Positions 1-64,000 of a stretch of 64,000 bases of DNA are shown in pieces. This DNA comes from an uncultured Bacteriovoracaceae bacterium (lineage in GTDB: Bacteria > Bdellovibrionota > Bacteriovoracia > Bacteriovoracales > Bacteriovoracaceae): positions 210,336 through 274,335 of the forward strand of contig CALHBF010000015.1 of the NCBI GenBank assembly GCA_937931205.1, read 5' to 3'. The notes under the pieces are model-generated. The model had not been told where the DNA came from. It did not search any database and worked only from the letters and a program-made list of their open reading frames with translations. A program made the translations under genes and the position numbers. Numbering within the stretch: the stretch's first letter is position 1; every line of letters starts with the position of its first letter.

Positions 1-191
1 TCAAACATCTTTGAGGCACCGGCGAAGACATCCTTACCGACAGTCGTTTTTAAAATAATGAGTCCAAAGATAACCTGTAGAAGAATCCCAGAAATTACTG
101 TTCTCCACTGGATCGCTTTACGCTTTTCTGAGAAAGCATACGCAATACCAATCATCACAAACAAACCAAGAAGAGAAACTAGTCTTTCCAT
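1..191 (-). CDS. nupC: NupC-type concentrative nucleoside transporter, N-terminal fragment
   Basis: Inner-membrane symporter of the CNT family, which imports nucleosides with H+ or Na+. Only the first 63 codons lie in the window and the gene runs off the left edge. The frame opens with MERLVSLLGLFVMIG, followed by FSEKRKAIQWRTV and a second hydrophobic stretch, which matches the opening of NupC proteins as I know them. The ATG is at 189-191 and an AGGAAGG Shine-Dalgarno lies just upstream. It sits close to deoA, punA and cdd, so uptake and breakdown of nucleosides are clustered. The family call rests on the N-terminus only. Confidence 0.75.
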   Translation of the reverse strand, partial: MERLVSLLGLFVMIGIAYAFSEKRKAIQWRTVISGILLQVIFGLIILKTTVGKDVFAGASKMF

Positions 192-291
192 AAGCCTTCC
201 TAATATCAATGTTAAATTTGACTCATGGATTTATCGCAAGGCCGACTAATAATGGCAAGAAAAACCCGACACTTTAAGACGGCCTAACTAG

Positions 292-681
292 TTAAAAATC
301 AGTGGTCCAGAGAGTACTAGAGACTTGTTTAGGGCCCTGATTAAGCAGATTTTCTTGAGAGTGGTGCCAGGCCACTCGCTCAAATGTTGAGAAAGCAGCA
401 GAACTTTGCAGGTCTTCAGAATTTTTCTGAGCGGAATTAAAAGCAACAAAAACAACCCCAGCAATGACTCCGATAGCTGCTCCTGTCCACACATTTGAAA
501 TATGTTTACTTGGTTCATTGGCAAAAGAGAGTGTTGAGAGACCAAGAACCGCTCCCCCAATACCAGCGCCAGCGACAATAAGAATGTCGTTTTGGGTATT
601 TTTAACAAAATCATCCTCTGCCATCACAGGTGAAACGATGAGTTGAGACAAAATAGCGAGAGAAAATAAAATCTTTTTCAT
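292..681 (-). CDS. Small exported or membrane protein with a glycine-rich hairpin
   Basis: Product of about 129 aa, function unknown. The frame can be read further upstream, but I start at the ATG at 679-681. It gives a clean signal-like N-terminus (MKKILFSLAILSQLIVSPVMAE), and AGGA lies 5 bases before it. After the signal come two hydrophobic glycine-rich stretches (around ILIVAGAGIGGAVLGLSTL and WTGAAIGVIAGVVFVAF) separated by a short polar loop. This suggests a membrane hairpin of glycine-zipper type. The C-terminus is polar. It is divergent from deoA and shares the 90-base spacer that holds the deoA promoter. Confidence 0.6.
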   Translation of the reverse strand: MKKILFSLAILSQLIVSPVMAEDDFVKNTQNDILIVAGAGIGGAVLGLSTLSFANEPSKHISNVWTGAAIGVIAGVVFVAFNSAQKNSEDLQSSAAFSTFERVAWHHSQENLLNQGPKQVSSTLWTTDF

Positions 682-700
682 AAACATCCTAGGACTTGAA

Positions 701-729
701 TTGCCAACGGGAGTACCTATGAATATGAT
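701..729 (+). promoter_or_regulatory. Predicted sigma70-type promoter of the deoA-punA-cdd operon
   Basis: TTGCCA at 701-706 and TATGAT at 724-729 are separated by exactly 17 bases. Transcription would start near 736, giving a leader of about 40 bases before the deoA ATG at 777. The same -35 hexamer and spacing recur before rpsT at 54735. Confidence 0.6.
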
Positions 730-733
730 AGGT
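715..733. promoter_or_regulatory. Inverted repeat overlapping the deoA -10 box (candidate operator)
   Basis: ACCTAT (715-720) and ATAGGT (728-733) form a 6-bp inverted repeat with a 7-base spacer that covers the predicted -10 box at 724-729. The position is what one expects of a repressor site controlling nucleoside catabolism. The repressor is not visible in this window. Confidence 0.35.
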
Positions 734-776
734 GGCTCTCGTAAATTTTGCAAATCAGTAATCATGTGAGTACATA

Positions 777-2099
777 ATGACAAAAGAAAAATTCCAAGTT
801 TATGGCCTTCTCGACAAAAAGAAGAAAGGCGAAAAGTTAACAAAAAACGAAATCAAGTGGTTCATCCAGTCTTTTACAGACGGAGTTATTCCTGATTATC
901 AAATGTCGGCCATGCTAATGGCGATGTTTATCAAAGGAATGGACGTTGAAGAAACAGCGGCCCTAACGGACGCAATGCTTGAGTCAGGTGAGCAGTTAAA
1001 GTTTCCTGGCAACAATGTGATCGATAAGCACTCAACAGGTGGAATCGGTGACAAAGCTTCTTTCATCCTCGCCCCTATTGCTTCAGCAGCAGGTGTAAAA
1101 GTTCCCATGATCGCTGGTCGCGGTCTTGGTCACACAGGTGGAACAGTTGATAAAATTGAAGCGATTAAAGGTTTTAATACGGCCCTTGATCTTAAAGAAT
1201 TCCAGAAGAAATTAAATAAGGAAGGCCTAGTTCTGATCGGACAAACTCCAGAGATTGCTCCTGCAGATCGTCTTATCTATGCTCTTCGTGATGTAACGGC
1301 AACAGTAGATTCAATTCCTCTTATTACTGCCTCAATTATGTCTAAGAAATTAGCTGAGGGAGCAAACGGAATCGTTTTTGATATTAAGTATGGTTCAGGC
1401 GCATTCATGAGAGATCCAAAATCTGCTCGTGCTCTTGGAACAAGTCTTATTCAAACTTCTAAGCGCTTCAAAAAGAAAGCAGTGGCCCTGATCACTGATA
1501 TGAACCAGCCTCTTGGAGATGCTGTTGGGCATACTAATGAGATTATCGAGTCTATCGAAACTCTTAAAGGGAAAGGTCCAAAAGATATTACAGATCTATC
1601 TGTAGAGCTTGCTGCCCATATGATTCATATCGGTGGGATTGAGAAGACTTTTGAAAAAGCTCTAAAAAAAGCTTGGAGTGTCCTCGAAGATGGCTCAGCT
1701 CTAAATGAATTCAGAAAACTTCTTAAATCTCAAGGTGGGGATGATCGAGTTATTGATGATTACTCTCTTCTACCGCAATCAACAGAAAAGACCGTAGTTA
1801 AAGCAACTGCTGATGGTTACATCAAATCTTTTGCGAATGCTAAGATCGGTATCCTTCTGATTGAACTTGGCGGCGGACGTAAAGAGAAAACAGATAAAAT
1901 TGATTTTGCAGTTGGTTTCAATTTCCATAAAAAGATTGGAGATAAGGTGAAAAAAGGTGAAGCGATTCTTACGATTGATCACCACCCTCACCAAGATAAA
2001 ATTGCCAAAGAACTGGTGAAGAAATTTCATAAGGAAGTCATCACACTTTCTGCAAGTAAAGTTCGTGCACCAAAACTTATTATTGAGAAACTAAGCTAA
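777..2099 (+). CDS. deoA: Thymidine/pyrimidine-nucleoside phosphorylase
   Basis: Cytosolic enzyme that cleaves thymidine or other pyrimidine nucleosides with phosphate, giving the free base and (deoxy)ribose 1-phosphate. The 440 residues are full length for the family. The phosphate-binding signature KHSTGGIGD is at about residues 84-92. R171, S186 and K190 fall at the positions known to bind the base in E. coli thymidine phosphorylase. The C-terminal domain (about 340-440) carries the usual Gly-rich GGGRK region. It is the first gene of an operon with punA (9-base gap) and cdd. The Shine-Dalgarno before its ATG is weak (GTGAG). Thymidine-specific and broad pyrimidine enzymes cannot be told apart here. 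Confidence 0.9.
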   Translation: MTKEKFQVYGLLDKKKKGEKLTKNEIKWFIQSFTDGVIPDYQMSAMLMAMFIKGMDVEETAALTDAMLESGEQLKFPGNNVIDKHSTGGIGDKASFILAPIASAAGVKVPMIAGRGLGHTGGTVDKIEAIKGFNTALDLKEFQKKLNKEGLVLIGQTPEIAPADRLIYALRDVTATVDSIPLITASIMSKKLAEGANGIVFDIKYGSGAFMRDPKSARALGTSLIQTSKRFKKKAVALITDMNQPLGDAVGHTNEIIESIETLKGKGPKDITDLSVELAAHMIHIGGIEKTFEKALKKAWSVLEDGSALNEFRKLLKSQGGDDRVIDDYSLLPQSTEKTVVKATADGYIKSFANAKIGILLIELGGGRKEKTDKIDFAVGFNFHKKIGDKVKKGEAILTIDHHPHQDKIAKELVKKFHKEVITLSASKVRAPKLIIEKLS

Positions 2100-2108
2100 G
2101 GACCCTAT

Positions 2109-2942
2109 ATGCCTATGAATAAAATCCTGGAAGCGGCCAATTACATTCGCTCTAAAACAAATATCAAACCAAAGATCGGTATCGTTCTTGGTTCGGGATT
2201 AGGAATTTACGTAGATCAAATTCAAAATAAACAAATTATCCCTTATCAGGATATTCCTCACTTCAAACGCACAAGCGTTGAAGGACATGAAGGTCGTCTG
2301 ATTCTAGGAGAGGTTCATGGTGTTCAGGTAGCGGCCCTACAAGGTCGTATCCACTCTTATGAAGGACACCCGATGGAAGAGATCGTTCTTCCAGTAAGAG
2401 TTTTAGCTGCTCTTGGAATTGAGATGCTTTTCCTCAGCAATGCTTCTGGTGGAGTTAATCTTGATTACCATCCGGGAGATCTTGTTGCGATCACTGATCA
2501 TATTAACCTTTCTGGCCGCAACGCTCTTCTAGGTCCTAACCTCGCTGAGCTTGGTCCTCGTTTCCCAGATATGAGCCAAGCTTATAACCGCGAAATGAAT
2601 AGTGTGATGATTGAGGTAGCTCGCCGTCACAAAGTGAATATGAAAGCTGGAGTTTATTGTTCAGTTTTAGGTCCAACTTATGAAACGCCAGCTGAAATTC
2701 GCATGATCCGCATTCTTGGCGGAGATATGGTAGGAATGAGTACTGTTCCTGAAGTCATTGCAGCCAACCACATGGGATTAAAAGTGGCGGGTGTTGCCTG
2801 TATCACTAACTATGCGGCCGGTATCAAAGAAGAAAAACTCAGCCATGCTGATGTAAAAGATGTGGCAGAAAAGGCCATGGTTGGATTCGCCACTATATTG
2901 ACTGAAACTATTGGTGAACTAAAAAAATTAGGGAAAGTCTAA
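2109..2942 (+). CDS. punA: Purine nucleoside phosphorylase (trimeric class)
   Basis: Cleaves purine (deoxy)nucleosides with phosphate to base and sugar 1-phosphate in the cytosol. The protein has 277 aa, typical of the trimeric PNP/MTAP family. GSGLG (about 29-33), GRIHSYEGH (79-87) and NASGG (111-115) make the phosphate and ribose site. GPTYETPAE (188-196) and TNYAAG (233-238) supply the purine-binding Glu and Asn. The start is the first of two close ATGs: AAGGA at 2098-2102 lies 6 bases before 2109 but 12 before 2115. The stop codon abuts the cdd ATG, so the genes are translationally coupled. Confidence 0.92.
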   Translation: MPMNKILEAANYIRSKTNIKPKIGIVLGSGLGIYVDQIQNKQIIPYQDIPHFKRTSVEGHEGRLILGEVHGVQVAALQGRIHSYEGHPMEEIVLPVRVLAALGIEMLFLSNASGGVNLDYHPGDLVAITDHINLSGRNALLGPNLAELGPRFPDMSQAYNREMNSVMIEVARRHKVNMKAGVYCSVLGPTYETPAEIRMIRILGGDMVGMSTVPEVIAANHMGLKVAGVACITNYAAGIKEEKLSHADVKDVAEKAMVGFATILTETIGELKKLGKV

Positions 2943-3329
2943 ATGAGTCAAAACCTTCATGAAGAAGCGAAGAAAGCTTCACTGAATTCACACTCACCTT
3001 ACTCCAAGGCCAAGGTGGGTTCAGTTATCATCACAGAAGATGGCAGCATCTTCAGTGGCTGTAATATTGAAAATGCAAGCTTTGGTGGAACTGTTTGTGC
3101 TGAAAGAGTGGCGATTTTTAAAGCTGTTTCTGAAGGCCACAAGAAAATAAAAAAAGTTCAAGTTTTCACTAAAGATGGTTGGCCACCTTGTGGTTTTTGC
3201 CTACAAGTCATGACTGAGTTTGCCGACGGAGATCTTGAAATCACGTTTGGTGACGAGCATGGAAAACAAACAACAAAAAAATTAAAAGAAATGCTAACTC
3301 ATGCATTTACTCCAGAGCACTTAAAATAA
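2943..3329 (+). CDS. cdd: Cytidine deaminase
   Basis: Hydrolytically deaminates cytidine and deoxycytidine to (deoxy)uridine, feeding the phosphorylase encoded upstream. The 128 residues match the small homotetrameric class. Zinc ligands and the catalytic acid are visible: C52-A-E54 and P-C83-G-F-C86, with NIENASF at about 41-47 binding the ribose. The ATG directly follows the punA stop. The cdd stop codon lies inside the hairpin of its own terminator. This is the last gene of the nucleoside operon. Confidence 0.92.
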   Translation: MSQNLHEEAKKASLNSHSPYSKAKVGSVIITEDGSIFSGCNIENASFGGTVCAERVAIFKAVSEGHKKIKKVQVFTKDGWPPCGFCLQVMTEFADGDLEITFGDEHGKQTTKKLKEMLTHAFTPEHLK

Positions 3330-3340
3330 GTGCTCTTTTT
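3314..3340 (+). terminator. Intrinsic terminator of the deoA-punA-cdd operon
   Basis: A perfect 9-bp stem (AGAGCACTT 3314-3322 with AAGTGCTCT 3328-3336), an AAAAT loop, then a T run to 3340. The cdd stop codon TAA (3327-3329) is within the loop and stem. Confidence 0.9.
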
Positions 3341-3361
3341 ATCTTAAACGAAACGAAAGGA

Positions 3362-3379
3362 AAGGAACGAATGTTCCTT
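3362..3379 (+). promoter_or_regulatory. Hairpin in the exonuclease leader
   Basis: AAGGAAC (3362-3368) pairs perfectly with GTTCCTT (3373-3379) across a 4-base loop. The left arm holds the only Shine-Dalgarno-like sequence near the exonuclease gene. The right arm lies inside a short upstream reading frame. It is not followed by a T run and so does not look like a terminator. Confidence 0.4.
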
Positions 3380-3409
3380 CACGTGTTTTATGACAGACCA
3401 ATCTTTTAA
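3371..3409 (+). other. Possible 12-codon upstream open reading frame
   Basis: ATG at 3371 lies 4 bases after AAGGA (3362-3366) and opens 12 codons ending in TAA at 3407-3409. It overlaps the exonuclease ATG (3390) in another frame. The exonuclease start has no Shine-Dalgarno of its own, so ribosomes ending or re-initiating here could couple the two. No protein evidence exists, so this may be chance. Confidence 0.25.
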
Positions 3410-4697
3410 CTCACCCGATGAGTTACTCCGCTCTCTTAATTTCTGTGTGATTGACTTAGAAACTACCGGCGGAAATTTTGAAACAGAAAAAATTATTGAA
3501 GTAGGTATGGTTCGAGTTGAAAACCGAGTCATCACTGAAGAACGAAATTTTCTCATCAATCCTGATAAAGAAATTCCCGACTTCGTTCAAAAATTAACAG
3601 GGATTAAAAAAGCAGACGTAAGTCACTCTCCTAAAATAGAAGAAGTCATCGATGAGATCACTCAATTCATCGGAGACTCTATCCTTGTGGCCCACAACAC
3701 TTCTTTTGATGTGCCCTTCTTGAACGGAGTTCTCAAACAACTGGGACGCCCCACTCTTGATAACAAGGTCATTTGTACCAATATCATGACCAAGTACATG
3801 ATCCCTGAGATCATGAGTTCAAATCTCTCTTATATGTCTTCCATCTTTGGAATTTCTCACTCCAATGCTCACCGAGCGGTAGAAGATGCCCGTGCAACGG
3901 CCAATCTCCTGCTCAAGTATATGGAGATTTTTGAGAAGAAGAATATTCGTAAGGTTAATCAGCTCTACTACCCTCGAAATAAGTTTGAACTTGATCGCGC
4001 TGTTTTTGATCCTGAGGATGGATTAGATGCTGTTTTTTCAACTCTAGCAATCATCGAGCGCCCAACAGTTCTTACAGTGAAGGGAGACAATGGAGTTATT
4101 CTCTCTATTCTTCCCATTAAGAATCCAAAGGCAGAACTTGATTCGCTTAAAACTTATCTTGCTGACTTTCGTTGGGGACAAATCAACGTAAGGCTCTGCG
4201 GGCCTTTCTTAGAAGGGTTATTCTTTCTCAATAACAATTTCATTAAGATTCCTGAAGTGTTTCGCAAGAAAACATTAGAATACCTAAAAGAGCATCACCA
4301 AATTGTAAAAGCAGAGATGGAGACCGATTTTGATTTCATCATCACTCCTCACCTCATCTCTGGCCAGTTTATGGTTTGGTCATTTTTGAACTTCAATTCC
4401 TACTCGCAATTGATCTTTAAGTACCCTGCTCACAAGAAAAAGCTTCACCAGTTTCTCTTGGGACAAATCAATCGCTATGAGAATATTCAGAAAGGGAAGC
4501 GTAAGGCCTTTATTCAAAATGACCTTCGAAATATTTTCTTGAGTGTATTTAATCAGTCTTTGAATGAAGCGAAAGATCTTTATTTAAAAGTCTCAATGTC
4601 TGAGATTAAAGATGAGAAAAAACCTTATCAGAATCGTATTGAAGTATTGTCAGAGAAGTATCCTGATCCTTATCAATTTCCTACAAACTTTATGTAA
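3390..4697 (+). CDS. DEDDh 3'-5' exonuclease (DnaQ-like) with an unassigned C-terminal half
   Basis: The N-terminal half (about 15-185) is a DnaQ-family exonuclease domain. ExoI is FCVIDLETTGG (D22, E24), ExoII is AHNTSFDVPF (D107), and ExoIII-epsilon is HRAVEDARAT (H161, D166), so all catalytic residues are present. It should hydrolyse single-stranded DNA or RNA 3' ends. At 435 aa it is nearly twice the length of the exonuclease domain. I could not assign residues 190-435, which have no clear GIY-YIG or BRCT motif. The ATG at 3390 is the only in-frame start before ExoI. The gene ends at a bidirectional terminator. Confidence 0.8.
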   Translation: MTDQSFNSPDELLRSLNFCVIDLETTGGNFETEKIIEVGMVRVENRVITEERNFLINPDKEIPDFVQKLTGIKKADVSHSPKIEEVIDEITQFIGDSILVAHNTSFDVPFLNGVLKQLGRPTLDNKVICTNIMTKYMIPEIMSSNLSYMSSIFGISHSNAHRAVEDARATANLLLKYMEIFEKKNIRKVNQLYYPRNKFELDRAVFDPEDGLDAVFSTLAIIERPTVLTVKGDNGVILSILPIKNPKAELDSLKTYLADFRWGQINVRLCGPFLEGLFFLNNNFIKIPEVFRKKTLEYLKEHHQIVKAEMETDFDFIITPHLISGQFMVWSFLNFNSYSQLIFKYPAHKKKLHQFLLGQINRYENIQKGKRKAFIQNDLRNIFLSVFNQSLNEAKDLYLKVSMSEIKDEKKPYQNRIEVLSEKYPDPYQFPTNFM

Positions 4698-4701
4698 TAA
4701 A

Positions 4702-4730
4702 AAAGGGCCACTTCCGTGGCCCTTTGCTTT
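4702..4730. terminator. Bidirectional intrinsic terminator
   Basis: AAAGGGCCAC (4702-4711), a TTCC loop and GTGGCCCTTT (4716-4725) form a perfect 10-bp stem. T-rich DNA follows on the plus side and an A run (T run on the minus strand) lies on the other. It serves both the exonuclease and the convergent S8 protease. Confidence 0.9.
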
Positions 4731-4735
4731 TGGAA

Positions 4736-7700
4736 TTAAAGTTTGATCGACTGAAGATCTATTCCACCTTTCCCACCATCAGCATTTGTGGGTGAGTAAA
4801 GAATGATTTCTGAACCATTCTTTGGAAGAGATACCATCTTCTTACCAAAACCTTGAACTTCGATTGATTCAGGAAGGTTGTTAGCATCTTTAATGCTTAG
4901 CTTATGCCAAGAATCACTTGTTCCTAGGTAGTCATCAGCTTCGATAGCACCTGCACCTGTATGAAGAGCAGCTACTTTCACATTCAGAGACTCAAGTGCT
5001 TCAGGAGAAACAGCTTCTAGATCAATTTCGATTACCGAAACTGAGCTCTCGTGGAATGGAGTGAAGCGACCAGCATAAAGGATTGCTTCGATATAAGATT
5101 CAACTGCTTTCGTATCGCCGTTTGTGCTGATGTGACTATCTTCAAAAGATGCTCTCAAAGTTTGAGCTTTCTTTGCATCAACTAGTACTGAAGCAAATCC
5201 ACCACCAATAGCTTCTGCAAGACCTGGGATATAACTTGTGTTTGTTCCTGCCCACTCAAGATCTGCTACGCCATCTTTATCTGAATCAATTTGAACTGAG
5301 ATTTCACATGCCTGCCAGTCAGAAACTGAATCAAACAGTTTCACACCAACTTGTAGGAATGACTTATCTTTACCATTAACATTTTTGTTCATAACACGGA
5401 AACCAGCTGACTGAAGATCACAAGCAGTGTTGCGAATAAGTGCTAGTTCAGCAGCGCTCTCTTTACGAGAATCTTCTGCAATCAGGTTGAAAGGAAGAAC
5501 CTTACCTTCGATTGAAGAATTGTTTGAAAGAACAAAAGATACTTTCTTATCACTTTGAATTTTTGCAATTGTATTCAGAGCACTCGCTTGGTGAACAACT
5601 GCGAGAACCGGGAAGCTCACTACTTCAGTATTTGAAGCATCAACTAGTTTTACGAAACCTTCAAAGTTCGCTCTGTTTTTAGAAACAACATCGAGAGTGA
5701 AGTTAAGTTTTACTTCTTTTGATTCACCTTTCTTGATTGTTACAACAGAACCTTTTTCAGCAAGTGTTACTCCACCTCTGAAATCAGTTGAGATTGAAAG
5801 GTTTAAATCCTCATCAGAAATATTCTTCAGAGTAATTGTTTCTGCTACTTTATTTGAAGCAAGAAGGTTTACTAGACCAAGAGAGAAAGCTCCACGACTT
5901 GGAACCAGTTTAGAAGTCAGGGCCTTCATAATATCTACACGACCAGCACCTTGAGCTGTTACTGAATATCTCTCACCTTTCTCATTTCCGATGATTTTAG
6001 CAGTCGCCATAAGCATGTGCTTATAATCCATTACTGATAACTCAGGGAATTTTTCTTTCATAAGGGCCATTACACCGGCCATGTGTGGAGAGGCCATTGA
6101 TGTTCCGTTAAGAGCAACACCGCCATTACCTTTACCAGTAGCAGCTGAAATGATCTGCTGACCTGGAGCTACGATTTCTGGCTTAATAAGACCATCTTCA
6201 GAACGAGGACCGCGTGAAGAGAAGCTTGTGATTGTATCAGCATACTCCATACGGCTTACTTTAATTTCATTTGAGAAGAAGAATTCGATTTCTTTCTTAC
6301 CATTTAGAGCTGCCTTAATTTTTTCACCGTCAGCTTTTGAGATAGAAACAACTGGGATGCTCATTGCATTGTCAGAACCACCAGCGATTGTTGGCTCACC
6401 ATCAACGTTGTTAGCGATAACAACACCGATCGCACCAGCTTTTAGAGCACGTTCAGCTTTTTCAGTGAAAGCAACCGCTCCACGATCAACCAGGGCAACT
6501 TTACCAGCAACTTTTGCAGCTTCTTCAGCAGTTAAGTCACGATCACCTAGACCGATGAAAGCAACATCACCTGAGATAACCTCTCCATCAGCAAGAGCTT
6601 TAGAGAAGCTTGCTAGTGGTGAGTACATATTTTCTTTCTTACCTTCGATTGAAACTTGAGAAGCAACAGCAGTTACGTTGTGAACCATATTATCAATTCC
6701 AGCAGCAACTGAAAGAGCTTCTGTAGCTGTTGAAGGAGCACCTACGATATAAGGAGCATCTCCAGAGTTACCGGCAGCTGCTACGAAAGATACACCTGCT
6801 AGAACTGTATTTTTAACAGCTTCAGCATAGTTGATAGAAGGCTTACCGTAAGCTCCACCAAGAGAAAGGTTCACGATATCTAGACGGTCACTTGGATCAA
6901 GGTCACCGTTTGGATCTACTGAATATTCAAGAGCTGCGATTACGATTGCATCTCCTGTTGAGTTTTTACCGAATACTTTAATTCCGTGCATAGTTGCACC
7001 TGAAGCAACACCATCATAAGTGTTCACTCCGTCACCAATACCAGCAACAGTACCAGCTACGTGTGTACCGTGACCTGAACGAACATCAAGTGGGTTCATA
7101 TCTGGACGAGGAATTCTAAGTGCAGTTACCGGAGAAGCTGGAGAGAACTCATCACCAACTAGATCAATACCGCCTTCAATTTTGTGCGGGTAAGAAGCAA
7201 CTGGAGCAGTTGGATCGATTGATTTGAATTCTTCAATTGAACCAGAGCCACCAAACATTGTGTGAGTATAATCAATACCAGTATCGATGATACCGATGCG
7301 AAGACCTTTACCAGTAATACCTAGTTCTTCTTTAGCACGGCCTGCGCCAATGAAGTTTACAGAAGTTCTTTCAGTAAGATCTCTTACCTTCTGATTCATC
7401 TGAGCATTAATTTCTGCACGAGTTACAACATCAGGAGCTGCAAAATAGCTCATTGTGTTTGCATTACGAACCATTGATAGGCCGTTCACTTTATTCATGA
7501 TTGAAGGCTTGGCCACGATTGTTACCGCGTTCATTACGATTTTTGTGCTGTAAAGAACTTCAGCATTTGGATCTAGTTCTTTTACTTTTTTAACAAATGC
7601 TTCCTGCTCAGCTAGAACAAGCGCTTTTTGATTTTCATCAATTGTAATTTTTTGACCTTCGATTTTTGCTGTCTCGATAAGTGCCGGAGTTTTAAGACGA

Positions 7701-7852
7701 ACCATAATCGCTTCTGCATCATCCAATTGGCTTCTAATTGAAATGATATTGGCATTCACCAACTTCATATTCTTTAGATCTTTTGGAGAAGTACTCATTC
7801 CACAAGAAGTAAGCACTGAAAGAAGGGCAAGAGTAGGAGCGATTTTCTTCAT
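4736..7852 (-). CDS. Secreted subtilisin-like (S8) serine protease, lipoprotein, with PA insert
   Basis: Large (1038 aa) endoprotease, probably anchored as a lipoprotein: the signal ends in LLSVLTSCG with Cys17. Triad residues in order are D190 (GIIDTGID), H261 (SGHGTHVAG) and S585 (GTSMASPHMAG), with oxyanion N362 (AAGNSGD). A PA-like domain (about 420-520, LVDRGAVAFTEKA...GVVIANN) is inserted between Asn and Ser, as in lactocepin-type proteases. An inhibitor-like prodomain precedes Asp, and about 400 residues after Ser look beta-rich, starting with an Fn3-like domain. I start at the ATG at 7850-7852 (GAGG 6 bases upstream), not at an in-frame TTG two codons before it. Prey or matrix protein digestion is inference. 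Confidence 0.88.
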   Translation of the reverse strand: MKKIAPTLALLSVLTSCGMSTSPKDLKNMKLVNANIISIRSQLDDAEAIMVRLKTPALIETAKIEGQKITIDENQKALVLAEQEAFVKKVKELDPNAEVLYSTKIVMNAVTIVAKPSIMNKVNGLSMVRNANTMSYFAAPDVVTRAEINAQMNQKVRDLTERTSVNFIGAGRAKEELGITGKGLRIGIIDTGIDYTHTMFGGSGSIEEFKSIDPTAPVASYPHKIEGGIDLVGDEFSPASPVTALRIPRPDMNPLDVRSGHGTHVAGTVAGIGDGVNTYDGVASGATMHGIKVFGKNSTGDAIVIAALEYSVDPNGDLDPSDRLDIVNLSLGGAYGKPSINYAEAVKNTVLAGVSFVAAAGNSGDAPYIVGAPSTATEALSVAAGIDNMVHNVTAVASQVSIEGKKENMYSPLASFSKALADGEVISGDVAFIGLGDRDLTAEEAAKVAGKVALVDRGAVAFTEKAERALKAGAIGVVIANNVDGEPTIAGGSDNAMSIPVVSISKADGEKIKAALNGKKEIEFFFSNEIKVSRMEYADTITSFSSRGPRSEDGLIKPEIVAPGQQIISAATGKGNGGVALNGTSMASPHMAGVMALMKEKFPELSVMDYKHMLMATAKIIGNEKGERYSVTAQGAGRVDIMKALTSKLVPSRGAFSLGLVNLLASNKVAETITLKNISDEDLNLSISTDFRGGVTLAEKGSVVTIKKGESKEVKLNFTLDVVSKNRANFEGFVKLVDASNTEVVSFPVLAVVHQASALNTIAKIQSDKKVSFVLSNNSSIEGKVLPFNLIAEDSRKESAAELALIRNTACDLQSAGFRVMNKNVNGKDKSFLQVGVKLFDSVSDWQACEISVQIDSDKDGVADLEWAGTNTSYIPGLAEAIGGGFASVLVDAKKAQTLRASFEDSHISTNGDTKAVESYIEAILYAGRFTPFHESSVSVIEIDLEAVSPEALESLNVKVAALHTGAGAIEADDYLGTSDSWHKLSIKDANNLPESIEVQGFGKKMVSLPKNGSEIILYSPTNADGGKGGIDLQSIKL

Positions 7853-7967
7853 AAACAACCTCGATTACATTGAGAAATGGTGCCCCCCAAATATACCTTT
7901 AGGGAGTCTTCATCTCGAGACACCAAGTAGGGATTACATAGGGGTGTCTAAAAATTGATCAGTATAA

Positions 7968-9650
7968 TCAGGGATTGTAAATGAAGCGTAAAGAGTAATC
8001 TGAGACTTGTAAGACAAAGTTTTCTATGTTGAGTAGGTTCTGTATCAGCTTTGAGAGAGTTAGGGACGAAATATTAAGCTCATGGAGCTGAATTTGAATT
8101 TCTTGAGCAGATTCAATCAACTCACCCTTGATAACTTTTTCAATCTGGTGTCGATTTGCCACCAGCATTTGATGAGAATATAAGGTCATCAACTCACCCA
8201 TGATCAGGTAAAAAGTCATCGTTAATAGACTAAGATTTACATTGGGTCTAAATCGAGCGTGCTCTGAGAATTCCAACGAGAATCGAATGCCACTCTCAAC
8301 TGTTCTAAATCTTAGAAGATTCTGGGCCTGCTCTAAACAAAGATCAACCATCGAGTGAGTAGTGTCTAAATTTTGGACAGTCAGAGGACGGGCACGCGAG
8401 AAACCGAGAAAAGTTTCAACTAACTGCTTACAGCGAGTTGAACCATTTTTCATTTCTTCAAGCACTCCCCTTGCCTCAGCATCTAGCTCTTCATCTAATA
8501 AGAGAAAAGATAAAGCGGCCTGAATACCAGCAATAGGATTATTTAGTTCATGAGCAATACTTGAACTAATAATTCCAAGCTCCTGACCTGTTGGAGTCAG
8601 ATGTCCTTCATCTTTTAGGAAGAAACTTTCGGTAAAGAAAACAAACAGTGAACGGACATCATCCAAATGCTGAATGTCTTTACGGAAGATGTTATAGGGA
8701 ATGTCATTAATAACTGTTTTTTGTCTTAAACTGAGTTTCAAGCAATCAGTGGGAGCAAAATTTAATTTTGAGAAAAGTGAATTATGCTGATGAATTTCTC
8801 CACTGCTTCCCATTAGAACCACAGGAAAAGGAATGGCGTCTAAAGCTTCTTCCCAAAGAGTCTGATCAAAGAAAGGATCTTTTGATTCCATCTGAGAATT
8901 AAAAAAGCGAATCAAAGTGATATAGAAAAAAAACTGTTTAATCAGTCGATCGATATTTGATTCATCCCAGTTTAAATCTAATACAAGAAAATCTCCCTTA
9001 TAAGAAGGAAGCGGCAACAACGAAGTTGATAATTTTAACTGAGAGAAATTTTTAAAATAAAAGAAAGAGAACTTCGTCTTATCCAGATGCTGCTTAATAA
9101 ACTGCTTGAGGATCTTCTCAAATTTAGTCACATCGGTATGAATCAGCTCTTTCTCAAGCTCCACCAGTAGTCCTGCATATTCCAGAAGATCTTCGACGCT
9201 CAAACTGTTCTGGGCCTTAAGTCCTTCTTGGGATTTTTTGCGCACCAGAGATTCAAACTTTTTGAGATTTTTTTGCAGTTCTTTTTGTAGAAGAAAATGC
9301 TTTTCACCAAGCCAGGCCTTAAAGGCAGGAAGCACTAATGTTAGCTTGCCGCCTTCAGAAGTTTCACCGTCTAAGATAAAATCAATATCAGCATTTTCTA
9401 AATCTTGAGAAAAACTAAAAAGTCCCTGTTGAGCAGGCTCTAAAAAGCAGAGTCTCACATGCACTTTTTTATCTTCTAATTCAAAAACAGAACTCTCACT
9501 TACAACTTCAATATGAAAGAGATTTTTTGTCCAAGCTTCTTCTGAACGCAAGAATTTAGCGTCAGGAAACTCTGACTGAAAACTCTCAAAAATGTTGGAG
9601 GCAAGCTTGGGATCAAGCTTAAGCTCCATAAGTCCTGAAAACTCAAACAT
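7968..9650 (-). CDS. Histidine-kinase-like protein without a recognisable ATPase domain
   Basis: A 560-aa soluble protein. Residues 355-425 form a clear dimerisation/phosphoacceptor (HisKA) domain with H-box SIAHELNNPIAG (H367) and FLGFSRARP. The region before it (265-340) resembles a PAS fold, and the N-terminal 250 residues are unassigned with a coiled part around 120-180. After the H-box a HATPase_c domain should follow, but I see no N-box, no G1/G2 glycines and no F-box in 430-560. It may be phosphorylated by a partner, or act as a scaffold. It starts 10 bases after the upstream stop. An in-frame ATG at 9629, with AGGA close by, is an alternative start. No response regulator is adjacent. 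Confidence 0.65.
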   Translation of the reverse strand: MFEFSGLMELKLDPKLASNIFESFQSEFPDAKFLRSEEAWTKNLFHIEVVSESSVFELEDKKVHVRLCFLEPAQQGLFSFSQDLENADIDFILDGETSEGGKLTLVLPAFKAWLGEKHFLLQKELQKNLKKFESLVRKKSQEGLKAQNSLSVEDLLEYAGLLVELEKELIHTDVTKFEKILKQFIKQHLDKTKFSFFYFKNFSQLKLSTSLLPLPSYKGDFLVLDLNWDESNIDRLIKQFFFYITLIRFFNSQMESKDPFFDQTLWEEALDAIPFPVVLMGSSGEIHQHNSLFSKLNFAPTDCLKLSLRQKTVINDIPYNIFRKDIQHLDDVRSLFVFFTESFFLKDEGHLTPTGQELGIISSSIAHELNNPIAGIQAALSFLLLDEELDAEARGVLEEMKNGSTRCKQLVETFLGFSRARPLTVQNLDTTHSMVDLCLEQAQNLLRFRTVESGIRFSLEFSEHARFRPNVNLSLLTMTFYLIMGELMTLYSHQMLVANRHQIEKVIKGELIESAQEIQIQLHELNISSLTLSKLIQNLLNIENFVLQVSDYSLRFIYNP

Positions 9651-9660
9651 CTATTTTTTT

Positions 9661-10542
9661 CTATGGTAAAAAGAATTTCTTGCTCTCATCAACAAGAATC
9701 ATGCCGTCCACATACTGTCCCTGAACTTTAACACCCCAGTGCAGATGTGGTCCAGAAGAGCGACCAGTATTACCAGATAAACCGATCAGGTCTTTCTTCT
9801 CAACAATGTCCCCTTCTTTTACCAAGGTTTTTGAGAGATGACCATAGACAGTGAAGATATCCATGCCGTGATCAAGAATAACTGTATATCCTGTATAGAA
9901 AAGATCTCGAGCAAGAACAACTTTACCACGATTAGTAGCTGGAACTTTTTCTCCGATCGGGGCCCTGAAGTCAGTTCCCAGATGTTGTCCTTTTTTCTCA
10001 TTGTTATAAATTCTGCGAACTCCATAAATACTTGTCACCTTACTATTGAGCGGTTTTACAAACGGCCCTTTGAAAAACAGTGAAGGATGAGATGAAGCGT
10101 AGATTTTGTTTAAAACCAGCTGCTCTTGCCATGCACGGTCTTGATCTTTCTGCGATAGTTTAATCGTACGCGGACTTACTCTTAAAGTTTCCTCGTTAAA
10201 ACGGCGCTCCATCACAGTGAAGTTATAAACGGTGGCCAGTTCATCTTTAATTTTAAATTCACAAGTAAATGGTTTGAATTCAGTAAAGTAGCTTTCCATC
10301 ACCACAGCAGTTGAGTGATCTTCCCCTTCGGAAATGCGCTGTTCTTGTCCTCGACAATAAAGTTTTGCATCGGCCATTTTAGGTAGTTTTAAGAATTTAA
10401 CATCACCTGGACGAATTGTTTCATCGATACTAATCACTTCTCTCTTAAGTTCTTTGCTCGATGTTTTTTGATGTTCTGTTTTCCCTTGAAAGGTAGAACA
10501 GCCGATAATCAAAACAATCAGTGCACTCATTGCCAACTTCAT
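9661..10542 (-). CDS. M23 (LytM) family metallopeptidase, lipoprotein
   Basis: A 293-aa predicted lipoprotein (signal ending LIVLIIGCS, Cys15) with a C-terminal LytM domain (about 165-275). The zinc and catalytic residues of active M23 enzymes are present: H187 and D191 (HLGTDF), H266 and H268 (GPHLHWG). It should cut peptide cross-links in peptidoglycan from the periplasmic face of a membrane. The first 120 residues after the lipobox are an unassigned beta-rich domain with two Cys. Its ATG overlaps the xseA stop by 4 bases, so both are translated from one message. It contrasts with the catalytically dead LytM protein encoded 4 kb away. Confidence 0.85.
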   Translation of the reverse strand: MKLAMSALIVLIIGCSTFQGKTEHQKTSSKELKREVISIDETIRPGDVKFLKLPKMADAKLYCRGQEQRISEGEDHSTAVVMESYFTEFKPFTCEFKIKDELATVYNFTVMERRFNEETLRVSPRTIKLSQKDQDRAWQEQLVLNKIYASSHPSLFFKGPFVKPLNSKVTSIYGVRRIYNNEKKGQHLGTDFRAPIGEKVPATNRGKVVLARDLFYTGYTVILDHGMDIFTVYGHLSKTLVKEGDIVEKKDLIGLSGNTGRSSGPHLHWGVKVQGQYVDGMILVDESKKFFLP

Positions 10543-11813
10543 TTTTCCGATTCCTTTCTTGCCAGACCTATACCATCATGGAATGTGATCTCGATTAATT
10601 CATTGTTCTCAAGCTTACTATATTGTTCTTGAGAACTCAAAACACCCTTCTTGGTTTTTACAAAACTGTAACCTCTGCCCAAGACTCCTTTCGGATTAAG
10701 AGCAGAAAGCACTTGATTAAGTCGCTTCAGATTTTCCTGATGAGCATTCATCATACTTTTTTCTGAATAGTTGAGTCTCATAAAGAGTTCATCTAAAATT
10801 TGTGAATTTTCGGTAAGACCGATCAGTTCTTCTCCCCTATTCATCAGGCGAATCTGATTGAGTCGTTGCTCATCTTTTTTCAATTTCTGCCAGATGAACT
10901 GCAACATTTGGCGCGGATGAGACCTGTGAGTCAAAATTTGAATTCTCTGTGAAATTTTAATCATCTCATTTTTTAAATGAGTGGAGGCATAAGAGAGGCG
11001 ATCTTTTAGTTGGGTCTGGGGCTGAGAAATCATCTCTGCTGCGGCCGTTGGAGTTTCAGCTCGCAGATCTGCCACAAAATCACAAAGAGTAAAATCCACC
11101 TGATGTCCGACAGCACTAATTACTGGAATCTCACATCGATCAATAAAGCGCACCAGATCCTCAGAATTAAACGCCCATAAATCTTCAATACTTCCGCCAC
11201 CACGGGCAAAAACAATTAACTCGATTCCAGAAATATCCTGAGCGGCACGAAGTGCATTGATTAAAGATCTTGGAGCAGCATCTCCTTGCACTAAAGCAGG
11301 AATAATCGTCACATCAAACCAAAGGCTTCTACGTTTAATAACATTCAAAAAATCTTGTAGAGCTGCTCCTTGGGGAGCTGTAATGATTGCAATTTTTTTG
11401 GGATAAACAGGAATTGCTTTTTTACGTTCTAAATCAAAAAGACCTTCTGCAGATAACTTGGCCTTTAACTTCTCAAATTGGATTTTTAATTGTCCTTCGC
11501 CTGCTGGAAAAACTCTTTTTCCCAGAAGCTGGAAGGTTCCTCTTTTTTGATAAACACTGATAGGTCCTAAGATGGTGATCTTATCTCCATCTTTAAGGTT
11601 TCTCATCAATGGATTTCTCATAGCATCTTGTTTAAAGACTGCACATGACAGAGAGGCTTCTTCATCTGAGAGGGTAAAATAATAATGGCCGGCAGAAGAG
11701 GAGGAGAGATTGGAAATCTCTCCTTGAACAACGACTTCCTGGAAGTCTTCTTCTAATAAACTTTTTATGGCATGGACCAGCTCTGAAACACTGGCCGCAT
11801 TAAAATCCATCAT
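10539..11813 (-). CDS. xseA: Exodeoxyribonuclease VII large subunit
   Basis: Large subunit of the cytosolic nuclease that degrades single-stranded DNA from both ends. The 424 aa include an N-terminal OB-fold (about 1-100, SVSELVHAIKSLLEEDF...VVQGEISN) and the catalytic domain with the conserved blocks IAIITAPQGAA, ARGGGSIEDLWAFN, and SAVGHQVDFTLCDFVAD followed by RAETPTAAAE. A helical C-terminal stretch follows. The small subunit gene xseB is not seen. The ATG overlaps the ctpA stop (ATGA). A second ATG follows directly. The next gene overlaps its stop in the same way. Confidence 0.93.
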   Translation of the reverse strand: MMDFNAASVSELVHAIKSLLEEDFQEVVVQGEISNLSSSSAGHYYFTLSDEEASLSCAVFKQDAMRNPLMRNLKDGDKITILGPISVYQKRGTFQLLGKRVFPAGEGQLKIQFEKLKAKLSAEGLFDLERKKAIPVYPKKIAIITAPQGAALQDFLNVIKRRSLWFDVTIIPALVQGDAAPRSLINALRAAQDISGIELIVFARGGGSIEDLWAFNSEDLVRFIDRCEIPVISAVGHQVDFTLCDFVADLRAETPTAAAEMISQPQTQLKDRLSYASTHLKNEMIKISQRIQILTHRSHPRQMLQFIWQKLKKDEQRLNQIRLMNRGEELIGLTENSQILDELFMRLNYSEKSMMNAHQENLKRLNQVLSALNPKGVLGRGYSFVKTKKGVLSSQEQYSKLENNELIEITFHDGIGLARKESEK

Positions 11814-13207
11814 TTCTTATTTTTAGTTTTTTCAAAAGAGTCAAAGCCCATCAGGTACTTGATCGCTGACAGAACTTGGTAATCTTCTTTAGGGTTAAAA
11901 GTTTTAAAGATATCATCCTTCTCTTTCGATCCGGCCTTCTTCTTCTCTTCTAACTCTTTAATCTTTTTAGCACGCTCTTCTTTCTCACTTTCAAGACGTG
12001 CCTTCATTTCTTCTGGAGTTTCAATTGTTGCCGTCAGGTGATTACGCAGATCCTTTTCTCTGATGTAGCGATCATCTCTCAGACTCTTATCAAAGCTTTC
12101 CTGATCAATTTCAAACAGCCCCACATCTGGAGTAATACCTACGGCCTGAATTTTTCTATCAAGCGGAGTCATATACTGAGCAATCGTTAATTTAACTCCA
12201 CGGTCTTTATCAAGTTGAGCAACTGTTTGCACAGATCCTTTACCGAAAGACTGAGACCCCATAATCACTGCACGTTTATGATCCTGAAGAGCACCTGCTA
12301 CGATCTCTGAAGCCGAAGCTGATGAACCGTTAATCAAAACAACTAAGGGAGTTGTTAAATCTTTGAAGCCAGATTTTTTAACATAACGGATTTCTTTATT
12401 CTGAGGATCACGAGCTTCAGTTGATACTACCACTCCTTCACTTAAGAATAATGAAGAAATATCAACGGCCTGATCAAGTAGTCCACCTGGATTTGAACGA
12501 AGATCAAGAATAATACCCTTGATTCCGCCACGGGCCTGTTTCTGTAATTTAGTAAGAGCTTCTACTACAGAAGTTGTTGAATGCTTCTGGAATTGAGTCA
12601 GACGAATAAAAGCATAGTTATCTTGAACAAGATCATACTTCACTGGCTTAATTTTAATCACTTCACGAGTCATGGTATGCTGTTTTACACCATCGGCTCC
12701 TTCACGAATAATTCCGAGAGTGATTTTCTGTCCAATCTTTCCTCTCATCTTTTCAATAACCTGATCAAGAGACATTCCAACGATTGGCTCATGATTGATT
12801 TCAACAATTCTATCTCTTGGCTTTAGACCTGAACGAAATGCGGGAGTATCTTCAATGGGAGTAATCACATAAATGATTCCATCTTTTTGACTTACTTCAA
12901 GTCCAAGTCCTCCAAACTCTCCCTTCGTATCATTCTGCATTTTTTCAAAATATTCTTTATTCAAAAAAGCAGAATGAGGATCAAGAGTTTCCATCATTCC
13001 TTTCAATGCTCCCTCTACTAACTTCTCTGTTGAAACAGGACGATAGTATTGAGTTTCAACTAAATGTAGAACTTTGTTAAAAAGTTCAAGTTGCTCAAAA
13101 CGTGATTTATTTTCTGTGATTTTGGGAGCAGCAGTTGTCTGTGCTAAAAGTGTTGTAGGAAGAACTGCACTTGATAAGGCAAGTGCCACGAGGAAATGAG
13201 AAAACAT
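11810..13207 (-). CDS. ctpA: C-terminal processing protease (S41)
   Basis: Periplasmic serine protease of the CtpA/Prc family, 465 aa with an N-terminal signal (to about residue 22, LLAQ). The PDZ domain is at about 95-175 (GGLGLEVSQ...GLKPRDRIVEIN). The catalytic Ser-Lys dyad is S298 (NGSSASASEI) and K323 (SFGKGSVQT). The C-terminus is highly charged. In many Gram-negatives such proteases trim lipoproteins and peptidoglycan hydrolases, and here it lies with FtsEX, an EnvC-like protein and an M23 enzyme. GGAG lies 7 bases before the ATG. The upstream spacer holds RNA-element copy 1 on the opposite strand. Confidence 0.92.
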   Translation of the reverse strand: MFSHFLVALALSSAVLPTTLLAQTTAAPKITENKSRFEQLELFNKVLHLVETQYYRPVSTEKLVEGALKGMMETLDPHSAFLNKEYFEKMQNDTKGEFGGLGLEVSQKDGIIYVITPIEDTPAFRSGLKPRDRIVEINHEPIVGMSLDQVIEKMRGKIGQKITLGIIREGADGVKQHTMTREVIKIKPVKYDLVQDNYAFIRLTQFQKHSTTSVVEALTKLQKQARGGIKGIILDLRSNPGGLLDQAVDISSLFLSEGVVVSTEARDPQNKEIRYVKKSGFKDLTTPLVVLINGSSASASEIVAGALQDHKRAVIMGSQSFGKGSVQTVAQLDKDRGVKLTIAQYMTPLDRKIQAVGITPDVGLFEIDQESFDKSLRDDRYIREKDLRNHLTATIETPEEMKARLESEKEERAKKIKELEEKKKAGSKEKDDIFKTFNPKEDYQVLSAIKYLMGFDSFEKTKNKK

Positions 13208-13242
13208 GTAGTAGCTCCATCGTTAAAATGATCTGAAGTTGA

Positions 13243-13389
13243 CTAACTCAGGGGTGGCCAACTGAAAATCAATTTAGTGAAGTTAACTAGCTGGTAGAAG
13301 GCGGCAGGAAAATCTAAATCTTGCAGGATAGCTCTCTATGAAATGAGTTATTTTACAAGTAAAGGTTTCGAGCTAGACCCCTGAGTTAG
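13243..13389 (+). ncRNA. Candidate structured RNA element, copy 1
   Basis: A 147-base intergenic element closed by a perfect 13-bp stem (13243-13255 with 13377-13389). Inside are a hairpin GCAGG/CTTGC (13304-13308 with 13320-13324) and a helix TAGCTC/GAGCTA (13329-13334 with 13370-13375). Copy 2 lies on the minus strand at 20766-20913 and has the same architecture. Blocks GGGGTGGCCAACTGAAAA, the 20-mer at 13294-13313 and TTCGAGCTAGACCCC are identical in both, while the closing stems differ with compensation. The GCAGG/CTTGC helix contains a G-T step that pairs as G-U only if this strand is the RNA. I recognise no known family. No clear promoter or terminator is visible, so expression is inferred. 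Confidence 0.6.
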
Positions 13390-13410
13390 CTAATATCACA
13401 AAATGATCTA

Positions 13411-14421
13411 CTAGATTTTACTAACTACTTGATTCTCTAACCACAAAATAGTGTTCTGAGCGGTGTTTTTCTTTCTTACTTCAAAGTAGAGAGACTGAGG
13501 TGTTGAGTCTTTGTGAGTATAACCAATAATGTCTTGAGAGCTGACATTATCATTCTTTTTTACTTTGATGTTCATTCTGCCTAAGAAAACGGTACGTAGG
13601 TCATTGCCGTGATCAATCAATACCACTTGCCCGTAAGAGGCCAGATCTCCTGAATACATCACTTTTCCAGAAGCTGGGGCCTTAATTGGCTGAATCGAAT
13701 CATACTTGAACGTCACCCCTTTATCAGAGGGAGTCATCGAAATGAAATGATCAACAGGGTTTGGAAATACTTTTTCTGCTTTTTTTAAATTAACAGGAGC
13801 TTCTGAAAAAGTTTTTTTGATTGCTGCAAATTTAACTTTAACTTTGTCTTCTTGTACCTTTTTCTCAAGCTCACCTTTCTTCTCTGAGGCTACCTGATAT
13901 TTGGCCATCAAATTCTGTTTAGAACTTTCAAGATCTAAAATAACTTTCTCCAGTGTCGTCTCTTCTCTCTTTAGCTCTTCGAGTTTAATCTCAAAACTTG
14001 CTACTTTGTGAGCAAAGGTACTCAACTCCAGATTTTGGGCCTTCAGTTTATTCTGCGCCTGACGAAGAAGATCCAAATGAATCTTTTTTTGCCATAGCGG
14101 AGATTCCTCTGACTCGGCTTCTAAAAGATAATTGGTCACGATCTTTTTGTTATCTTTTTCAGTTTTAATTAATTTGCGCTGAAGAGTTTTTAACTCTTCC
14201 TTATAAAGACCGACATCATTCTCAAACTTTTTAATTTCTTCCAAGTTCGATTGATAGAGATTTGATTTTTGTGAGATCTCTTTTTCCAGAGTACTCAGAC
14301 GTGCTCCCATACTCGTCACTTCACTGCGATGACGAGCAAGTTCATCCTGCACACGCGGCTTCTTCTGTGCCAGAGCACTAAAAGAGAGTGTTAAGATAAG
14401 AGAAGCACTAAGTAATTTCAT
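13411..14421 (-). CDS. EnvC-like periplasmic coiled-coil protein with a degenerate LytM domain
   Basis: A 336-aa protein: signal peptide (MKLLSASLILTLSFSALAQ), long coiled coil (about 25-200), then a C-terminal LytM/M23 domain. The catalytic residues are missing: the usual HxxxD site reads TFKYDS and the HLH site reads SLYFEVR. As with EnvC, it should activate an amidase rather than cut peptidoglycan itself. I start at ATG 14419-14421, which overlaps the ftsX stop (ATGA) and opens the signal peptide. The frame can be extended upstream but would then lack a signal. Direct linkage to ftsE-ftsX supports the role, since FtsEX drives EnvC in the division septum. Confidence 0.82.
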   Translation of the reverse strand: MKLLSASLILTLSFSALAQKKPRVQDELARHRSEVTSMGARLSTLEKEISQKSNLYQSNLEEIKKFENDVGLYKEELKTLQRKLIKTEKDNKKIVTNYLLEAESEESPLWQKKIHLDLLRQAQNKLKAQNLELSTFAHKVASFEIKLEELKREETTLEKVILDLESSKQNLMAKYQVASEKKGELEKKVQEDKVKVKFAAIKKTFSEAPVNLKKAEKVFPNPVDHFISMTPSDKGVTFKYDSIQPIKAPASGKVMYSGDLASYGQVVLIDHGNDLRTVFLGRMNIKVKKNDNVSSQDIIGYTHKDSTPQSLYFEVRKKNTAQNTILWLENQVVSKI

Positions 14422-15218
14422 AGTGAAGGTTTCCACTTCCATTCTTGCAGAGTAAAAGTCCAAATCACTGATAAAATCATGAACAGAACAAGTGAATCAA
14501 TGATTCCCAATGTTCCATTCCAAAGTCCCATAAGAAAAAAACCAACAGCAACAGCACCGATCCCAGCGGCCAGCGATTTAGCAGCGACCATCTTCTTGCG
14601 CTGAAACTTCTCGATGAGATAAGAACGAGAACGGAAACTGTCATAAGTTAACCAGAAACTGATGATCCAGAACAGAGCAACAACTCCAACCACTCCCCAG
14701 TCCCCAGCTGAGTTTAAAAACTCATAAAAAGGATGAGAGTTCATTACTTTCGTTACTTCCGGAAATTTTACTTCTGTAGCCGATATATGATCATTACTTC
14801 CCAGCTTTACCACTTGGTCACGAACAAACTTTAAACTCTCATTAGAAAGAGTCGGACTAAGCATCACACGAAGAGATTTTAATTCTAAAAACTTGGCATC
14901 AACTTCGTAATCAGTACCAAGAGTTTCAACCAGCTCGCTGATCTTTGATTTTGATTTCGTTGATTCCTGATCATCGATTGATACGACTCCAGGAAACTTC
15001 TTAATCAGTGTTACTAGTTTTCCAGCATCCACTGTGCCATCAACCACGGTAACAAAATAAGGATTCACTAATTTCTCAGGACTGATGCGTGAAATCGTCT
15101 GACCGATCCATTCTCTATGGGTCAGAGAAAAACAAAGAGCACAAGTCAGAAGGAAGAAAGCAATCCCCTTCACCAAAGACTCGTGGAGTGATTTAAAATA
15201 TTCTACTAGATAAAACAC
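14418..15218 (-). CDS. ftsX: Cell division permease-like protein FtsX
   Basis: Inner-membrane partner of FtsE, 266 aa. Four membrane segments are visible: about 17-35, then three in the C-terminal half (around VVGVVALFWIISFWL, AAGIGAVAVGFFLMGLW and IIDSLVLFMILSVIW), with a periplasmic domain of about 130 residues after the first. This is the FtsX topology. The start is a GTG at 15216-15218 that overlaps the end of ftsE by 13 bases, so the two are tightly coupled. With the next gene (EnvC-like) it forms the mechanotransmission module that turns on cell-wall cleavage during division. Confidence 0.85.
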   Translation of the reverse strand: MFYLVEYFKSLHESLVKGIAFFLLTCALCFSLTHREWIGQTISRISPEKLVNPYFVTVVDGTVDAGKLVTLIKKFPGVVSIDDQESTKSKSKISELVETLGTDYEVDAKFLELKSLRVMLSPTLSNESLKFVRDQVVKLGSNDHISATEVKFPEVTKVMNSHPFYEFLNSAGDWGVVGVVALFWIISFWLTYDSFRSRSYLIEKFQRKKMVAAKSLAAGIGAVAVGFFLMGLWNGTLGIIDSLVLFMILSVIWTFTLQEWKWKPSL

Positions 15219-15907
15219 GCATGCCCCGCATACACCAGTCTTCCAGAATCAAGATGCGCAATCTTTCCTGGAAACTGTTTAATAAGATCTTTATTATGAG
15301 TGGCCCACACTAAAGTGAGTCCTTTTTTATGATTGTAGTGATTAAGAACTTCGAAGAGACGATAAGAATTATCTTTATCCAATGAGCTTGTCGGCTCGTC
15401 GGCCAAGATTGCTGTCGGACGGGAAAGCAGAGCTCGAATCATCGCCACTTTTTGGCGAAGACCACCATTACAATCTTCAATCTTTCGATTTAAGAAATCA
15501 TTCACATAAAGCATGCGACCGAGATCTTCCATCTCTCTTTGGAAATCATTTTTTGAATTATAAATAAGCGGATCGTAGGCCATCCACAGATTCTCTTCAC
15601 AAGTTTTTTTCTGAAGCAGGCGAAGATCTTGGAAAACAGAGGCCACAAAATGTTTGCTTGAGCGCTGGTGAGGTAGTATCGCTTTGCCACTAGTTGGCTC
15701 GATATGACCGCCAAGAATATTGAGAAGTGTTGTCTTTCCGGCACCAGATGGACCTGTGACAAAAAGAATTTCTCCGGGATGAATCGTTAGTTGAACTGAC
15801 TTCAATGCTCGAACGTTACCGTATTCAACGGTAAGATTATCGAGATGAAATAAGTAGTTTTGGTGACTTAACCCAGCTTGATGGGGTAGACTTCGACCGG
15901 TTAACAT
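15206..15907 (-). CDS. ftsE: Cell division ATP-binding protein FtsE
   Basis: ABC-type ATPase of 233 aa that powers FtsX. Walker A GPSGAGKTT is at 52-60, the signature reads NGGLRQ (147-152, a variant of LSGGQ), and Walker B is AILADEPTSSLD with D170 and E171. The N-terminus carries about 20 residues before the usual first beta strand (FHLDNLTVEYGN). The only ATG in reach is at 15907, with GCAGG 8 bases before it, so I keep it. First gene of the ftsE-ftsX-EnvC set. A hairpin and a possible TTGACG box lie in the 110-base spacer upstream. Confidence 0.88.
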   Translation of the reverse strand: MLTGRSLPHQAGLSHQNYLFHLDNLTVEYGNVRALKSVQLTIHPGEILFVTGPSGAGKTTLLNILGGHIEPTSGKAILPHQRSSKHFVASVFQDLRLLQKKTCEENLWMAYDPLIYNSKNDFQREMEDLGRMLYVNDFLNRKIEDCNGGLRQKVAMIRALLSRPTAILADEPTSSLDKDNSYRLFEVLNHYNHKKGLTLVWATHNKDLIKQFPGKIAHLDSGRLVYAGHACFI

Positions 15908-15933
15908 CCGTGAAACCTGCCTTCTTTAGTTCA

Positions 15934-15952
15934 CAAGGCCCTCATGGCCTTG
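15934..15952. other. Hairpin in the spacer upstream of ftsE
   Basis: CAAGGCC (15934-15940) pairs with GGCCTTG (15946-15952) over a 5-base loop. It is followed by a short T-rich stretch on the plus strand only, where no gene needs terminating. On the minus strand it would lie in the ftsE leader. Role unknown. Confidence 0.3.
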
Positions 15953-16018
15953 CTTTTATGTTATGCAAACATTGTACCGAAAATCGTCAAAAAAAGTAAA
16001 GTCCCAAGGAGATTATCC

Positions 16019-17446
16019 CTAAGGAATAATCCCCTCTTTTTTCAGAATCTCAAAGGCAGATTCAGAGCAAAAAATATTCGGAACGAAGTTAAACTTGTTC
16101 TGAAGATTAGAGATAATGGAGTTTTCCATATCTCCCAGGAGCTTGACGTCTCCGTTATCAGTAAGAATCTTGGCCGGATCACGTTCAAGAAGTAAGTTTT
16201 CCCCACTTTTTGACTTCACAATCTTTCTGCGGCTTTTCACAAACACAATATGCTTCTTCGGAATATCGACCAGTACCCAATCCTTATCCGTTCCTTTCTT
16301 TTTCAGAACTTCCTGAATCTCACGGGCCTTATCCTCTGCATGCTTGATGATCTTATCATTCACATGATCTTCATCTTGGTTAAGGATTCTTTGTTTAAAC
16401 TCTTCCATGCGGATCGTTTTCGGGGCTTTCTCAAAAAGCAGGCAGTAGGCCATGTCTTTAATACGAGCTGACTTATCAAAATGCCCTTCAAGATAGTGTC
16501 TGTGAACTTGCTGCATAAAGTACTGATCATTAAATCCGTAGAACTCCAGCGGTCTATGAGCAATCATATCCATTAACTGCGAGTACGAATAAATCAGTCC
16601 CTTCTCCAGCATATAGTAAGTCACTTCCTCAGCAATAGCGTCAAAGCGAGCTCCACGGGCCGAACGAATAACCTGTGAGTACCAAGCAAAGCGGGCCATT
16701 AAGAAATCTTCCACTGCATGCATGGCATTCTGGTTAATAGTCAAAATATCGTGTCCATTAACTTTGGCGATTCTGAAGTGATGAAGCAAATAATCTCTAT
16801 CATAAGTGCCGTACTTCATTCCCGAATAGTGAGCATCTCGCAGGAGATAATCCATACGATCGCAGTCAATTTCTGAATGAAGAATCTGATTAGCAAGAAT
16901 TGAAGGATCTATCCCTTTCACTAAATCAGAAATGTGTTGAGGACTGATACCATACTTTTTAAGAATGAAAGTAATCCCACCTTCATAGTCGGTATTCTTG
17001 ATGATGTAAGAACCTAGATGTTCATGATCATCTGGATGACCTTTACCATTCTTATCTTTAGTGGTCTCACCATAGCGAATGTAGGCCATCTCTGTGGTAT
17101 GAGAGAACATGAATGTTCCCAAATCATGAAGAAGGGCCGCCAGTCTTAAGCTTTGATGATATTTCTTAGCATCTGAATGAAAAGAATTATCAAAAAGTTC
17201 CTTATCACTCACACCACGAGAACCAAGCGTCTGAAGAATTTTATGAGCATTAAACATCACTCCAATCGAGTGACCAAAACGTGAATGCTCAGCTCCAGGG
17301 AAAGTATAAAAGGTAAAACCTAATTGCTTAATCCAGCGCAGACGTTGATAAAAAGGAGTATGAATGATTTCCCATTCAAGACTTGTAAGATGAATAAAAC
17401 CGTAAAGGGGATCAAAGACGATCTTAGGCTTATCAATAACTTCCAT
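16019..17446 (-). CDS. HD-domain phosphohydrolase (dGTPase/SAMHD1-like)
   Basis: A 475-aa cytosolic protein of the HD superfamily group that includes dNTP triphosphohydrolases and SAMHD1. Metal-site motifs are GAEHSRFGHSIGVM (H54 region), LLHDLGTFMFSH (H107, D108) and EIDCDRMDYLLRDAHYSG, the last being diagnostic of this group. The C-terminal 150 residues are variable. It may control dNTP pools or hydrolyse another nucleotide; the substrate cannot be read from sequence. AGGT lies 3 bases before the ATG. It sits in the minus-strand run between the 65-aa gene and ftsE. Confidence 0.8.
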   Translation of the reverse strand: MEVIDKPKIVFDPLYGFIHLTSLEWEIIHTPFYQRLRWIKQLGFTFYTFPGAEHSRFGHSIGVMFNAHKILQTLGSRGVSDKELFDNSFHSDAKKYHQSLRLAALLHDLGTFMFSHTTEMAYIRYGETTKDKNGKGHPDDHEHLGSYIIKNTDYEGGITFILKKYGISPQHISDLVKGIDPSILANQILHSEIDCDRMDYLLRDAHYSGMKYGTYDRDYLLHHFRIAKVNGHDILTINQNAMHAVEDFLMARFAWYSQVIRSARGARFDAIAEEVTYYMLEKGLIYSYSQLMDMIAHRPLEFYGFNDQYFMQQVHRHYLEGHFDKSARIKDMAYCLLFEKAPKTIRMEEFKQRILNQDEDHVNDKIIKHAEDKAREIQEVLKKKGTDKDWVLVDIPKKHIVFVKSRRKIVKSKSGENLLLERDPAKILTDNGDVKLLGDMENSIISNLQNKFNFVPNIFCSESAFEILKKEGIIP

Positions 17447-17472
17447 GTGACCTAGCTTCTAAAAAAAACAAA

Positions 17473-17496
17473 GCCCCGAGCATTCATGCTCAGGGC
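17473..17496 (-). terminator. Intrinsic terminator after the 65-aa gene
   Basis: On the minus strand GCCCTGAGCAT pairs with ATGCTCGGGGC (one G-U pair) and is followed by TTTGTTTTTTTT. It separates the small gene from the HD phosphohydrolase, which therefore probably has its own promoter. Confidence 0.85.
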
Positions 17497-17509
17497 CTTA
17501 AGAGTAATT

Positions 17510-17707
17510 TTACTGTAGAGTTTTAGCTTTTCTTGTTTTCTTCACTTTCGCAACTTTGCTGATAGCGTATTCCATCAACATGAAAGCTTCGCGACGAAGT
17601 CCATTTTCATGAATATAGCGATAAAAGTTTTCGATATCGCTGTTACTACGGAAATTCTTAATGGTTGTCCCTTCCGTAGCTTTTTCTGTATTTTCTGACT
17701 TAGTCAT
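17510..17707 (-). CDS. Small basic protein of unknown function
   Basis: A 65-aa product with no recognised domain. The middle (FRSNSDIENFYRYIHENGLR) looks like an amphipathic helical core, and the C-terminus is rich in Lys and Arg. There is no signal or membrane segment. The gene is credible because GGGAGA lies just before the ATG, the length is set by a strong terminator 14 bases after the stop, and it stands alone between two larger genes. A DNA- or RNA-associated role would fit its charge but is only a guess. Confidence 0.6.
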   Translation of the reverse strand: MTKSENTEKATEGTTIKNFRSNSDIENFYRYIHENGLRREAFMLMEYAISKVAKVKKTRKAKTLQ

Positions 17708-17763
17708 ATATTCTCCCTAATTTGTTTATTCTACTCATTCTGGCTCAACTCTTCAAGAAACTC

Positions 17764-19251
17764 TTACATCTCACGAGCTTCAATTAGTCCGTATGAGTGA
17801 AGCTTGTTATAAAGAGTCTTCACTGTGATACCAAGGGCTTTCGCTGCACGAGTCTTGTTACCATTTAAATGATCAAGAGTGTCAATAATATGTTTCTTCT
17901 CAAGATCATAAAGTGTTGCTTCAGAGAACTTAATCGCAGCAGCAACAACTTCAGCTTTCTCCTCTCTTGGGAAATCAGGAAGCTCAGAAGCTTCGATATA
18001 CTGACCTTCAGAAAGAATATAAGTACGCTCCATAACGTTTTTTAGCTCATGAGCGTTACCTGGCCAAAAGTAACCATTAAGTTTCTCGATAGCAGCTGAA
18101 GTAAGGATCTTAGCTTCAGATTTACCGTTATTAAGGAAAAACTCTGCCATAACTTTAATATCTTCAGAACGCTCTCTTAGAGTTGGAACAACTAGAGAGA
18201 TAGTGTTCAAACGGTAGAAAAGCTCTTCTTTAAAGTTACCAGCTTCAACTTCACCACGAAGAGAAATTTTTGAAGTAGCGATAATTCTAACGTTTAGAGC
18301 AACTTTTTCTTCAGTATCAACAGTTGTCATTTCACCAGAAACGATAGCACGTAGAAGCTTCGTTTGGATTAGTGTTGAACAAGAAGCAATATCGTCAATA
18401 ATAAGTGTTCCACCATTAGCTTGAACCATTAGACCTTTAGAGCTAAAAAGTTCACGATCAAGTTGAGTCTCATTAAGAACTGAACAGTTAGCAACAACAC
18501 ATCCACCTTTACGAGCTGACCAAGCGTGAATTTTCTTAGCTAGAATTTTCTTACCAGTTCCGTGAGCACCTTCAAGAAGTACTGGGAAATCTTGAGTAGA
18601 AACTTTCTTAGCAGCTTGAACAACATCAAGGAAATTCTTAGAAACACCAACCATTTGAGACTTATCTTCAAAGTGAGAGATTGTTTTAATTTCTACACGA
18701 TTAGAAAGTTCTTTTTCTTTAGCTTCGATACGGCCAAGAAGCTCACGGTTAAGATTCTTAGTCATAAGGAAAAGGTGCATATTCTTGATTGGAGCAGCAA
18801 GCTCTACAAGGATATTATTGATAGCAGCGATATCAGATTCAGAGAATTGACGACCAACTTCAGCAGACTGAACGTTGATTGTACCAATCACCGAAGATTC
18901 AAACATTACAGGGATACAAAGTTCAGCCTCAACATTGTTAGACTTAAGGCCTGTAGAAGCAATAGGATCTCTTTTTACAGAATTTGAATAATAAGCTCTT
19001 TTCATACGAGCTACGTAACCAGAAAGACCTTGGCCTTTGTTAAGAAGCTTAGCAGTTGAAAAAGCTTTACCGTTTTCAGCGATCAGGCGAGTAGAACCAT
19101 CATTAAGAACTTCAAAACCTAAAACTTGGTGAGCTGGAAAAATCTGAGCTACGAACTCAGTCATTTTCGAGAAGAATACAACTTCATCAAGATTAGCAAG
19201 TAGAACTGAAGAAAGAGTAGCAAGTTCGTTCTGGATTGAAGCAGTTTTCAT
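17764..19251 (-). CDS. GAF-AAA-HTH regulator lacking the GAFTGA loop
   Basis: A 495-aa NtrC-family regulator. It has an N-terminal GAF domain (about 20-165), AAA+ domain (200-420) and a Fis-type HTH (445-490, NGNKTRAAKALGITVKTLYN). The AAA+ domain is altered. Walker A is intact (GAHGTGKK, 228-235), but the segment between ELFS (266-269) and NGGTL (279) has only nine residues, so loop 1 with GAFTGA is absent. Walker B reads LIIDDI instead of LDEI, and the sensor II Arg of WPGNVRE is His (WPGNAHEL). The R-finger region (LFYRLNT) remains. It is therefore unlikely to activate sigma54 RNA polymerase and may repress or bind DNA in a signal-dependent way. Confidence 0.8.
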   Translation of the reverse strand: MKTASIQNELATLSSVLLANLDEVVFFSKMTEFVAQIFPAHQVLGFEVLNDGSTRLIAENGKAFSTAKLLNKGQGLSGYVARMKRAYYSNSVKRDPIASTGLKSNNVEAELCIPVMFESSVIGTINVQSAEVGRQFSESDIAAINNILVELAAPIKNMHLFLMTKNLNRELLGRIEAKEKELSNRVEIKTISHFEDKSQMVGVSKNFLDVVQAAKKVSTQDFPVLLEGAHGTGKKILAKKIHAWSARKGGCVVANCSVLNETQLDRELFSSKGLMVQANGGTLIIDDIASCSTLIQTKLLRAIVSGEMTTVDTEEKVALNVRIIATSKISLRGEVEAGNFKEELFYRLNTISLVVPTLRERSEDIKVMAEFFLNNGKSEAKILTSAAIEKLNGYFWPGNAHELKNVMERTYILSEGQYIEASELPDFPREEKAEVVAAAIKFSEATLYDLEKKHIIDTLDHLNGNKTRAAKALGITVKTLYNKLHSYGLIEAREM

Positions 19252-19318
19252 AGTCTATCCCCTTTACACTTTTAAATCATAAACTGACTAAAAATTACTC
19301 AGTGCGTTATATGGGTAG

Positions 19319-19347
19319 ATATTACATCCTGCCTGAAAAATTTACAA
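19319..19347 (-). promoter_or_regulatory. Predicted promoter of the GAF-AAA-HTH gene
   Basis: On the minus strand TTGTAA (19347-19342) and TAATAT (19324-19319) are 17 bases apart, about 60 bases before the ATG at 19251. Each box matches the sigma70 consensus at four of six positions. Confidence 0.45.
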
Positions 19348-19390
19348 GACTATTTTGCTGCGGTGTTTAAACTTTCTTCGGCTTTTGCCC

Positions 19391-20746
19391 TTAATTCAAG
19401 ATGTTAGTAAACATCGGAGAGAAGCATTTACCGAAATTCTGGGTTAATTGCCCTAAAACCTCACCCTCTCTATTCATAATGTATATTTCTTGGACGGCCT
19501 TGCGAGAATTAATGACCCTTTTACTAGTAAAAACAATGAATTCGCCATCAGGGCTGAAGATCGGATCTTCGTTAGAACCAAAGTCTTTTGTGAGTCTGAC
19601 TAGGTTTTGGCCATCGGCCCCTATCTTATAGATATCAAAGCCATTATCTACCCATGAAGCAAAAACAATCTCTTTTCCATCTGGACTAAAACGAGGGGTT
19701 GCATTGAATTTCCCTACAAAAGAGATGCGCTTAACGTCTTTCTCTGTTTGTGATGGATCCATCGTATAGATATGAGCGCGACCTGGACGGTTCGATAGGA
19801 AAGTCATCATTGAGCCATCTGCGGTAATAGATGGGTCTACATCTTCACCATAGTGGCTTGTTACTTTTCTCATCGCACTGGTAGCAAGGTTCATTTCGTA
19901 GATATCAGCATTTCCACCGGCAGTTAGAGTCAGATAAATAATATTAGGATCTCTTGAGTAAGTTGCCCCCGAGTTCAAACCTGGCTTGCTTGAAACTGTA
20001 GTCATACTCTTTGTTTGCAGATCATACATCTTTAAGTTGATGTTCTTGATGAGCTTCTTTTTATTACGGCTTGAGAGTGCCTGCTTATCTTCAATTACTG
20101 AGAAAAGAAGCTTTTTATTATCAGGAGAAATAGAAGGAGATAAAACGATAGAGTTGAAAGTTGTTAGCTTCTCAACACGACGTCCATCAAAGTCCATAAT
20201 ATAGAGTTCTTTTTCAATATCACGGGAACGAGTTGTTCTATCTGAGATGAAAACGATCTTTGATTTAAAGATAGAAGGCTTTCCTGTCATCGCTCGGTAA
20301 AACTTATCAGAGATTTCATGACCTTTAGAGCGCAGGTCATTGCTGTTCACTGTTACTGAATCAGTGAAAACCATTTTCCCGTCATGAATATTCCAAAGCT
20401 TAAACTTAGCTTCAACTCCACCGGAAGCAGGAACAATAGAAGAAGCGATAAAGAAGTTAATTCCATCCTCTTTCCATTGAGTCAGATTTTCAGTCGTGTA
20501 AGAGTTGGCCGACTTGTTATAAAGAACAGTATTGAATTTATGCTTATAGAAAACAAAGTTGTTTCGAATAAGATCAAGTAGTTCATTGGCCAATACTTTC
20601 TGAGAGCTCGAAAGATTACTTAATTCCGAAGAATCAATGACCAGTTTATCTTTTTCCTGCTCAGCATCCCCTACTGCAATAACTGCATCTTGAGAAAAAC
20701 TTGAAACAGAGAACATAACGAAGAATAGTGATAATAAAAATTTCAT
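19391..20746 (-). CDS. tolB: TolB-like periplasmic beta-propeller protein
   Basis: Periplasmic component of the Tol-Pal envelope system, 451 aa. A signal peptide (MKFLLSLFFVMFSVSSFSQ) is followed by the TolB N-terminal alpha/beta domain and a beta-propeller with repeated blades of the form SPDGKEIVFAS, NPxIxY and IYxMNxxG (about 170-445). TolB links Pal to the inner-membrane TolQRA motor and supports outer-membrane constriction. It follows the TolA/TonB-like gene after a 178-base gap that holds RNA-element copy 2. GGAG lies 5 bases before the ATG. No pal gene follows in this window. Confidence 0.85.
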   Translation of the reverse strand: MKFLLSLFFVMFSVSSFSQDAVIAVGDAEQEKDKLVIDSSELSNLSSSQKVLANELLDLIRNNFVFYKHKFNTVLYNKSANSYTTENLTQWKEDGINFFIASSIVPASGGVEAKFKLWNIHDGKMVFTDSVTVNSNDLRSKGHEISDKFYRAMTGKPSIFKSKIVFISDRTTRSRDIEKELYIMDFDGRRVEKLTTFNSIVLSPSISPDNKKLLFSVIEDKQALSSRNKKKLIKNINLKMYDLQTKSMTTVSSKPGLNSGATYSRDPNIIYLTLTAGGNADIYEMNLATSAMRKVTSHYGEDVDPSITADGSMMTFLSNRPGRAHIYTMDPSQTEKDVKRISFVGKFNATPRFSPDGKEIVFASWVDNGFDIYKIGADGQNLVRLTKDFGSNEDPIFSPDGEFIVFTSKRVINSRKAVQEIYIMNREGEVLGQLTQNFGKCFSPMFTNILN

Positions 20747-20765
20747 ATCGACTCCAATTAAGATT

Positions 20766-20913
20766 TCAATCTTGGGGGTCTAGCTCGAATCTCTCATTTG
20801 TAAGAAAACTCATCTCTAAGAGAGCTAAGGAGCAGGTTTTATTTTCCTGCCGCCTTCTACAATTTTGAAATTCAAAAAAATTATTCTTTTCAGTTGGCCA
20901 CCCCCAAGATTGA
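20766..20913 (-). ncRNA. Candidate structured RNA element, copy 2
   Basis: Minus-strand counterpart of the element at 13243-13389, 148 bases long. The closing stem has 14 bp (20766-20779 with 20900-20913). The hairpin GCAGG/CCTGC (20846-20850 with 20832-20836 on the plus strand) is fully Watson-Crick where copy 1 has a G-U. The TAGCTC/GAGCTA helix (20822-20827 with 20781-20786) is conserved. In this orientation it is co-directional with tolQRA and tolB and ends about 20 bases before the tolB ATG. Just 3' of the stem, AATCTT could pair with the stem's AAGATT, offering an alternative fold next to the tolB ribosome site. Confidence 0.6.
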
Positions 20914-20924
20914 CCAACAATCTC

Positions 20925-21746
20925 CTATAGAGGAAACCCGAGAATAATCCCATAAGTGGCCAGGCGAACTCCTACACTCTCAGATGGAGCAGGAAAAGGA
21001 GCAGCGTCTTTGACAGCTCTTAGGGCCTTGTCATCAAACTCTGCAACTCCTGAAGATTCTACCACCTCAGATTTCACCAACTGACCTTTATTATTTAAAT
21101 AAACTTTAACTCTACATTTTAAATTTTTGTTCATGAGGTAACTTGGAAGTTTCCAATGCACTCTCACCTTCTCAGGCATCGACTGAACATAGGCCGAGAA
21201 CTCAGAGCTTGCTTCACCCGTCACGTCCCCTACTAAAGCAGTTCCGGCAGAAACTTTGTTTCCTTCCATAATAAGGGAATCAAGAACCTTGCTGCCATTG
21301 CCAGAGATGATCGTGTTAGTAGGCTTTTTACCAGGTACTTCTTTTTTCTTTTCTACTTTTTTAGAAGAATAACCTGCTAGAAGATTATTGAAGTCGCTCT
21401 TTTTTTTCTGCTCTTCAATAACAAGATCACCTTCTTTAATCACATCTTCCTTCACTTCTTCTTTAGGAGTCTCGGCTACCGTAGGTGCTGGAGCCTCTTC
21501 CGGTTTTGCCTCGGGCTCTGCAGGAGCTGCATTCTTTTGCAATTCCTTCAATTCCTGAACTGTGAACTTAGGCATCCCCACCACATCCACACGCACCGAT
21601 GAACGGATAATTTCGATTTCATTATTGCGCGAAGGGTGAAGAAGAACTTTCGTTGCAAAGAGAGCGAATAAAATGAAGAGGACGTGTGCCCCAAAGGAAA
21701 TCACAAAAGATTTTTTAATATCGTCTGTAACGTTTAAACTCGTCAT
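20925..21746 (-). CDS. TolA/TonB-like energy-transducing protein
   Basis: A 273-aa inner-membrane-anchored protein. One N-terminal membrane helix (about 13-35) is followed by a Pro/Glu/Lys-rich linker (70-120) and a C-terminal TonB/TolA domain (about 185-273) with YVQSMPEKVRVHW, YLNNKGQLVKSEVVESSG and FDDKALRAVKDAAPFP. It should span the periplasm and pass the energy harvested by TolQ-TolR to TolB/Pal or an outer-membrane receptor. The tolQ-tolR-this-tolB order favours a TolA role. It starts one base after the tolR stop. Confidence 0.82.
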   Translation of the reverse strand: MTSLNVTDDIKKSFVISFGAHVLFILFALFATKVLLHPSRNNEIEIIRSSVRVDVVGMPKFTVQELKELQKNAAPAEPEAKPEEAPAPTVAETPKEEVKEDVIKEGDLVIEEQKKKSDFNNLLAGYSSKKVEKKKEVPGKKPTNTIISGNGSKVLDSLIMEGNKVSAGTALVGDVTGEASSEFSAYVQSMPEKVRVHWKLPSYLMNKNLKCRVKVYLNNKGQLVKSEVVESSGVAEFDDKALRAVKDAAPFPAPSESVGVRLATYGIILGFPL

Positions 21747-21747
21747 C

Positions 21748-22167
21748 TTACTTACTACTTTCCGCCTCAGTCACTAAAGCGATATTACTGATGCCGGCCT
21801 TCTTTAATGAAGCAATCAACTGGGCCACTTTTTCATACTTAAGGCCATAATCAGCTCTCAAGTAAATGACATCAGCATTCTTTGACTTCATCTCTTGCAA
21901 AATAGCATTCAAAAGATCTTTTTTATTTACTCCCACTTTACCTAAAAAATAGTCTTCGTTTCCTGTTACAGAAAGAACAACCAGTTCCGGCTTAAGCCCC
22001 AGAGTATTTACTTTCTGAGTTTTAGGAAGCTTAAGATCGATACCACTAAAAAGCATTGGTGCAGTCACCATGAAGATAACAAGAAGAACGAGCATCACGT
22101 CCACTAACGGTGTAACGTTAATGTCGGAAACAGGTCCTTTCTTACCACCACCCATTTGCATTCCCAT
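21748..22167 (-). CDS. tolR: TolR/ExbD biopolymer transport protein
   Basis: A 139-aa inner-membrane protein with one TM helix. The conserved start of the family, [20 protein letters not shown] (about 14-33), carries the essential Asp in the membrane (PLVDVML). A periplasmic domain of about 90 residues follows. With TolQ it forms the proton-driven motor. AAGGA is 8 bases before the ATG. It is separated by 5 bases from tolQ and by one base from the TolA/TonB-like gene. An ExbD label would fit equally by sequence; the neighbouring tolB decides. Confidence 0.88.
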
Positions 22168-22172
22168 AAAAA

Positions 22173-22871
22173 TTAATCCTTCTTAATAAGAATTGATCTC
22201 TCCATGAGATTCAAAAAGTCTTGAGAGAAAGATTCCATCTGCGAATTAATACGCGTAATTTGATTGTTAAAATAGTTAAAGAACCAAACTGCTGGAATAG
22301 CTGCTGCAAGTCCTGCTGCTGTTGCAACAAGTGCTTCTGCAATACCAGGAGCAACAGCTTCAATACTACCGCCACCTTGAGAAAGACCGGCGAAAGCATC
22401 AATGATTCCCCACACAGTTCCAAAAAGACCTACGAATGGAGTAATTGATCCGATCGAAGCAAGTGTTGCAACTCTTAGATCCATTTTTTCATTGGCCTGA
22501 TTGTAACCAGTTTTAAGAGCGCGCTCTAATGATTCAAATCCATGTTCAGCAAAATGTGAAAGCATACTGCCCTTACCAGAAGCGGCAAGACGCTCAGAGA
22601 TTCTATTTAATTCCTCATACCCGCGCTTAAACATTAAGCTCATTGAAGAATCAGAATTTTCATTGGCCTCACGGCTGATTTCTGAAAGCGGATGACCATT
22701 CTTGAAAAATTGATAAAACTTTTCATTGGCCTTTGTTAAACTTTTTAATTGTTTGTACTTCTGAAGCACGATTGTCCACGACAATACAGAAGCAAGAATA
22801 AGAAGTAATAAAACAAATTTTACAACAAAGCCTGATTCCCAAAGAATCTGCCAAATATTTAAACCCTGCAT
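22173..22871 (-). CDS. tolQ: TolQ/ExbB proton channel protein
   Basis: A 232-aa inner-membrane protein of the MotA/TolQ/ExbB family. TM1 is at about 15-35. The two conserved helices lie at about 135-155 and 170-195, with the signature [20 protein letters not shown] and [23 protein letters not shown]. It forms the proton channel of the Tol motor with TolR. GGGA precedes the ATG. It is co-transcribed with tolR, the TolA/TonB-like gene and probably the upstream sppA-lapB genes, because all gaps are short. Confidence 0.9.
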
Positions 22872-22881
22872 TCGTTATCCC

Positions 22882-23697
22882 TTAACGTTTAAGTTTTTTA
22901 AATGAAAGAATGATTTGATTTCGAAATTTATAGTAGCAAAAAGAAATGACCCAAACTAGTGCCATTAATGAATTATTAAACTTATCTTGAAATCTAAAAT
23001 AGGAATAATCACTTCCCCAGACGGGATCAAATCCAAAAAAGGTAGCCATCGGACATATAAAGAGAATTAAAAAGCAGACAATGTTACTCCAGTTTCTTAT
23101 TTCTCTCTCGGACAAATACAATAGTGTGGCAAAACAAAAGGCACTGAAAAAGGCCATTTGATAATAGTCTGGAATACTGACACGATAACCAACGATGAAA
23201 AGAATCAAATAAGCGACTTTGGCCAGCACCTGTTTTTTTTCATCTTTGATTGGCCCAAAAACCTCATAGAGATAAGTCAGCAATAGAAATTCTACCCCGT
23301 AGAAAAGAAAGATTCCGCCATATGAAGCAAGATAGTGATACCAATAAAGATAATTGTGCTCGGAAGGGATAGTTCGTGCCAAGGCAATGAAACTAATCAG
23401 GGAGAAGACAGAAACCACTACCGCTTCTGGACGAGGCCAGCTAAGGAAGCGTTTTAAGAGTTCTTTAATCGTTGAAGCTTCATAAAGACGAATGCTAAAC
23501 CATTTCATGATCAAGTAAAGGGCAAGAGACTTTGAAAGAACTAGCATCTCCCAGGTATTACTGTGAAGCCAGTTCTCTACCACACTAATTTCATGATCCA
23601 GTAGAAAGTGGAAGAAAGCCCCCAGAGAAGACATGAGCACAAAAAGTGAGACAAAGATCAGCTGAAAAATAAAATAATATCGAATATGCTGCTGCAT
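22882..23697 (-). CDS. Multi-pass membrane protein of unknown function
   Basis: About 271 aa, hydrophobic throughout, with roughly seven membrane segments. It has no family motif that I recognise and no CAAX-protease or acyltransferase motif. I start at the ATG at 23695-23697, which shares a base with the preceding stop (TAATG), rather than at a GTG ten codons upstream. It ends 10 bases before tolQ, so it belongs to the same operon. An envelope-related role is inferred from position only. Confidence 0.6.
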   Translation of the reverse strand: MQQHIRYYFIFQLIFVSLFVLMSSLGAFFHFLLDHEISVVENWLHSNTWEMLVLSKSLALYLIMKWFSIRLYEASTIKELLKRFLSWPRPEAVVVSVFSLISFIALARTIPSEHNYLYWYHYLASYGGIFLFYGVEFLLLTYLYEVFGPIKDEKKQVLAKVAYLILFIVGYRVSIPDYYQMAFFSAFCFATLLYLSEREIRNWSNIVCFLILFICPMATFFGFDPVWGSDYSYFRFQDKFNNSLMALVWVISFCYYKFRNQIILSFKKLKR

Positions 23698-24581
23698 TAA
23701 AGCACTTTTTTCTCTGGAGACAACCACTTGATTTGCATCTGTGGCGAAGGATATTGTTCAATATACTTTTTATAAAGATTATTACCCTTGGTAAAATTAT
23801 CAATTTTACCTAATAACTTAAAATAAGTATTCCAAAGATCTGGATGAGCTTTAAGGTAACTGTCCATCTTTTTGGTCATTTCAAATTGTTCCTGAAAGCT
23901 AAAGCCTTTCTTTAGGCCCTCATCATAGGATTTGAGCATATCTTTGAGAAAATTTTGATTTTTTGTCTTATCAATCTGGCTGCCAACAATCTCATTAAAG
24001 TTTTTTGTCACGAGCCTTCTTCTAATAAGACCTGATTCCGATCGGAAAAAGTCTTCCAATAGAAGCATTGAGATTTCAAGCTTTGAGAGATCCATCGAGC
24101 GCATAAAAGGAAGAGAAATCAGAAAAACATCTTCTCCGTTAGCACCCGGTAGAATCCCGCGATAGATTTCAGGAGTATTAAGAACGAGAACTTTAAATTT
24201 CTTCTGATAAAACCCAAGCTTCTCCAGCAACTCCTTGAAGCTATTATCAACTCCATACTCAGGCTTGCTGAAGTCCCAGTTTAAAATCTGTGCATTTTTA
24301 ACCAAATAATATTCAGTCAAAAATCCCCACATATCTTCTTCAGTCGGAGTGAGATTTCTTTGAGCACTGATTTTTGCCTGCTCTACTTTCAGCTTCTCTA
24401 CTTCTTTTTTCTTATTAATGGCCCTTTGAGAAAGACCATCTTCCTGGAGCACTTTTTTAATAGAATTAAAATTCACCAGCTCCAGCTCTTTTTCTTCTGT
24501 GAGCTTGGTAGAATTAGAGAAGGCCAGTAATGGAAAGATCAGACTAGCGAACGCGAGTTTCGACTTGAATATATTGATCAT
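23697..24581 (-). CDS. Exported protein of unknown function
   Basis: About 294 aa. The ATG at 24579-24581 opens a signal-like segment (MINIFKSKLAFASLIFPLLAFS) and has GGGGAAGA just before it. A longer frame would put 12 residues before the signal. The mature part is rich in Lys and Glu, mostly helical, with a central block (NTPEIYRGILPGANGEDVFL) that recalls a metal-free hydrolase or binding fold, but I cannot assign it. It overlaps the upstream gene by 38 bases and the downstream one by one base. Confidence 0.6.
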   Translation of the reverse strand: MINIFKSKLAFASLIFPLLAFSNSTKLTEEKELELVNFNSIKKVLQEDGLSQRAINKKKEVEKLKVEQAKISAQRNLTPTEEDMWGFLTEYYLVKNAQILNWDFSKPEYGVDNSFKELLEKLGFYQKKFKVLVLNTPEIYRGILPGANGEDVFLISLPFMRSMDLSKLEISMLLLEDFFRSESGLIRRRLVTKNFNEIVGSQIDKTKNQNFLKDMLKSYDEGLKKGFSFQEQFEMTKKMDSYLKAHPDLWNTYFKLLGKIDNFTKGNNLYKKYIEQYPSPQMQIKWLSPEKKVL

Positions 24582-24945
24582 ATAGTCTTCCCCAATAATA
24601 GAGTTCAGAGAGATCAAGATTTAATCCATCAAAGAAATGAGGATAGCGCCCTTGAAAGCAGTCTGGTCTTTTTTCGGCCAGAAATTCCTTGCGGATAAAT
24701 CCACGATAGTCTGCCACTTCAACATAGGCCCACTCAGGACTCACAACTACTTTTGATGATTCAATCACCTTTACAGGGTGTGAGCATTGGATGGCCGTCA
24801 TACTTGCTGAAGTTTTTTCTGCGGACTGATGAACGTGACCAATGATTGGTTTAAAGTAAAAAAGACCTACCACCTTCTCATCAGTAGCAATATTTTGTGC
24901 GATAACACTGCTTGAAAATAAAAGAGTGAGTAGAGCAAATTTCAT
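24544..24945 (-). CDS. Small exported protein, possible SH3-like domain
   Basis: About 133 aa. The signal peptide MKFALLTLLFSSSVIAQ is followed by a short beta-rich region with VVVSPEWAYVEVADYRGFIR, a pattern typical of bacterial SH3 (SH3b) repeats where a Trp-Ala-Tyr-Val block precedes a G-F/Y-I/V strand. Two Cys lie in the mature part. The ATG at 24943-24945 is two bases after the lapB stop, with GGAAGG inside the end of lapB. The SH3 reading is tentative. Confidence 0.6.
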   Translation of the reverse strand: MKFALLTLLFSSSVIAQNIATDEKVVGLFYFKPIIGHVHQSAEKTSASMTAIQCSHPVKVIESSKVVVSPEWAYVEVADYRGFIRKEFLAEKRPDCFQGRYPHFFDGLNLDLSELYYWGRLYDQYIQVETRVR

Positions 24946-24947
24946 GC

Positions 24948-26177
24948 TTACACCTTCCAACGAAACTGAATCGTTTCCCAGTTATGACATTGTGGACATC
25001 TCCAGAAAATTTCATCCGAGTTATAACCACACTGTGAGCAGTAGTGACGAGTCAGTGAACTATGAAGGTTATTCAGGAGTCCTTTCGTCTGAGAAAGGGC
25101 TTCATCCACCTTGCCTACTTCAATTAGTAGCTTAATGAATTCCACTTTAAGAACTTCACTCTGACCATGTCTCTTCATCCATTTATCAAGGAGATCAAAC
25201 GCTGCATCGGTGCGGTGCTGATCCTTGAGGAGACGAATTTTTGAAAGGACAACGGAAGGAGAAGTCATCAAATCAATATCGTTAAGACCTAAGAAATAAG
25301 TTTTTAACTTATCCAGACGCTCATAATACATCTCTTTATCTGCTGACTTAGGATTGAACTCATCAAGTGAGACAAAAATGAAAGTCGTGTACATCGGATG
25401 CTCTTTTAAGAGTTCAAGTAGAAGAGCATTTGCATCTTCCATCTTTCCCAACACCAGATAAAGTCTTAGACGTAGAATTTTGGCAGACACTGAAGGAGAA
25501 AAACGAAATGCATCTTCCAACTCTTCAGCACATGCTTTGTACTCACCTCGGGCAAAGAGAGAGCGGGCCTTCTCAACCAGGATATGAGAAATCGTCTCCG
25601 ATTGATTCTCCTGTCCTACTTTTGAAAGCATAATACGATAACTATAGGCCTGATCCCAATCTCCAATATCTTCAAAGATTCGACATAGGGCCATAATCAC
25701 ATCTTGCTGATCACGATTGATTTTTAAAACATCTTTATAAGTTTCAATCGCCTTATCAATGAATCCGCCCTTATCAAAATCTTGAGCGAGTTCTTTTAAG
25801 GCAAGAAGTCTGGTACTTTCTGAAATGGAATCGCGAGCAATGAGAGAACGGTGAATACTAATGGCCTTCTCAATTTCTCCGTTCACTCGAAACAGTCCAC
25901 CGAGAGCAAAATAGGTTTCAATCGTTTCACGATTTAGATCAACAGCATTCAAAAGCTCTTTAATCGCCAGATCTTTATTCCCTTTAATAAGGTATTGAGA
26001 GGCATTAAGGAAAATTTTTGACTGAGCTTCAAAAATAGAATTTCTATATTTTTTAGACAGCTTTACCGCTTTATCGCGCTCGATAACATAATGGTAAATC
26101 AATACCAAAGTAATGAGAACTGAAGCCACAGTGAGCGCATGATCCCTAACCCACTCAAAAAGCTGGATATAATCCAA
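24948..26177 (-). CDS. lapB: LapB-like TPR protein with zinc ribbon
   Basis: A 409-aa inner-membrane-anchored protein. It has one N-terminal TM helix (about 13-32), several TPR repeats (about 50-350, for example AIKELLNAVDLNRETIETYF) and a C-terminal rubredoxin-like metal site (CSQCGYN...WRCPQCHNW, about 379-400). This is the LapB (YciM) layout. In E. coli LapB presents LpxC to FtsH and so sets the rate of lipopolysaccharide synthesis. The start is a TTG at 26177 with AGGAG 6 bases before it. That Shine-Dalgarno overlaps the sppA stop, so the two are coupled. Confidence 0.82.
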   Translation of the reverse strand: MDYIQLFEWVRDHALTVASVLITLVLIYHYVIERDKAVKLSKKYRNSIFEAQSKIFLNASQYLIKGNKDLAIKELLNAVDLNRETIETYFALGGLFRVNGEIEKAISIHRSLIARDSISESTRLLALKELAQDFDKGGFIDKAIETYKDVLKINRDQQDVIMALCRIFEDIGDWDQAYSYRIMLSKVGQENQSETISHILVEKARSLFARGEYKACAEELEDAFRFSPSVSAKILRLRLYLVLGKMEDANALLLELLKEHPMYTTFIFVSLDEFNPKSADKEMYYERLDKLKTYFLGLNDIDLMTSPSVVLSKIRLLKDQHRTDAAFDLLDKWMKRHGQSEVLKVEFIKLLIEVGKVDEALSQTKGLLNNLHSSLTRHYCSQCGYNSDEIFWRCPQCHNWETIQFRWKV

Positions 26178-26186
26178 AACTAACTC

Positions 26187-27110
26187 CTACGGTTGATACA
26201 AATAGGCCGGACTTGCCGAAGATTTTGCTTCGATCAAAGAACGAACTGAATTCATAAAAGCACCGCTTTCTTCAAGAAAATCTGAGAAATCAAATTTCTT
26301 CTTAGCAGGCTTCATAAAACGAAGAGAAAACTCTCCTTGAAGCTCAAGCTCTTTATGAATTCTTCTACCAGCTTCCCAAAGGCCTGCAATTTCATCTACA
26401 AGACCAAACTCTTTTGCTTCTTGTCCGTGAAAAATTTGTCCTTGTGCCAGCTCAGTAATTTCACCTTTAATTTTATCTTTGCGAACATTCATAATGTCAG
26501 TGATGAATTGAGCATGTGTGCCCTTCACCATCTTTTGAAGGAAATCTCTTTCCTCATCAGTCATCGCACGTCCCGGATTTCCAATATCTTTATAACGACC
26601 GGCCTTGATTGTTTCAGTTCTATATTTTAAAAATTTATAGATTTCTGAGAGATCAGACATCTGCATGATCACACCAATTGAACCAGTCAACGTACCAGCA
26701 TTGGCGTAAATTTTTCTCGCCCCTGCTCCGATATAATATCCACCTGAAGCGGCAACGTTACCAAAGCTAGCATATACTGGTTTTGATTTATCAATACGTC
26801 TGACTTCCTCATAAATTTCCTGAGTCGGAGCAACTGCTCCTCCTGGAGAATCAATGCGAAGAATGATGGCCTTTACCGTCTTTGATTTTTCAGCGGCCAG
26901 AAGCATTTCTACAATTTTCTTCGACTCCATGATCGGCTCTTCGATAGGAACAACAGCAATAGGAGCACTTGCACTTTCAAGCACGCCCTCACTTGAGCCT
27001 ATATCTTTGATTTGAGAAATACTGAAAAAAGCGAAAAATAAAAAAACGAAAAAGAGAGCAGTTACCACAATAAAAATGCTAACAATCCCTTTAGATCTAT
27101 CTTGACTCAA
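26187..27110 (-). CDS. sppA: Signal peptide peptidase SppA (S49)
   Basis: Membrane-bound serine protease that digests cleaved signal peptides, 307 aa, the short SppA form. TM helix at about 8-28. The catalytic Ser is in NVAASGGYYIGAG and the general-base Lys in ETIKAGRYKDIGNP. RIDSPGGAVAPTQEIYEEV is the typical substrate-groove block. The start is a TTG at 27110 with AAGGAG 6 bases upstream. It is the first gene of the long minus-strand operon that includes lapB and the tol genes. Confidence 0.9.
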   Translation of the reverse strand: MSQDRSKGIVSIFIVVTALFFVFLFFAFFSISQIKDIGSSEGVLESASAPIAVVPIEEPIMESKKIVEMLLAAEKSKTVKAIILRIDSPGGAVAPTQEIYEEVRRIDKSKPVYASFGNVAASGGYYIGAGARKIYANAGTLTGSIGVIMQMSDLSEIYKFLKYRTETIKAGRYKDIGNPGRAMTDEERDFLQKMVKGTHAQFITDIMNVRKDKIKGEITELAQGQIFHGQEAKEFGLVDEIAGLWEAGRRIHKELELQGEFSLRFMKPAKKKFDFSDFLEESGAFMNSVRSLIEAKSSASPAYLYQP

Positions 27111-27178
27111 GCGGAACTCCTTCCCTGTAGTTTCCTAAGATCTTGATTATAGCTATTTTTCAGTGAAAAGGAAAAGAT

Positions 27179-28504
27179 CTAATACTGGCCTAAAGCGGAA
27201 CAGTATTGCTCTCTTCTCTGAATTTCTTGAAGTAACCAAGGAGTGGCCCCCATCCAAGAATTTTGACGGAGACGCTGATACTCTTGCGAATATTGAGCTG
27301 CGATCGTGGGAGATTGAACAACAATAAGTGTTTCATCGTTTGTATAATTAGCTGAATCTGACCAGTTCTGAGAGCCGAAAACAACTGTCTTTTGGTCAAC
27401 CACTGCGAATTTATGGTGTAGCATATCCCCTGCCACTAGACGAGGAACTCCCCCTTCTCTGATCGGTGTCTGCCAAGGATTGTTGTTATCCTCGTACACG
27501 CACTTCTTCTCATCAAGCATTTGAAGCCCAAGCATATCCAGAAGCTCTGAGTAACCGCGGAAAGCAAAGTTATTTTCGATTAAAACACCGATCCCAACAC
27601 CACGCTCATAAGCTCTCTTCATCACGTCCCCCAGTTTCTGATCAGAGAAAACAAAGAGTGCCGCCTGAATACTGCTTTGAGAAGCACCGAGGTATTTAGC
27701 TGCAAGACCATTTACGCTGTAGTTCCAGTGCATACGACGAGAAGTCGGAGAAAATTGAATCACTACTTTTTGACCACCAACCGTTACCGTTTGCGGACCA
27801 CGGTAAGTTTTGTTTTGTCCGAAGTTTCCACCCCAAAGTTGATCAAACTCTTGAGTGAAAACACGAGCGACACCTGGAGATTCAACAACCATGAGAGAGT
27901 TGGCATTCCCTCTGGTATTGGGAGCAAGGATATCACCATGGATACAGCTCATTGTGAAATTCGCTGAGCTGATAATTGTTCTTTTTCCATCAACCACCAC
28001 AAACTTGTGGTGCATAAGACCTGAACCAGCAGAACCATCAGATGTATCATCGATCAGAGGAACTCTGGCCAGACGAAGCATATAAATAGCATCACGTGAC
28101 TCAAGTTCACTTTGCTCTAGAATTCCATTGCGATTAACGTCCACCATGGCCGCAAGAGAAGTCATCGAAGACTCTCCTGTTTCTTCAAGAGCGTCACGTT
28201 GTTCAATGGCCGTAAAATTATATGAGTTCTCAATAACAATACGAACATCTACACCTTGGCGATGTTTCGCAATAAGGGCCTTGGCAATTTCTGGAAGTCT
28301 GATTTCTTGAACGGCGATGTAGATAGATGAGCGGGCCGTTTGGATTTGATTGATGATAGCTGCTTCTAAATTATCACCATAACGGTAAGTGCCACGAGGA
28401 TCAGTGTAGGCCTGATACTGGTTGTAGTTAAAATACGACTGAATTTGGGCCCAGCTGGAAAAGCTAATTAGTATTAGAAGTAAGCTAAGCGACCAATTTT
28501 TCAT
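27179..28504 (-). CDS. Exported phospholipase D-like protein with an EF-hand-like loop
   Basis: A 441-aa exported protein (signal to about residue 20, SSWAQ) with two PLD catalytic motifs: H165-x-K167-x4-D172 (MHHKFVVVDG) and a second, LHHKFAVVDQKTVVFGSQNWS in part, near residue 360. It should act on phosphodiesters of lipids or nucleic acids in the periplasm or outside. Between the first helices and HKD1 lies D122-x-N-x-N-G-x-L-E-x-x-E133, a good EF-hand calcium loop that is not part of the PLD fold. The gene stands alone. Confidence 0.85.
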   Translation of the reverse strand: MKNWSLSLLLILISFSSWAQIQSYFNYNQYQAYTDPRGTYRYGDNLEAAIINQIQTARSSIYIAVQEIRLPEIAKALIAKHRQGVDVRIVIENSYNFTAIEQRDALEETGESSMTSLAAMVDVNRNGILEQSELESRDAIYMLRLARVPLIDDTSDGSAGSGLMHHKFVVVDGKRTIISSANFTMSCIHGDILAPNTRGNANSLMVVESPGVARVFTQEFDQLWGGNFGQNKTYRGPQTVTVGGQKVVIQFSPTSRRMHWNYSVNGLAAKYLGASQSSIQAALFVFSDQKLGDVMKRAYERGVGIGVLIENNFAFRGYSELLDMLGLQMLDEKKCVYEDNNNPWQTPIREGGVPRLVAGDMLHHKFAVVDQKTVVFGSQNWSDSANYTNDETLIVVQSPTIAAQYSQEYQRLRQNSWMGATPWLLQEIQRREQYCSALGQY

Positions 28505-28577
28505 AAAAACCTTTGGTGATTACCTGACTAGCATGCTCTCCATTATTGTTCATAAAGTCATCCAAAATAATCTGACA

Positions 28578-28605
28578 TTGACTTAAATTAAACTAAATTT
28601 ATGTA
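28578..28605 (+). promoter_or_regulatory. Possible promoter of the 86-aa secreted protein gene
   Basis: TTGACT (28578-28583) and TATGTA (28600-28605), 16 bases apart, lie about 80 bases before the ATG at 28684. The leader then contains a 7-bp hairpin, CTCTAGG/CCTAGAG (28652-28658 with 28662-28668), just before the AAGGA ribosome site. Confidence 0.4.
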
Positions 28606-28683
28606 CATTCGGGTAGAAACTTTAGTTCTTTTCGAAATCTTCCGAAGAGCCCTCTAGGAGTCCTAGAGACAAGGATAAAGAAT

Positions 28684-28944
28684 ATGATTAAGAATTTTTT
28701 TGTTTTATTAGTTTTTGCTTTTATTACTTCAGCCTATGCCAAACATCCAGTAGTACAAGAAACACTGAGTGACGCTGAAAGCTTCAAGCTTCAGAAAGCA
28801 GAGCCTGAGAAAAAAGAAGGACGTGACATTGCTGGTGATGGATACAAACCTCGCCACCGTGTACAAAGAGACCTTTCAGCCCCTGAAGCAGCACCTAGCG
28901 AGTCGTCTGATTCTGAACTACGTTATTGGCAATACTCGGAATAA
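28684..28944 (+). CDS. Small secreted charged protein
   Basis: An 86-aa product with a signal peptide (to about residue 19, ITSAYA) and a mature chain of about 67 charged residues with no Cys and no hydrophobic core. It contains KKEGRDIAGDGYKPRHRV and a Ser/Glu-rich tail, and is probably disordered. AAGGA lies 8 bases before the ATG and a leader hairpin stands before that. Its last 50 bases overlap the 3' end of the convergent rlmN gene. Function unknown. Confidence 0.55.
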   Translation: MIKNFFVLLVFAFITSAYAKHPVVQETLSDAESFKLQKAEPEKKEGRDIAGDGYKPRHRVQRDLSAPEAAPSESSDSELRYWQYSE

Positions 28945-30019
28945 CAACTGGACCCTCGTCCTTATTCCAAAGATTGACCTTATCATATTCGCTTTTAAGC
29001 TGTCCGCATGCCGCGAGGATATCACTTCCCTTCGTCGTGCGGATAGTACAAGTAAATCCACGCTTAATCATCTGATCTAAAAACCACATAATTTTCTGTT
29101 CACTTGGACGCTTATACTTTGAGCCTGGAAACTCGTTGAATGGAATAAGGTTAATTTTTGATTCTTTTGAATTTAGTAGCTCTGCCAATGCAACAACATC
29201 TTCCATCGTATCATTCACACCATCGGCTAAAAGATACTCATAAGTAATACGACGGTGAGCTTTAAGAGGAATCTTCTTAATAGCAGCAAAGAGCCTATCA
29301 AGGTCATAGACCTTATTGATTGGCATCATCTCAGTACGTACATCGTTGCGTGCCGAGTGAAGAGAGATAGCAAGGTTAACTGGAGGGAAATCCAGAGCTA
29401 GTTTTTCAATAGCAGGCACAAGTCCTGAAGTAGAAAGAGTAATTCGACGCTGACCAAGACCTAAGCCTCTTTCGTGAAGGAAGATCTCAGTAGCACGCTT
29501 CATATTCTCATAGTTATGAAGTGGCTCACCTTGACCCATATAAACGATATTGGTGAGTTTTTCTTCCGGGCCAACGTTATCAAATAGCCACTGTTGAACA
29601 CTCATATACTGTCCAACAACTTCGCCCGTTTTTAAATGTCTCTTTAATCCTTGAGTCGCTGTATGACAGAAAGTACACCCAACAGCGCAACCAACCTGAC
29701 TTGATACACATAAAGTGAGACGATCTCTTGCAGGAATAGCTACTGCTTCCACTGTTTGACCGTCATACATTTTCACCAAAAATTTGCGGGTTCCGTCTTT
29801 AGAGAGACCATTCCAAACAATTTTATTTAACTCTGTTGAATACTGTTCTTGAATAAATTCACGAGTCTTCTTCGCAACGTTTGACCAATTTTCAGGATTA
29901 AACTCCCACTTCTTATAAAGCCAATCAAAGATTTGGGTAGCACCAAAACCTGAGACTTTATTGTCCGTAAGGATTTTTTTTAATTCATCATGAGAAAGGT
30001 CAAAAATTGAAGGTTTCAT
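28895..30019 (-). CDS. rlmN: 23S rRNA/tRNA adenine-C2 methyltransferase RlmN
   Basis: Radical-SAM enzyme, 374 aa, that methylates A2503 of 23S rRNA and A37 of some tRNAs. The iron-sulfur ligands are C111, C115 and C118 (CAVGCTFCH). The methyl-carrying pair is C104 (TLCVSSQ) and C338 (DILAACGQL). GQGEP (162-166) binds SAM. The C-terminal extension after residue 345 is longer than usual. Its 3' end overlaps a convergent gene by 50 bases. A 5-bp hairpin lies directly before the ATG and no Shine-Dalgarno is visible. Confidence 0.95.
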   Translation of the reverse strand: MKPSIFDLSHDELKKILTDNKVSGFGATQIFDWLYKKWEFNPENWSNVAKKTREFIQEQYSTELNKIVWNGLSKDGTRKFLVKMYDGQTVEAVAIPARDRLTLCVSSQVGCAVGCTFCHTATQGLKRHLKTGEVVGQYMSVQQWLFDNVGPEEKLTNIVYMGQGEPLHNYENMKRATEIFLHERGLGLGQRRITLSTSGLVPAIEKLALDFPPVNLAISLHSARNDVRTEMMPINKVYDLDRLFAAIKKIPLKAHRRITYEYLLADGVNDTMEDVVALAELLNSKESKINLIPFNEFPGSKYKRPSEQKIMWFLDQMIKRGFTCTIRTTKGSDILAACGQLKSEYDKVNLWNKDEGPVVIPSIANNVVQNQTTR

Positions 30020-30038
30020 AGGGCCACAAAGTAGCCCT
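30020..30038 (-). promoter_or_regulatory. Hairpin directly before the rlmN start codon
   Basis: AGGGC (30020-30024) and GCCCT (30034-30038) can pair over a 9-base loop in the rlmN leader, ending at the base before the ATG. There is no purine-rich ribosome site beside it. It may limit translation, but a 5-bp stem can also arise by chance. Confidence 0.25.
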
Positions 30039-30063
30039 ACACTGGGGATTTTGCAAGTTTAAA

Positions 30064-30078
30064 GGGGGAGAAGCCCCC
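30064..30078 (-). terminator. Probable terminator of the glycosidase-like pair
   Basis: On the minus strand GGGGG-CTTCT-CCCCC is followed by TTTAAACTTG, 42 bases after the stop of the 128-aa gene. The stem is strong but the T run is short. Confidence 0.55.
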
Positions 30079-30120
30079 TAACTCTGAAATATTTATGGAG
30101 ATAGACTGATCCGCTAACCC

Positions 30121-30507
30121 TTAGAAAAAGCGAGAAAGAAAGTTTTTTTTCCGACTAACCCCTTCTCTCTTCAAACTTTCCCCAAAACCTAAGAAGATTT
30201 GTCGAAAACTTGAGAGATCACGGGCCCCATCGATTCCCACATTCAAATCTTGAACTGAAATCAATCTTACCTCATCCTCATCCAGGATTTCGGCCAGTTT
30301 TAATGAGAAGTTTTTTAGCTCATCCAATGTCTGAAATGTCAGATCAGTGGAAGTATTTTCACTGATGGATTGCAGAGCTTCTTTGAGCATATTTCCCGCC
30401 ACAAAGCCCATCCCGGAAAAACTATAAACGACCTGATATTGAGCAGGACTAAATTCCCCCATCTCATCTTGGGAAGACTGAAAGTGATAGATAACAGCTA
30501 AATTCAT
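30121..30507 (-). CDS. Conserved-looking 128-aa protein of unknown function
   Basis: Cytosolic, no signal or membrane helix. It begins MNLAVIYHFQSSQ, with a beta-alpha pattern (YQVVYSFSGMGFVAGNMLKEA) that looks like a small alpha/beta fold, and a basic C-terminus. No family recognised. Its ATG overlaps the stop of the glycosidase-like gene (ATGA), with GGAG 5 bases before it, so the two are co-translated and probably work together. Confidence 0.6.
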   Translation of the reverse strand: MNLAVIYHFQSSQDEMGEFSPAQYQVVYSFSGMGFVAGNMLKEALQSISENTSTDLTFQTLDELKNFSLKLAEILDEDEVRLISVQDLNVGIDGARDLSSFRQIFLGFGESLKREGVSRKKNFLSRFF

Positions 30508-32150
30508 CTCATCTCCTCAAAGTGACCAAAATCCAGAGAAATTCTTCCCTGAGGAAGAAGTTCAACATCAATTACCTGACCTGTTGATTTGGCCTGAGCC
30601 TTTTGAGGATCAATCAAACGCATAAATGCGAACTTCCCTTGCGTATGGATTTTTACTTGTTTTTTATAACTGGTTGGATTGAATAAACTCACTCGACGAA
30701 CATCCAGATAATTGAGTTCATCATGAGCGCATTCTCTCTGTTTCCATAGGCTGAAAACATCATCACTCAGCTCAGTATGTAAGTGATCGACTTCCATCAC
30801 TTCGAAAACTTTTTTCCAAAACACCTGATAATTTTCTTTGTTCAGTTCCGTACCGTCATAAATCAGAAGTTTTCCATCCCCTAGTTGAGTAAGAGTCATC
30901 TGGCTCTGAAATTTCACACTTTCGACCTTTAAATTATTTTCATAATAAAAAAGTCCAAGCCTCTTATCCAGCTCCGGATCGATGGAGTTTCTATCGATGA
31001 TAATCTTTTTCCCAAGAAGAAAACTTTTCAAAACCAGCGTAAAATGAGTTTTATCTAAGTACTTCGCATGAACGATTTTCAAAGCATCTGATTCTTTAAA
31101 ATCTTCATGATGGAAACGATAAAGCCAGCGGTAATTAGCACTCAAATGCTGATGCAGACCTTGTCCGAAAAAATCTTGTGGTTTTGGAGAATACAACTCA
31201 AACAGACATAAACCAGACCAGGTATTATCCTTAAGCCAAGCATCACCTTGTATGAAATGATCTTTCAGAACAGCATCCAAAAGCCCTTTCTTTTCTTCAT
31301 GACGAAGAAGAGTTGAACTGATTTTACGAGCAAAAAGATAATGCTCGAAGAGATCAATAAAGTAGCCCAGCTCCGACTTTCCGGTGGTTAAAGAACGCTC
31401 AATTGTCTCTTTAGGAGAAGCTCCTAAAAAACAAACTTCCTCGTGTCCTTCCCAAAAGTTTTTTAATGCAGCTTTGGCCGTTTCTTTAAACAGTCCATGT
31501 ACTTCATTAATAAATTCTTCCTGAAGTTTCACTTCTCTCGTTGGATCTTCCAGATCTTCAATACCATTCTGTTTTAAATAACGGCCAAATCCTTGCTCGA
31601 AGGCTAAAGAGCGGTCATACAAAAATGAATAAAGCACTCCGCTTTCATTGAAAAAATACTGATGTCCGATAACTGGAATATTGATATTACTTTTAATCAA
31701 AAATTCTTTAAATGATTTTAAGAATGATCCAAAGGCCATAAAAACCTTAGGCTCAAAGTAAGAATACATCTTCTGCAAATTACTCTGAGAATTAAAACTG
31801 CACAGGTGTACACCCTGCGGTCCAACACTGATGTGTCGGGCGGCATAAACAGGAGTTCCCCCATTAGGCATCAAGGGACAAGGAGTCAAAGGAAAGACCC
31901 ACTTGAACTTAATGCGGTGTTGCGTAAAGATTTCCACTAAGCGTTTGAGGTCACGTTCCGCATGGTAATGCCCATAATCCCACTGATCTGGACCTTCTGC
32001 GTGAAAACCCCAGTAAACCGGAATATAGTGTACCTTACTGGTATCAAGTGTTCTGATACGACTCTCCCATAGAGAGGCTGAGGTTTTCCAATAACAAAAC
32101 CACTGCTCACCAGGTAATACGGGGTCATCAGACAATAGCGCCTCTTTCAA
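30504..32150 (-). CDS. TIM-barrel, possibly glycoside-hydrolase-like protein
   Basis: A 548-aa protein without signal peptide. The N-terminal half has features of beta-galactosidase-type (GH42/GH35) barrels: an early YWGFHAEGPDQWDYGHYHA stretch like the W-x-H-E-P-E-G-Q-Y-D block, DLKRLVEIF, and PVIGHQYFFNESG with a candidate catalytic Glu. The C-terminal part has beta-strand segments similar to the domains that follow such barrels. I cannot fix the two catalytic acids, so activity is uncertain. The start is a TTG at 32150 with GAGGAG 8 bases upstream. No ATG is nearby. Co-translated with the 128-aa gene. Confidence 0.45.
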   Translation of the reverse strand: MKEALLSDDPVLPGEQWFCYWKTSASLWESRIRTLDTSKVHYIPVYWGFHAEGPDQWDYGHYHAERDLKRLVEIFTQHRIKFKWVFPLTPCPLMPNGGTPVYAARHISVGPQGVHLCSFNSQSNLQKMYSYFEPKVFMAFGSFLKSFKEFLIKSNINIPVIGHQYFFNESGVLYSFLYDRSLAFEQGFGRYLKQNGIEDLEDPTREVKLQEEFINEVHGLFKETAKAALKNFWEGHEEVCFLGASPKETIERSLTTGKSELGYFIDLFEHYLFARKISSTLLRHEEKKGLLDAVLKDHFIQGDAWLKDNTWSGLCLFELYSPKPQDFFGQGLHQHLSANYRWLYRFHHEDFKESDALKIVHAKYLDKTHFTLVLKSFLLGKKIIIDRNSIDPELDKRLGLFYYENNLKVESVKFQSQMTLTQLGDGKLLIYDGTELNKENYQVFWKKVFEVMEVDHLHTELSDDVFSLWKQRECAHDELNYLDVRRVSLFNPTSYKKQVKIHTQGKFAFMRLIDPQKAQAKSTGQVIDVELLPQGRISLDFGHFEEMR

Positions 32151-32284
32151 TCTTTAGCTCCTCTCAAAACTCCTTCTAGTTTAGCGCAAGAAAGTGCAAC
32201 ATTGGTAATTAAATAATCGACTCTAATATTTCCCAAAAACTGATTTTTCCGCTACACTTTGGGCTCTTGAAAAAGGATATAGCT

Positions 32285-33430
32285 ATGTGGTTTTTTACGT
32301 CAGAAGAAAAAGAACTCCAAAACGTTTGCCGTGATTTTGCTCAGAATGAGCTGGCCCCGTTTGCTGAAAAGCATGACAACGAAGAAAGTTTTAATATCAA
32401 CGCCTTTAAAAAGATGGGTGAACTAGGACTTCTCGGTATTACTGCTGACCCAGAATATGGTGGAGCAGGCCTAGGTGCCGTAGCCGCAACGATTGTGATG
32501 GAGGAGTTTGGCCGCGCTTGTGCTGGTTCTACCCTTTCATACCTTGCCCACACTATCCTTTGTGTTAACAACCTAAACAATAACGGCTCCCCTGAACAGA
32601 AAGCAAAATATCTTCCAAAACTTATTTCGGGAGAACACGTTGGTTGTATGGGTATGAGTGAGCCTGAATTTGGTTCTGATGCTGTTGGTATGCAATGTAA
32701 AGCTACAGCGGTTAATGGTGGTTACCAAATCACTGGTAATAAAATGTGGATTACGAATGCTCAGTACGCCGATGTTACTTACCTCTATACAAGAACTGGT
32801 CCGGGTAAAAAAGATCTGACAACTTTCATCGTAGAGAAAGGCACTCCAGGTTTCACTGTTTCAAAAGAGATTCATAAAATGGGTATGCGCTCATCCCCTA
32901 CTGGAGAACTTTCTTTTGATAAGTCTTTTGTCCCTATGGCCAATCGTGTAGGTGCCGAAGGTGATTCAGTTATTCACATGATGAAAAATCTTGAGATCGA
33001 AAGAATTACCATTGCGGGAATTTCTCTTGGTATCGCACAGGCCTGTCTTGATCAGTGCGTGAAATATGCTGGTGAAAGAAAACAATTCGGCAAAACGCTT
33101 GCAAACTTCCAATTGATTCAAAAAATGATTGCTGAGATGTATGCTGAAACTGAAGCGATGAGACGTATGCTCTACACTGTTTGTTATGAGTACGATCACG
33201 GGCACCGCTCTAACATGCTAGCTTCAGCAGTGAAACTTCAGCTTCCAAAGATGGCGACAAAAATTGCACTCGATGCGATTCAACTCCACGGCGGATACGG
33301 TTACTCAAGAGAGTTCCCTGTTGAGCGCATGATGAGAGATAACAAGCTCAATGAAATTGGAGCTGGAACAAATGAAGTAATGATTCTTATCATTGCTAAA
33401 AATTTACTTAACGAAGCGCTTAAGCACTAA
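32285..33430 (+). CDS. Acyl-CoA dehydrogenase, isovaleryl-CoA dehydrogenase type
   Basis: FAD enzyme of 381 aa that forms the alpha-beta double bond of an acyl-CoA. The usual Glu of the C-terminal YEGT motif is replaced (IGAGTNEV), and a Glu is found instead in helix G (NLEIERITIAG). This swap is a mark of isovaleryl-CoA dehydrogenases, so branched chains from leucine are the likely substrate. FAD-binding blocks GCMGMSEPEFGSDAVGM and MWITNAQYAD are present. I start at the ATG at 32285 (AAGGA 7 bases upstream), not at an in-frame TTG six codons before. Twelve bases precede the next dehydrogenase gene. Confidence 0.85.
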   Translation: MWFFTSEEKELQNVCRDFAQNELAPFAEKHDNEESFNINAFKKMGELGLLGITADPEYGGAGLGAVAATIVMEEFGRACAGSTLSYLAHTILCVNNLNNNGSPEQKAKYLPKLISGEHVGCMGMSEPEFGSDAVGMQCKATAVNGGYQITGNKMWITNAQYADVTYLYTRTGPGKKDLTTFIVEKGTPGFTVSKEIHKMGMRSSPTGELSFDKSFVPMANRVGAEGDSVIHMMKNLEIERITIAGISLGIAQACLDQCVKYAGERKQFGKTLANFQLIQKMIAEMYAETEAMRRMLYTVCYEYDHGHRSNMLASAVKLQLPKMATKIALDAIQLHGGYGYSREFPVERMMRDNKLNEIGAGTNEVMILIIAKNLLNEALKH

Positions 33431-33442
33431 GGTCCGGATCAA

Positions 33443-34582
33443 ATGAACGATTTTCAAAAAGAATTAACGTCTAGTTTAGAAAAATACTGTGAAGCGGCGA
33501 TTGAACCTCATATGGAACACGATGATGCCGAAGGAACATTTCGTCTTGAAATGTTTCAAGGCTTAGGTGAATACGGCGTAACTGGAATGACTCAACCTGA
33601 AGAATATGGTGGAGCTGGCCTGTCTTATCAGGACTACTGTTACGCTCTAGAGACAATCGCAAAAACTTCTGTTCCTTATGCTGTGACCATTTCAGTTTCA
33701 TCAATGACTCAAACTATTCTTAAAGAATTTGGAAATCAAAAACAGAAAGAAACTTATCTTCCGGCACTAACTAGTGGCCAGGAAATTGGAGCTTTTGCTC
33801 TTTCTGAATCTCATGCTGGTTCAGATGCAGCTAGCCTCAAGACAACGGCTAAAAAAGTTGATGGCGGTTATGTTCTTAATGGTACAAAAATGTGGATCAC
33901 TTCTGGTGGAGTGGCCAAAACTTATATTGTCATGGCAAGAACTGGCGGAGCTGGAGCGAAGGGCGTATCTGCTTTCATCGTGACAGATGGGATGGCCGGA
34001 TTCTCATATGGCAAAGCTGAAAAGAAAATGGGTTGGAAAACAAGTCCTACTCGTGAATTAGTATTTGAAAATTGTTTTGTTCCTGATGAGAATCTTCTTT
34101 TAGAAGAAGGCAAAGGTTTTAATGTTGCCATGGGCGGACTTGATCGTGGTCGCGTTGCCATTGCTTCAATTGCTGTTGGTTGCGCACAACGTGCCCTTGA
34201 TGAAGCTATTCGCTACGCTCTTGGACGCCAACAATTCAATCAACCTATTTTTGATTTTCAAGGTCTTCAGTTCATGATTGCCGATATGGCACTTGAAGTT
34301 GAAGCAAGTCGTCTGATGGTTCAACAAGCAGCACTTTCACTTGATAACGGGAAGCCAAATTCAAAGCTTTGTTCTATGGCCAAACTTAAGGCGACAGACA
34401 CAGCAATGAAGGTTACAACGGATGCAGTACAAATCCTTGGTGGGGTTGGTTACACTTCTGAATATCCTGTTGAACGCTTCATGAGAGATGCAAAAGTTCT
34501 GCAAATTGTTGAGGGAACTAACCAGATTCAAAAAGTAGTTATCGCTCGCCATCTTCGAAAGGAATACGAAGCCCATGCTTAA
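33443..34582 (+). CDS. Acyl-CoA dehydrogenase
   Basis: Second FAD-dependent acyl-CoA dehydrogenase in the operon, 379 aa. This one keeps the catalytic Glu in the C-terminal motif (IVEGTNQIQ), as in short- and medium-chain enzymes. FAD and substrate blocks include GAFALSESHAGSDAASL, KMWITSGG and QILGGVGYTSEYPVERFMRD. Electrons would go to an electron-transfer flavoprotein, which is not in the window. Its end overlaps pgi by 8 bases. Confidence 0.9.
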   Translation: MNDFQKELTSSLEKYCEAAIEPHMEHDDAEGTFRLEMFQGLGEYGVTGMTQPEEYGGAGLSYQDYCYALETIAKTSVPYAVTISVSSMTQTILKEFGNQKQKETYLPALTSGQEIGAFALSESHAGSDAASLKTTAKKVDGGYVLNGTKMWITSGGVAKTYIVMARTGGAGAKGVSAFIVTDGMAGFSYGKAEKKMGWKTSPTRELVFENCFVPDENLLLEEGKGFNVAMGGLDRGRVAIASIAVGCAQRALDEAIRYALGRQQFNQPIFDFQGLQFMIADMALEVEASRLMVQQAALSLDNGKPNSKLCSMAKLKATDTAMKVTTDAVQILGGVGYTSEYPVERFMRDAKVLQIVEGTNQIQKVVIARHLRKEYEAHA

Positions 34583-35813
34583 TTGGAATATTCGATCCCA
34601 ATTCAATACAGCTCTTTCTTCTGATGAATTCAGAACTATTTCGCAAGAGTATCAACAAACGATAAACTCTTCTGAGTTTGGCTTTTTCTATCTTCCTGAG
34701 AACAAAAATCTCATCAGTGAGGCTAAAAAAGCTTATCAGCAGTTTGCTCATAAAAAGTATTTCATTCATATTGGAATCGGCGGATCAGCTCTTGGAGCTG
34801 AAATGCTTATCCGCGGTCTCGGAAAAAAAACGCAGACTCAATTTATTATCATCAACAATATTGATCCTGATGATTTTCAACAAAAAATTGAAAACATTAA
34901 TTTAAAAGAAGCAGTTATCTATGTTGTTTCAAAATCTGGAACAACAGCAGAAACAACCGCTGCTTTAAATATCTTCTCAAACCTTCTTAAAAAGGAAGGA
35001 GTAACAGAGAACGAATTCAAAAACTATTTTGTTTTCTGTACTGACCCGGTTGCTGGAGATCTTCGCGCACTCTCAAAAAAATGGGGTGCTTGTGCACTAG
35101 AAATTCCTTCAAACATAGGCGGAAGATTCTCTGTTCTCACGGGAGTTGGTCTATTTCCTTCTCTCTTCTTTGGTATCAACGTTGATGACCTACTCAGAGG
35201 TGCACAGGATGTCATGAAACATCTCTCGCTCCCTGAACATTCAAAAAACTTCTACCAATGCGGAGCTTTCTTTAAAGCTCTTCATGATAAAGGCTACACC
35301 CAAACAGTGATGATGCCCTACTCTTCTCTTCTAAAGGAGTACTCAGCTTGGTTTACCCAACTTTGGGCCGAGAGTCTTGGTAAGGAAGGCAAAGGCTTAA
35401 CGCCTATTCCAGCATACGGGGCCACTGATCAGCATTCCCAAGTTCAGCTCTTCATGGAAGGGCCAAATGACAAGGTACTGGTCTTAATCGAAGTAGAAAA
35501 ATTTCGTCATGATTTCGCCCTAAAATCGGACCTCGAAGGCTCTAGTGCTCAAAAGCTATCTGCTTTCAGTTTAGCCGAGTTAATGAAGGCCGAATTTGAA
35601 GGAACTCTGGCCGCTCTCAACGAAAATAAGCGCCCAGTGGTTCATCTAAAAATTAATCAGTTAGACGCCTATTCCATGGGTCAACTTATCTTATTTGCCG
35701 AATGTCTGACCGTTCTTGTTGGGCAACTCCTTAAAGTTAATCCATTTAACCAGCCAGGAGTAGAAGCAGGCAAAAAATATGCCTTCCAATGGTTAAAAAG
35801 CTTGAGAGATTAG
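34575..35813 (+). CDS. pgi: Glucose-6-phosphate isomerase
   Basis: Interconverts glucose 6-phosphate and fructose 6-phosphate, 412 aa, the shorter bacterial form. Visible blocks are IGIGGSALGAE (phosphate region), SKSGTTAETTAALN (SIS-domain phosphate loop), SNIGGRFSVLTGVG (signature 1), and NPFNQPGVEAGKKYAF (signature 2 with the catalytic Lys). The ATG lies inside the end of the dehydrogenase gene, 8 bases before its stop, without a strong Shine-Dalgarno, so it depends on coupling. No terminator is evident between it and the next gene, which has its own promoter. Confidence 0.92.
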   Translation: MLNWNIRSQFNTALSSDEFRTISQEYQQTINSSEFGFFYLPENKNLISEAKKAYQQFAHKKYFIHIGIGGSALGAEMLIRGLGKKTQTQFIIINNIDPDDFQQKIENINLKEAVIYVVSKSGTTAETTAALNIFSNLLKKEGVTENEFKNYFVFCTDPVAGDLRALSKKWGACALEIPSNIGGRFSVLTGVGLFPSLFFGINVDDLLRGAQDVMKHLSLPEHSKNFYQCGAFFKALHDKGYTQTVMMPYSSLLKEYSAWFTQLWAESLGKEGKGLTPIPAYGATDQHSQVQLFMEGPNDKVLVLIEVEKFRHDFALKSDLEGSSAQKLSAFSLAELMKAEFEGTLAALNENKRPVVHLKINQLDAYSMGQLILFAECLTVLVGQLLKVNPFNQPGVEAGKKYAFQWLKSLRD

Positions 35814-35833
35814 CCGATAAGCTTTTAAGTACC

Positions 35834-35862
35834 TTGCTCAAAATGGCCGGTACACCTAAAAT
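35834..35862 (+). promoter_or_regulatory. Possible promoter of the FHA-GGDEF gene
   Basis: TTGCTC (35834-35839) and TAAAAT (35857-35862) are 17 bases apart in the 96-base gap after pgi. The -10 box is good and the -35 weak. The start would be near 35869, about 40 bases before the ATG. Confidence 0.45.
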
Positions 35863-35909
35863 ACTACTTTAAGCCATTGCAAGTGCATAAATAAGATATC
35901 GGAGAAATC

Positions 35910-36818
35910 ATGGGTAGCGATAATTCCACAATTGTCATCACAGACATTAGAAAGGCCTTAGCAGCTGCTGAAGACGAAGCTAAGCAAAAGCCTGCTTGTC
36001 TTCTTGTTGTGGGCGGAGAACTGAATGGTTCAATCTACAATCTCCTACCAGGTGATACCGTTTTAGGAAGAAATCCTGACTGTGCTATCTCTCTTGATTT
36101 CCATGGTGTTTCTCGTCGCCACTTCTCTATTCACACGAGCGAAGGCGAAGTTATTCTCGCTGACCTTGGATCTGCGAATGGTACTTATTTAAATAATCAA
36201 AAAGTTGATAAAGCAGTTACTTTGAAAAAAGGTGACGTCATAAAAATTGGGGCCATTGCTCTTAAGTATCTTCCAAAGGGTGATCCTGAAAGACTTACTT
36301 ATGACAAGCTGTTAGAAGAGGCCAATACTGATGGGCTTACGAAGTGCTACAACAAGAAGTACTTCAATGAATCCATTGAGCTTGAAGTAAAAAAATGTAA
36401 AGTCACTGGTAAACCAATGACTCTTATTGTTTTTGACTTAGATCATTTTAAAAAACTAAACGATACTTACGGACACGATGCCGGTGACTATGTTCTCAAA
36501 GAAAAAGCTCGCCTAATTCGTGAACAAGGTATTCGCCAAGGCGATACCTTCGCTCGTTATGGTGGTGAGGAATTCTGTATTCTTCTCCCTAATACTAATC
36601 TTAAACAAGGTTTTGAGATCGCTGAGCGTTTAAGAAACCTTGTCGCGAAACACGAGTTTATCTACGATGGTAAACGTCTTCCTGTTACGGCCTCTATCGG
36701 TATTGCCGATTACCGCCAAGGTGTAAACACTGGAACAGATCTTTTCAAAAGAGCTGACTCTGCCGTTTATGCTTCTAAAGAAGGTGGCCGAAATCAAGTG
36801 AACTTTTTTAAGGCCTAG
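35910..36818 (+). CDS. dgcB: FHA-GGDEF diguanylate cyclase, DgcB-like
   Basis: Makes cyclic di-GMP from two GTP; soluble, 302 aa. An FHA phosphothreonine-binding domain spans about 33-120 (LGRN with R54, S68-R69, and N90 in SANGTYL). The GGDEF domain spans about 135-300. The active loop is GGEEF (218-222), and an inhibitory RxxD site (R209-Q-G-D212) stands exactly five residues before it, so product feedback is expected. The N-terminus carries Thr residues (STIVITD), like the tail that the FHA domain of Bdellovibrio DgcB binds when phosphorylated. GGAG is 5 bases before the ATG. Followed by mutL with no gap. Confidence 0.85.
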   Translation: MGSDNSTIVITDIRKALAAAEDEAKQKPACLLVVGGELNGSIYNLLPGDTVLGRNPDCAISLDFHGVSRRHFSIHTSEGEVILADLGSANGTYLNNQKVDKAVTLKKGDVIKIGAIALKYLPKGDPERLTYDKLLEEANTDGLTKCYNKKYFNESIELEVKKCKVTGKPMTLIVFDLDHFKKLNDTYGHDAGDYVLKEKARLIREQGIRQGDTFARYGGEEFCILLPNTNLKQGFEIAERLRNLVAKHEFIYDGKRLPVTASIGIADYRQGVNTGTDLFKRADSAVYASKEGGRNQVNFFKA

Positions 36819-38447
36819 ATGCTCACGACTCCTAAGATTGACCTTCTTCCCGAGCATCTCATCGACCAGATCAAGGCCGGTGAGATTATTGAGAGACCAG
36901 GCAATCTTTTAAAGGAGATCCTTGAGAACTCTGTCGATGCAGGTTCAACCAAAATTGAGCTTATTCTCAAAAACAACGGTCTGGATTTTATCTCACTAAA
37001 AGATAATGGCCATGGAATGAACTTTGATGATCTTCCACTCGCCTTCTCTCGTCATGCTACTTCAAAGATTAGTCGCTTCGAAGATCTCTATCAGCTTCAC
37101 ACTTTCGGCTTTCGTGGAGAAGCACTTGCTTCAATCAGCGCCATTTCAAAACTTCAGTGTATTTCTTATACTTTGAGTGAACCTGAAGGTTCTGAAATAC
37201 GTATTGAAGGCGGACAAACGGTAGGACATTCTCGTCGCATGAGCGCTAGGGAGCCTGGGACTGAATTAATTATTCAAGACCTCTTCTTCAACACTCCTGC
37301 TCGTCTTAAATTCATTCAATCACAAAACTCAGAAAAACAATTCCTCAAACGCGTGATTTACTCTTTTGTTCTTTCGCATCCTGAAATTGAATTTCATTTA
37401 AAATTCGATGAAGCAGAAAAAGAAATTTACCTCCAAGCTCCTTCAATCCTTGAAAGGATTAAAGATCTTGTTCCTAAAGTTAGCCTAACAAGTATTCTTC
37501 ATAGTGAACGAAGCTATGATTCTAATGTCTTTTCAATTTATCTTGTTCCCGCTCAATACAAAACGCCGGTTAAATTCCAATACACTTTCATCAACGGCCG
37601 TCTTGTTACTGATAAACAGTATCCTCGTATTATCTCGAATGCTCTCATCTCCGCTTTTGGCCATGATGAGTTTTACTATCTTAGCTTCTTTGATATTCCA
37701 ACTGACCATATTGATGTCAACGTTCATCCGACTAAGACATTAATTAAGATATTCGATCAATCCAAGGTTATTTCACTAGCAACTTCCACTATTAAAGATT
37801 TAAAAAATAATGAGAAGGTGCAAGCTCCAAGAAGTGACTTTGCTCCACATCCAGAGCAATCAATAAACCAAGAAGTTCCTCAGAATTTCTTTGGACATTT
37901 AGATTTCAAACAAGATCTAGTCAGTGGACGTCAGGAATATAATATGGAGGGAATCTTCTCTCCGCACCGTACTGCTTTAGATGAATCAGGTCTTGCTCAC
38001 CTCATCTGGATCAATGGTTTCTTTATTAAGAATATTGAATCCACTTATATTGCTTTTAGTGCGCAAAAATTAATTGAACAATTTGTGCTAAAGATGATGA
38101 AGACTTCAACACCCACTCTCCCATTACTGGTCAGTGAGCCTTTTGATAAGAATGGCATTCACTTAGATTCTCTTGAAAATCTGTCACGAGCTGGGGCAGA
38201 ATTCGATCTTCTTGGCGGAACAACTTATGTTCTTCGAGGTATTCCTGAATGGATGAATGGTTTTCCTCTTAAAGAAATTATCAGTACTATTATCTATAGA
38301 AAGTCTTTCAAAGATATCCTAATTAATGATCAGGATTGGTCTAGCTCTACTTGGACAGACATGATAAATCAATTCAGCATCACTGAACTTTACGAGTTAA
38401 AAGTGGCCGCTAATCTGGAAAACTTATTGAAGGAAAAACTCTGGTGA
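36819..38447 (+). CDS. mutL: DNA mismatch repair protein MutL, without endonuclease motif
   Basis: ATP-dependent coordinator of mismatch repair, 542 aa. The N-terminal GHKL ATPase is intact: IKAGEIIERPGNLLKEILEN, ENSVDAG, DNGHGM, RHATSKI and GFRGEALASIS. The C-terminal dimerisation domain is present, but where endonuclease-type MutL has DQHAxxER, this protein reads IAFSAQKLIEQF, so the latent nuclease is absent. Such MutL proteins normally work with MutH or another nicking enzyme; none is seen here. The ATG follows the dgcB stop directly and the end overlaps miaA by 4 bases. Confidence 0.92.
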   Translation: MLTTPKIDLLPEHLIDQIKAGEIIERPGNLLKEILENSVDAGSTKIELILKNNGLDFISLKDNGHGMNFDDLPLAFSRHATSKISRFEDLYQLHTFGFRGEALASISAISKLQCISYTLSEPEGSEIRIEGGQTVGHSRRMSAREPGTELIIQDLFFNTPARLKFIQSQNSEKQFLKRVIYSFVLSHPEIEFHLKFDEAEKEIYLQAPSILERIKDLVPKVSLTSILHSERSYDSNVFSIYLVPAQYKTPVKFQYTFINGRLVTDKQYPRIISNALISAFGHDEFYYLSFFDIPTDHIDVNVHPTKTLIKIFDQSKVISLATSTIKDLKNNEKVQAPRSDFAPHPEQSINQEVPQNFFGHLDFKQDLVSGRQEYNMEGIFSPHRTALDESGLAHLIWINGFFIKNIESTYIAFSAQKLIEQFVLKMMKTSTPTLPLLVSEPFDKNGIHLDSLENLSRAGAEFDLLGGTTYVLRGIPEWMNGFPLKEIISTIIYRKSFKDILINDQDWSSSTWTDMINQFSITELYELKVAANLENLLKEKLW

Positions 38448-39382
38448 AAGTTATTGTCGTCTCAGGTCCAACTGCCTGCGGTAAAACAAAAGTGGCCATA
38501 GATCTGGCAGAAAAGTTTAATGCCGAAGTTGTTAACTTTGATTCACTTCTTCTCTATCAAGAAATCAGCATCGGTACGGCCAAACCGACTCCCCATGAAA
38601 TGAGAGGAATTCCTCATCATATGGTCAGTGTGGCAAGCATTGCGCATCCGATGAATGCTTCTGAATATGCCAAGCATGCTCTTCCCATCATCTTAGAAAT
38701 CTTAGCAAGAAATAAAAATGTTATTCTCACTGGTGGATCAGGTTTTTATCTGCAAGCACTTTTAAAAGGCATGTATGACTCACCTACCACTCCTGCTTAT
38801 ATTCTCAAAAAATCTGAAGATCTCTATGAGCAAGAAGGGATTACTCCCTTTCTTGAAATTCTAAAGATCTCTGATCTTGCGAGTTTTAAAATGTATCATG
38901 AAAATGATCATTATCGCGTTCGACGTGCAGTCGAGCATTTCTGGACTCATGGCACTCCTTTGTCCCAGGCCCGCTCTCAAAAAGATGAAGAAAATGAGGT
39001 CCTCACCCAAGGAAATATTCATGGCTGGGATCTTCTTCATATCTATTTAAACATCCCGCGAGAAGAGCATTTCCAGATCATTCAGAGTAGAACACTGCTC
39101 ATGCTACAAGATGGGCTTCTTGATGAAGTGCGCTCACTTCTTAACTCTAAGTTTACTGGCCTTGAAAAACCTTTGCAGTCAATTGGTTATAAAGAAAGTC
39201 TTGAATACATTCGGGGTGAAATTACCAGTGTTGAGGATTTAATAGAACGGATCAACATCTCTACCAGACAGCTGGCAAAATCTCAGAGGACTTGGTTTAA
39301 CAGAGATAAAGAGAAGTTTGAATTTCACCCACTCTCCCAAAGAGAAGAACTCTTTAAGAAAGTGAGTGAGTTTTTAGAATAA
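38444..39382 (+). CDS. miaA: tRNA dimethylallyltransferase
   Basis: Adds a dimethylallyl group to A37 of tRNAs that read codons starting with U. The protein has 312 aa. P-loop GPTACGKT (6-13), catalytic Asp in NFDSLLLYQ, IGTAKPT, and LTGGSGFYLQAL are conserved, and IGYKESLEY and STRQLAKSQRTWF complete the family pattern. The start is a GTG at 38444 that overlaps the mutL stop (GTGA), as mutL-miaA linkage is common in bacteria. The stop abuts the convergent peroxidase gene with no spacer. Confidence 0.93.
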   Translation: MKVIVVSGPTACGKTKVAIDLAEKFNAEVVNFDSLLLYQEISIGTAKPTPHEMRGIPHHMVSVASIAHPMNASEYAKHALPIILEILARNKNVILTGGSGFYLQALLKGMYDSPTTPAYILKKSEDLYEQEGITPFLEILKISDLASFKMYHENDHYRVRRAVEHFWTHGTPLSQARSQKDEENEVLTQGNIHGWDLLHIYLNIPREEHFQIIQSRTLLMLQDGLLDEVRSLLNSKFTGLEKPLQSIGYKESLEYIRGEITSVEDLIERINISTRQLAKSQRTWFNRDKEKFEFHPLSQREELFKKVSEFLE

Positions 39383-40411
39383 TTACTCGAGATCAATTAG
39401 AGTTGTATTCGGAGTTCTTGGAAGCATTGGCATTGTTTGAACTGGGAACTCACCAGTTAGTGCATTTAAGAATGCCACGATGTCTTCAACTTGACCTTTC
39501 TTAAGATCCAAACCAAGCTGAGCTTTTGCCATTACACGAACGGCCTCATCAAGAGTTTTTACTTTACCATTGTGGAAGTACGGAGCTGTAAGAGCAATGT
39601 TTCTCCAAGTTGGAACACGCCAGTGGTTCTTATCTTCATCTTTCTTAGTCACATCATAACGACCAAGGTCTGCCATAATGTCATACTTCTTATCAAATTC
39701 AGAACCAGGAATTTGTGGGAATGGCTGATAGTGACCTTCACCCATTTTGAAACCATCACCGGCGAAATTCACACCATTGTGGCATGATGTACAGCCGATC
39801 TCTTCAACAAGTTTCATTCCTTTAATCTGCTGAGCAGTCATCGCCTTCTTGTCACCTTTCATATATTTATCAAATGGTGAGTTCGGAGTGATAAGAGTTC
39901 TCTCATATGAAGCAATTGCTTTCGCGACATTATCAATTGTGATCTTTCTATCTTTCGGGAAAACTTTTTTGAAAGCATCAACGTAACCAGGAATTTGCTG
40001 AATTCTTGAAACAACAAGCTTGTGATCTGGCATTGCCATCTCAACTGGATTTGTCATTGGCCCTTTTGATTGAGCTTCCAAGCTTGGTTCGCGTCCGTCC
40101 CAAAATTGAACAGTCATATAAGCTGAGTTCCAAACAGTTGGTGAACCACGCCCACCACGCTTACCTTGAACACCTGCTCCAAATGAGCGCATATCAGCAC
40201 CATCGGCCATTACGTTATGGCATGTGTTACAAGAAATCGTTCCATCAAGAGAGATTCTTGGATCAAAATAAAGCATTTTACCAAGTTCGATTTTTTCTGG
40301 TGTTTGAGGATTATCTTTTGGAATTTCTGGTTGATCTGGTAGTGCCTTAAATTGAGCATAGGCATTAAAGCCGCCCAGCATGGCCACGATCATTAAGCTT
40401 TTTCTTAGCAT
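39383..40411 (-). CDS. Di-haem cytochrome c peroxidase (CcpA/MauG family)
   Basis: Periplasmic enzyme of 342 aa that reduces hydrogen peroxide with electrons from cytochrome c. The signal peptide ends near GFNAYAQ. Two haem c sites are visible: C61-N-T-C-H65 and C207-T-S-C-H211. Other family marks are RGSPTVWNSAYM, FWDGREPSLEAQ and RVPTWRNIALTAPYFHNG. It lies divergent from the PEP synthase regulator gene, with an inverted repeat between them, and convergent with miaA. Confidence 0.92.
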   Translation of the reverse strand: MLRKSLMIVAMLGGFNAYAQFKALPDQPEIPKDNPQTPEKIELGKMLYFDPRISLDGTISCNTCHNVMADGADMRSFGAGVQGKRGGRGSPTVWNSAYMTVQFWDGREPSLEAQSKGPMTNPVEMAMPDHKLVVSRIQQIPGYVDAFKKVFPKDRKITIDNVAKAIASYERTLITPNSPFDKYMKGDKKAMTAQQIKGMKLVEEIGCTSCHNGVNFAGDGFKMGEGHYQPFPQIPGSEFDKKYDIMADLGRYDVTKKDEDKNHWRVPTWRNIALTAPYFHNGKVKTLDEAVRVMAKAQLGLDLKKGQVEDIVAFLNALTGEFPVQTMPMLPRTPNTTLIDLE

Positions 40412-40445
40412 TTCTACTCCCTATTAGGTTATGATGTTGTTGCTC

Positions 40446-40461
40446 TGGTATTTTAATACCA
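40446..40461. promoter_or_regulatory. Inverted repeat between divergent genes, next to a TATAAT box
   Basis: TGGTATT (40446-40452) and AATACCA (40455-40461) are perfect arms with a 2-base spacer. Directly beside them, ATTATA at 40462-40467 reads TATAAT on the minus strand, so the repeat would cover the transcription start of the peroxidase gene. It is a good place for a redox-responsive repressor. No protein can be named. Confidence 0.45.
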
Positions 40462-40488
40462 ATTATAGCTCTAGAAAATAGCAGAAAC

Positions 40489-41349
40489 ATGATTATGATC
40501 AATGATAAGTTAAAAGTTGTGGTTATTTCTGATGGAACCGGTGAAACGGCTTCATCAATTACCCGTGCGGCGATGGCCCAATTCCCTGATAAAGAAATCT
40601 TTTTCACAAGATATAAAAATATTCGTACGAAAGAGCAGATTGATGCCATTTTCCAAGAAGCGGCTATTCACCACGATATCGTGATCTACACCATCGTTTC
40701 TGTTCAATTGCGCCAGTATATTGCTGAACTCTCTAAAAGAGATCACGTTCGCTCAGTTGACGTTATGGGTCCACTACTAACGACTTTTTCTAACTTCTTT
40801 GAAGCTGAGCCTGAATATAAACCAGGGCTTCTTCACCAAGTAAACGACAACTATTTTAATCGAGTTGCGGCCATTGAGTTCACACTAAACCATGATGATG
40901 GACGTAACATGAGTTCTTTGGATGAAGCCGATGTTATTCTTGTGGGAATCTCACGTACTTCAAAAACTCCTCTCTCAATGTATCTTTCTCTTGAGGGTAT
41001 CAAAGTGGTTAACGTTCCCATTGTGATGGGCGTTGAATTGCCAGAAAAACTTTTTCAAATTGATCAAAGAAAAATTTTTGGATTAACCATTGAGCCCGAA
41101 GCTCTCTTTCAAATCAGAAAGAACCGCTTATCTCGTTTAGGACTTTCAAAAGATGAGGGTGACTATGCAGATATGAGCAAAGTTCATGAAGAGATTGAAT
41201 GGGCGACTAAGATTTTCTCTGAGAACAAACGCTGGCCAGTGTTTAATGTGACTGGAAAAGCCTTGGAAGAAACTGCTGCTGAAATTTTAAAGCTTCTCAA
41301 TATGAGAAAGGTAAACCGCTTCAAGCAATCGAAGCGGTTTGAAGATTAA
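40489..41349 (+). CDS. ppsR: Pyruvate,phosphate dikinase / PEP synthase regulatory protein
   Basis: Bifunctional kinase/phosphorylase of the DUF299 family, 286 aa, that phosphorylates and dephosphorylates a Thr in PEP synthase or pyruvate,phosphate dikinase and so switches gluconeogenic PEP formation. Family blocks seen are VVVISDGTGETASSI, the P-loop ILVGISRTSKTPLSMYL, and GLTIEPEALFQIRKNRL. Its target enzyme is not in the window. The C-terminal tail contains a perfect 10-bp inverted repeat in the DNA. The stop abuts the convergent kinase gene. Confidence 0.88.
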   Translation: MIMINDKLKVVVISDGTGETASSITRAAMAQFPDKEIFFTRYKNIRTKEQIDAIFQEAAIHHDIVIYTIVSVQLRQYIAELSKRDHVRSVDVMGPLLTTFSNFFEAEPEYKPGLLHQVNDNYFNRVAAIEFTLNHDDGRNMSSLDEADVILVGISRTSKTPLSMYLSLEGIKVVNVPIVMGVELPEKLFQIDQRKIFGLTIEPEALFQIRKNRLSRLGLSKDEGDYADMSKVHEEIEWATKIFSENKRWPVFNVTGKALEETAAEILKLLNMRKVNRFKQSKRFED

Positions 41350-43272
41350 TTATTCGAGGAAATGTTTTTTAGATTCTTCGATCTTGAAGAGTACTCTCTT
41401 CTCAGTTCCAAGAATCGGGTTTACGATTCTGGCCTGATAAGTTCCCTCTTCGATATTTACGTCTGAAAATGGAAGTTGCCTCTCCACTAACTCACCAGAT
41501 TCCTCATAAACGAGTTTTGACCCCGGAGTATAGTTTCCAGAAGTACTCAAAACTCCACGTCTTGATTTATCTAATTTAGGAACAGAGATTACTTTTGAGT
41601 TCTGAGCAGAAGTTAATCTCACCTTTTCAACAAAAGATTTATAACCCTGACGTTTAACTACAATCACCACTTCTTTATTCAGTGGAACAGTAATTGGACG
41701 ACCAAACTCTTGTCTTTCTCCATCAATAAAGATCTGCATATTAAGGTCTAGGCCGCTAAGAATAACTCGACCTTCATCAGATTTTATCAATTCACTTCTA
41801 CCTTGAGAGTGATCTTTCTGCGGTTGAGGAACAGAAGAAATAGATCGATCTGCATCACCATGGATTATTTGCTTGAGATTAAATCCAATTAAATCTCCAT
41901 GAAAATAAGAAACAATGGCAAATGAAGCGGCAATGATCATAAAAATGATCGTTGGACCTGATGAACTTTTTTCTTCTTCGACCTTTTTCTTTTTAAGTGG
42001 TCTGCTCATCGTTTTATCACGAACGATGGTTTTTCGACTTAATTGAGAAGAAGTTGTCCCATGCTTCGCTGGAGTTGCAACCTGAGGCGCACTTAATTGA
42101 GATCTATTAATTTTTTTAGTCGAAGTTTTATCTTGATTTGATTTTGGTAAATCAATCTCAATACCGACGCCTGTATTCTCAGAAATATCAAGATCAATTT
42201 CTCTGACCTTAGCAGGGCCTTTAGCACCTTCAGGCTCACTTTTCGTAATTCTCCCAGTCTTATCCAGCTTTTTCATATCCTCGATATAAGGCAGGATATC
42301 GATCTTACCGTAATCAACAAATTTCTTCTGATCTTGAACGATTTCTCTTCTAAAAAGATCATCAGCAAAATCACGAAGATCTGATGGGTTGAAATCTGGA
42401 TAATTAGCATAGAGAAATTTTACGAGTGCACGGTTCAGTTGATCCAGGTTCTCGTATCGGTTTGCTCTATCTTTTGAAAGTGCTTTTAAAACAATTGCAT
42501 CCAGTTCTTTAGGAACTGTAGGATTAATCTCACTCGGAGGAATGATCTTACACTGCTGAATTTGTTTTAGTACGGCAAGATCATTGGCCGCTTGGAATAG
42601 TTTGCGAGAACAAAGAAGCTCCCAAAGTGTAATACCTACGGCGAACTCATCATAGCGACAATCAAGATCTAATCCTTCCAGATACTCTGGAGCAAGATAA
42701 GAGAGCTTACCTTTAATGGTTCCTGCTTGAGTGGCCTCTGAGTTGGTATTGGCCTTGGCAATACCAAAGTCAATCACCTTCACTGCTCCATCATAAGTGA
42801 GCATGATATTGTGAGGAGAAATATCTCTATGAACAATATTGTATGGCTTACCTGTCAGCTTATCCGTGAAGGTATGAGCATAATGAAGTCCTAAACAAAC
42901 TTGAGAAATGATGTAACAAGAAGCTTCTACTGGAAAAGCTTTTTTCTTTTCTTTAAGACGATCAAGGTACTGCTTTAAGTTAGCTCCATGGATATACTCC
43001 ATGGCCGTATATAACTGGCCATCAGTTTTACCATAGTCATAAACTTGCATGATATTAGGATGAAGCATACCGAAAGTGATATTCAACTCATCCTGAAACA
43101 TACGAACGAATGTCTCATCATTTGAAAATTGTGGCTGAACCATCTTAATGGCCACCACTTTGTTTGCCTGCTCACCTAAAAAGCGCGCACGACAAATCTT
43201 GGCCATCCCTCCATCGACGAGATGATCAAGAATTAGATATTTTCCGAATCGTTGAAACTTTTTATCACTCAT
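41350..43272 (-). CDS. Membrane-anchored Ser/Thr protein kinase with PEGA-like domain
   Basis: A 640-aa eukaryotic-like kinase. N-terminal kinase domain (about 10-290): Lys43 in VVAIKMV, HRD at 148-150 (IVHRDISPHN), DFG at 168-170, APE region LAPEYLEG. All catalytic residues are present. A long charged linker follows, then a single TM helix near 445-462 (IIFMIIAASFAIVSYF). The C-terminal part is a PEGA-like beta domain (LNMQIFIDGERQEFGRPITV). The kinase would face the cytosol and the PEGA domain the periplasm. A phosphothreonine reader, the FHA-GGDEF protein, is encoded 5 kb away, but a link is only suggested. Confidence 0.88.
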   Translation of the reverse strand: MSDKKFQRFGKYLILDHLVDGGMAKICRARFLGEQANKVVAIKMVQPQFSNDETFVRMFQDELNITFGMLHPNIMQVYDYGKTDGQLYTAMEYIHGANLKQYLDRLKEKKKAFPVEASCYIISQVCLGLHYAHTFTDKLTGKPYNIVHRDISPHNIMLTYDGAVKVIDFGIAKANTNSEATQAGTIKGKLSYLAPEYLEGLDLDCRYDEFAVGITLWELLCSRKLFQAANDLAVLKQIQQCKIIPPSEINPTVPKELDAIVLKALSKDRANRYENLDQLNRALVKFLYANYPDFNPSDLRDFADDLFRREIVQDQKKFVDYGKIDILPYIEDMKKLDKTGRITKSEPEGAKGPAKVREIDLDISENTGVGIEIDLPKSNQDKTSTKKINRSQLSAPQVATPAKHGTTSSQLSRKTIVRDKTMSRPLKKKKVEEEKSSSGPTIIFMIIAASFAIVSYFHGDLIGFNLKQIIHGDADRSISSVPQPQKDHSQGRSELIKSDEGRVILSGLDLNMQIFIDGERQEFGRPITVPLNKEVVIVVKRQGYKSFVEKVRLTSAQNSKVISVPKLDKSRRGVLSTSGNYTPGSKLVYEESGELVERQLPFSDVNIEEGTYQARIVNPILGTEKRVLFKIEESKKHFLE

Positions 43273-43338
43273 AAGACCTCAAAGACCTATCGGTCATTTG
43301 AGTAAAAGCTTAAGGAAAAAGCCTCACTTGGGTCAAAC

Positions 43339-43872
43339 TTAAAGCTTTATCTCTAACTGTTTGAAACCAGGGAAGTTAATAACAAGATTTTCACTATTCA
43401 TGGCAGATGGTGAACGCTTGCAATACCCCATAATCTTGTAGTTTTGTAGTTTCCAATCTGGAGCTGAAGGATGAGTTTTTAAGAACTTAGCAAAAGAGTT
43501 TACGACCACATCGTCGTACCCATTCAATTTCATTTGTTCGCGGAAATTAACATGGCTGATTTTTAGAAGATCAGCACTGTAGGCCGCACTAACGACTAAG
43601 GATTCACATTTTCCAAAAAGTTCTTTTTCTGAATCATCAAACCACAAAGCAAAAGGAGAATCTGATGTGGCTTCCCATACTAGAGCATCATAGTACAGTG
43701 TTACCCCGTGATACCAACTCATACGTTTAAAAGCGAGGTTGTCATCCCAACGTTGCAGGCGGTATGTCCCACCTCTAAATAAAATCTCTCCAGTCGTCGT
43801 TTGGTTAAAACTTTCATGACTAGCGCAAGATACTACTAAGAATAATAAAAAAATATTAAATAGATACTTCAT
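43339..43872 (-). CDS. Lipoprotein of unknown function
   Basis: A 177-aa predicted lipoprotein (signal MKYLFNIFLLFLVVSCAS, Cys16). The mature part has several aromatic residues (WYHGVTLYYDALVWEA) and two further Cys (GKCES, GYCKR) that could form a disulfide. No family recognised. AAGGAG lies just before the ATG. It follows the lipase gene by 8 bases on the minus strand and probably shares its message. Confidence 0.6.
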   Translation of the reverse strand: MKYLFNIFLLFLVVSCASHESFNQTTTGEILFRGGTYRLQRWDDNLAFKRMSWYHGVTLYYDALVWEATSDSPFALWFDDSEKELFGKCESLVVSAAYSADLLKISHVNFREQMKLNGYDDVVVNSFAKFLKTHPSAPDWKLQNYKIMGYCKRSPSAMNSENLVINFPGFKQLEIKL

Positions 43873-43880
43873 GGCTCTCC

Positions 43881-44738
43881 TTAGAGTTCTTGCTTCATCC
43901 AGTTTATGATCGTCTCAAATATTTTATCTCGACCTAGTTCATTCCATAAATCGTGGTAATGCTCTGGATATTGTATGACAGTTTTAAGAGATTTATCAAT
44001 TGCGCCGGCAAAGAGTTTTGTACTTTCTGGATCAACCACCTCATCTTTCTGCCCTATCAGAAAAAGCGTCTTACATTTGATGTAATAGGCTTCACGGCGC
44101 AGTTTCTGAGAAGATTCATAAATCTCGCGGGCCATTCGAGCAGTCATGTACTTTGAAACCAGAGGATCAGTATAGAACTCATTGGCCTTAACAGGATCAC
44201 GGGTGAGATGTGCACCTTTGTAAAGAGTTGGCAGATGGAAAAAGGGAAAAAGCTTTTCTACGGCCCTTACTGTTTTTTCTAAAAGCGCCTCATAATGAAC
44301 AACGGGCCTGATACAAGGATTACTTAGTACCATTCCTTTAAGTTCTGGATACGGATTTGTCGCAAATTGACTTGAGAGAGCAATGAGTCCTCCCATACTA
44401 TGAGCAAAAATCCAGTGATGAGCGCTTGGAAACTCCTCTACTGCTCTCTTCGCAATCATTTCCATATCATCAATTAAAATACTCATACTATCAAAATAAG
44501 CACGAGCACCACCACTTCTTCCATGTCCAAGATGGTCATAGGTTGTGATATGTACGTTCCCTAAATGCTTTAATAAGAAGTCTATCAACTCATTAAAGCG
44601 GCCAGCATGCTCAATTGCACCATGAACGATAAGAATGTGATGACGGGGAATTCCGCTCGAATAGTGCTTTAAATAAAGAAGAGATTCTCCGTTCGTTGAG
44701 AGAATCTCTTCTGATTTTGTTGTATGTTTTAAGGCCAT
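43881..44738 (-). CDS. Alpha/beta hydrolase, monoacylglycerol lipase-like
   Basis: A 285-aa serine hydrolase of the lysophospholipase/monoacylglycerol lipase group. The oxyanion block is VHGAIEHAGR (near 38-47), the nucleophile elbow is AHSMGG (Ser near 115), the acid is in GQKDEVVDP and the His in YPEHYHDLWNE. No signal peptide, so it acts in the cytosol or on the inner membrane face. It could release fatty acids for the acyl-CoA pathway genes found nearby. Short gaps join it to the lipoprotein and GYF-PilZ genes. Confidence 0.85.
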   Translation of the reverse strand: MALKHTTKSEEILSTNGESLLYLKHYSSGIPRHHILIVHGAIEHAGRFNELIDFLLKHLGNVHITTYDHLGHGRSGGARAYFDSMSILIDDMEMIAKRAVEEFPSAHHWIFAHSMGGLIALSSQFATNPYPELKGMVLSNPCIRPVVHYEALLEKTVRAVEKLFPFFHLPTLYKGAHLTRDPVKANEFYTDPLVSKYMTARMAREIYESSQKLRREAYYIKCKTLFLIGQKDEVVDPESTKLFAGAIDKSLKTVIQYPEHYHDLWNELGRDKIFETIINWMKQEL

Positions 44739-44744
44739 ACTTTT

Positions 44745-45512
44745 TTAATTTTCTTCTACGTACTTTTCGATTGATGCTTTTGCTTCATCACTTAAATTCA
44801 TAAAACGGAATGAAAATCCTGTAGAGCCTTCTAGAAGTCTTACCACAACACCTGAAGCAGTGAAATGGTAGTCAGTATTTTGAGGATGCACGTTAATACT
44901 GATTTTATCTCCTGCAGCACCTTCATAATGATCCGTTAGCACTTGCATACCACCGATTGAAATATCACGACAGATACCTTCAAAAACAGTTTGCTCATTA
45001 TTCACGAACATTCTAGCAACGAAAGGCTTTCTGATAGCTCTTCTTCTTTCCTCTTCTTTGATCATTGGAGGAACTTCTTCAAACACTTCCTGATAATCAT
45101 TAAAATCAGCAAGCAATTTCCATTCTTTCATGCCAGTCATAAAAAGAAGTGTCTTACCGTTCACTCTATTTTCTTTAAAAAGTTGCTTTAATTGATTCAG
45201 AGTAAAGGGACCATAGTCATTGGCCTTCCCTCCACGATCAACTCCGATACGAATAAAAAGAACTCTATCTGTTGGATCAATCTCAGAGAGATTCGGATCT
45301 GTGAATTCAATTTTTGAAATAGTCGGAGGAACTGGAATAGAACTTACTGCAAGCTCATCAACTTCTTTAATCTTCTTCCAATTATCAAACCCTTTCTTCC
45401 AAACAAAATCTTGATCATTTAAAGTTTTAGAGTTGATAAGAGACTGAACAGTCTCAAGTGAAACGGGCCCCTGACGGTTACCTTGCTGAACATAATACCA
45501 ATTCTCACTCAT
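44745..45512 (-). CDS. Two GYF domains fused to a PilZ c-di-GMP receptor
   Basis: A 255-aa cytosolic protein. Two GYF_2-like modules come first, at about 4-55 (WYYVQQGNRQGPVSLETVQ...WKKGFDNWKKI) and 86-135 (YGPFTLNQLKQLF...GMKEWKLL). A C-terminal PilZ domain follows (about 155-250) with the c-di-GMP motif R157-x-x-x-R161 and D183-I-S185-I-G-G. GYF modules bind proline-rich peptides, so this could be an adaptor that docks a partner when c-di-GMP rises. A diguanylate cyclase is encoded in the same window. Last in a three-gene minus-strand cluster by reading order it is the first gene transcribed. Confidence 0.85.
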   Translation of the reverse strand: MSENWYYVQQGNRQGPVSLETVQSLINSKTLNDQDFVWKKGFDNWKKIKEVDELAVSSIPVPPTISKIEFTDPNLSEIDPTDRVLFIRIGVDRGGKANDYGPFTLNQLKQLFKENRVNGKTLLFMTGMKEWKLLADFNDYQEVFEEVPPMIKEEERRRAIRKPFVARMFVNNEQTVFEGICRDISIGGMQVLTDHYEGAAGDKISINVHPQNTDYHFTASGVVVRLLEGSTGFSFRFMNLSDEAKASIEKYVEEN

Positions 45513-45677
45513 ATCTACCTCAAGCCATTGAAATAATTTATTTTCTTATTTTACCAGACCCTCTGCGATTGGGAGGAAAGGAAGATTTTGCCGATTCTTT
45601 CTCAACTATTTCTATCAACTACTAAAGTTTCCCCCCATTCCTTGCGATAAGTTTAATGAGAAACCATAAGGTAATAT

Positions 45678-47069
45678 ATGAAGTCTTTATTTTTATTCGC
45701 CTCTCTCCTCTTATTAGCTTCCTGCGGGAAGGAGCAGTTTGGAACTGCTGCTCAGACTGAAAGCACACAAACTGATGCTCTAAAGTCTCTTGCTGTTAGT
45801 TCATGTTCATCCCATACATTGGTCAAACCTAAAGTCGATATTCTTTATGTCGTTGATAATTCTGAATCCACTTCTCATATGAATAGCGATATCAAGAACA
45901 GCATAAAGAACACCGTTAACTCTATTTCAAGCCAATTTGATTATCGAGTTATTGGGATCCCTCTTGTAGCCGACTTGAGTAATACATCGACTTACCAAGT
46001 ATTAAGTCAAGACCCTACAGGAATTCCTCATACATCAAATATAATTATTAAAACTAGTGAATTAAACTTTTTTACTCATACGGAATCAGGTATCGAGAGA
46101 GGGTTAAACCGTATCAAATCTTTTATTGATGCTCATAAGAATTCCGGTCTTTTCAGAAAAGGTGCACATCATTTAATTGTACTAATCTCTAATGGACGAG
46201 ATGAGGAAATAGAGACTGCATTCAATGCCAATGGCGAAACAACTCAGAATACGGCTATTTTCAATCAAAGATTAGCTGAACTAAGAAATCTTCGCACGGC
46301 TCTTCAGTCGTCTACTCAACCAACTCAATTTCGCCTATTATCGGCGACTGCCAGTGCCGGATGTACAAAATCAGGCTGGAGAAGTTCAGAGAGGTCTTAT
46401 CAAGCTATGAGTAAACAGCTTTATATAGATTCTGGAGCGACAGATAATCCTAGTTACGATATCTATAATCTTTGCTCATCAGCAGGAGTAAGCAATCTTT
46501 TTAGCTCTGTAAATAATTCCATTCAACAGGTTGTTGTGCCGCATGGATATCGTTATTGGCATATACCTTTTGCGGAAAATAATCCGTCTGTAGACCCAAC
46601 CAAAGTTAAAGTTTACAAATTTGTACCTGGCTCAGCCCCAGCTCCAATGAATAACAGCGAATGGAGCTACTACGAAAACTCTGGAACACAACTGAATACC
46701 AGAGAAAATCCAACCCCAGGAGAAGCAGTGGTTGGTAAACATTTCATTCGCTTCAATAATCTATTAACTTACCCAAGTTGCGTTCAAATAAGTGCTACGA
46801 CAAGAACTGAATACTTCCACTATGTCGTGCTCCCTCGTGCTCCTAAAAAAGAAAGTATCATCGTACGAGTCAATGGACAAAATATACCTAGTAGTGCCCT
46901 CACTTATCTAGGATATAAAAGTAATGAAAATATCAAAGTTGAACACAATGGGAGTACTCTTACTCCTGAAGTTAAACAAAGTGGATATTTTATCAAAATC
47001 ACAAACTCGAATTATTACTATAAATCGGGAGATAATTTAGAAACATTCTACACACCAGACGCCATCTAA
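45678..47069 (+). CDS. VWA-domain lipoprotein
   Basis: A 463-aa predicted lipoprotein (LLLLASCG, Cys16). A von Willebrand A-like domain starts near residue 52 with the metal-dependent adhesion motif D60-N-S-E-S64 preceded by VDILYVV. It continues through GIERGLNRIKSFID and HLIVLISNGRDEE. The last 170 residues are beta-rich with many Tyr and Asn. It probably binds protein or sugar ligands at the cell surface. AAGG lies before the ATG and the gene ends in a long hairpin terminator. It is transcribed alone, and no protein-secretion partner is adjacent. Confidence 0.75.
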   Translation: MKSLFLFASLLLLASCGKEQFGTAAQTESTQTDALKSLAVSSCSSHTLVKPKVDILYVVDNSESTSHMNSDIKNSIKNTVNSISSQFDYRVIGIPLVADLSNTSTYQVLSQDPTGIPHTSNIIIKTSELNFFTHTESGIERGLNRIKSFIDAHKNSGLFRKGAHHLIVLISNGRDEEIETAFNANGETTQNTAIFNQRLAELRNLRTALQSSTQPTQFRLLSATASAGCTKSGWRSSERSYQAMSKQLYIDSGATDNPSYDIYNLCSSAGVSNLFSSVNNSIQQVVVPHGYRYWHIPFAENNPSVDPTKVKVYKFVPGSAPAPMNNSEWSYYENSGTQLNTRENPTPGEAVVGKHFIRFNNLLTYPSCVQISATTRTEYFHYVVLPRAPKKESIIVRVNGQNIPSSALTYLGYKSNENIKVEHNGSTLTPEVKQSGYFIKITNSNYYYKSGDNLETFYTPDAI

Positions 47070-47077
47070 CTCAACTC

Positions 47078-47125
47078 CCCTCTATGATCTGTACCCCAAA
47101 ATGGGACAGATCATAGAGGGACTTT
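47078..47125 (+). terminator. Strong intrinsic terminator after the VWA lipoprotein gene
   Basis: A perfect 15-bp stem (47078-47092 with 47106-47120), extended by CCC/GGG inside the loop, then ACTTTTTATTTT. It also lies at the end of the convergent lipoxygenase-like gene, but the T run serves the plus strand. Confidence 0.9.
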
Positions 47126-47132
47126 TTATTTT

Positions 47133-48545
47133 CTAGAATTGAATCGAATTCGCAATATCATGAAGATCAAGATAACGTAGTCCTTTATTTTTCATCTCTT
47201 GGTCAGTTTTCATTAACCGCTGTTTAAATTCTTTGGTGGCCAGAAGAAGTTGAGGATTAGTAAATCCGTAATCAACATCAATCAGCCTTGTCAGCACACT
47301 CGGTCCAAAGAATAACTTCATGGCCAACTGATACTTCATCAAATCAATGGGTGTCTGAAGTTTCCTTAAAGGTTTCAACTTTACTCCCCTGACTGGCGGC
47401 TCTTGCCGGATTCTTAAAGGAACTTTTCTAATATCCATCGTACTGTAGTTATGGTGATCAATAGTATGCCCTACCGTCACATCCCAAATATAAAAGGCCA
47501 CAACTTCAGTAAAAGTTTTGTCTTTAAAGATTTCATCTCCATCGGGAAAACCTGGAATCCAATTGCTAATGTAATCGGCCCAGTTCCTAACATAAATATC
47601 ATTATGAGGAATTGTTTCCACAACTTTATCCACAAACTGATAAATGGTTTCATAATACGCATTCAAAAAAGTGCCGTAACTGGAATGAATTTGCGGAGGT
47701 CTTCTTGGATAACTAAAAGGAGGATAAGATTCATTGTGTCCAATGCCCTTATACCCTTCTACTAAAAGATCTCTAATCCCATTATACGGTCCTGGAAAAG
47801 GAGCATAAGTTTTCCACCATCTATCATGGTGAAGAAGAGACATCTTAAAATTAAGAACAGCATTCTCCAAAGGCAGTGTGAAGCGCATATGAGCATGCAA
47901 TAACTTAAACAAAGTATGCTTCATTGGAAGAGCTGTTTTAGTGATGGCATTAATACTATCAAGTGGAAAATGCTGAAGCGGATGAACAACCATCGTCGCA
48001 CAAAGAGCTCCACCCTGAAGAACAAAGTATTTTGACAGTTCCCATGCGTCACCATCAGTAGGAGTAAAAATCTCTTTACTCTTATCCATCCAAATACAAA
48101 TGACCTTAAACTGATGCTCACCTACTTCTTCCAATAGTGTTTTTGTAGGAGAAACATAGATGCCCTTGAAGGGTAAGATCACCCGCACAGGCTCAAGATC
48201 AATGACATAATATTTTTTATCTCGCTGTAAAAAATCAATGAAGATCAATCGATCAACTTCATCCAAATTGGAATTAATAAATCGTGCCATCATCGAATTT
48301 GTTAGAAGCTCATTAAATTCTTTATCGGAAACTTTTTTTACCCCTGGTCTTAGAAGCCCTTTTAACAGATACCAAGGAGTAAGCAGCGGCCAGAGAATAA
48401 TAAAGCGAAGACCAATTCTTAACCACCAGTCGATCCATTCCATAAGAGGAAGATGAATAACTGCAGGTGACTCATCATAGGGATGATCGGGACAAGGTTG
48501 AGGCCAAGGACCTTTCCTACCATAGAGGAAATCTTTCGGATCCAT
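47133..48545 (-). CDS. Lipoxygenase-fold protein with an altered metal-site motif
   Basis: About 470 aa, no signal peptide. The helical core aligns by eye with lipoxygenases. HPLQHFPLDS precedes, at the canonical 18-residue spacing, KHTLFKLLHAHMRF, which matches the HPxYKLLxPH block. FLNAYYETIYQFV and WIPGFP match the segment after it. GHTIDHHNYS matches the SAQHAAVNFGQY block. Candidate iron ligands are H188, H192, H360 and H364 (His, as in mammalian 15-lipoxygenase). Odd: the first pair is spaced H-x3-H, not H-x4-H, and the C-terminus ends in Phe rather than Ile. I start at ATG 48543-48545, with AAGGAG 7 bases upstream. Activity on fatty acids is inference. Confidence 0.6.
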   Translation of the reverse strand: MDPKDFLYGRKGPWPQPCPDHPYDESPAVIHLPLMEWIDWWLRIGLRFIILWPLLTPWYLLKGLLRPGVKKVSDKEFNELLTNSMMARFINSNLDEVDRLIFIDFLQRDKKYYVIDLEPVRVILPFKGIYVSPTKTLLEEVGEHQFKVICIWMDKSKEIFTPTDGDAWELSKYFVLQGGALCATMVVHPLQHFPLDSINAITKTALPMKHTLFKLLHAHMRFTLPLENAVLNFKMSLLHHDRWWKTYAPFPGPYNGIRDLLVEGYKGIGHNESYPPFSYPRRPPQIHSSYGTFLNAYYETIYQFVDKVVETIPHNDIYVRNWADYISNWIPGFPDGDEIFKDKTFTEVVAFYIWDVTVGHTIDHHNYSTMDIRKVPLRIRQEPPVRGVKLKPLRKLQTPIDLMKYQLAMKLFFGPSVLTRLIDVDYGFTNPQLLLATKEFKQRLMKTDQEMKNKGLRYLDLHDIANSIQF

Positions 48546-48629
48546 CGAGTGACTCCTTTTAACGTCACTCAAAATTATCCACTAAGATTTGATAATACTT
48601 AACTTAAGATATGAGAAGAGAGGCAGGTA

Positions 48630-48665
48630 TTTAGATTGCTCCCCATTTTTGAGGAGCAATCTAAA
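48630..48665 (-). terminator. Hairpin after the thiolase gene
   Basis: A perfect 13-bp stem (TTTAGATTGCTCC 48630-48642 with GGAGCAATCTAAA 48653-48665) 8 bases after the thiolase stop. No long T run follows on the minus strand, so it may stop transcription only partly or protect the 3' end. Confidence 0.5.
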
Positions 48666-48672
48666 AAGAGAA

Positions 48673-49836
48673 TTACTTAATTTTTTCGATAATCATACTT
48701 AGTGCTTCCCCACCACCGATACAAAGTGTGGCAAGTCCGTACTTAGCATTTTTCTTTTTCATAGCATTCATAAGAGTAACAACGATTCTTGTACCGCTTG
48801 CTCCAATCGGGTGACCAAGTGAAACTGCTCCACCATAAACGTTTACCTTATTATGAGGAATTTCCAGAGACTTCATAGCAGCCATTGTTACAGCAGCGAA
48901 AGCTTCATTAATTTCGAAAAGATCGATTTGATTTACGTTAAGGCCTGCCTTATCTAAGGACTTCTTCATCGCCTCAACTGGAGCAGTTGTAAACCAAGTT
49001 GGATTTTGAGCGTGACTTGCAAAACTTACAATTTTGAACTCAGCAACATTTGCGAACTCATCTCCACCAAGAACAACAGCAGCAGCACCATCATTAATAG
49101 TAGAAGCATTAGCGGCTGTGATTGTTCCATCTTTAGTAAAAGCTGGTTTTAGTGTTGGCATCTTTTCGAAGTTACCTTTTGAAGGACCTTCATCTTCAAC
49201 GATCTCAACGTCCCCTTTACGTCCAGCAACTTTAACTGCAACAATTTCATCTTTAAAAACACCAGCAGCTTGAGCTGCTTGAGCACGCTTGAAAGATTCA
49301 ATCGCAAATTCATCTTGCTCAACGCGTGTCATATTGAATTTTTTTGTACACTCTTCAGCACAATTCCCCATCGCCTGATTTGTGTAAACATCAGTAAGGC
49401 CATCCCACTGCATAGTATCTTTCATCTCAGTAGCGCCAAACTTAAAACCTGAGCGAGAATTAAGAAGAACGTGTGGAGCAAGAGACATATTCTCCATACC
49501 ACCAGCAATCACCACTTTATTTTCGCCTGTCATAATTGAGCGAGCACCAAGAATAATTGACTGAAGGCCTGATCCACAAACCTTACCCACAGTTGTACAT
49601 GGAACTGACTCAGGAAGACCTGCAAAGATCGCTGCTTGACGGGCCGGGGCTTGCCCCTCACCACTTGTAAGCACGTTACCCATGAACACTTCATCAACTT
49701 TATTTTTATCCACGCCTGACTTAAGAAGCGCGCCTTCAATTGCTGTTGCACCTAATTTAGTAGTTGGAACCGCTGAAAGTGTCCCTAGGAATGAACCAAG
49801 AGCTGTACGGGCTCCACCAAGAATATAAACGGCCAT
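48673..49836 (-). CDS. Acetyl-CoA acetyltransferase (thiolase)
   Basis: Cleaves acetoacetyl-CoA (or another 3-ketoacyl-CoA) with CoA, or runs the condensation in reverse; 387 aa. The acyl-carrying Cys is C87 (GKVCGSGLQS). GHPIGASGTRI carries the active His and CIGGGEA the second Cys. NEAFAA is conserved. Length and motifs fit the biosynthetic/degradative type II group, and the choice between AtoB and FadA cannot be made here. It completes the set formed by the dehydrogenase, crotonase and HBDH genes 3 kb away. Confidence 0.9.
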   Translation of the reverse strand: MAVYILGGARTALGSFLGTLSAVPTTKLGATAIEGALLKSGVDKNKVDEVFMGNVLTSGEGQAPARQAAIFAGLPESVPCTTVGKVCGSGLQSIILGARSIMTGENKVVIAGGMENMSLAPHVLLNSRSGFKFGATEMKDTMQWDGLTDVYTNQAMGNCAEECTKKFNMTRVEQDEFAIESFKRAQAAQAAGVFKDEIVAVKVAGRKGDVEIVEDEGPSKGNFEKMPTLKPAFTKDGTITAANASTINDGAAAVVLGGDEFANVAEFKIVSFASHAQNPTWFTTAPVEAMKKSLDKAGLNVNQIDLFEINEAFAAVTMAAMKSLEIPHNKVNVYGGAVSLGHPIGASGTRIVVTLMNAMKKKNAKYGLATLCIGGGEALSMIIEKIK

Positions 49837-49928
49837 TTAATACCTTCCTTTTCATTGTCAAAAACTTTCAAATATTTTAATTAAGGGGTTAGAGTTTTAC
49901 TACCATTATTCACATAGGCGAGATACTC

Positions 49929-50393
49929 ATGTTTACAAGAAAATCAAAGACATCGACGGCCCAGAACTTTCCCGCTGACTGGATTGAAAGCTTCTCACGT
50001 CTTCTCAATAGCACTTATAAGAGCGATTGCACTAAAAACAAGCGTTACTTCGACGTATTTGGTCAAATTCACCCAGAAGAACTACTGGTTGTTGTCAGCT
50101 ACCTGTCTGAAGTAGATGAATCAATTAGTCCTATGACTCTTTTCCTTTCTTGCGATTCTCATCAGATGGACTCGGTAGAAAAGGTTAAAAAGACTCAAGA
50201 AAACTACATTGAGTTAGCTGGACTCTTCTTTGATGAAATTCTCAACAAGGGCGAAGAAGCCGTTGAGTTTGAACCTGTTTGGCAGGAAGTAGATCATAAT
50301 AAAGAGACTTACTTCTACAAACTGACTCGTGAGAACATCAACCTGACTTTAAAGGCCAATGAACTATTGGACGATGAGTTTCTAGACGATTAA
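49929..50393 (+). CDS. Acidic 154-aa protein of unknown function
   Basis: Cytosolic, acidic towards the C-terminus (ends ELLDDEFLDD), no recognised domain. The central stretch (IHPEELLVVVSYL and MTLFLSCDSHQMD) suggests a small alpha/beta fold. The gene is a single unit: it begins 90 bases after the divergent thiolase gene and ends at a strong bidirectional terminator. The codon-level composition is like its neighbours. Confidence 0.6.
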   Translation: MFTRKSKTSTAQNFPADWIESFSRLLNSTYKSDCTKNKRYFDVFGQIHPEELLVVVSYLSEVDESISPMTLFLSCDSHQMDSVEKVKKTQENYIELAGLFFDEILNKGEEAVEFEPVWQEVDHNKETYFYKLTRENINLTLKANELLDDEFLDD

Positions 50394-50410
50394 TTTAAAG
50401 ACAAAAAAAA

Positions 50411-50434
50411 GCCCCGAATTTCGGGGCTTTTTTT
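50411..50434. terminator. Bidirectional intrinsic terminator
   Basis: GCCCCGAA (50411-50418) pairs with TTCGGGGC (50420-50427), flanked by an A run on the left and eight T on the right. It ends both the 154-aa gene and the convergent H1-like gene. Confidence 0.92.
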
Positions 50435-51738
50435 TATTCATCTTCGTAGCGAATAACATTAGAGATAGTTTCAATTCCAAGATCATCATCATCTCCGTCA
50501 TCATCAGCAGGAGAATCAAATTCATCTTCTTCAAAGTCAAACTCTGAAGTGATATTAAGCTCGTTAAGAACTTTATAGAACTCTTTATCATCCGAAAGAT
50601 CAGAAAGAAGAGCTTCAATAAACTTAGGTGGATACTTTGAAATAAGTTCTTCAATGTATTCCTGAAGCTTACCTTCACTTAAAATTTCTCTCTTCTTCTG
50701 CACATTCTTCCAGTTGCGAAGATAGTGAAGACGGCAATAACTTTGTGTTGCACGAATGTTGTCACAACCTTTCTCAATACACTCATCGTTCTTTGGATCC
50801 ATAAAGAAATCCAGAGTTCCGATTGCACCGGCAATCTCTTTCCAATTAAAGTGCTCACGAAGGTCAGCAATTTGATCAGAAATCTTACCTTCTAAATCAG
50901 TAAGATCACTATTTGAATATTTTTTAGAAGGCTTAGAGATAAAAAGATCTAAAACTTCATCTTCTTCATAAGCCTTTTTCCCCGATTTTTTCTGAGCTTT
51001 AGATTTTTTATATTCTTCTTCAAACTCATCAAAATCATCATCTTCATCTTTTTTGCGATTTGAAGCACGATTCATTTGCTCTTCAAAACTAGGTTCATCA
51101 TCTTCACCTAAATCTTCATCAAGATCATCTTCATCGCCAAGATCCTCATCATCAAAATCCTCTTCGTCGTCATCAGACTTCTTCGATTTTTTCTTTGATT
51201 TTTTATCTTCTTTTTTCTTCTTATTTTTAGCAGCTTCTTTTTCTTCCTGCTTTCTTAATTTCTCTTCTTCTTTGCGAGCTTTCTCTTCTTCCTTCGCTTT
51301 CTTTTTCTCTAGCTCTTTTTCTTTTTTTGCTTTCTCTGCAGCAATTTTCTTCTCTTTTAGCTCTTTTTCTTTTTGAGCTTTTAACTGAGCTGCTGAAGGA
51401 GCTTTTTCTTTAACAGGCTTAGCTAGTTTTGCAGGAGCTTTCGCAGGAGCCTTTTTAACTTCAACTTTTTTTACAGGAGCTTTAACTGGTGTTTTTTTAG
51501 CAGGAGCAGCTGCCTTCTTTGTTGCCACTTTTTTTGCAGGAGCCGCTGGCTTCTTTGCTACTATTTTTTTTGCAGGAGCCGCTGGCTTTTTAGCAGGAGC
51601 TTTTTTAGGAGCTTCTTTTTTTGGAGTTGCTTTCTTTGCCATTTTCCCATCTTTTTTTGATGTTGGTTTAGCTGCAGCTGGTTTTTTAGCGGCAGTTTTC
51701 TTTACCGGCATTTTAGCAGTAGGCTTTTTTTTCGCCAT
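50434..51738 (-). CDS. Histone-H1-like tail fused to an acidic linker and a Zn-finger-like domain
   Basis: A 434-aa cytosolic protein in three parts. Residues 1-115 are Lys/Ala/Pro repeats (PAAPAKK, KAPAKAPAK) like eukaryotic H1 tails. Residues 115-190 are an extremely charged Lys/Glu helix. Residues 188-245 are an acidic Asp/Glu stretch. A folded part (260-400) contains C320-x4-C325-x9-C335-x2-H338 in the pattern CIEKGCDNIRATQSYCRLHY, a small zinc-binding motif found in many bacterial proteins. The tail should bind DNA or RNA. The fold's partner is unknown. The repeats make the DNA low in complexity, so repeat number may vary between strains. Confidence 0.7.
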   Translation of the reverse strand: MAKKKPTAKMPVKKTAAKKPAAAKPTSKKDGKMAKKATPKKEAPKKAPAKKPAAPAKKIVAKKPAAPAKKVATKKAAAPAKKTPVKAPVKKVEVKKAPAKAPAKLAKPVKEKAPSAAQLKAQKEKELKEKKIAAEKAKKEKELEKKKAKEEEKARKEEEKLRKQEEKEAAKNKKKKEDKKSKKKSKKSDDDEEDFDDEDLGDEDDLDEDLGEDDEPSFEEQMNRASNRKKDEDDDFDEFEEEYKKSKAQKKSGKKAYEEDEVLDLFISKPSKKYSNSDLTDLEGKISDQIADLREHFNWKEIAGAIGTLDFFMDPKNDECIEKGCDNIRATQSYCRLHYLRNWKNVQKKREILSEGKLQEYIEELISKYPPKFIEALLSDLSDDKEFYKVLNELNITSEFDFEEDEFDSPADDDGDDDDLGIETISNVIRYEDE

Positions 51739-51794
51739 ATTTTTCTCCCCAAAAAATAACAGAAATGATGATTCTCAAGTAATAAAACAAATTT

Positions 51795-51825
51795 AATGGA
51801 CACTCTAACAAAGAGAGTGTCCATT
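51795..51825 (-). terminator. Intrinsic terminator of the acyl-CoA dehydrogenase operon
   Basis: A perfect 12-bp stem (AATGGACACTCT 51795-51806 with AGAGTGTCCATT 51814-51825), followed on the minus strand by AAATTTGTTTTATT. It ends the HBDH-crotonase-dehydrogenase message. Confidence 0.75.
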
Positions 51826-51835
51826 GACGAGTAAA

Positions 51836-52978
51836 TTAATCAACGGCTTTGAGCTCAGCAGCTGCGATGACGATTCTCTGAACTTCAGAAGTTCCTTCAT
51901 AAATCTCAGTAATCTTGGCATCTCTGAAGTAGCGCTCAACTGGATATTCCTTAGTGTAACCATTACCACCACAAAGCTGGATGGCCTTAGTTGTAATCCA
52001 CATAGCAGCTTCCGAAGCCGTTAGTTTCGCTTGAGCAGATTCCTTAGAGTAAGGAAGCTTTGCGTCTTTAAGGTGAGAAGCATGGTAAATAAGAAGTCTT
52101 GATGCGGCAATTTTGTTGCTCATGTCGGCCAACATGAACTGAATTCCCTGAAGGTTTGACAGTGGAGCACCGAATTGAACACGCTCTTTCGTATAACGAA
52201 TAGCATAATCAAAAGCCGCTTGAGCAATCCCTAGCGCCTGAGAAGCGATACCGATACGACCGCCATCAAGAGTAGCCATTGCAACACGGAAACCTTTTTC
52301 AAGATCACCAAGAAGAGCATCCTTAGGAACTTTTACTTTATCAAAAGCAAGCTGACATGTTGAAGATCCTCGGATACCTAACTTGTCTTCTTCTTTAATG
52401 ATTGAGAAACCAGGAGTTTTAGTCTCAACGATAAATGCAGAAATCCCTTTATAGTCAGGAGTCTTTTTTGTTTTAGCAAATACGATACAAAGACCTGCTT
52501 CCTTACCGTTAGTGATCCAGTTTTTTACACCATTAATTTCCCAGTGGTCCCCTTTATCTTCAGCAAAAGTTGTAAGAGATCCTGCATCCGAACCAGCATT
52601 TGGCTCTGAAAGGCAGAAACAACCAATTAATTCCCCTGAGGCCATCTTAGGAAGATACTTTTCTTTTTGAGCTTGAGTTCCAAAATTTAAAATCGGCCAT
52701 ACACCTAAAGATGTGTGGGCAGAAACAAACACTCCTGTTGAAGCACAGCTACGAGAAATTTCTTCTACGATAAGAGCGTAAGACTGATAATCAAGACCAG
52801 CACCGCCGAATTCTTCCGGAATATATGAACCTAGGAAACCATTCTCAGCGAGCTTACCAATAAGTGCTGTCGGAATTTTTCCTTCGTGATCAATCGACAT
52901 AGCAAGAGGTGCCACTTCAGAGTCGGCAAACTTTTTAACCATATCGCGAATTTCGTTATACTTTTCATCAAGTAACAT
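51836..52978 (-). CDS. Short-chain (butyryl-type) acyl-CoA dehydrogenase
   Basis: FAD enzyme of 380 aa. The catalytic Glu is in ITEIYEGTSEVQR, FAD contacts are in CFCLSEPNAGSDAG and VKNWITNG, and CGGNGYTKEYPVERYFRD is conserved. Its place after HBDH and crotonase genes supports butyryl-CoA as substrate. AAAGGA precedes the ATG. Last gene of a three-gene operon, closed by a clear terminator. Confidence 0.9.
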   Translation of the reverse strand: MLLDEKYNEIRDMVKKFADSEVAPLAMSIDHEGKIPTALIGKLAENGFLGSYIPEEFGGAGLDYQSYALIVEEISRSCASTGVFVSAHTSLGVWPILNFGTQAQKEKYLPKMASGELIGCFCLSEPNAGSDAGSLTTFAEDKGDHWEINGVKNWITNGKEAGLCIVFAKTKKTPDYKGISAFIVETKTPGFSIIKEEDKLGIRGSSTCQLAFDKVKVPKDALLGDLEKGFRVAMATLDGGRIGIASQALGIAQAAFDYAIRYTKERVQFGAPLSNLQGIQFMLADMSNKIAASRLLIYHASHLKDAKLPYSKESAQAKLTASEAAMWITTKAIQLCGGNGYTKEYPVERYFRDAKITEIYEGTSEVQRIVIAAAELKAVD

Positions 52979-52988
52979 TATTTATCCT

Positions 52989-53771
52989 TTAGTTAAATTG
53001 AGCTTTTCTTTTTTCTAAGAAGGCTGCAACACCTTCAATCATATGTGCTGTTTGGAATGTATCACCGAAAGCTTTTGCTTCAAGAGCAAGACCCTCTTGA
53101 AGTGGAACATCAATTCCATTCCAAAGAGTTTCCTTGGCACGAGCAATAGAGGCCGAAGAATTAGCTAAAGCAAGTTCAAACCACTTATTACAACCGGCAA
53201 TGAGCGCTTCTTTTGATTCAAAAACTTCTAGAACAATTCCTAGAGCTTTTGCTTCATCGATTTTCACATTGCGTCCCGAGAACATAAGCTCCTTAGCGCG
53301 TCTCTCACCCACAATACGAGCGAGTCTTTGAGTTCCACCGAATCCAGGAATAAGACCAAGCTTTACCTCTGGAAGACCAAAAACAGCGTTAATACTGGCG
53401 AAAATAAAATCACAAGACATCGCCATTTCAAAACCACCACCAAGAGCAAAACCGTTAACTGCAGCAATGGTTGGGTATGGCAGAGATTCCATCAGAACTG
53501 TTACTTGTTGACCAAGTTCTGCAAAAGCACTCGCTTCACCGGAAGACATTGGCTGCATTTCTGCAATGTCAGCTCCAGCGATAAAAGCTTTTTCCCCTTC
53601 TCCAGTCAGAATAAGTCCTTTGAGAGACTCTTTTTGTAGAGTTGTGAGAATCGCTTTTAACTCTTGGTGAACAAGAATATTAAGTGCATTTAACTTTGTT
53701 GGACGATTGATAGTAAGAACACCAATATCACCATTTCGCTCGAAGCGAATTGTTTCAAAATTATTTGTCAT
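52989..53771 (-). CDS. Enoyl-CoA hydratase (crotonase)
   Basis: Adds water to 2-enoyl-CoA, 260 aa, the standard length. Oxyanion block [11 protein letters not shown], and both catalytic Glu residues, in [11 protein letters not shown] and [11 protein letters not shown], are present, as is GFGGTQRL. I start at ATG 53769-53771, inside the end of the HBDH gene (11-base overlap, AAGGA 10 bases upstream). A longer frame would add an unlikely N-terminus. Middle gene of the operon. Confidence 0.92.
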
Positions 53772-54618
53772 AAGTATAGAATCCTTTACCGTTTTTGCGG
53801 CCATATCTTCCTGCAGCTACATATTGCTTTAGAAGAGGACATGGACGATATTTTGTATCAGCAAGTCCATCATGAAGAACATTCATGATCGCAAGACACG
53901 TATCAAGACCAATAAAATCTGCAAGCTCAAGTGGACCCATTGGCTGGTTTGTTCCTAGCTTCATTGCCGTATCGATATCCTTAACAGTTGCGACACCCTC
54001 GTAAAGAGCATAAACAGCTTCGTTAATCATCGGCATAAGAATTCTGTTCACTGCAAATCCTGGGTAATCTTGAGCGCGAACAAAAGTTTTCCCCATTTTC
54101 TCAGAAACAGCAGCGACTGTATTGAAAGTGTCATCACTTGTCTCAAGTCCACGGATTCCTTCAACTAGCTTCATCACAGGAACTGGGTTCATGAAGTGCA
54201 TACCAGCAACAAGATGAGCACGCTTAGTCACAGCAGCGATTTCAGTAATTGAAATAGAAGATGTGTTTGAAGCAAGAATGGCATCTGCTTTCACCACTTC
54301 ATCAAGTTTTCTAAAAATATCAAATTTAAGATCTTTGCGCTCAGTGGCCGCTTCGATCACAAGATCACAATCTTTTAAATCACTCATATTAAGAGTTGGT
54401 TTTAAAAGAGAGAAGGCCTTATCTGCATCCGCTTGAGACCACTTGGCCTTAGCAACGCCTTTGTTTAGTTGATCTTTAATAAAGTTATGTCCAAATTCCA
54501 GAGAATTCTGGAATGCATCAAAAAGAATAACCTGATAACCAGTAAGGGCGGCGACCTGAGCAATTCCTCGGCCCATTTGTCCAGCGCCAACAATTCCAAT
54601 AATTTGAATGTTTTTCAT
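53761..54618 (-). CDS. hbd: 3-hydroxybutyryl-CoA dehydrogenase
   Basis: NAD(P)-dependent oxidation of 3-hydroxyacyl-CoA, 285 aa. The Rossmann motif is [14 protein letters not shown] near the start. Other marks are [29 protein letters not shown] (catalytic His) and [19 protein letters not shown] start at ATG 54616-54618 (AAGGA 8 bases upstream), since the longer frame has an unrelated tail before the Rossmann motif. First gene of the operon with crotonase and acyl-CoA dehydrogenase. Confidence 0.92.
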
Positions 54619-54734
54619 GAGATATGTCCTTATCAATAAATATTTGAACCACCAAAACCTACCCCATCGCTCACTCTTTTTCAAAAATAATGCTGTGATT
54701 TCAATACAAAAAAACTATACTCACATATTCATAC

Positions 54735-54763
54735 TTGCCATGAAGACAGGAATTGTTTATAAC
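54735..54763 (+). promoter_or_regulatory. Predicted promoter of rpsT
   Basis: TTGCCA (54735-54740) and TATAAC (54758-54763) are exactly 17 bases apart. Transcription would begin near 54770, about 37 bases before the GTG start. The -35 box and spacing are the same as before deoA. Confidence 0.65.
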
Positions 54764-54806
54764 ATCGCAGTATTTTTGATTAAAATGATACTTAGGAGAA
54801 ACCACA

Positions 54807-55073
54807 GTGGCGAATCACAAATCATCAGAAAAAAGAGCTAAACAAGACACAAACCGTCGTATGATCAATAAAGTTAAGACAGCTAAGACTCGTACTGCTG
54901 TTAAAGCTGTAAGAGAAGCAGTTGCTAAAGGTGAACTTAAAGAAGCTCAAGAACTTCTTGTTAAAGCTCAATCTCTACTAGCTAAACTTGCTAAATCTCC
55001 TGCTATGAAAAAAGAAACAGCTTCTCGTAAGACTTCTCGTCTTGCTAAGCTTGTTGGTTCTGCTAGCAAATAA
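54807..55073 (+). CDS. rpsT: 30S ribosomal protein S20
   Basis: Binds 16S rRNA in the small subunit. The protein has 88 aa with the typical opening ANHKSSEKRAKQDTNRR and an Ala/Lys-rich helical remainder. The start is a GTG at 54807 with AGGAG 9 bases before it; rpsT often uses a weak start codon in other bacteria, linked to autoregulation. A strong terminator follows 33 bases after the stop, so it is monocistronic. Confidence 0.95.
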   Translation: MANHKSSEKRAKQDTNRRMINKVKTAKTRTAVKAVREAVAKGELKEAQELLVKAQSLLAKLAKSPAMKKETASRKTSRLAKLVGSASK

Positions 55074-55105
55074 TTCGCTACAAAGCCCTTGATTTATAAG
55101 AATTC

Positions 55106-55140
55106 AAACCCATAGTATGTACGTACTATGGGTTTTTTCT
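55106..55140 (+). terminator. Intrinsic terminator of rpsT
   Basis: A perfect 12-bp stem (AAACCCATAGTA 55106-55117 with TACTATGGGTTT 55124-55135), loop TGTACG, and a T run to 55138. Confidence 0.92.
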
Positions 55141-55156
55141 ATTTTAAGGAGCTTCT

Positions 55157-55729
55157 ATGAAATCCACTCTTTTTATTATTCTTGCCTCACTCTTTCTGAC
55201 CTCTTGTGGTCTTCAATCTATTCCAACTGCGAATAACCAAGTTGAAGCCGAATGGGCAGAAGTTCAAAACCAATATAAACGCCGCTCAGATCTAATCCCT
55301 AATCTTGTTAACACTGTTAAGGGATATGCTAGTCACGAGAAAGAAACTCTGGAAGGAGTTGTTGAAGCTCGTGCGAAAGCAACTGCCGTACAAGTTGATC
55401 CAACAAAACTTGACGCTGCATCCCTGCAAAAATTCCAAGAAGCTCAAGGCGGACTATCGCAAGCACTTGGTCGCTTAATGGTAGTTGCAGAGAAGTATCC
55501 CGATCTGAAGGCCAATGAAAACTTCCAAAGTCTTCAGGCCCAACTAGAAGGGACTGAAAACAGAATTGCGATTGCACGTCGTCGCTATATTGATTCAGTA
55601 AAAGAATTTAATAACCTTGTTACTGTATTCCCTACAAGTCTCACGAACTCACTTGTTCATAAGTTTGAAAAGAAACCTCAGTTTTCTGTGAGCGAAACTG
55701 AGACAAAAAATCCTGAAGTTCAATTCTAA
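55157..55729 (+). CDS. lemA: LemA family lipoprotein
   Basis: A 190-aa helical protein exported as a lipoprotein (LFLTSCG, Cys17). The family core is visible: NQVEAEWAEVQNQYKRRSDLIPNLV, then GYASHEKETLEGVVEARAKA and ENRIAIARRRYIDSVKEFN. LemA proteins are membrane-anchored helical bundles of unclear role, often beside TPM-domain genes as here. AAGGAG precedes the ATG. The stop shares a base with the next ATG (TAATG). Confidence 0.9.
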   Translation: MKSTLFIILASLFLTSCGLQSIPTANNQVEAEWAEVQNQYKRRSDLIPNLVNTVKGYASHEKETLEGVVEARAKATAVQVDPTKLDAASLQKFQEAQGGLSQALGRLMVVAEKYPDLKANENFQSLQAQLEGTENRIAIARRRYIDSVKEFNNLVTVFPTSLTNSLVHKFEKKPQFSVSETETKNPEVQF

Positions 55730-56601
55730 TGAAGTTTCTCTTTGCTCTTTTGCTGCTGCTCACCACTTTGGCGAGCAGCGCAAATGACATTAAGATTCCC
55801 GCTCTTCGCAGTCCCGTGATGGATGAAGCTCACCTCATGCATCCGGCGCAGGTTCAAAAACTCCAAGAATTGATCTATCAGCTTTATCAAGCGAAAGGTC
55901 CGCAAGTGACAATTCTCACAGTCAATGACCTGCAAGGTTATCCTATTGAAGAATTCTCCATTCGAGTTGCCGAGAAATGGCAGCTTGGGTTTAAGAAACA
56001 AGGTAATGGTTTACTGGTCCTTATTTCAAAAAATGATCGAAAGGTTCGTATTGAAGTAGGACAAGGGATTGAAGGAGAGATTACTGATGCTGAATCAAAC
56101 CAAATGATTCAAAAATATCTTATTCCTGCATTCCGAGAAAATGACTATTACTCGGGTCTTGGCCGAGTCATTATTTACGTCGCTCAAAAATTTGAAATTG
56201 ATCTACAAACGGCCGGTGTCGTTTCTCGCTCTCGTGCTAATCACAGAGGAGACTCACCTCTCAACTTAGCATTACCTTTTATGGTAATCATTCTTGTCGT
56301 TGTTCATATTATTTTCAGTTCTAAACCTGTACTGCGTGGACTCTTTAGTGGGGCCGGTGTTGCAGGAGTCAGTTTATTTATGGCACCCGCTCTTGGAGCA
56401 GGGATTATTGCTGTATTTATTGTGGGCTTTATGGTCGGACTCATTGGACTCTCCAATCTTCTTTTCGCTATAGCAGCTAGTTCTGGTCGCGGTGGACGCG
56501 GCGGAGGTGGTGGCTTTGGAGGAGGAGGATTCGGTGGAGGCGGTGGCTGGAGTGGCGGCGGAGGCGGCTTCTCTGGTGGCGGTTCTTCGGGGAGTTGGTA
56601 A
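55729..56601 (+). CDS. TPM-domain (YgcG-like) membrane protein with Gly-rich tail
   Basis: A 290-aa protein with a signal peptide (to about residue 18), then a TPM domain (PF04536 type, about 25-155) with VMDEAHLM, GNGLLVLISKNDRKVRIEVG and QGIEGEITDAESNQM. One or two TM segments follow (about 180-250). It ends in a Gly/Ser/Phe-rich tail (GGGGFGGGGFGGGG). This layout is typical of LemA-associated proteins. Co-translated with lemA before it and the next TPM gene after it. Confidence 0.88.
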   Translation: MKFLFALLLLLTTLASSANDIKIPALRSPVMDEAHLMHPAQVQKLQELIYQLYQAKGPQVTILTVNDLQGYPIEEFSIRVAEKWQLGFKKQGNGLLVLISKNDRKVRIEVGQGIEGEITDAESNQMIQKYLIPAFRENDYYSGLGRVIIYVAQKFEIDLQTAGVVSRSRANHRGDSPLNLALPFMVIILVVVHIIFSSKPVLRGLFSGAGVAGVSLFMAPALGAGIIAVFIVGFMVGLIGLSNLLFAIAASSGRGGRGGGGGFGGGGFGGGGGWSGGGGGFSGGGSSGSW

Positions 56602-57239
56602 TGAAAAAAATTTTAAATCAAAACGATATCGAATTAGTTGAAGCAAAAATCAAAAAATTTGAGGATGTAACTGGCAGTGATCTTCTTTTGATTATTACTG
56701 ACAGCTCAGATCCCTACCCTGCTGCAGCATGGAGATTTGGCTTCATTTCAACGACTCTTTTTTCATTTGTCTTCGCTTATTATATTGAGTTCACTCATCC
56801 CCTGTTGTGGCCTCTTTTCTTCTCAGTTCTCATGATCATCATGACTCTGATAGGAAAGTGTGCATGGGCCAAACGTTTAGTCCTGGCATTTTGGGAAGTG
56901 GAACGAGAATGTAAAGAGAAGGCCATTGAACTTTTCCATACCTATGGCACTTCACGAGTAACTCATCAAGTAACAGCGATGATCATGATTTCACTTTTTG
57001 AAAAAGAGATTGAAGTTCTCGTTGATAAAAAACTTAGTGAAAAAATTTCTAATGAAGATTTAGAAAAGATTGTTAACAAGATGAGAGAAGAGTTTAAGCA
57101 AGGTAATTTCACCACAGGCCTTGTTGAATCCATGAATATTCTTGAAGAAAAAATTCTGAGCAAGTTTCACGGCAAGGTCTGTGATCAAACTGATTTAGAA
57201 CTTCATAATTCCATTATTTTTCTTGATGGAAATGACTAA
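56601..57239 (+). CDS. Second TPM-domain-like membrane protein
   Basis: About 212 aa. It opens with KILNQNDIELVEAKIKKFED and SDLLLIITDSSDPYPAAAWR, a TPM-like start, followed by two TM segments (about 45-90), then a helical cytosolic part that matches the TPM C-terminal pattern weakly. I start at ATG 56601-56603, which overlaps the previous stop (TAATG). It forms the third gene of a lemA-TPM-TPM operon. The stop lies in the stem of a terminator. Confidence 0.75.
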   Translation: MKKILNQNDIELVEAKIKKFEDVTGSDLLLIITDSSDPYPAAAWRFGFISTTLFSFVFAYYIEFTHPLLWPLFFSVLMIIMTLIGKCAWAKRLVLAFWEVERECKEKAIELFHTYGTSRVTHQVTAMIMISLFEKEIEVLVDKKLSEKISNEDLEKIVNKMREEFKQGNFTTGLVESMNILEEKILSKFHGKVCDQTDLELHNSIIFLDGND

Positions 57240-57267
57240 CGGATTAATGTCCGTTAGTCATTTTTTT
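57232..57267 (+). terminator. Intrinsic terminator of the lemA-TPM operon
   Basis: A perfect 12-bp stem (ATGACTAACGGA 57232-57243 with TCCGTTAGTCAT 57250-57261), loop TTAATG, then a T run. The last TPM stop codon is in the left arm and the acs stop in the loop. Confidence 0.9.
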
Positions 57268-59196
57268 ATGTTCGCTAATAATGCTATCAACTACTGCTGG
57301 CTCAGATAGAGTCGAAGTATCTCCGATGCCATCATACTCTGTGGCCGAAATTTTTCTCAAAATCCTTCTCATCACTTTACCAGATCTTGTTTTAGGAAGA
57401 GCGCTGGTAATATGAATCACATCAGGGCTGGCAAAACGTCCGATGCTGGCACGAACTGTATCTTTGATTTCTTCAATTAACTCATCAGACTTTTTCTTAA
57501 CATCAAAGAGAATCACATAGGCGTAAATTCCAGTTCCTTTGATATCATGAGGCATTCCCACAACGGCTGCCTCGGCAACATCTTTATGTTCCATGATAGC
57601 TGATTCCACTTCTGCGGTTCCCAGACGGTGACCCGAAACATTTAAGACATCATCAATTCTTCCTGTGATCCAGTAACAACCATCCTTATCTCGACGAACA
57701 CCATCACCAGTAAAATAAAGTCCCTTATACTGCGTATAGTATGTTTCAATAAAACGCTTATGATCTTTAAAAATAGTGCGAGCAAGTCCTGGCCAAGGTT
57801 TCTTCATGCACAGAGCACCTTCCACCTCATTGCCTTTTAACTCTTCGCCTGTCTCAGGAGTCACAATAACCGGCTCGACTCCAAAGAAAGGATAAGTAGC
57901 AGAACCGGCCTTCATCGGAGTAACACCTGCAATCGGTGTAATAAGAATTCCACCTGTCTCTGTTTGCCACCAAGTATCCACGATGTCACAGCGTCCTTCA
58001 CCAACGACATCATAGTACCACTTCCAAATCTCTGGATTAATCGGCTCACCTACCGTTCCCAACACTCGTACACTTGAGCGATCATAACGTTTCACATAGT
58101 CGTCACCAAACTGAGCGAGCGAGCGAAGAGCAGTCGGAGCTGTATAGAAAATAGAAACTTTGAGATCCTGGATAATCCTCCAATATCTTGAAGCATCAGG
58201 AAATGTCGGGATCGATTCGAATAGTACTGTGGTAGCACCATTAGCAAGTGGTCCATAGACCACATAAGAGTGACCCGTTACCCAACCAACATCAGCGGTA
58301 CAAAAATAAACATCATTTTCTCTTAAATTAAAAATCGTCTGATGTGTATAAGCGGCATAAGTAAGATATCCCGCAGTAGTATGAAGCACACCTTTCGGCT
58401 TGCCCGTTGAGCCTGAAGTATAAAGAATGAAAAGCGGATCTTCTGAATCCATCATTTCGGCAGGAGCATAAGGACGATATTTTTCAATTTCTTCCTCGTA
58501 TGAGAGATCTCTTCCTTCCTGCATATTTACTTTAGTGCCAGTTCTATTAACAACAAGTACATTGCGAACAAAATCGAGTCCTTTAATGGCCTCATCAGTA
58601 ATTTTCTTTAAAGCGATAGGTTTGCCACCACGAAGACCTTCATTGGCAGTAATGATGAACTCTGCACCTCCATCAATCACTCTTCCACGAAGAGCATCTG
58701 AAGAGAAGCCTGCGAACACAATCGAATGAACAGCTCCAATACGAGCACACGCAAGAACTGAATAAACAGCTTCGGGAATCATCGGAAGATAAATACAAAC
58801 TCTATCCCCTTTCTTTACTCCTTGAGCTCTTAATAAATTGGTAAGACGACAAACTTCTTCAAAGACAGTTTGGTAAGAAATGTATTCATACTCTCCAGCT
58901 TCATCTTTTGCCCAGATGAGAGCTGTCTTCGATTTTCTTTTTTCTAAATGACGATCAAGACAGTTATAGCTGGCATTTAATTTCCCACCAGCAAAAGCAT
59001 GATAGTTCACATTAAAGAAATCTCCGCTCAATGCTTTAGTTGGGGGGATAACCCAATCGAGAATTTTTGATTTTTCTAACCAAAATCCTTCAGGGTTTTC
59101 TATGGAAGACTGATATAATTCCTTATAGTGTTCAAAGTCCCTAATGCTGTGATGTGAGTTAGTTGCCGTATGCGGCAAGACAGTCGATTGAGTCAT
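57244..59196 (-). CDS. acs: Acetyl-CoA synthetase
   Basis: Converts acetate, ATP and CoA into acetyl-CoA through acetyl-AMP. The protein has 650 aa, full length. Adenylation motif YTSGSTGKPKGV, TWWQTETGG, YFTGDGVRRDKDGCYWITGR, SGHRLGTAEVE and the C-terminal PKTRSGKVMRRILR, whose last Lys is the site of regulatory acetylation, are all present. GGAG precedes the ATG. It is divergent from a MerR-like regulator, which may control it. Confidence 0.95.
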   Translation of the reverse strand: MTQSTVLPHTATNSHHSIRDFEHYKELYQSSIENPEGFWLEKSKILDWVIPPTKALSGDFFNVNYHAFAGGKLNASYNCLDRHLEKRKSKTALIWAKDEAGEYEYISYQTVFEEVCRLTNLLRAQGVKKGDRVCIYLPMIPEAVYSVLACARIGAVHSIVFAGFSSDALRGRVIDGGAEFIITANEGLRGGKPIALKKITDEAIKGLDFVRNVLVVNRTGTKVNMQEGRDLSYEEEIEKYRPYAPAEMMDSEDPLFILYTSGSTGKPKGVLHTTAGYLTYAAYTHQTIFNLRENDVYFCTADVGWVTGHSYVVYGPLANGATTVLFESIPTFPDASRYWRIIQDLKVSIFYTAPTALRSLAQFGDDYVKRYDRSSVRVLGTVGEPINPEIWKWYYDVVGEGRCDIVDTWWQTETGGILITPIAGVTPMKAGSATYPFFGVEPVIVTPETGEELKGNEVEGALCMKKPWPGLARTIFKDHKRFIETYYTQYKGLYFTGDGVRRDKDGCYWITGRIDDVLNVSGHRLGTAEVESAIMEHKDVAEAAVVGMPHDIKGTGIYAYVILFDVKKKSDELIEEIKDTVRASIGRFASPDVIHITSALPKTRSGKVMRRILRKISATEYDGIGDTSTLSEPAVVDSIISEHKKMTNGH

Positions 59197-59278
59197 AATT
59201 ACTCCTTAAAATTCACCTTCATTAATCTTGCCATCAAGCGCCCTACATTTCCAAGTTTTGTATGATAAAAAACTTCAG

Positions 59279-60196
59279 ATGCAGTACTTTAACATACAGA
59301 TGGCATCTCAACTTTCAGGCTTAAGATCAGCGACCATCAGAGCATGGGAGAAGAGATATCAAGTCGTCACACCAGAACGTGCAGAAAATAAACACCGACT
59401 CTATTCTGAGCTCGATATCGAAAAACTCACCTTACTTGCCGAGCTTACTGAACTAGGACAGAACATTGGGAAAATTGCCAAACTGGATTTAGAAGAATTG
59501 AAACGTGTTTATGAGACAGTAATGAAAAAGCCTTACGAACAACGGGATTTTTCTGGAGCATCGAGGGACAAACTGAACTTCGACAAGACATTAACGAACT
59601 TATCTTTAGCCATCTCAAACTTCAAATTAGACATTATTTTTCATGAACTTATAAAGATTAAAAATATCTTAACGATTGAAGAGATCGCCTTAAGTACTCT
59701 GCCCTTCATCTTTGAAATGATTGATAAAAAACTCAATAAAGGTGATATCACCCGAGGTGAAGTTAAAATTCTTGAGCATTTAATTCAACAACACTTCGCC
59801 TCACTGCTGCTTCAGACTGATCAAAAATCTTTAGAAAATGCTTTCATCATCGCGTCTTCATGCCCTACTTACTCCCAGAGAAGTCTGCTGATTGCTGAGC
59901 TATTATTTACTGCTCAGAAGCGGCCCCACCTCACTGTTGAATATCTTTCTCCAAAAGAGCTGGCCCTTACTATGACCAATCTTAAGATCACTTCTCTCTT
60001 TCTTTATGCCAATGAATACCAACTCACAATTGATCAAAATCTTGATCAATACCTAGATGAGCTCGCCCGCTTTTTAACCTTCTCTCCCCAAATAGTTATT
60101 AATGGACCAACTGCCATTCAAGAAAAAATGAATCGAAAACGTTGTCATTTTGTCACCACTCCCTCCGAACTGGATCTTTTTTTAGAGAAGAAATGA
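59279..60196 (+). CDS. MerR/CarH-like regulator with a degenerate B12-binding domain
   Basis: A 305-aa regulator. The N-terminal MerR-type winged HTH (MASQLSGLRSATIRAWEKRY, then the wing) is clear. The rest resembles the cobalamin-binding half of CarH/LitR, a helical cap with LEHLIQQHFASLLL and then a flavodoxin-like part. The segment that should hold the B12-ligand His (ExHxxG-like) reads CPTYSQRSLLIAELL, so B12 binding is unlikely. The start is ATG 59279; a longer frame adds 17 odd residues from a TTG. TATGAT at 59261-59266 would start transcription only a few bases before the ATG, so the message may be leaderless. It is divergent from acs. Confidence 0.7.
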   Translation: MQYFNIQMASQLSGLRSATIRAWEKRYQVVTPERAENKHRLYSELDIEKLTLLAELTELGQNIGKIAKLDLEELKRVYETVMKKPYEQRDFSGASRDKLNFDKTLTNLSLAISNFKLDIIFHELIKIKNILTIEEIALSTLPFIFEMIDKKLNKGDITRGEVKILEHLIQQHFASLLLQTDQKSLENAFIIASSCPTYSQRSLLIAELLFTAQKRPHLTVEYLSPKELALTMTNLKITSLFLYANEYQLTIDQNLDQYLDELARFLTFSPQIVINGPTAIQEKMNRKRCHFVTTPSELDLFLEKK

Positions 60197-60339
60197 AAGA
60201 AAATGATGCTTCAGTTGTAAGTTTTTTTCAGAAACACCATAATTTTAAAATTTTTGTGAAAAAAACGAATTGAGTGCTTTTCTCTCCTACAAAAAAGTAA
60301 TATCGTCATTTATCCGAAAATTTTTGGTAAGAGGTAATC

Positions 60340-61317
60340 ATGTCCAAATCTAATGTTCTCGTTCTTCTTGTAGCAATGGGCCTAACAGGTTCCGCTGTTG
60401 CTCAAACAAAAAAAACAACTGTTAAGCCAGCTCAAGCTCCGGCCGCAACTGCTGCCCCTGCTGCGACTACTCCTGCAAAAAGCACAGAAGTAGATGAAGC
60501 TGACCAACTTATCACTAACCGTCGTTTAAGAGCCTCTTCTGGTTCACTTTCTAAGTGGTCAGCAGCTCTTTTCTTCGATTACTCAGGTGGTTCAGTGGCT
60601 GATCCTCTAAGAGCAGACAGACCAAACATTATCGCTGGTGGAGAGAACCTTCTTCTTCAAAACTTCAGCTCAAGCCTTGGTGTAAGATACCGTGCAACAA
60701 CTAAAGATAGCTTCACGCTTTCTGTTGGTGCTTTCATCTCTACTCCATTCCACGACAGTGGTGCTCGAGTTGATATGGATAGAAAAACTTATAAAAAATA
60801 CAACCGTGATACAACTGTAGCAGATCCTGCTATCGGTTATACTCACCTTGATAACTTTGCTGGTTGGCAGTCTGTGACTTCAGCGTCATATACTTACATC
60901 ACAAACACTGAGAACTCTGCTGCTGGTCTACACTCAAGTGCATACCTTGGTCAGACATTCATGAGAGAGCTTGGTAAAACTGGTTTCTCTTACGGAGCAT
61001 CAGTTTCTTGGACTCGTTATTTCCACGACAAGAAAGGTGATCAAGTTAAGAACACTGTTGGTCTATTCCCAGCTGCTGAGTACATCATCAACGATACTTT
61101 CAACGTAAGAACAGTTTTCGGATGGCAGTACTACGGTCAATCAAGAGACCAAGCTGATGATGATGTATGGGTAAAACGTAAAGTTTACCAATCTCTCGGT
61201 CTAGGAATTTCTGTAACAAGAGATATCTTCCTTTACCCGAACATCCAGTTCATCCCAAGCGATATCAGAGCTGATAGAACGAACATCGCTATTTCAGCTA
61301 ACATCAACGTATTCTAA
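60340..61317 (+). CDS. Outer-membrane beta-barrel protein with Ala/Pro linker
   Basis: A 325-aa protein. The signal ends near residue 21 (GSAVAQ), a low-complexity Ala/Pro/Thr linker spans about 25-50, and the rest alternates polar and apolar residues in strands (SLGVRYRATTKDSFTLSVGAF, QSLGLGISVTR). It ends NINVF, an aromatic C-terminus typical of barrels inserted by BamA. The family is not identified. The abundant codons suggest good expression, and AAGAGG stands before the ATG. It is followed by a strong terminator. Confidence 0.7.
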   Translation: MSKSNVLVLLVAMGLTGSAVAQTKKTTVKPAQAPAATAAPAATTPAKSTEVDEADQLITNRRLRASSGSLSKWSAALFFDYSGGSVADPLRADRPNIIAGGENLLLQNFSSSLGVRYRATTKDSFTLSVGAFISTPFHDSGARVDMDRKTYKKYNRDTTVADPAIGYTHLDNFAGWQSVTSASYTYITNTENSAAGLHSSAYLGQTFMRELGKTGFSYGASVSWTRYFHDKKGDQVKNTVGLFPAAEYIINDTFNVRTVFGWQYYGQSRDQADDDVWVKRKVYQSLGLGISVTRDIFLYPNIQFIPSDIRADRTNIAISANINVF

Positions 61318-61343
61318 TTTATTACTAGTTTAGTTTCGGATAG

Positions 61344-61370
61344 AAGGGCCACGCAAGTGGCCCTTTTTTT
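61344..61370. terminator. Intrinsic terminator between convergent barrel genes
   Basis: AAGGGCCAC (61344-61352), GCAA loop, GTGGCCCTT (61357-61365), then a run of T on the plus strand. Its 9-bp stem is the same as in the terminator at 4702-4725. Confidence 0.92.
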
Positions 61371-61374
61371 TGGC

Positions 61375-61929
61375 TTATCTTACGGTTCCAAAGCGAGTTG
61401 AAAGAGCTGCTGTCCATTGCTGATCAAACTTATTCTCCGCATTTCGAATTAAAGTTACACCCACATTGATTGCAAAAATATTTGAAACAGCTACCTGAAG
61501 TCCTGCTCCTCCGTATGGATTTACAAGCAATGGAGAATCTTTTGTTTCTTTGATTCCTGCTGTTGTAATTTCTGTTTCACCTTGTGAAGCACGGGCACCA
61601 GTTCTGACATAAATCCCTACAAACTTATGAAGAGGAATGGTTGAACGGATACCAAGGCTCAAGCGGTTGCTCGTATCATCCACTCTTTGGTCTTTGGACT
61701 GATAAAACTCGTTAGACTTAGTTTGAGTTAACTCTGACTCAACTGATAGGAGATTTACTCCATAAAGAAGTCGGGCCCCATAAGTTCCCCGAGTGACATA
61801 CTTCCCTGGACTTGGATAGGCCACATAAGAGGTCTCCAAACCATAAAGTGGCTCAAGAGTGAACTTGGCCTCTTTGGACTGGGCAAAAGAAATAACCGGT
61901 AAAAAGATAAATAAAAAAAGTTTTTTCAT
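61375..61929 (-). CDS. Small outer-membrane beta-barrel protein
   Basis: A 184-aa exported protein (signal MKKLFLFIFLPVISFAQ). The remainder shows barrel-like alternation (YGARLLYGVNLLSVESEL, NRLSLGIRSTIPLHKFVGIYV, YGGAGLQVAVSNIFAINVGV) and is of the OmpA/OmpW-like eight-strand size. It ends RFGTVR rather than in Phe. The family is not recognised. It is convergent with the larger barrel gene, sharing the terminator between them. Confidence 0.65.
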   Translation of the reverse strand: MKKLFLFIFLPVISFAQSKEAKFTLEPLYGLETSYVAYPSPGKYVTRGTYGARLLYGVNLLSVESELTQTKSNEFYQSKDQRVDDTSNRLSLGIRSTIPLHKFVGIYVRTGARASQGETEITTAGIKETKDSPLLVNPYGGAGLQVAVSNIFAINVGVTLIRNAENKFDQQWTAALSTRFGTVR

Positions 61930-61976
61930 CCCTTTATTTTAAGGCCCTCTACTAGGTAATTTCTAGGAGGTAGGCT

Positions 61977-63341
61977 TTGCCTCTCCTAAAAAGTATGCGA
62001 TATAAAAATTCAATGAATTACCTTAAGCCTTTCCTCCCATTAATGCTGTTTGTGGCCCTCTTTTTGGGGATTGGCGTGTACTTTCATCTTCAGGGAGTGG
62101 AGTTTGCTTTCTATCAAATTCCCGCCCCCGTCGCGGCCATTCCTGCGATTATTCTTGCTCTCTGGCTCTCAAGTGAGCGCTCTTTTGAAAACAAACTCTC
62201 CCCGCTTATCAAAGGAATGGGCGAGAGTAATGTCATCACCATGTGCTTGATCTATCTTCTCGCTGGAGCATTTAGCTCGGTGGTGAAGGCCAGTGGAGGG
62301 GTAGAATCGGCAGTCAATCTAGGTCTTCATTTCACTCCAGATGGTTTTCTCCTGCCAGCACTATTTCTCATCTCATCCCTTCTCTCTTTAGCGATGGGAA
62401 CCTCTATGGGAACAATCTCTGCTCTTGGACCCATTGCTTTAGGAATCTATGAGCAAACTGGTATCGATCAACTTGCTCTTTTCGGCTCACTTGTAGGCGG
62501 TGCGATGTTTGGAGATAACCTCTCTTTCATCTCAGACACCACTATTGCGGCCACTAGAACTCAAGGGGCACGTATGAAAGATAAGTTCCATGAGAACCTT
62601 AAGCTCGCTCTTCCTGCGGCCATATTAACCATTATCCTGCTTGTTCTTGCGCCGAAAACTGTCGGACAATTTCAAGCTGGTAGTTATAACTACCCTCAAC
62701 TTCTTCCTTATGCCGTTCTTCTATTCTTGGCCCTCTTAGGTATTAACGTTTTTATCGTTCTTTTTGCAGGAATTATCTGCGCCGGCCTTACTGCCAGTGC
62801 TTACCTTGATGGTTTTACTTTTCAGTATTTCGCCAAACTCATCTTTGACGGATTCAAAGACATGCAGGAAATCTTTATTCTCTCCATGATGATGGGTGGA
62901 TTGGGACAGATGATGAAAGAGGAAAAAGGAATTGAGATTCTGCAAAATGGTTTAAAGCGTTTCACAGAATTTTTTGGTGAACACTCTCGCTTTAAATCTT
63001 TTTTCACAGAATTGAGTCTCGCTATTTCTGTCACTCTCACTAACCTGGCCGTAGCAAACAATACTGTGGCCATCTTGATTTGTGGCGACTTCATTCGAGA
63101 AGCTTCTCGCAAAGAAAAAATCCCTGCTGCCCGTAGTGCAAGTATCCTTGATATTTTTTCTTGTATTACTCAAGGACTGATTCCTTATGGAGCACAAATT
63201 CTCCTTGCCAGCCAGCTTGCTAAAATCAATCCTCTCGACCTTACTCGCAATGTCACTTACTGTTACCTCTTGGCCCTTGTTGTTCTCATTAACATGGCCT
63301 TTAAGTCACTTAAGACACAAACTCATTATCCAAATCTATAG
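61977..63341 (+). CDS. NhaC-type Na+/H+ antiporter family protein
   Basis: A 454-aa inner-membrane protein with about 11-12 TM helices. The family blocks GTSMGTISALGPIALG and GAMFGDNLSFISDTTIAATRTQG match NhaC/arginine-ornithine-type exchangers, with the Asp residues in GDNLSFISDT expected to bind the cation. Substrate may be Na+ or an organic ion. The start is a TTG at 61977 with a perfect AGGAGG 6 bases before it. In-frame ATGs at 61995 and 62013 lack such a site, so the TTG is favoured. Confidence 0.82.
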   Translation: MPLLKSMRYKNSMNYLKPFLPLMLFVALFLGIGVYFHLQGVEFAFYQIPAPVAAIPAIILALWLSSERSFENKLSPLIKGMGESNVITMCLIYLLAGAFSSVVKASGGVESAVNLGLHFTPDGFLLPALFLISSLLSLAMGTSMGTISALGPIALGIYEQTGIDQLALFGSLVGGAMFGDNLSFISDTTIAATRTQGARMKDKFHENLKLALPAAILTIILLVLAPKTVGQFQAGSYNYPQLLPYAVLLFLALLGINVFIVLFAGIICAGLTASAYLDGFTFQYFAKLIFDGFKDMQEIFILSMMMGGLGQMMKEEKGIEILQNGLKRFTEFFGEHSRFKSFFTELSLAISVTLTNLAVANNTVAILICGDFIREASRKEKIPAARSASILDIFSCITQGLIPYGAQILLASQLAKINPLDLTRNVTYCYLLALVVLINMAFKSLKTQTHYPNL

Positions 63342-63388
63342 AAAATCATTCTAGATTTTCCCAGATAATACTTCTTCGTAATCTCTTA

Positions 63389-63394
63389 TATAAT
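63389..63394 (+). promoter_or_regulatory. TATAAT box before the pirin gene
   Basis: A perfect TATAAT lies 21 bases before the pirin ATG. No good -35 box is visible at the right distance, so the promoter call is weak. Confidence 0.35.
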
Positions 63395-63414
63395 GATTCA
63401 AAAAAGGAGTTGTT

Positions 63415-63900
63415 ATGTTGAATATTAGAAAAAGTAATGAGCGAGGAAATGCAGATCATGGCTGGCTGAAAAGCAAGCATACTTTCTCTTTTGCCAACTA
63501 CTACGATCCGGCCCATATGGGATTCAGAAACCTTCGAGTCATCAATGAAGACCGAATTGCTCCTGGGTCAGGATTTGGTGCACACCCGCACAGTGATATG
63601 GAAATTATCTCCTATGTCGTCAAGGGCTCGCTTGCTCATCAAGATTCTATGGGCAATAAAATAACGATTACACCCGGTGAAGTTCAAAGGATGAGTGCAG
63701 GAACAGGGGTTGTACATTCGGAATTCTCTACCTCTGACGTTGATACTCATTTCTTTCAGATCTGGATAACTCCTAACAAAGCAGGAATTAAACCGAGCTA
63801 TGCTCAAAAATCTTTTGAAAAAGAAATTAATTCTCAAGAGAAGGTGCTCGTTATCTCTCATGATGGCAGGAATGGATCTTCCTCTCAAAGCTATACGTGA
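63415..63900 (+). pseudogene. Pirin-family protein, 3' truncated
   Basis: Cupin protein similar to E. coli YhhW (quercetinase-like). Metal-site block [19 protein letters not shown] is present with HPH, and [11 protein letters not shown] supplies the next His and Glu. Homology continues to [13 protein letters not shown], corresponding to about residue 155 of a normal length near 230. It then stops at once: after seven unrelated codons comes TGA. The lost part is the C-terminal cupin. In another frame the same DNA goes straight into a cpaF fragment, so this is a broken gene or a join of two loci. AAGGAG lies 7 bases before the ATG. Confidence 0.75.
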
Positions 63901-64000
63901 ACAAATAGCCGGCGCTGTAAATTTAATCATTCAAATTGGACGCCTCAGTGATGGAAGTCGTAAAATAAAAAGTATTACTGAAGTTGTAGGCATGAGTGGA
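63860..64000 (+). pseudogene. Fragment of a CpaF/TadA-type secretion ATPase, continuing past the window
   Basis: Read from ATG 63860, the DNA encodes [35 protein letters not shown] and KSITEVVGMSG to the window edge. This matches the C-terminal part of CpaF/TadA ATPases, which drive Tad/Flp pilus assembly. Nothing of the N-terminal domain or Walker A precedes it; the sequence upstream is pirin in another frame. The window ends before the gene does, so the length of the fragment is unknown. Confidence 0.7.

Follow-up and report, generated by a model that had tools for sequence, protein, structure and literature searches.

A small DNA element with covarying, paired ends in a Bacteriovoracaceae genome, likely a mobile insertion rather than a conserved RNA gene

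A 165-letter stretch of DNA occurs in three copies in the draft assembly of a Bacteriovoracaceae bacterium, two of them within the window analysed here (64,000 nucleotides of one contig), and a small mobile element with covarying ends is likely a better account of it than a conserved RNA gene. The three inserts, the only copies known and from a single draft genome of 86% estimated completeness, probably represent a single MITE-like element, likely mobilised in trans, which would be recognised by the combination of its paired ends and five fixed blocks in its interior. The initial annotation had described two copies with covarying stems as a likely new structured RNA. On re-examination of the sequence the two copies, their positions, their orientations and three common blocks were found as claimed, and the element is indeed intergenic, structured and covarying; however, the copies are insertions, whose terminal inverted repeat is formed by the covarying stem.

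Copy 1 (13235-13399, plus strand, 165 bp) lies between genes for a CtpA-like S41 peptidase (11810-13207) and an EnvC-like M23 peptidase (13411-14463), both on the minus strand, and is thus antisense to both. Copy 2 (20756-20921, minus strand, 166 bp) is flanked by a TolB-like gene (19391-20746, minus strand) and by one encoding a TonB C-terminal domain (20925-21746, minus strand), and has the same direction as both. Copy 3 (L002:1484-1648) is on contig C8 of the same genome, with a polyprenyl synthetase gene downstream. Pfam assigns the neighbours to S41 peptidase with PDZ and M23 peptidase at site 1, to TonB C-terminal and PD40 (TolB-like) at site 2, and to polyprenyl synthetase downstream of copy 3, whose upstream gene has no Pfam family. 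Over the core, the other two copies match copy 1 by BLAST at 80% and 76% identity (copy 3 and copy 2, in the order listed).

An indication of insertion is that the same gene pairs are adjacent in congeners and that the gaps between them are much shorter there. The site 1 gap is 203 bases here vs 22-29 bases in 23 of 24 congener loci (one was not measurable), and the site 2 gap is 178 bases vs -4 to 10 in all 25 congeners. At site 3 the gap is 187 bases vs 1-12 in 13 of 14 congener loci (again one not measurable), the 14 being those of the 25 congeners whose downstream gene passed the cut-off and the other 11 having no match; in a few of these congener gaps (e.g. 2, -4, 1) the automatic start call is doubtful. 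The insert is therefore absent from the empty sites at all three positions. Copy 1 is bounded by the 10-base direct repeat AAAATGATCT (13225-13234 and 13400-13409, identical at 10/10 bases), a likely target-site duplication, and copy 3 by AAGGAAAGA on both sides (9 bases). The two pairs of repeats stand at identical offsets from the core (-26/+18); among 2000 mononucleotide shuffles of the flanks, 20 gave repeats of at least 7 bases in both copies, and none of these had matching offsets. The ends are marked jointly by direct repeats and empty sites, so that the element is 165 bp, and the 147- and 148-base units originally delimited were real copies of what is in fact a larger unit. The element with one repeat amounts to 175 bp for copy 1 and 174 bp for copy 3, the removal of which leaves gaps of 28 and 13 bases.

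Copy 2 is less clearly bounded. No 9-10-base duplication is visible around it, and only GGAG is exactly repeated at its upstream (20922-20925) and downstream (20752-20755) edges, the latter being the likely ribosome-binding site of the TolB-like gene; with one mismatch the repeat extends to 7 bases (ATAGGAG/ATTGGAG). Its ends are placed where GGAG and the comparison with the other two copies suggest. The empty site in congeners reads e.g. TAGGAGTCATTCATG, and by empty-site comparison the insert is 170 bp, with GGAG on both sides; its removal leaves a gap of 8 bases. The three gaps left after removal (28, 8, 13) fall within the congener ranges or one base off them. An alternative history in which only the core was inserted into an existing palindrome predicts empty gaps of 72, 48 and 57 bases; gaps of these lengths are absent from the congeners measured. 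A short palindrome, GACTGATAATCAGT, occurs right after the upstream stop codon in five congener loci (L084, L091, L093, L101, L104), where it occupies the gap upstream of the CtpA-like gene, the one into which copy 1 was inserted here.

The ancestral gaps that received the three insertions separate same-strand genes and measure no more than 28 bases; in each case the direct repeat on the upstream side starts at, or at most 2 bases from, the upstream stop codon (13225-13409, 20752-20925 and L002:1475-1657, repeats included). The likely ribosome-binding site falls within the repeat at sites 2 and 3, and the downstream gene thus keeps one. Insertion into narrow same-strand gaps looks non-random, such gaps of up to 30 bases making up about 3.6% of the intergenic bases of the window (116/3188), a figure for which the limit was set after the sites had been seen and the background is one window with hand-picked reading frames. 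Because of this, and because tolerated insertions are filtered by selection, the apparent site preference is not leaned on.

These observations bear directly on the possibility that the copies are small RNA genes or cis-acting RNA domains, anciently duplicated and conserved in place. The strong conservation of internal blocks and the compensated stems described below do resemble a structured RNA, and copies 2 and 3 lie in sense just upstream of genes. Copy 1 however runs antisense to the operon around it and so speaks against cis-regulation of a neighbouring gene by RNA, as a riboswitch would be expected in sense orientation in every copy; one has to go 5 kb further, to 18562, for the start of the next plus-strand open reading frame of at least 100 codons, and this frame is contained in a longer one on the minus strand. 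In a search for promoters of the sigma-70 type none was matched at copy 1, and one near copy 2 is outside the element and on the other strand. Since moreover all three copies are inserts relative to congeners and two of them keep intact flanking repeats, conservation in place is improbable.

In copy 1 the 13-bp closing stem is formed by arms at 13243-13255 and 13377-13389 (plus strand) and is the inner part of the terminal inverted repeat. The stem has a different sequence in each of the three copies and is paired in all of them, over 12 bp in copy 3, and the four compensated base pairs reported between the stems of copies 1 and 2, each change being matched on the other arm, are confirmed. In the three-copy alignment every outer-helix cell whose two sides both carry letters is paired (100%), with 6 of 13 pairs altered on both arms; when all three helices are taken together, such a number of two-sided changes was attained in 1 of 500 shuffles, and sliding the partner by 1-3 columns reduces the cells paired from 98.6% to 21-49%. 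Pairing beyond the closing stem is imperfect in the outer bases and is absent from the fold in copy 2. Against dinucleotide shuffles copies 1 and 2 are strongly folded (z -5.0 and -5.7, with 0/200 shuffles as stable in each case), and copy 3 only modestly better than its shuffles (z -2.1, 6/200 as stable).

A hairpin change from G-U to G-C (GCAGG/CTTGC to CCTGC) had been taken to set the strand; it is real in copies 1 and 2, but the same position is a non-standard pair in copy 3. With 60 mononucleotide shuffles each, the reverse strand folds with z -3.6, -4.7 and -4.4 vs -4.5, -4.8 and -3.0 for the strand given above, which scores better in two copies, the opposite strand doing so in one. Because the reverse strand folds comparably and the diagnostic pair fails in copy 3, the strand is not set by this evidence. 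A covariance model of the element (R1) also weakly matches the opposite strand of both window copies (E 0.0012 and 0.036), as expected for a near-palindrome.

Conservation is distributed in blocks. Five blocks are found on the plus strand of copy 1: A (GGGGTGGCCAACTGAAAA, 13251-13268), B (GTAGAAGGCGGCAGGAAAAT, 13294-13313), C (TAGCTCTCT, 13329-13337), D (TTACA, 13353-13357) and E (TTCGAGCTAGACCCC, 13367-13381). All are the same in the three copies except for a single difference in block B of copy 3, and over their 67 bases 199 of 201 pairwise positions agree (99%). The four loops between blocks match at 113 of 176 aligned positions (64%) and have near-fixed lengths; the spacers nevertheless vary by 1-2 bases among copies (25/26/25; 15/13/14), so that no reading frame is common across the element. 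The outer arms are the least conserved part, identical between copies at 57 of 96 positions (59%). Blocks at 99% beside loops at 64% are unlike a decaying DNA repeat and may point to a functional folded RNA or single-stranded DNA. Block C carries TAGCTC that can pair with GAGCTA of block E, both being invariant and hence silent as to covariation, and inspection by eye suggests a possible pseudoknot in which GTA (block B) would pair with TAC (block D).

The initial annotation had argued that a plain DNA repeat would not keep pairing in this way. Here the pairing sits on terminal inverted repeats, an outcome that had been named beforehand as counting against an RNA. Templated repair is known to perfect palindromes, and plain palindromic DNA whose arms are kept identical by such repair at quasi-palindromes, with no selection on pairing, would acquire matched changes without any RNA. 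It would leave unexplained the 99% conserved blocks and the near-fixed spacings, and the folds show the outer bases of each end to stay imperfectly paired; this origin of the covariation is very improbable.

Another explanation is an ordinary MITE, i.e. an internally deleted insertion sequence whose DDE transposase likely binds the double-stranded terminal inverted repeats. The two arms would then match within a copy because both ends fit one protein, and the copies would differ because they stem from several subfamilies. The small size, the intergenic location, the inverted ends (12-13 bp beside the core in each copy), the protein-free insert and the exact 10- and 9-base direct repeats of two of the three copies (copy 2 having GGAG only) fit this description, these being terms in which MITEs are described in reviews (PMC2229807, PMC10969869, in their available parts). 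A DDE_Tnp_1 match is moreover present in the genome. This single match (G000:C14:40135-40404, in L135) however belongs to an apparently broken gene, its pieces lying in different frames, and the locus shares no more than chance-level short matches with the element. A fixed interior and least-conserved outer arms are also the reverse of what is expected of an element whose end sequence is recognised by one transposase. Since the ends are shared neither among the copies nor with the one transposase locus found, the element is called MITE-like and not a MITE of a known insertion sequence, and the ordinary-MITE explanation, while not negligible, is rather unlikely. That the outermost bases differ between copies, unlike those of MITEs moved by one transposase, is also a point against the preferred reading of an element mobilised in trans.

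A plausible mobilising enzyme was not found among the Y1, DDE_Tnp_1 and reverse transcriptase families searched in the own genome. The Y1 (RAYT-type) transposases that accompany REP/REPIN repeats gave 0 matches to PF01797 in this 86% complete genome. Reverse transcriptase is represented by a single PF00078 match, on contig C14 (G000:C14:116660-117055; gene at L130:1078-2709, plus strand), in a protein of 543 residues whose best PADLOC match is RT_UG9_small (E 1.7e-91), and the locus is likely one of phage defence. A second open frame comes next, overlapping the reverse transcriptase gene, and continues beyond the edge of the locus.

The reverse transcriptase bears on a further explanation, that the folded transcript is itself the moving form and is copied into DNA at a staggered break by a SINE-like retroposition. 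Paired ends of free sequence with internal blocks and spacings fixed, direct repeats of unequal length (10, 9 and 4 bases) and insertions into gaps between same-strand genes would all be in keeping with it. The only reverse transcriptase match, on the other hand, is nearest to a UG9-type defence model and not to a retroelement, neither folding nor pairing sets the strand, and a transcript of the element is hypothetical. To our knowledge SINE-like mobile structured RNA elements are not known in bacteria, and retroposition of this kind has little probability. Retron non-coding RNAs are about 150-200 nt long and have variable but complementary outer arms (a1/a2), much as seen here; in retrons, however, the reverse transcriptase gene adjoins the non-coding RNA, and the copies of the element have none adjacent, the PF00078 match being on contig C14 only.

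Comparison of loops and flanking repeats gives an indication of when the copies moved. Between copies, 36% of the aligned loop sites differ. Had insertion taken place as long ago as this divergence, and if loops and flanking repeats change at like rates, an intact 10-base repeat would be expected with p about 0.012 and an intact 9-base repeat with p about 0.019, or 0.12 if its downstream copy were held by selection. Because intact repeats are improbable at that age, the copies had apparently already diverged before inserting, and the matched arm changes would have arisen in active source elements. Copy 2, which lacks a clear repeat, could be older.

Relatives of the element were sought in several ways. 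In BLAST of copy 1 against 38 genomes the only matches were in its own genome. The R1 model recovered the three own copies among 26 genomes of the genus, with 8 weak matches in 7 others (best E 0.13) among the candidates admitted by a first-pass filter, and no further copy in the own genome at E up to 1. A set of 368 phylum genomes, the own genome and those of congeners among them, was searched under stricter filters with up to 8 scored candidates for each genome listed and gave one other match (E 0.005 for a single genome); it spans 98 bases, reaches into the ends of two long reading frames, lacks the middle blocks and was taken as chance. Beyond the third copy in the own genome, the covariance-model search thus gave no credible covarying copy in the other genomes searched. 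Block A with up to 3 mismatches was found in the own genome at the three copies and at 4 other places, none with block E in a 3-kb locus; the same pattern reversed as a control gave 0. Copy 1 had no blastn match among phages and plasmids. Of seven patterns searched in viral contigs two gave hits, 13 with block E only as judged by eye and 1 to which R1 gave no match; in genome contigs a strict pattern found none and a loose one 16 stretches, none scoring with R1 at the pattern site, exact-word patterns of this kind being apt to miss distant relatives.

The element has no match in Rfam (15): the window has 0 matches at the gathering score, and at E up to 10 the loci of the three copies have 3 weak ones, none of them on the element. 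Likewise tmRNA, tRNA-like RNAs and 6S were considered and set aside, there being no ARAGORN gene and no Rfam match. Elsewhere, L001:465-780 weakly matches the Rickettsia sRNA47 model (24.9 bits vs a cut-off of 60; E 0.0032); this is off the element and probably due to chance. Among the matches listed in a literature search on bcr, MITE, ERIC and mobile structured RNA, with subscription papers mostly outside its coverage, none names the element.

Several described families share features with it. ERIC/IRU, RUP, Correia/NEMIS, RPE and YPAL are reviewed as bacterial MITE-like repeats (Delihas 2007, PMC2229807) that, like the element, are below 200 bp; they are non-autonomous and usually have inverted ends, as here, and target-site duplications, as is likely for copies 1 and 3, and for their transcripts a long stem is predicted in which the 5' end pairs with the 3' end. 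According to the available part of the same review most of these have TA termini, as in ERIC and RUP, and their movement by transposases lacked experimental support in 2007. The copies described here instead begin with GA, AT and TG and end with AC, TT and AC; compensated changes alter their ends, the interior stays fixed, and there are three copies only. In Bacillus cereus the group A repeats bcr1-bcr3 are described as MITE-like and mobile, bcr1 being 167 bp (147 bp in earlier literature) with 11 to 130 copies per genome, and bcr10 and bcr18 as having conserved secondary structures and as transcribed in 5' UTRs (PMC6542083, PMC3446304, PMC2267715). The likeness to bcr repeats is one of description, and bcr mobility is tied in the available text to a repeated TTTAT; in the 41 bases next to copies 1 and 2 there is a single instance of this motif or of its complement, which lies 18 bases outside copy 2. 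QMITE2 of Coxiella burnetii has similar dimensions (direct repeats 7-9 bp, inverted repeats 23-29 bp, core 113-145 bp), and covarying arms are not described for it in the available part of PMC10969869.

In the mechanism proposed for mobilisation in trans, an enzyme supplied from elsewhere would recognise the paired ends together with the five internal blocks and not a fixed end sequence, and pairing of the ends would be needed for movement. The form recognised may be duplex DNA with its inverted repeats, single-stranded DNA or RNA. Staggered cutting would produce the direct repeats as target-site duplications. Pairing would be maintained by active source elements, and not by selection at the present sites; such diverged, active sources are hypothetical, and they and the enzyme would presumably reside outside the assembled genome. 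Copies 2 and 3 are predicted to be transcribed as hairpins inside operon messages, upstream of the ribosome-binding sites of the TolB-like and polyprenyl synthetase genes. A bolder form of the proposal, which we hold to be doubtful, is that of a mobile element recognised by shape, in which the moving form would be a folded single strand, perhaps an RNA that is copied back into DNA, with a fixed core and with ends that may change but stay complementary; within operons it would land in the narrow gap from a stop codon to the ribosome-binding site that follows.

When intergenic repeats have covarying stems, these are easily taken for functional RNA, and here they are carried on the inverted ends of a likely mobile element; since the same covariation signal can arise there, comparison with empty sites should precede a claim for a new RNA. 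The insertions into narrow same-strand gaps would provide a natural test of the effect of a hairpin on the expression of the TolB-like gene. Should movement require the pairing, the element would offer a simple example of recognition by shape and not by end sequence.
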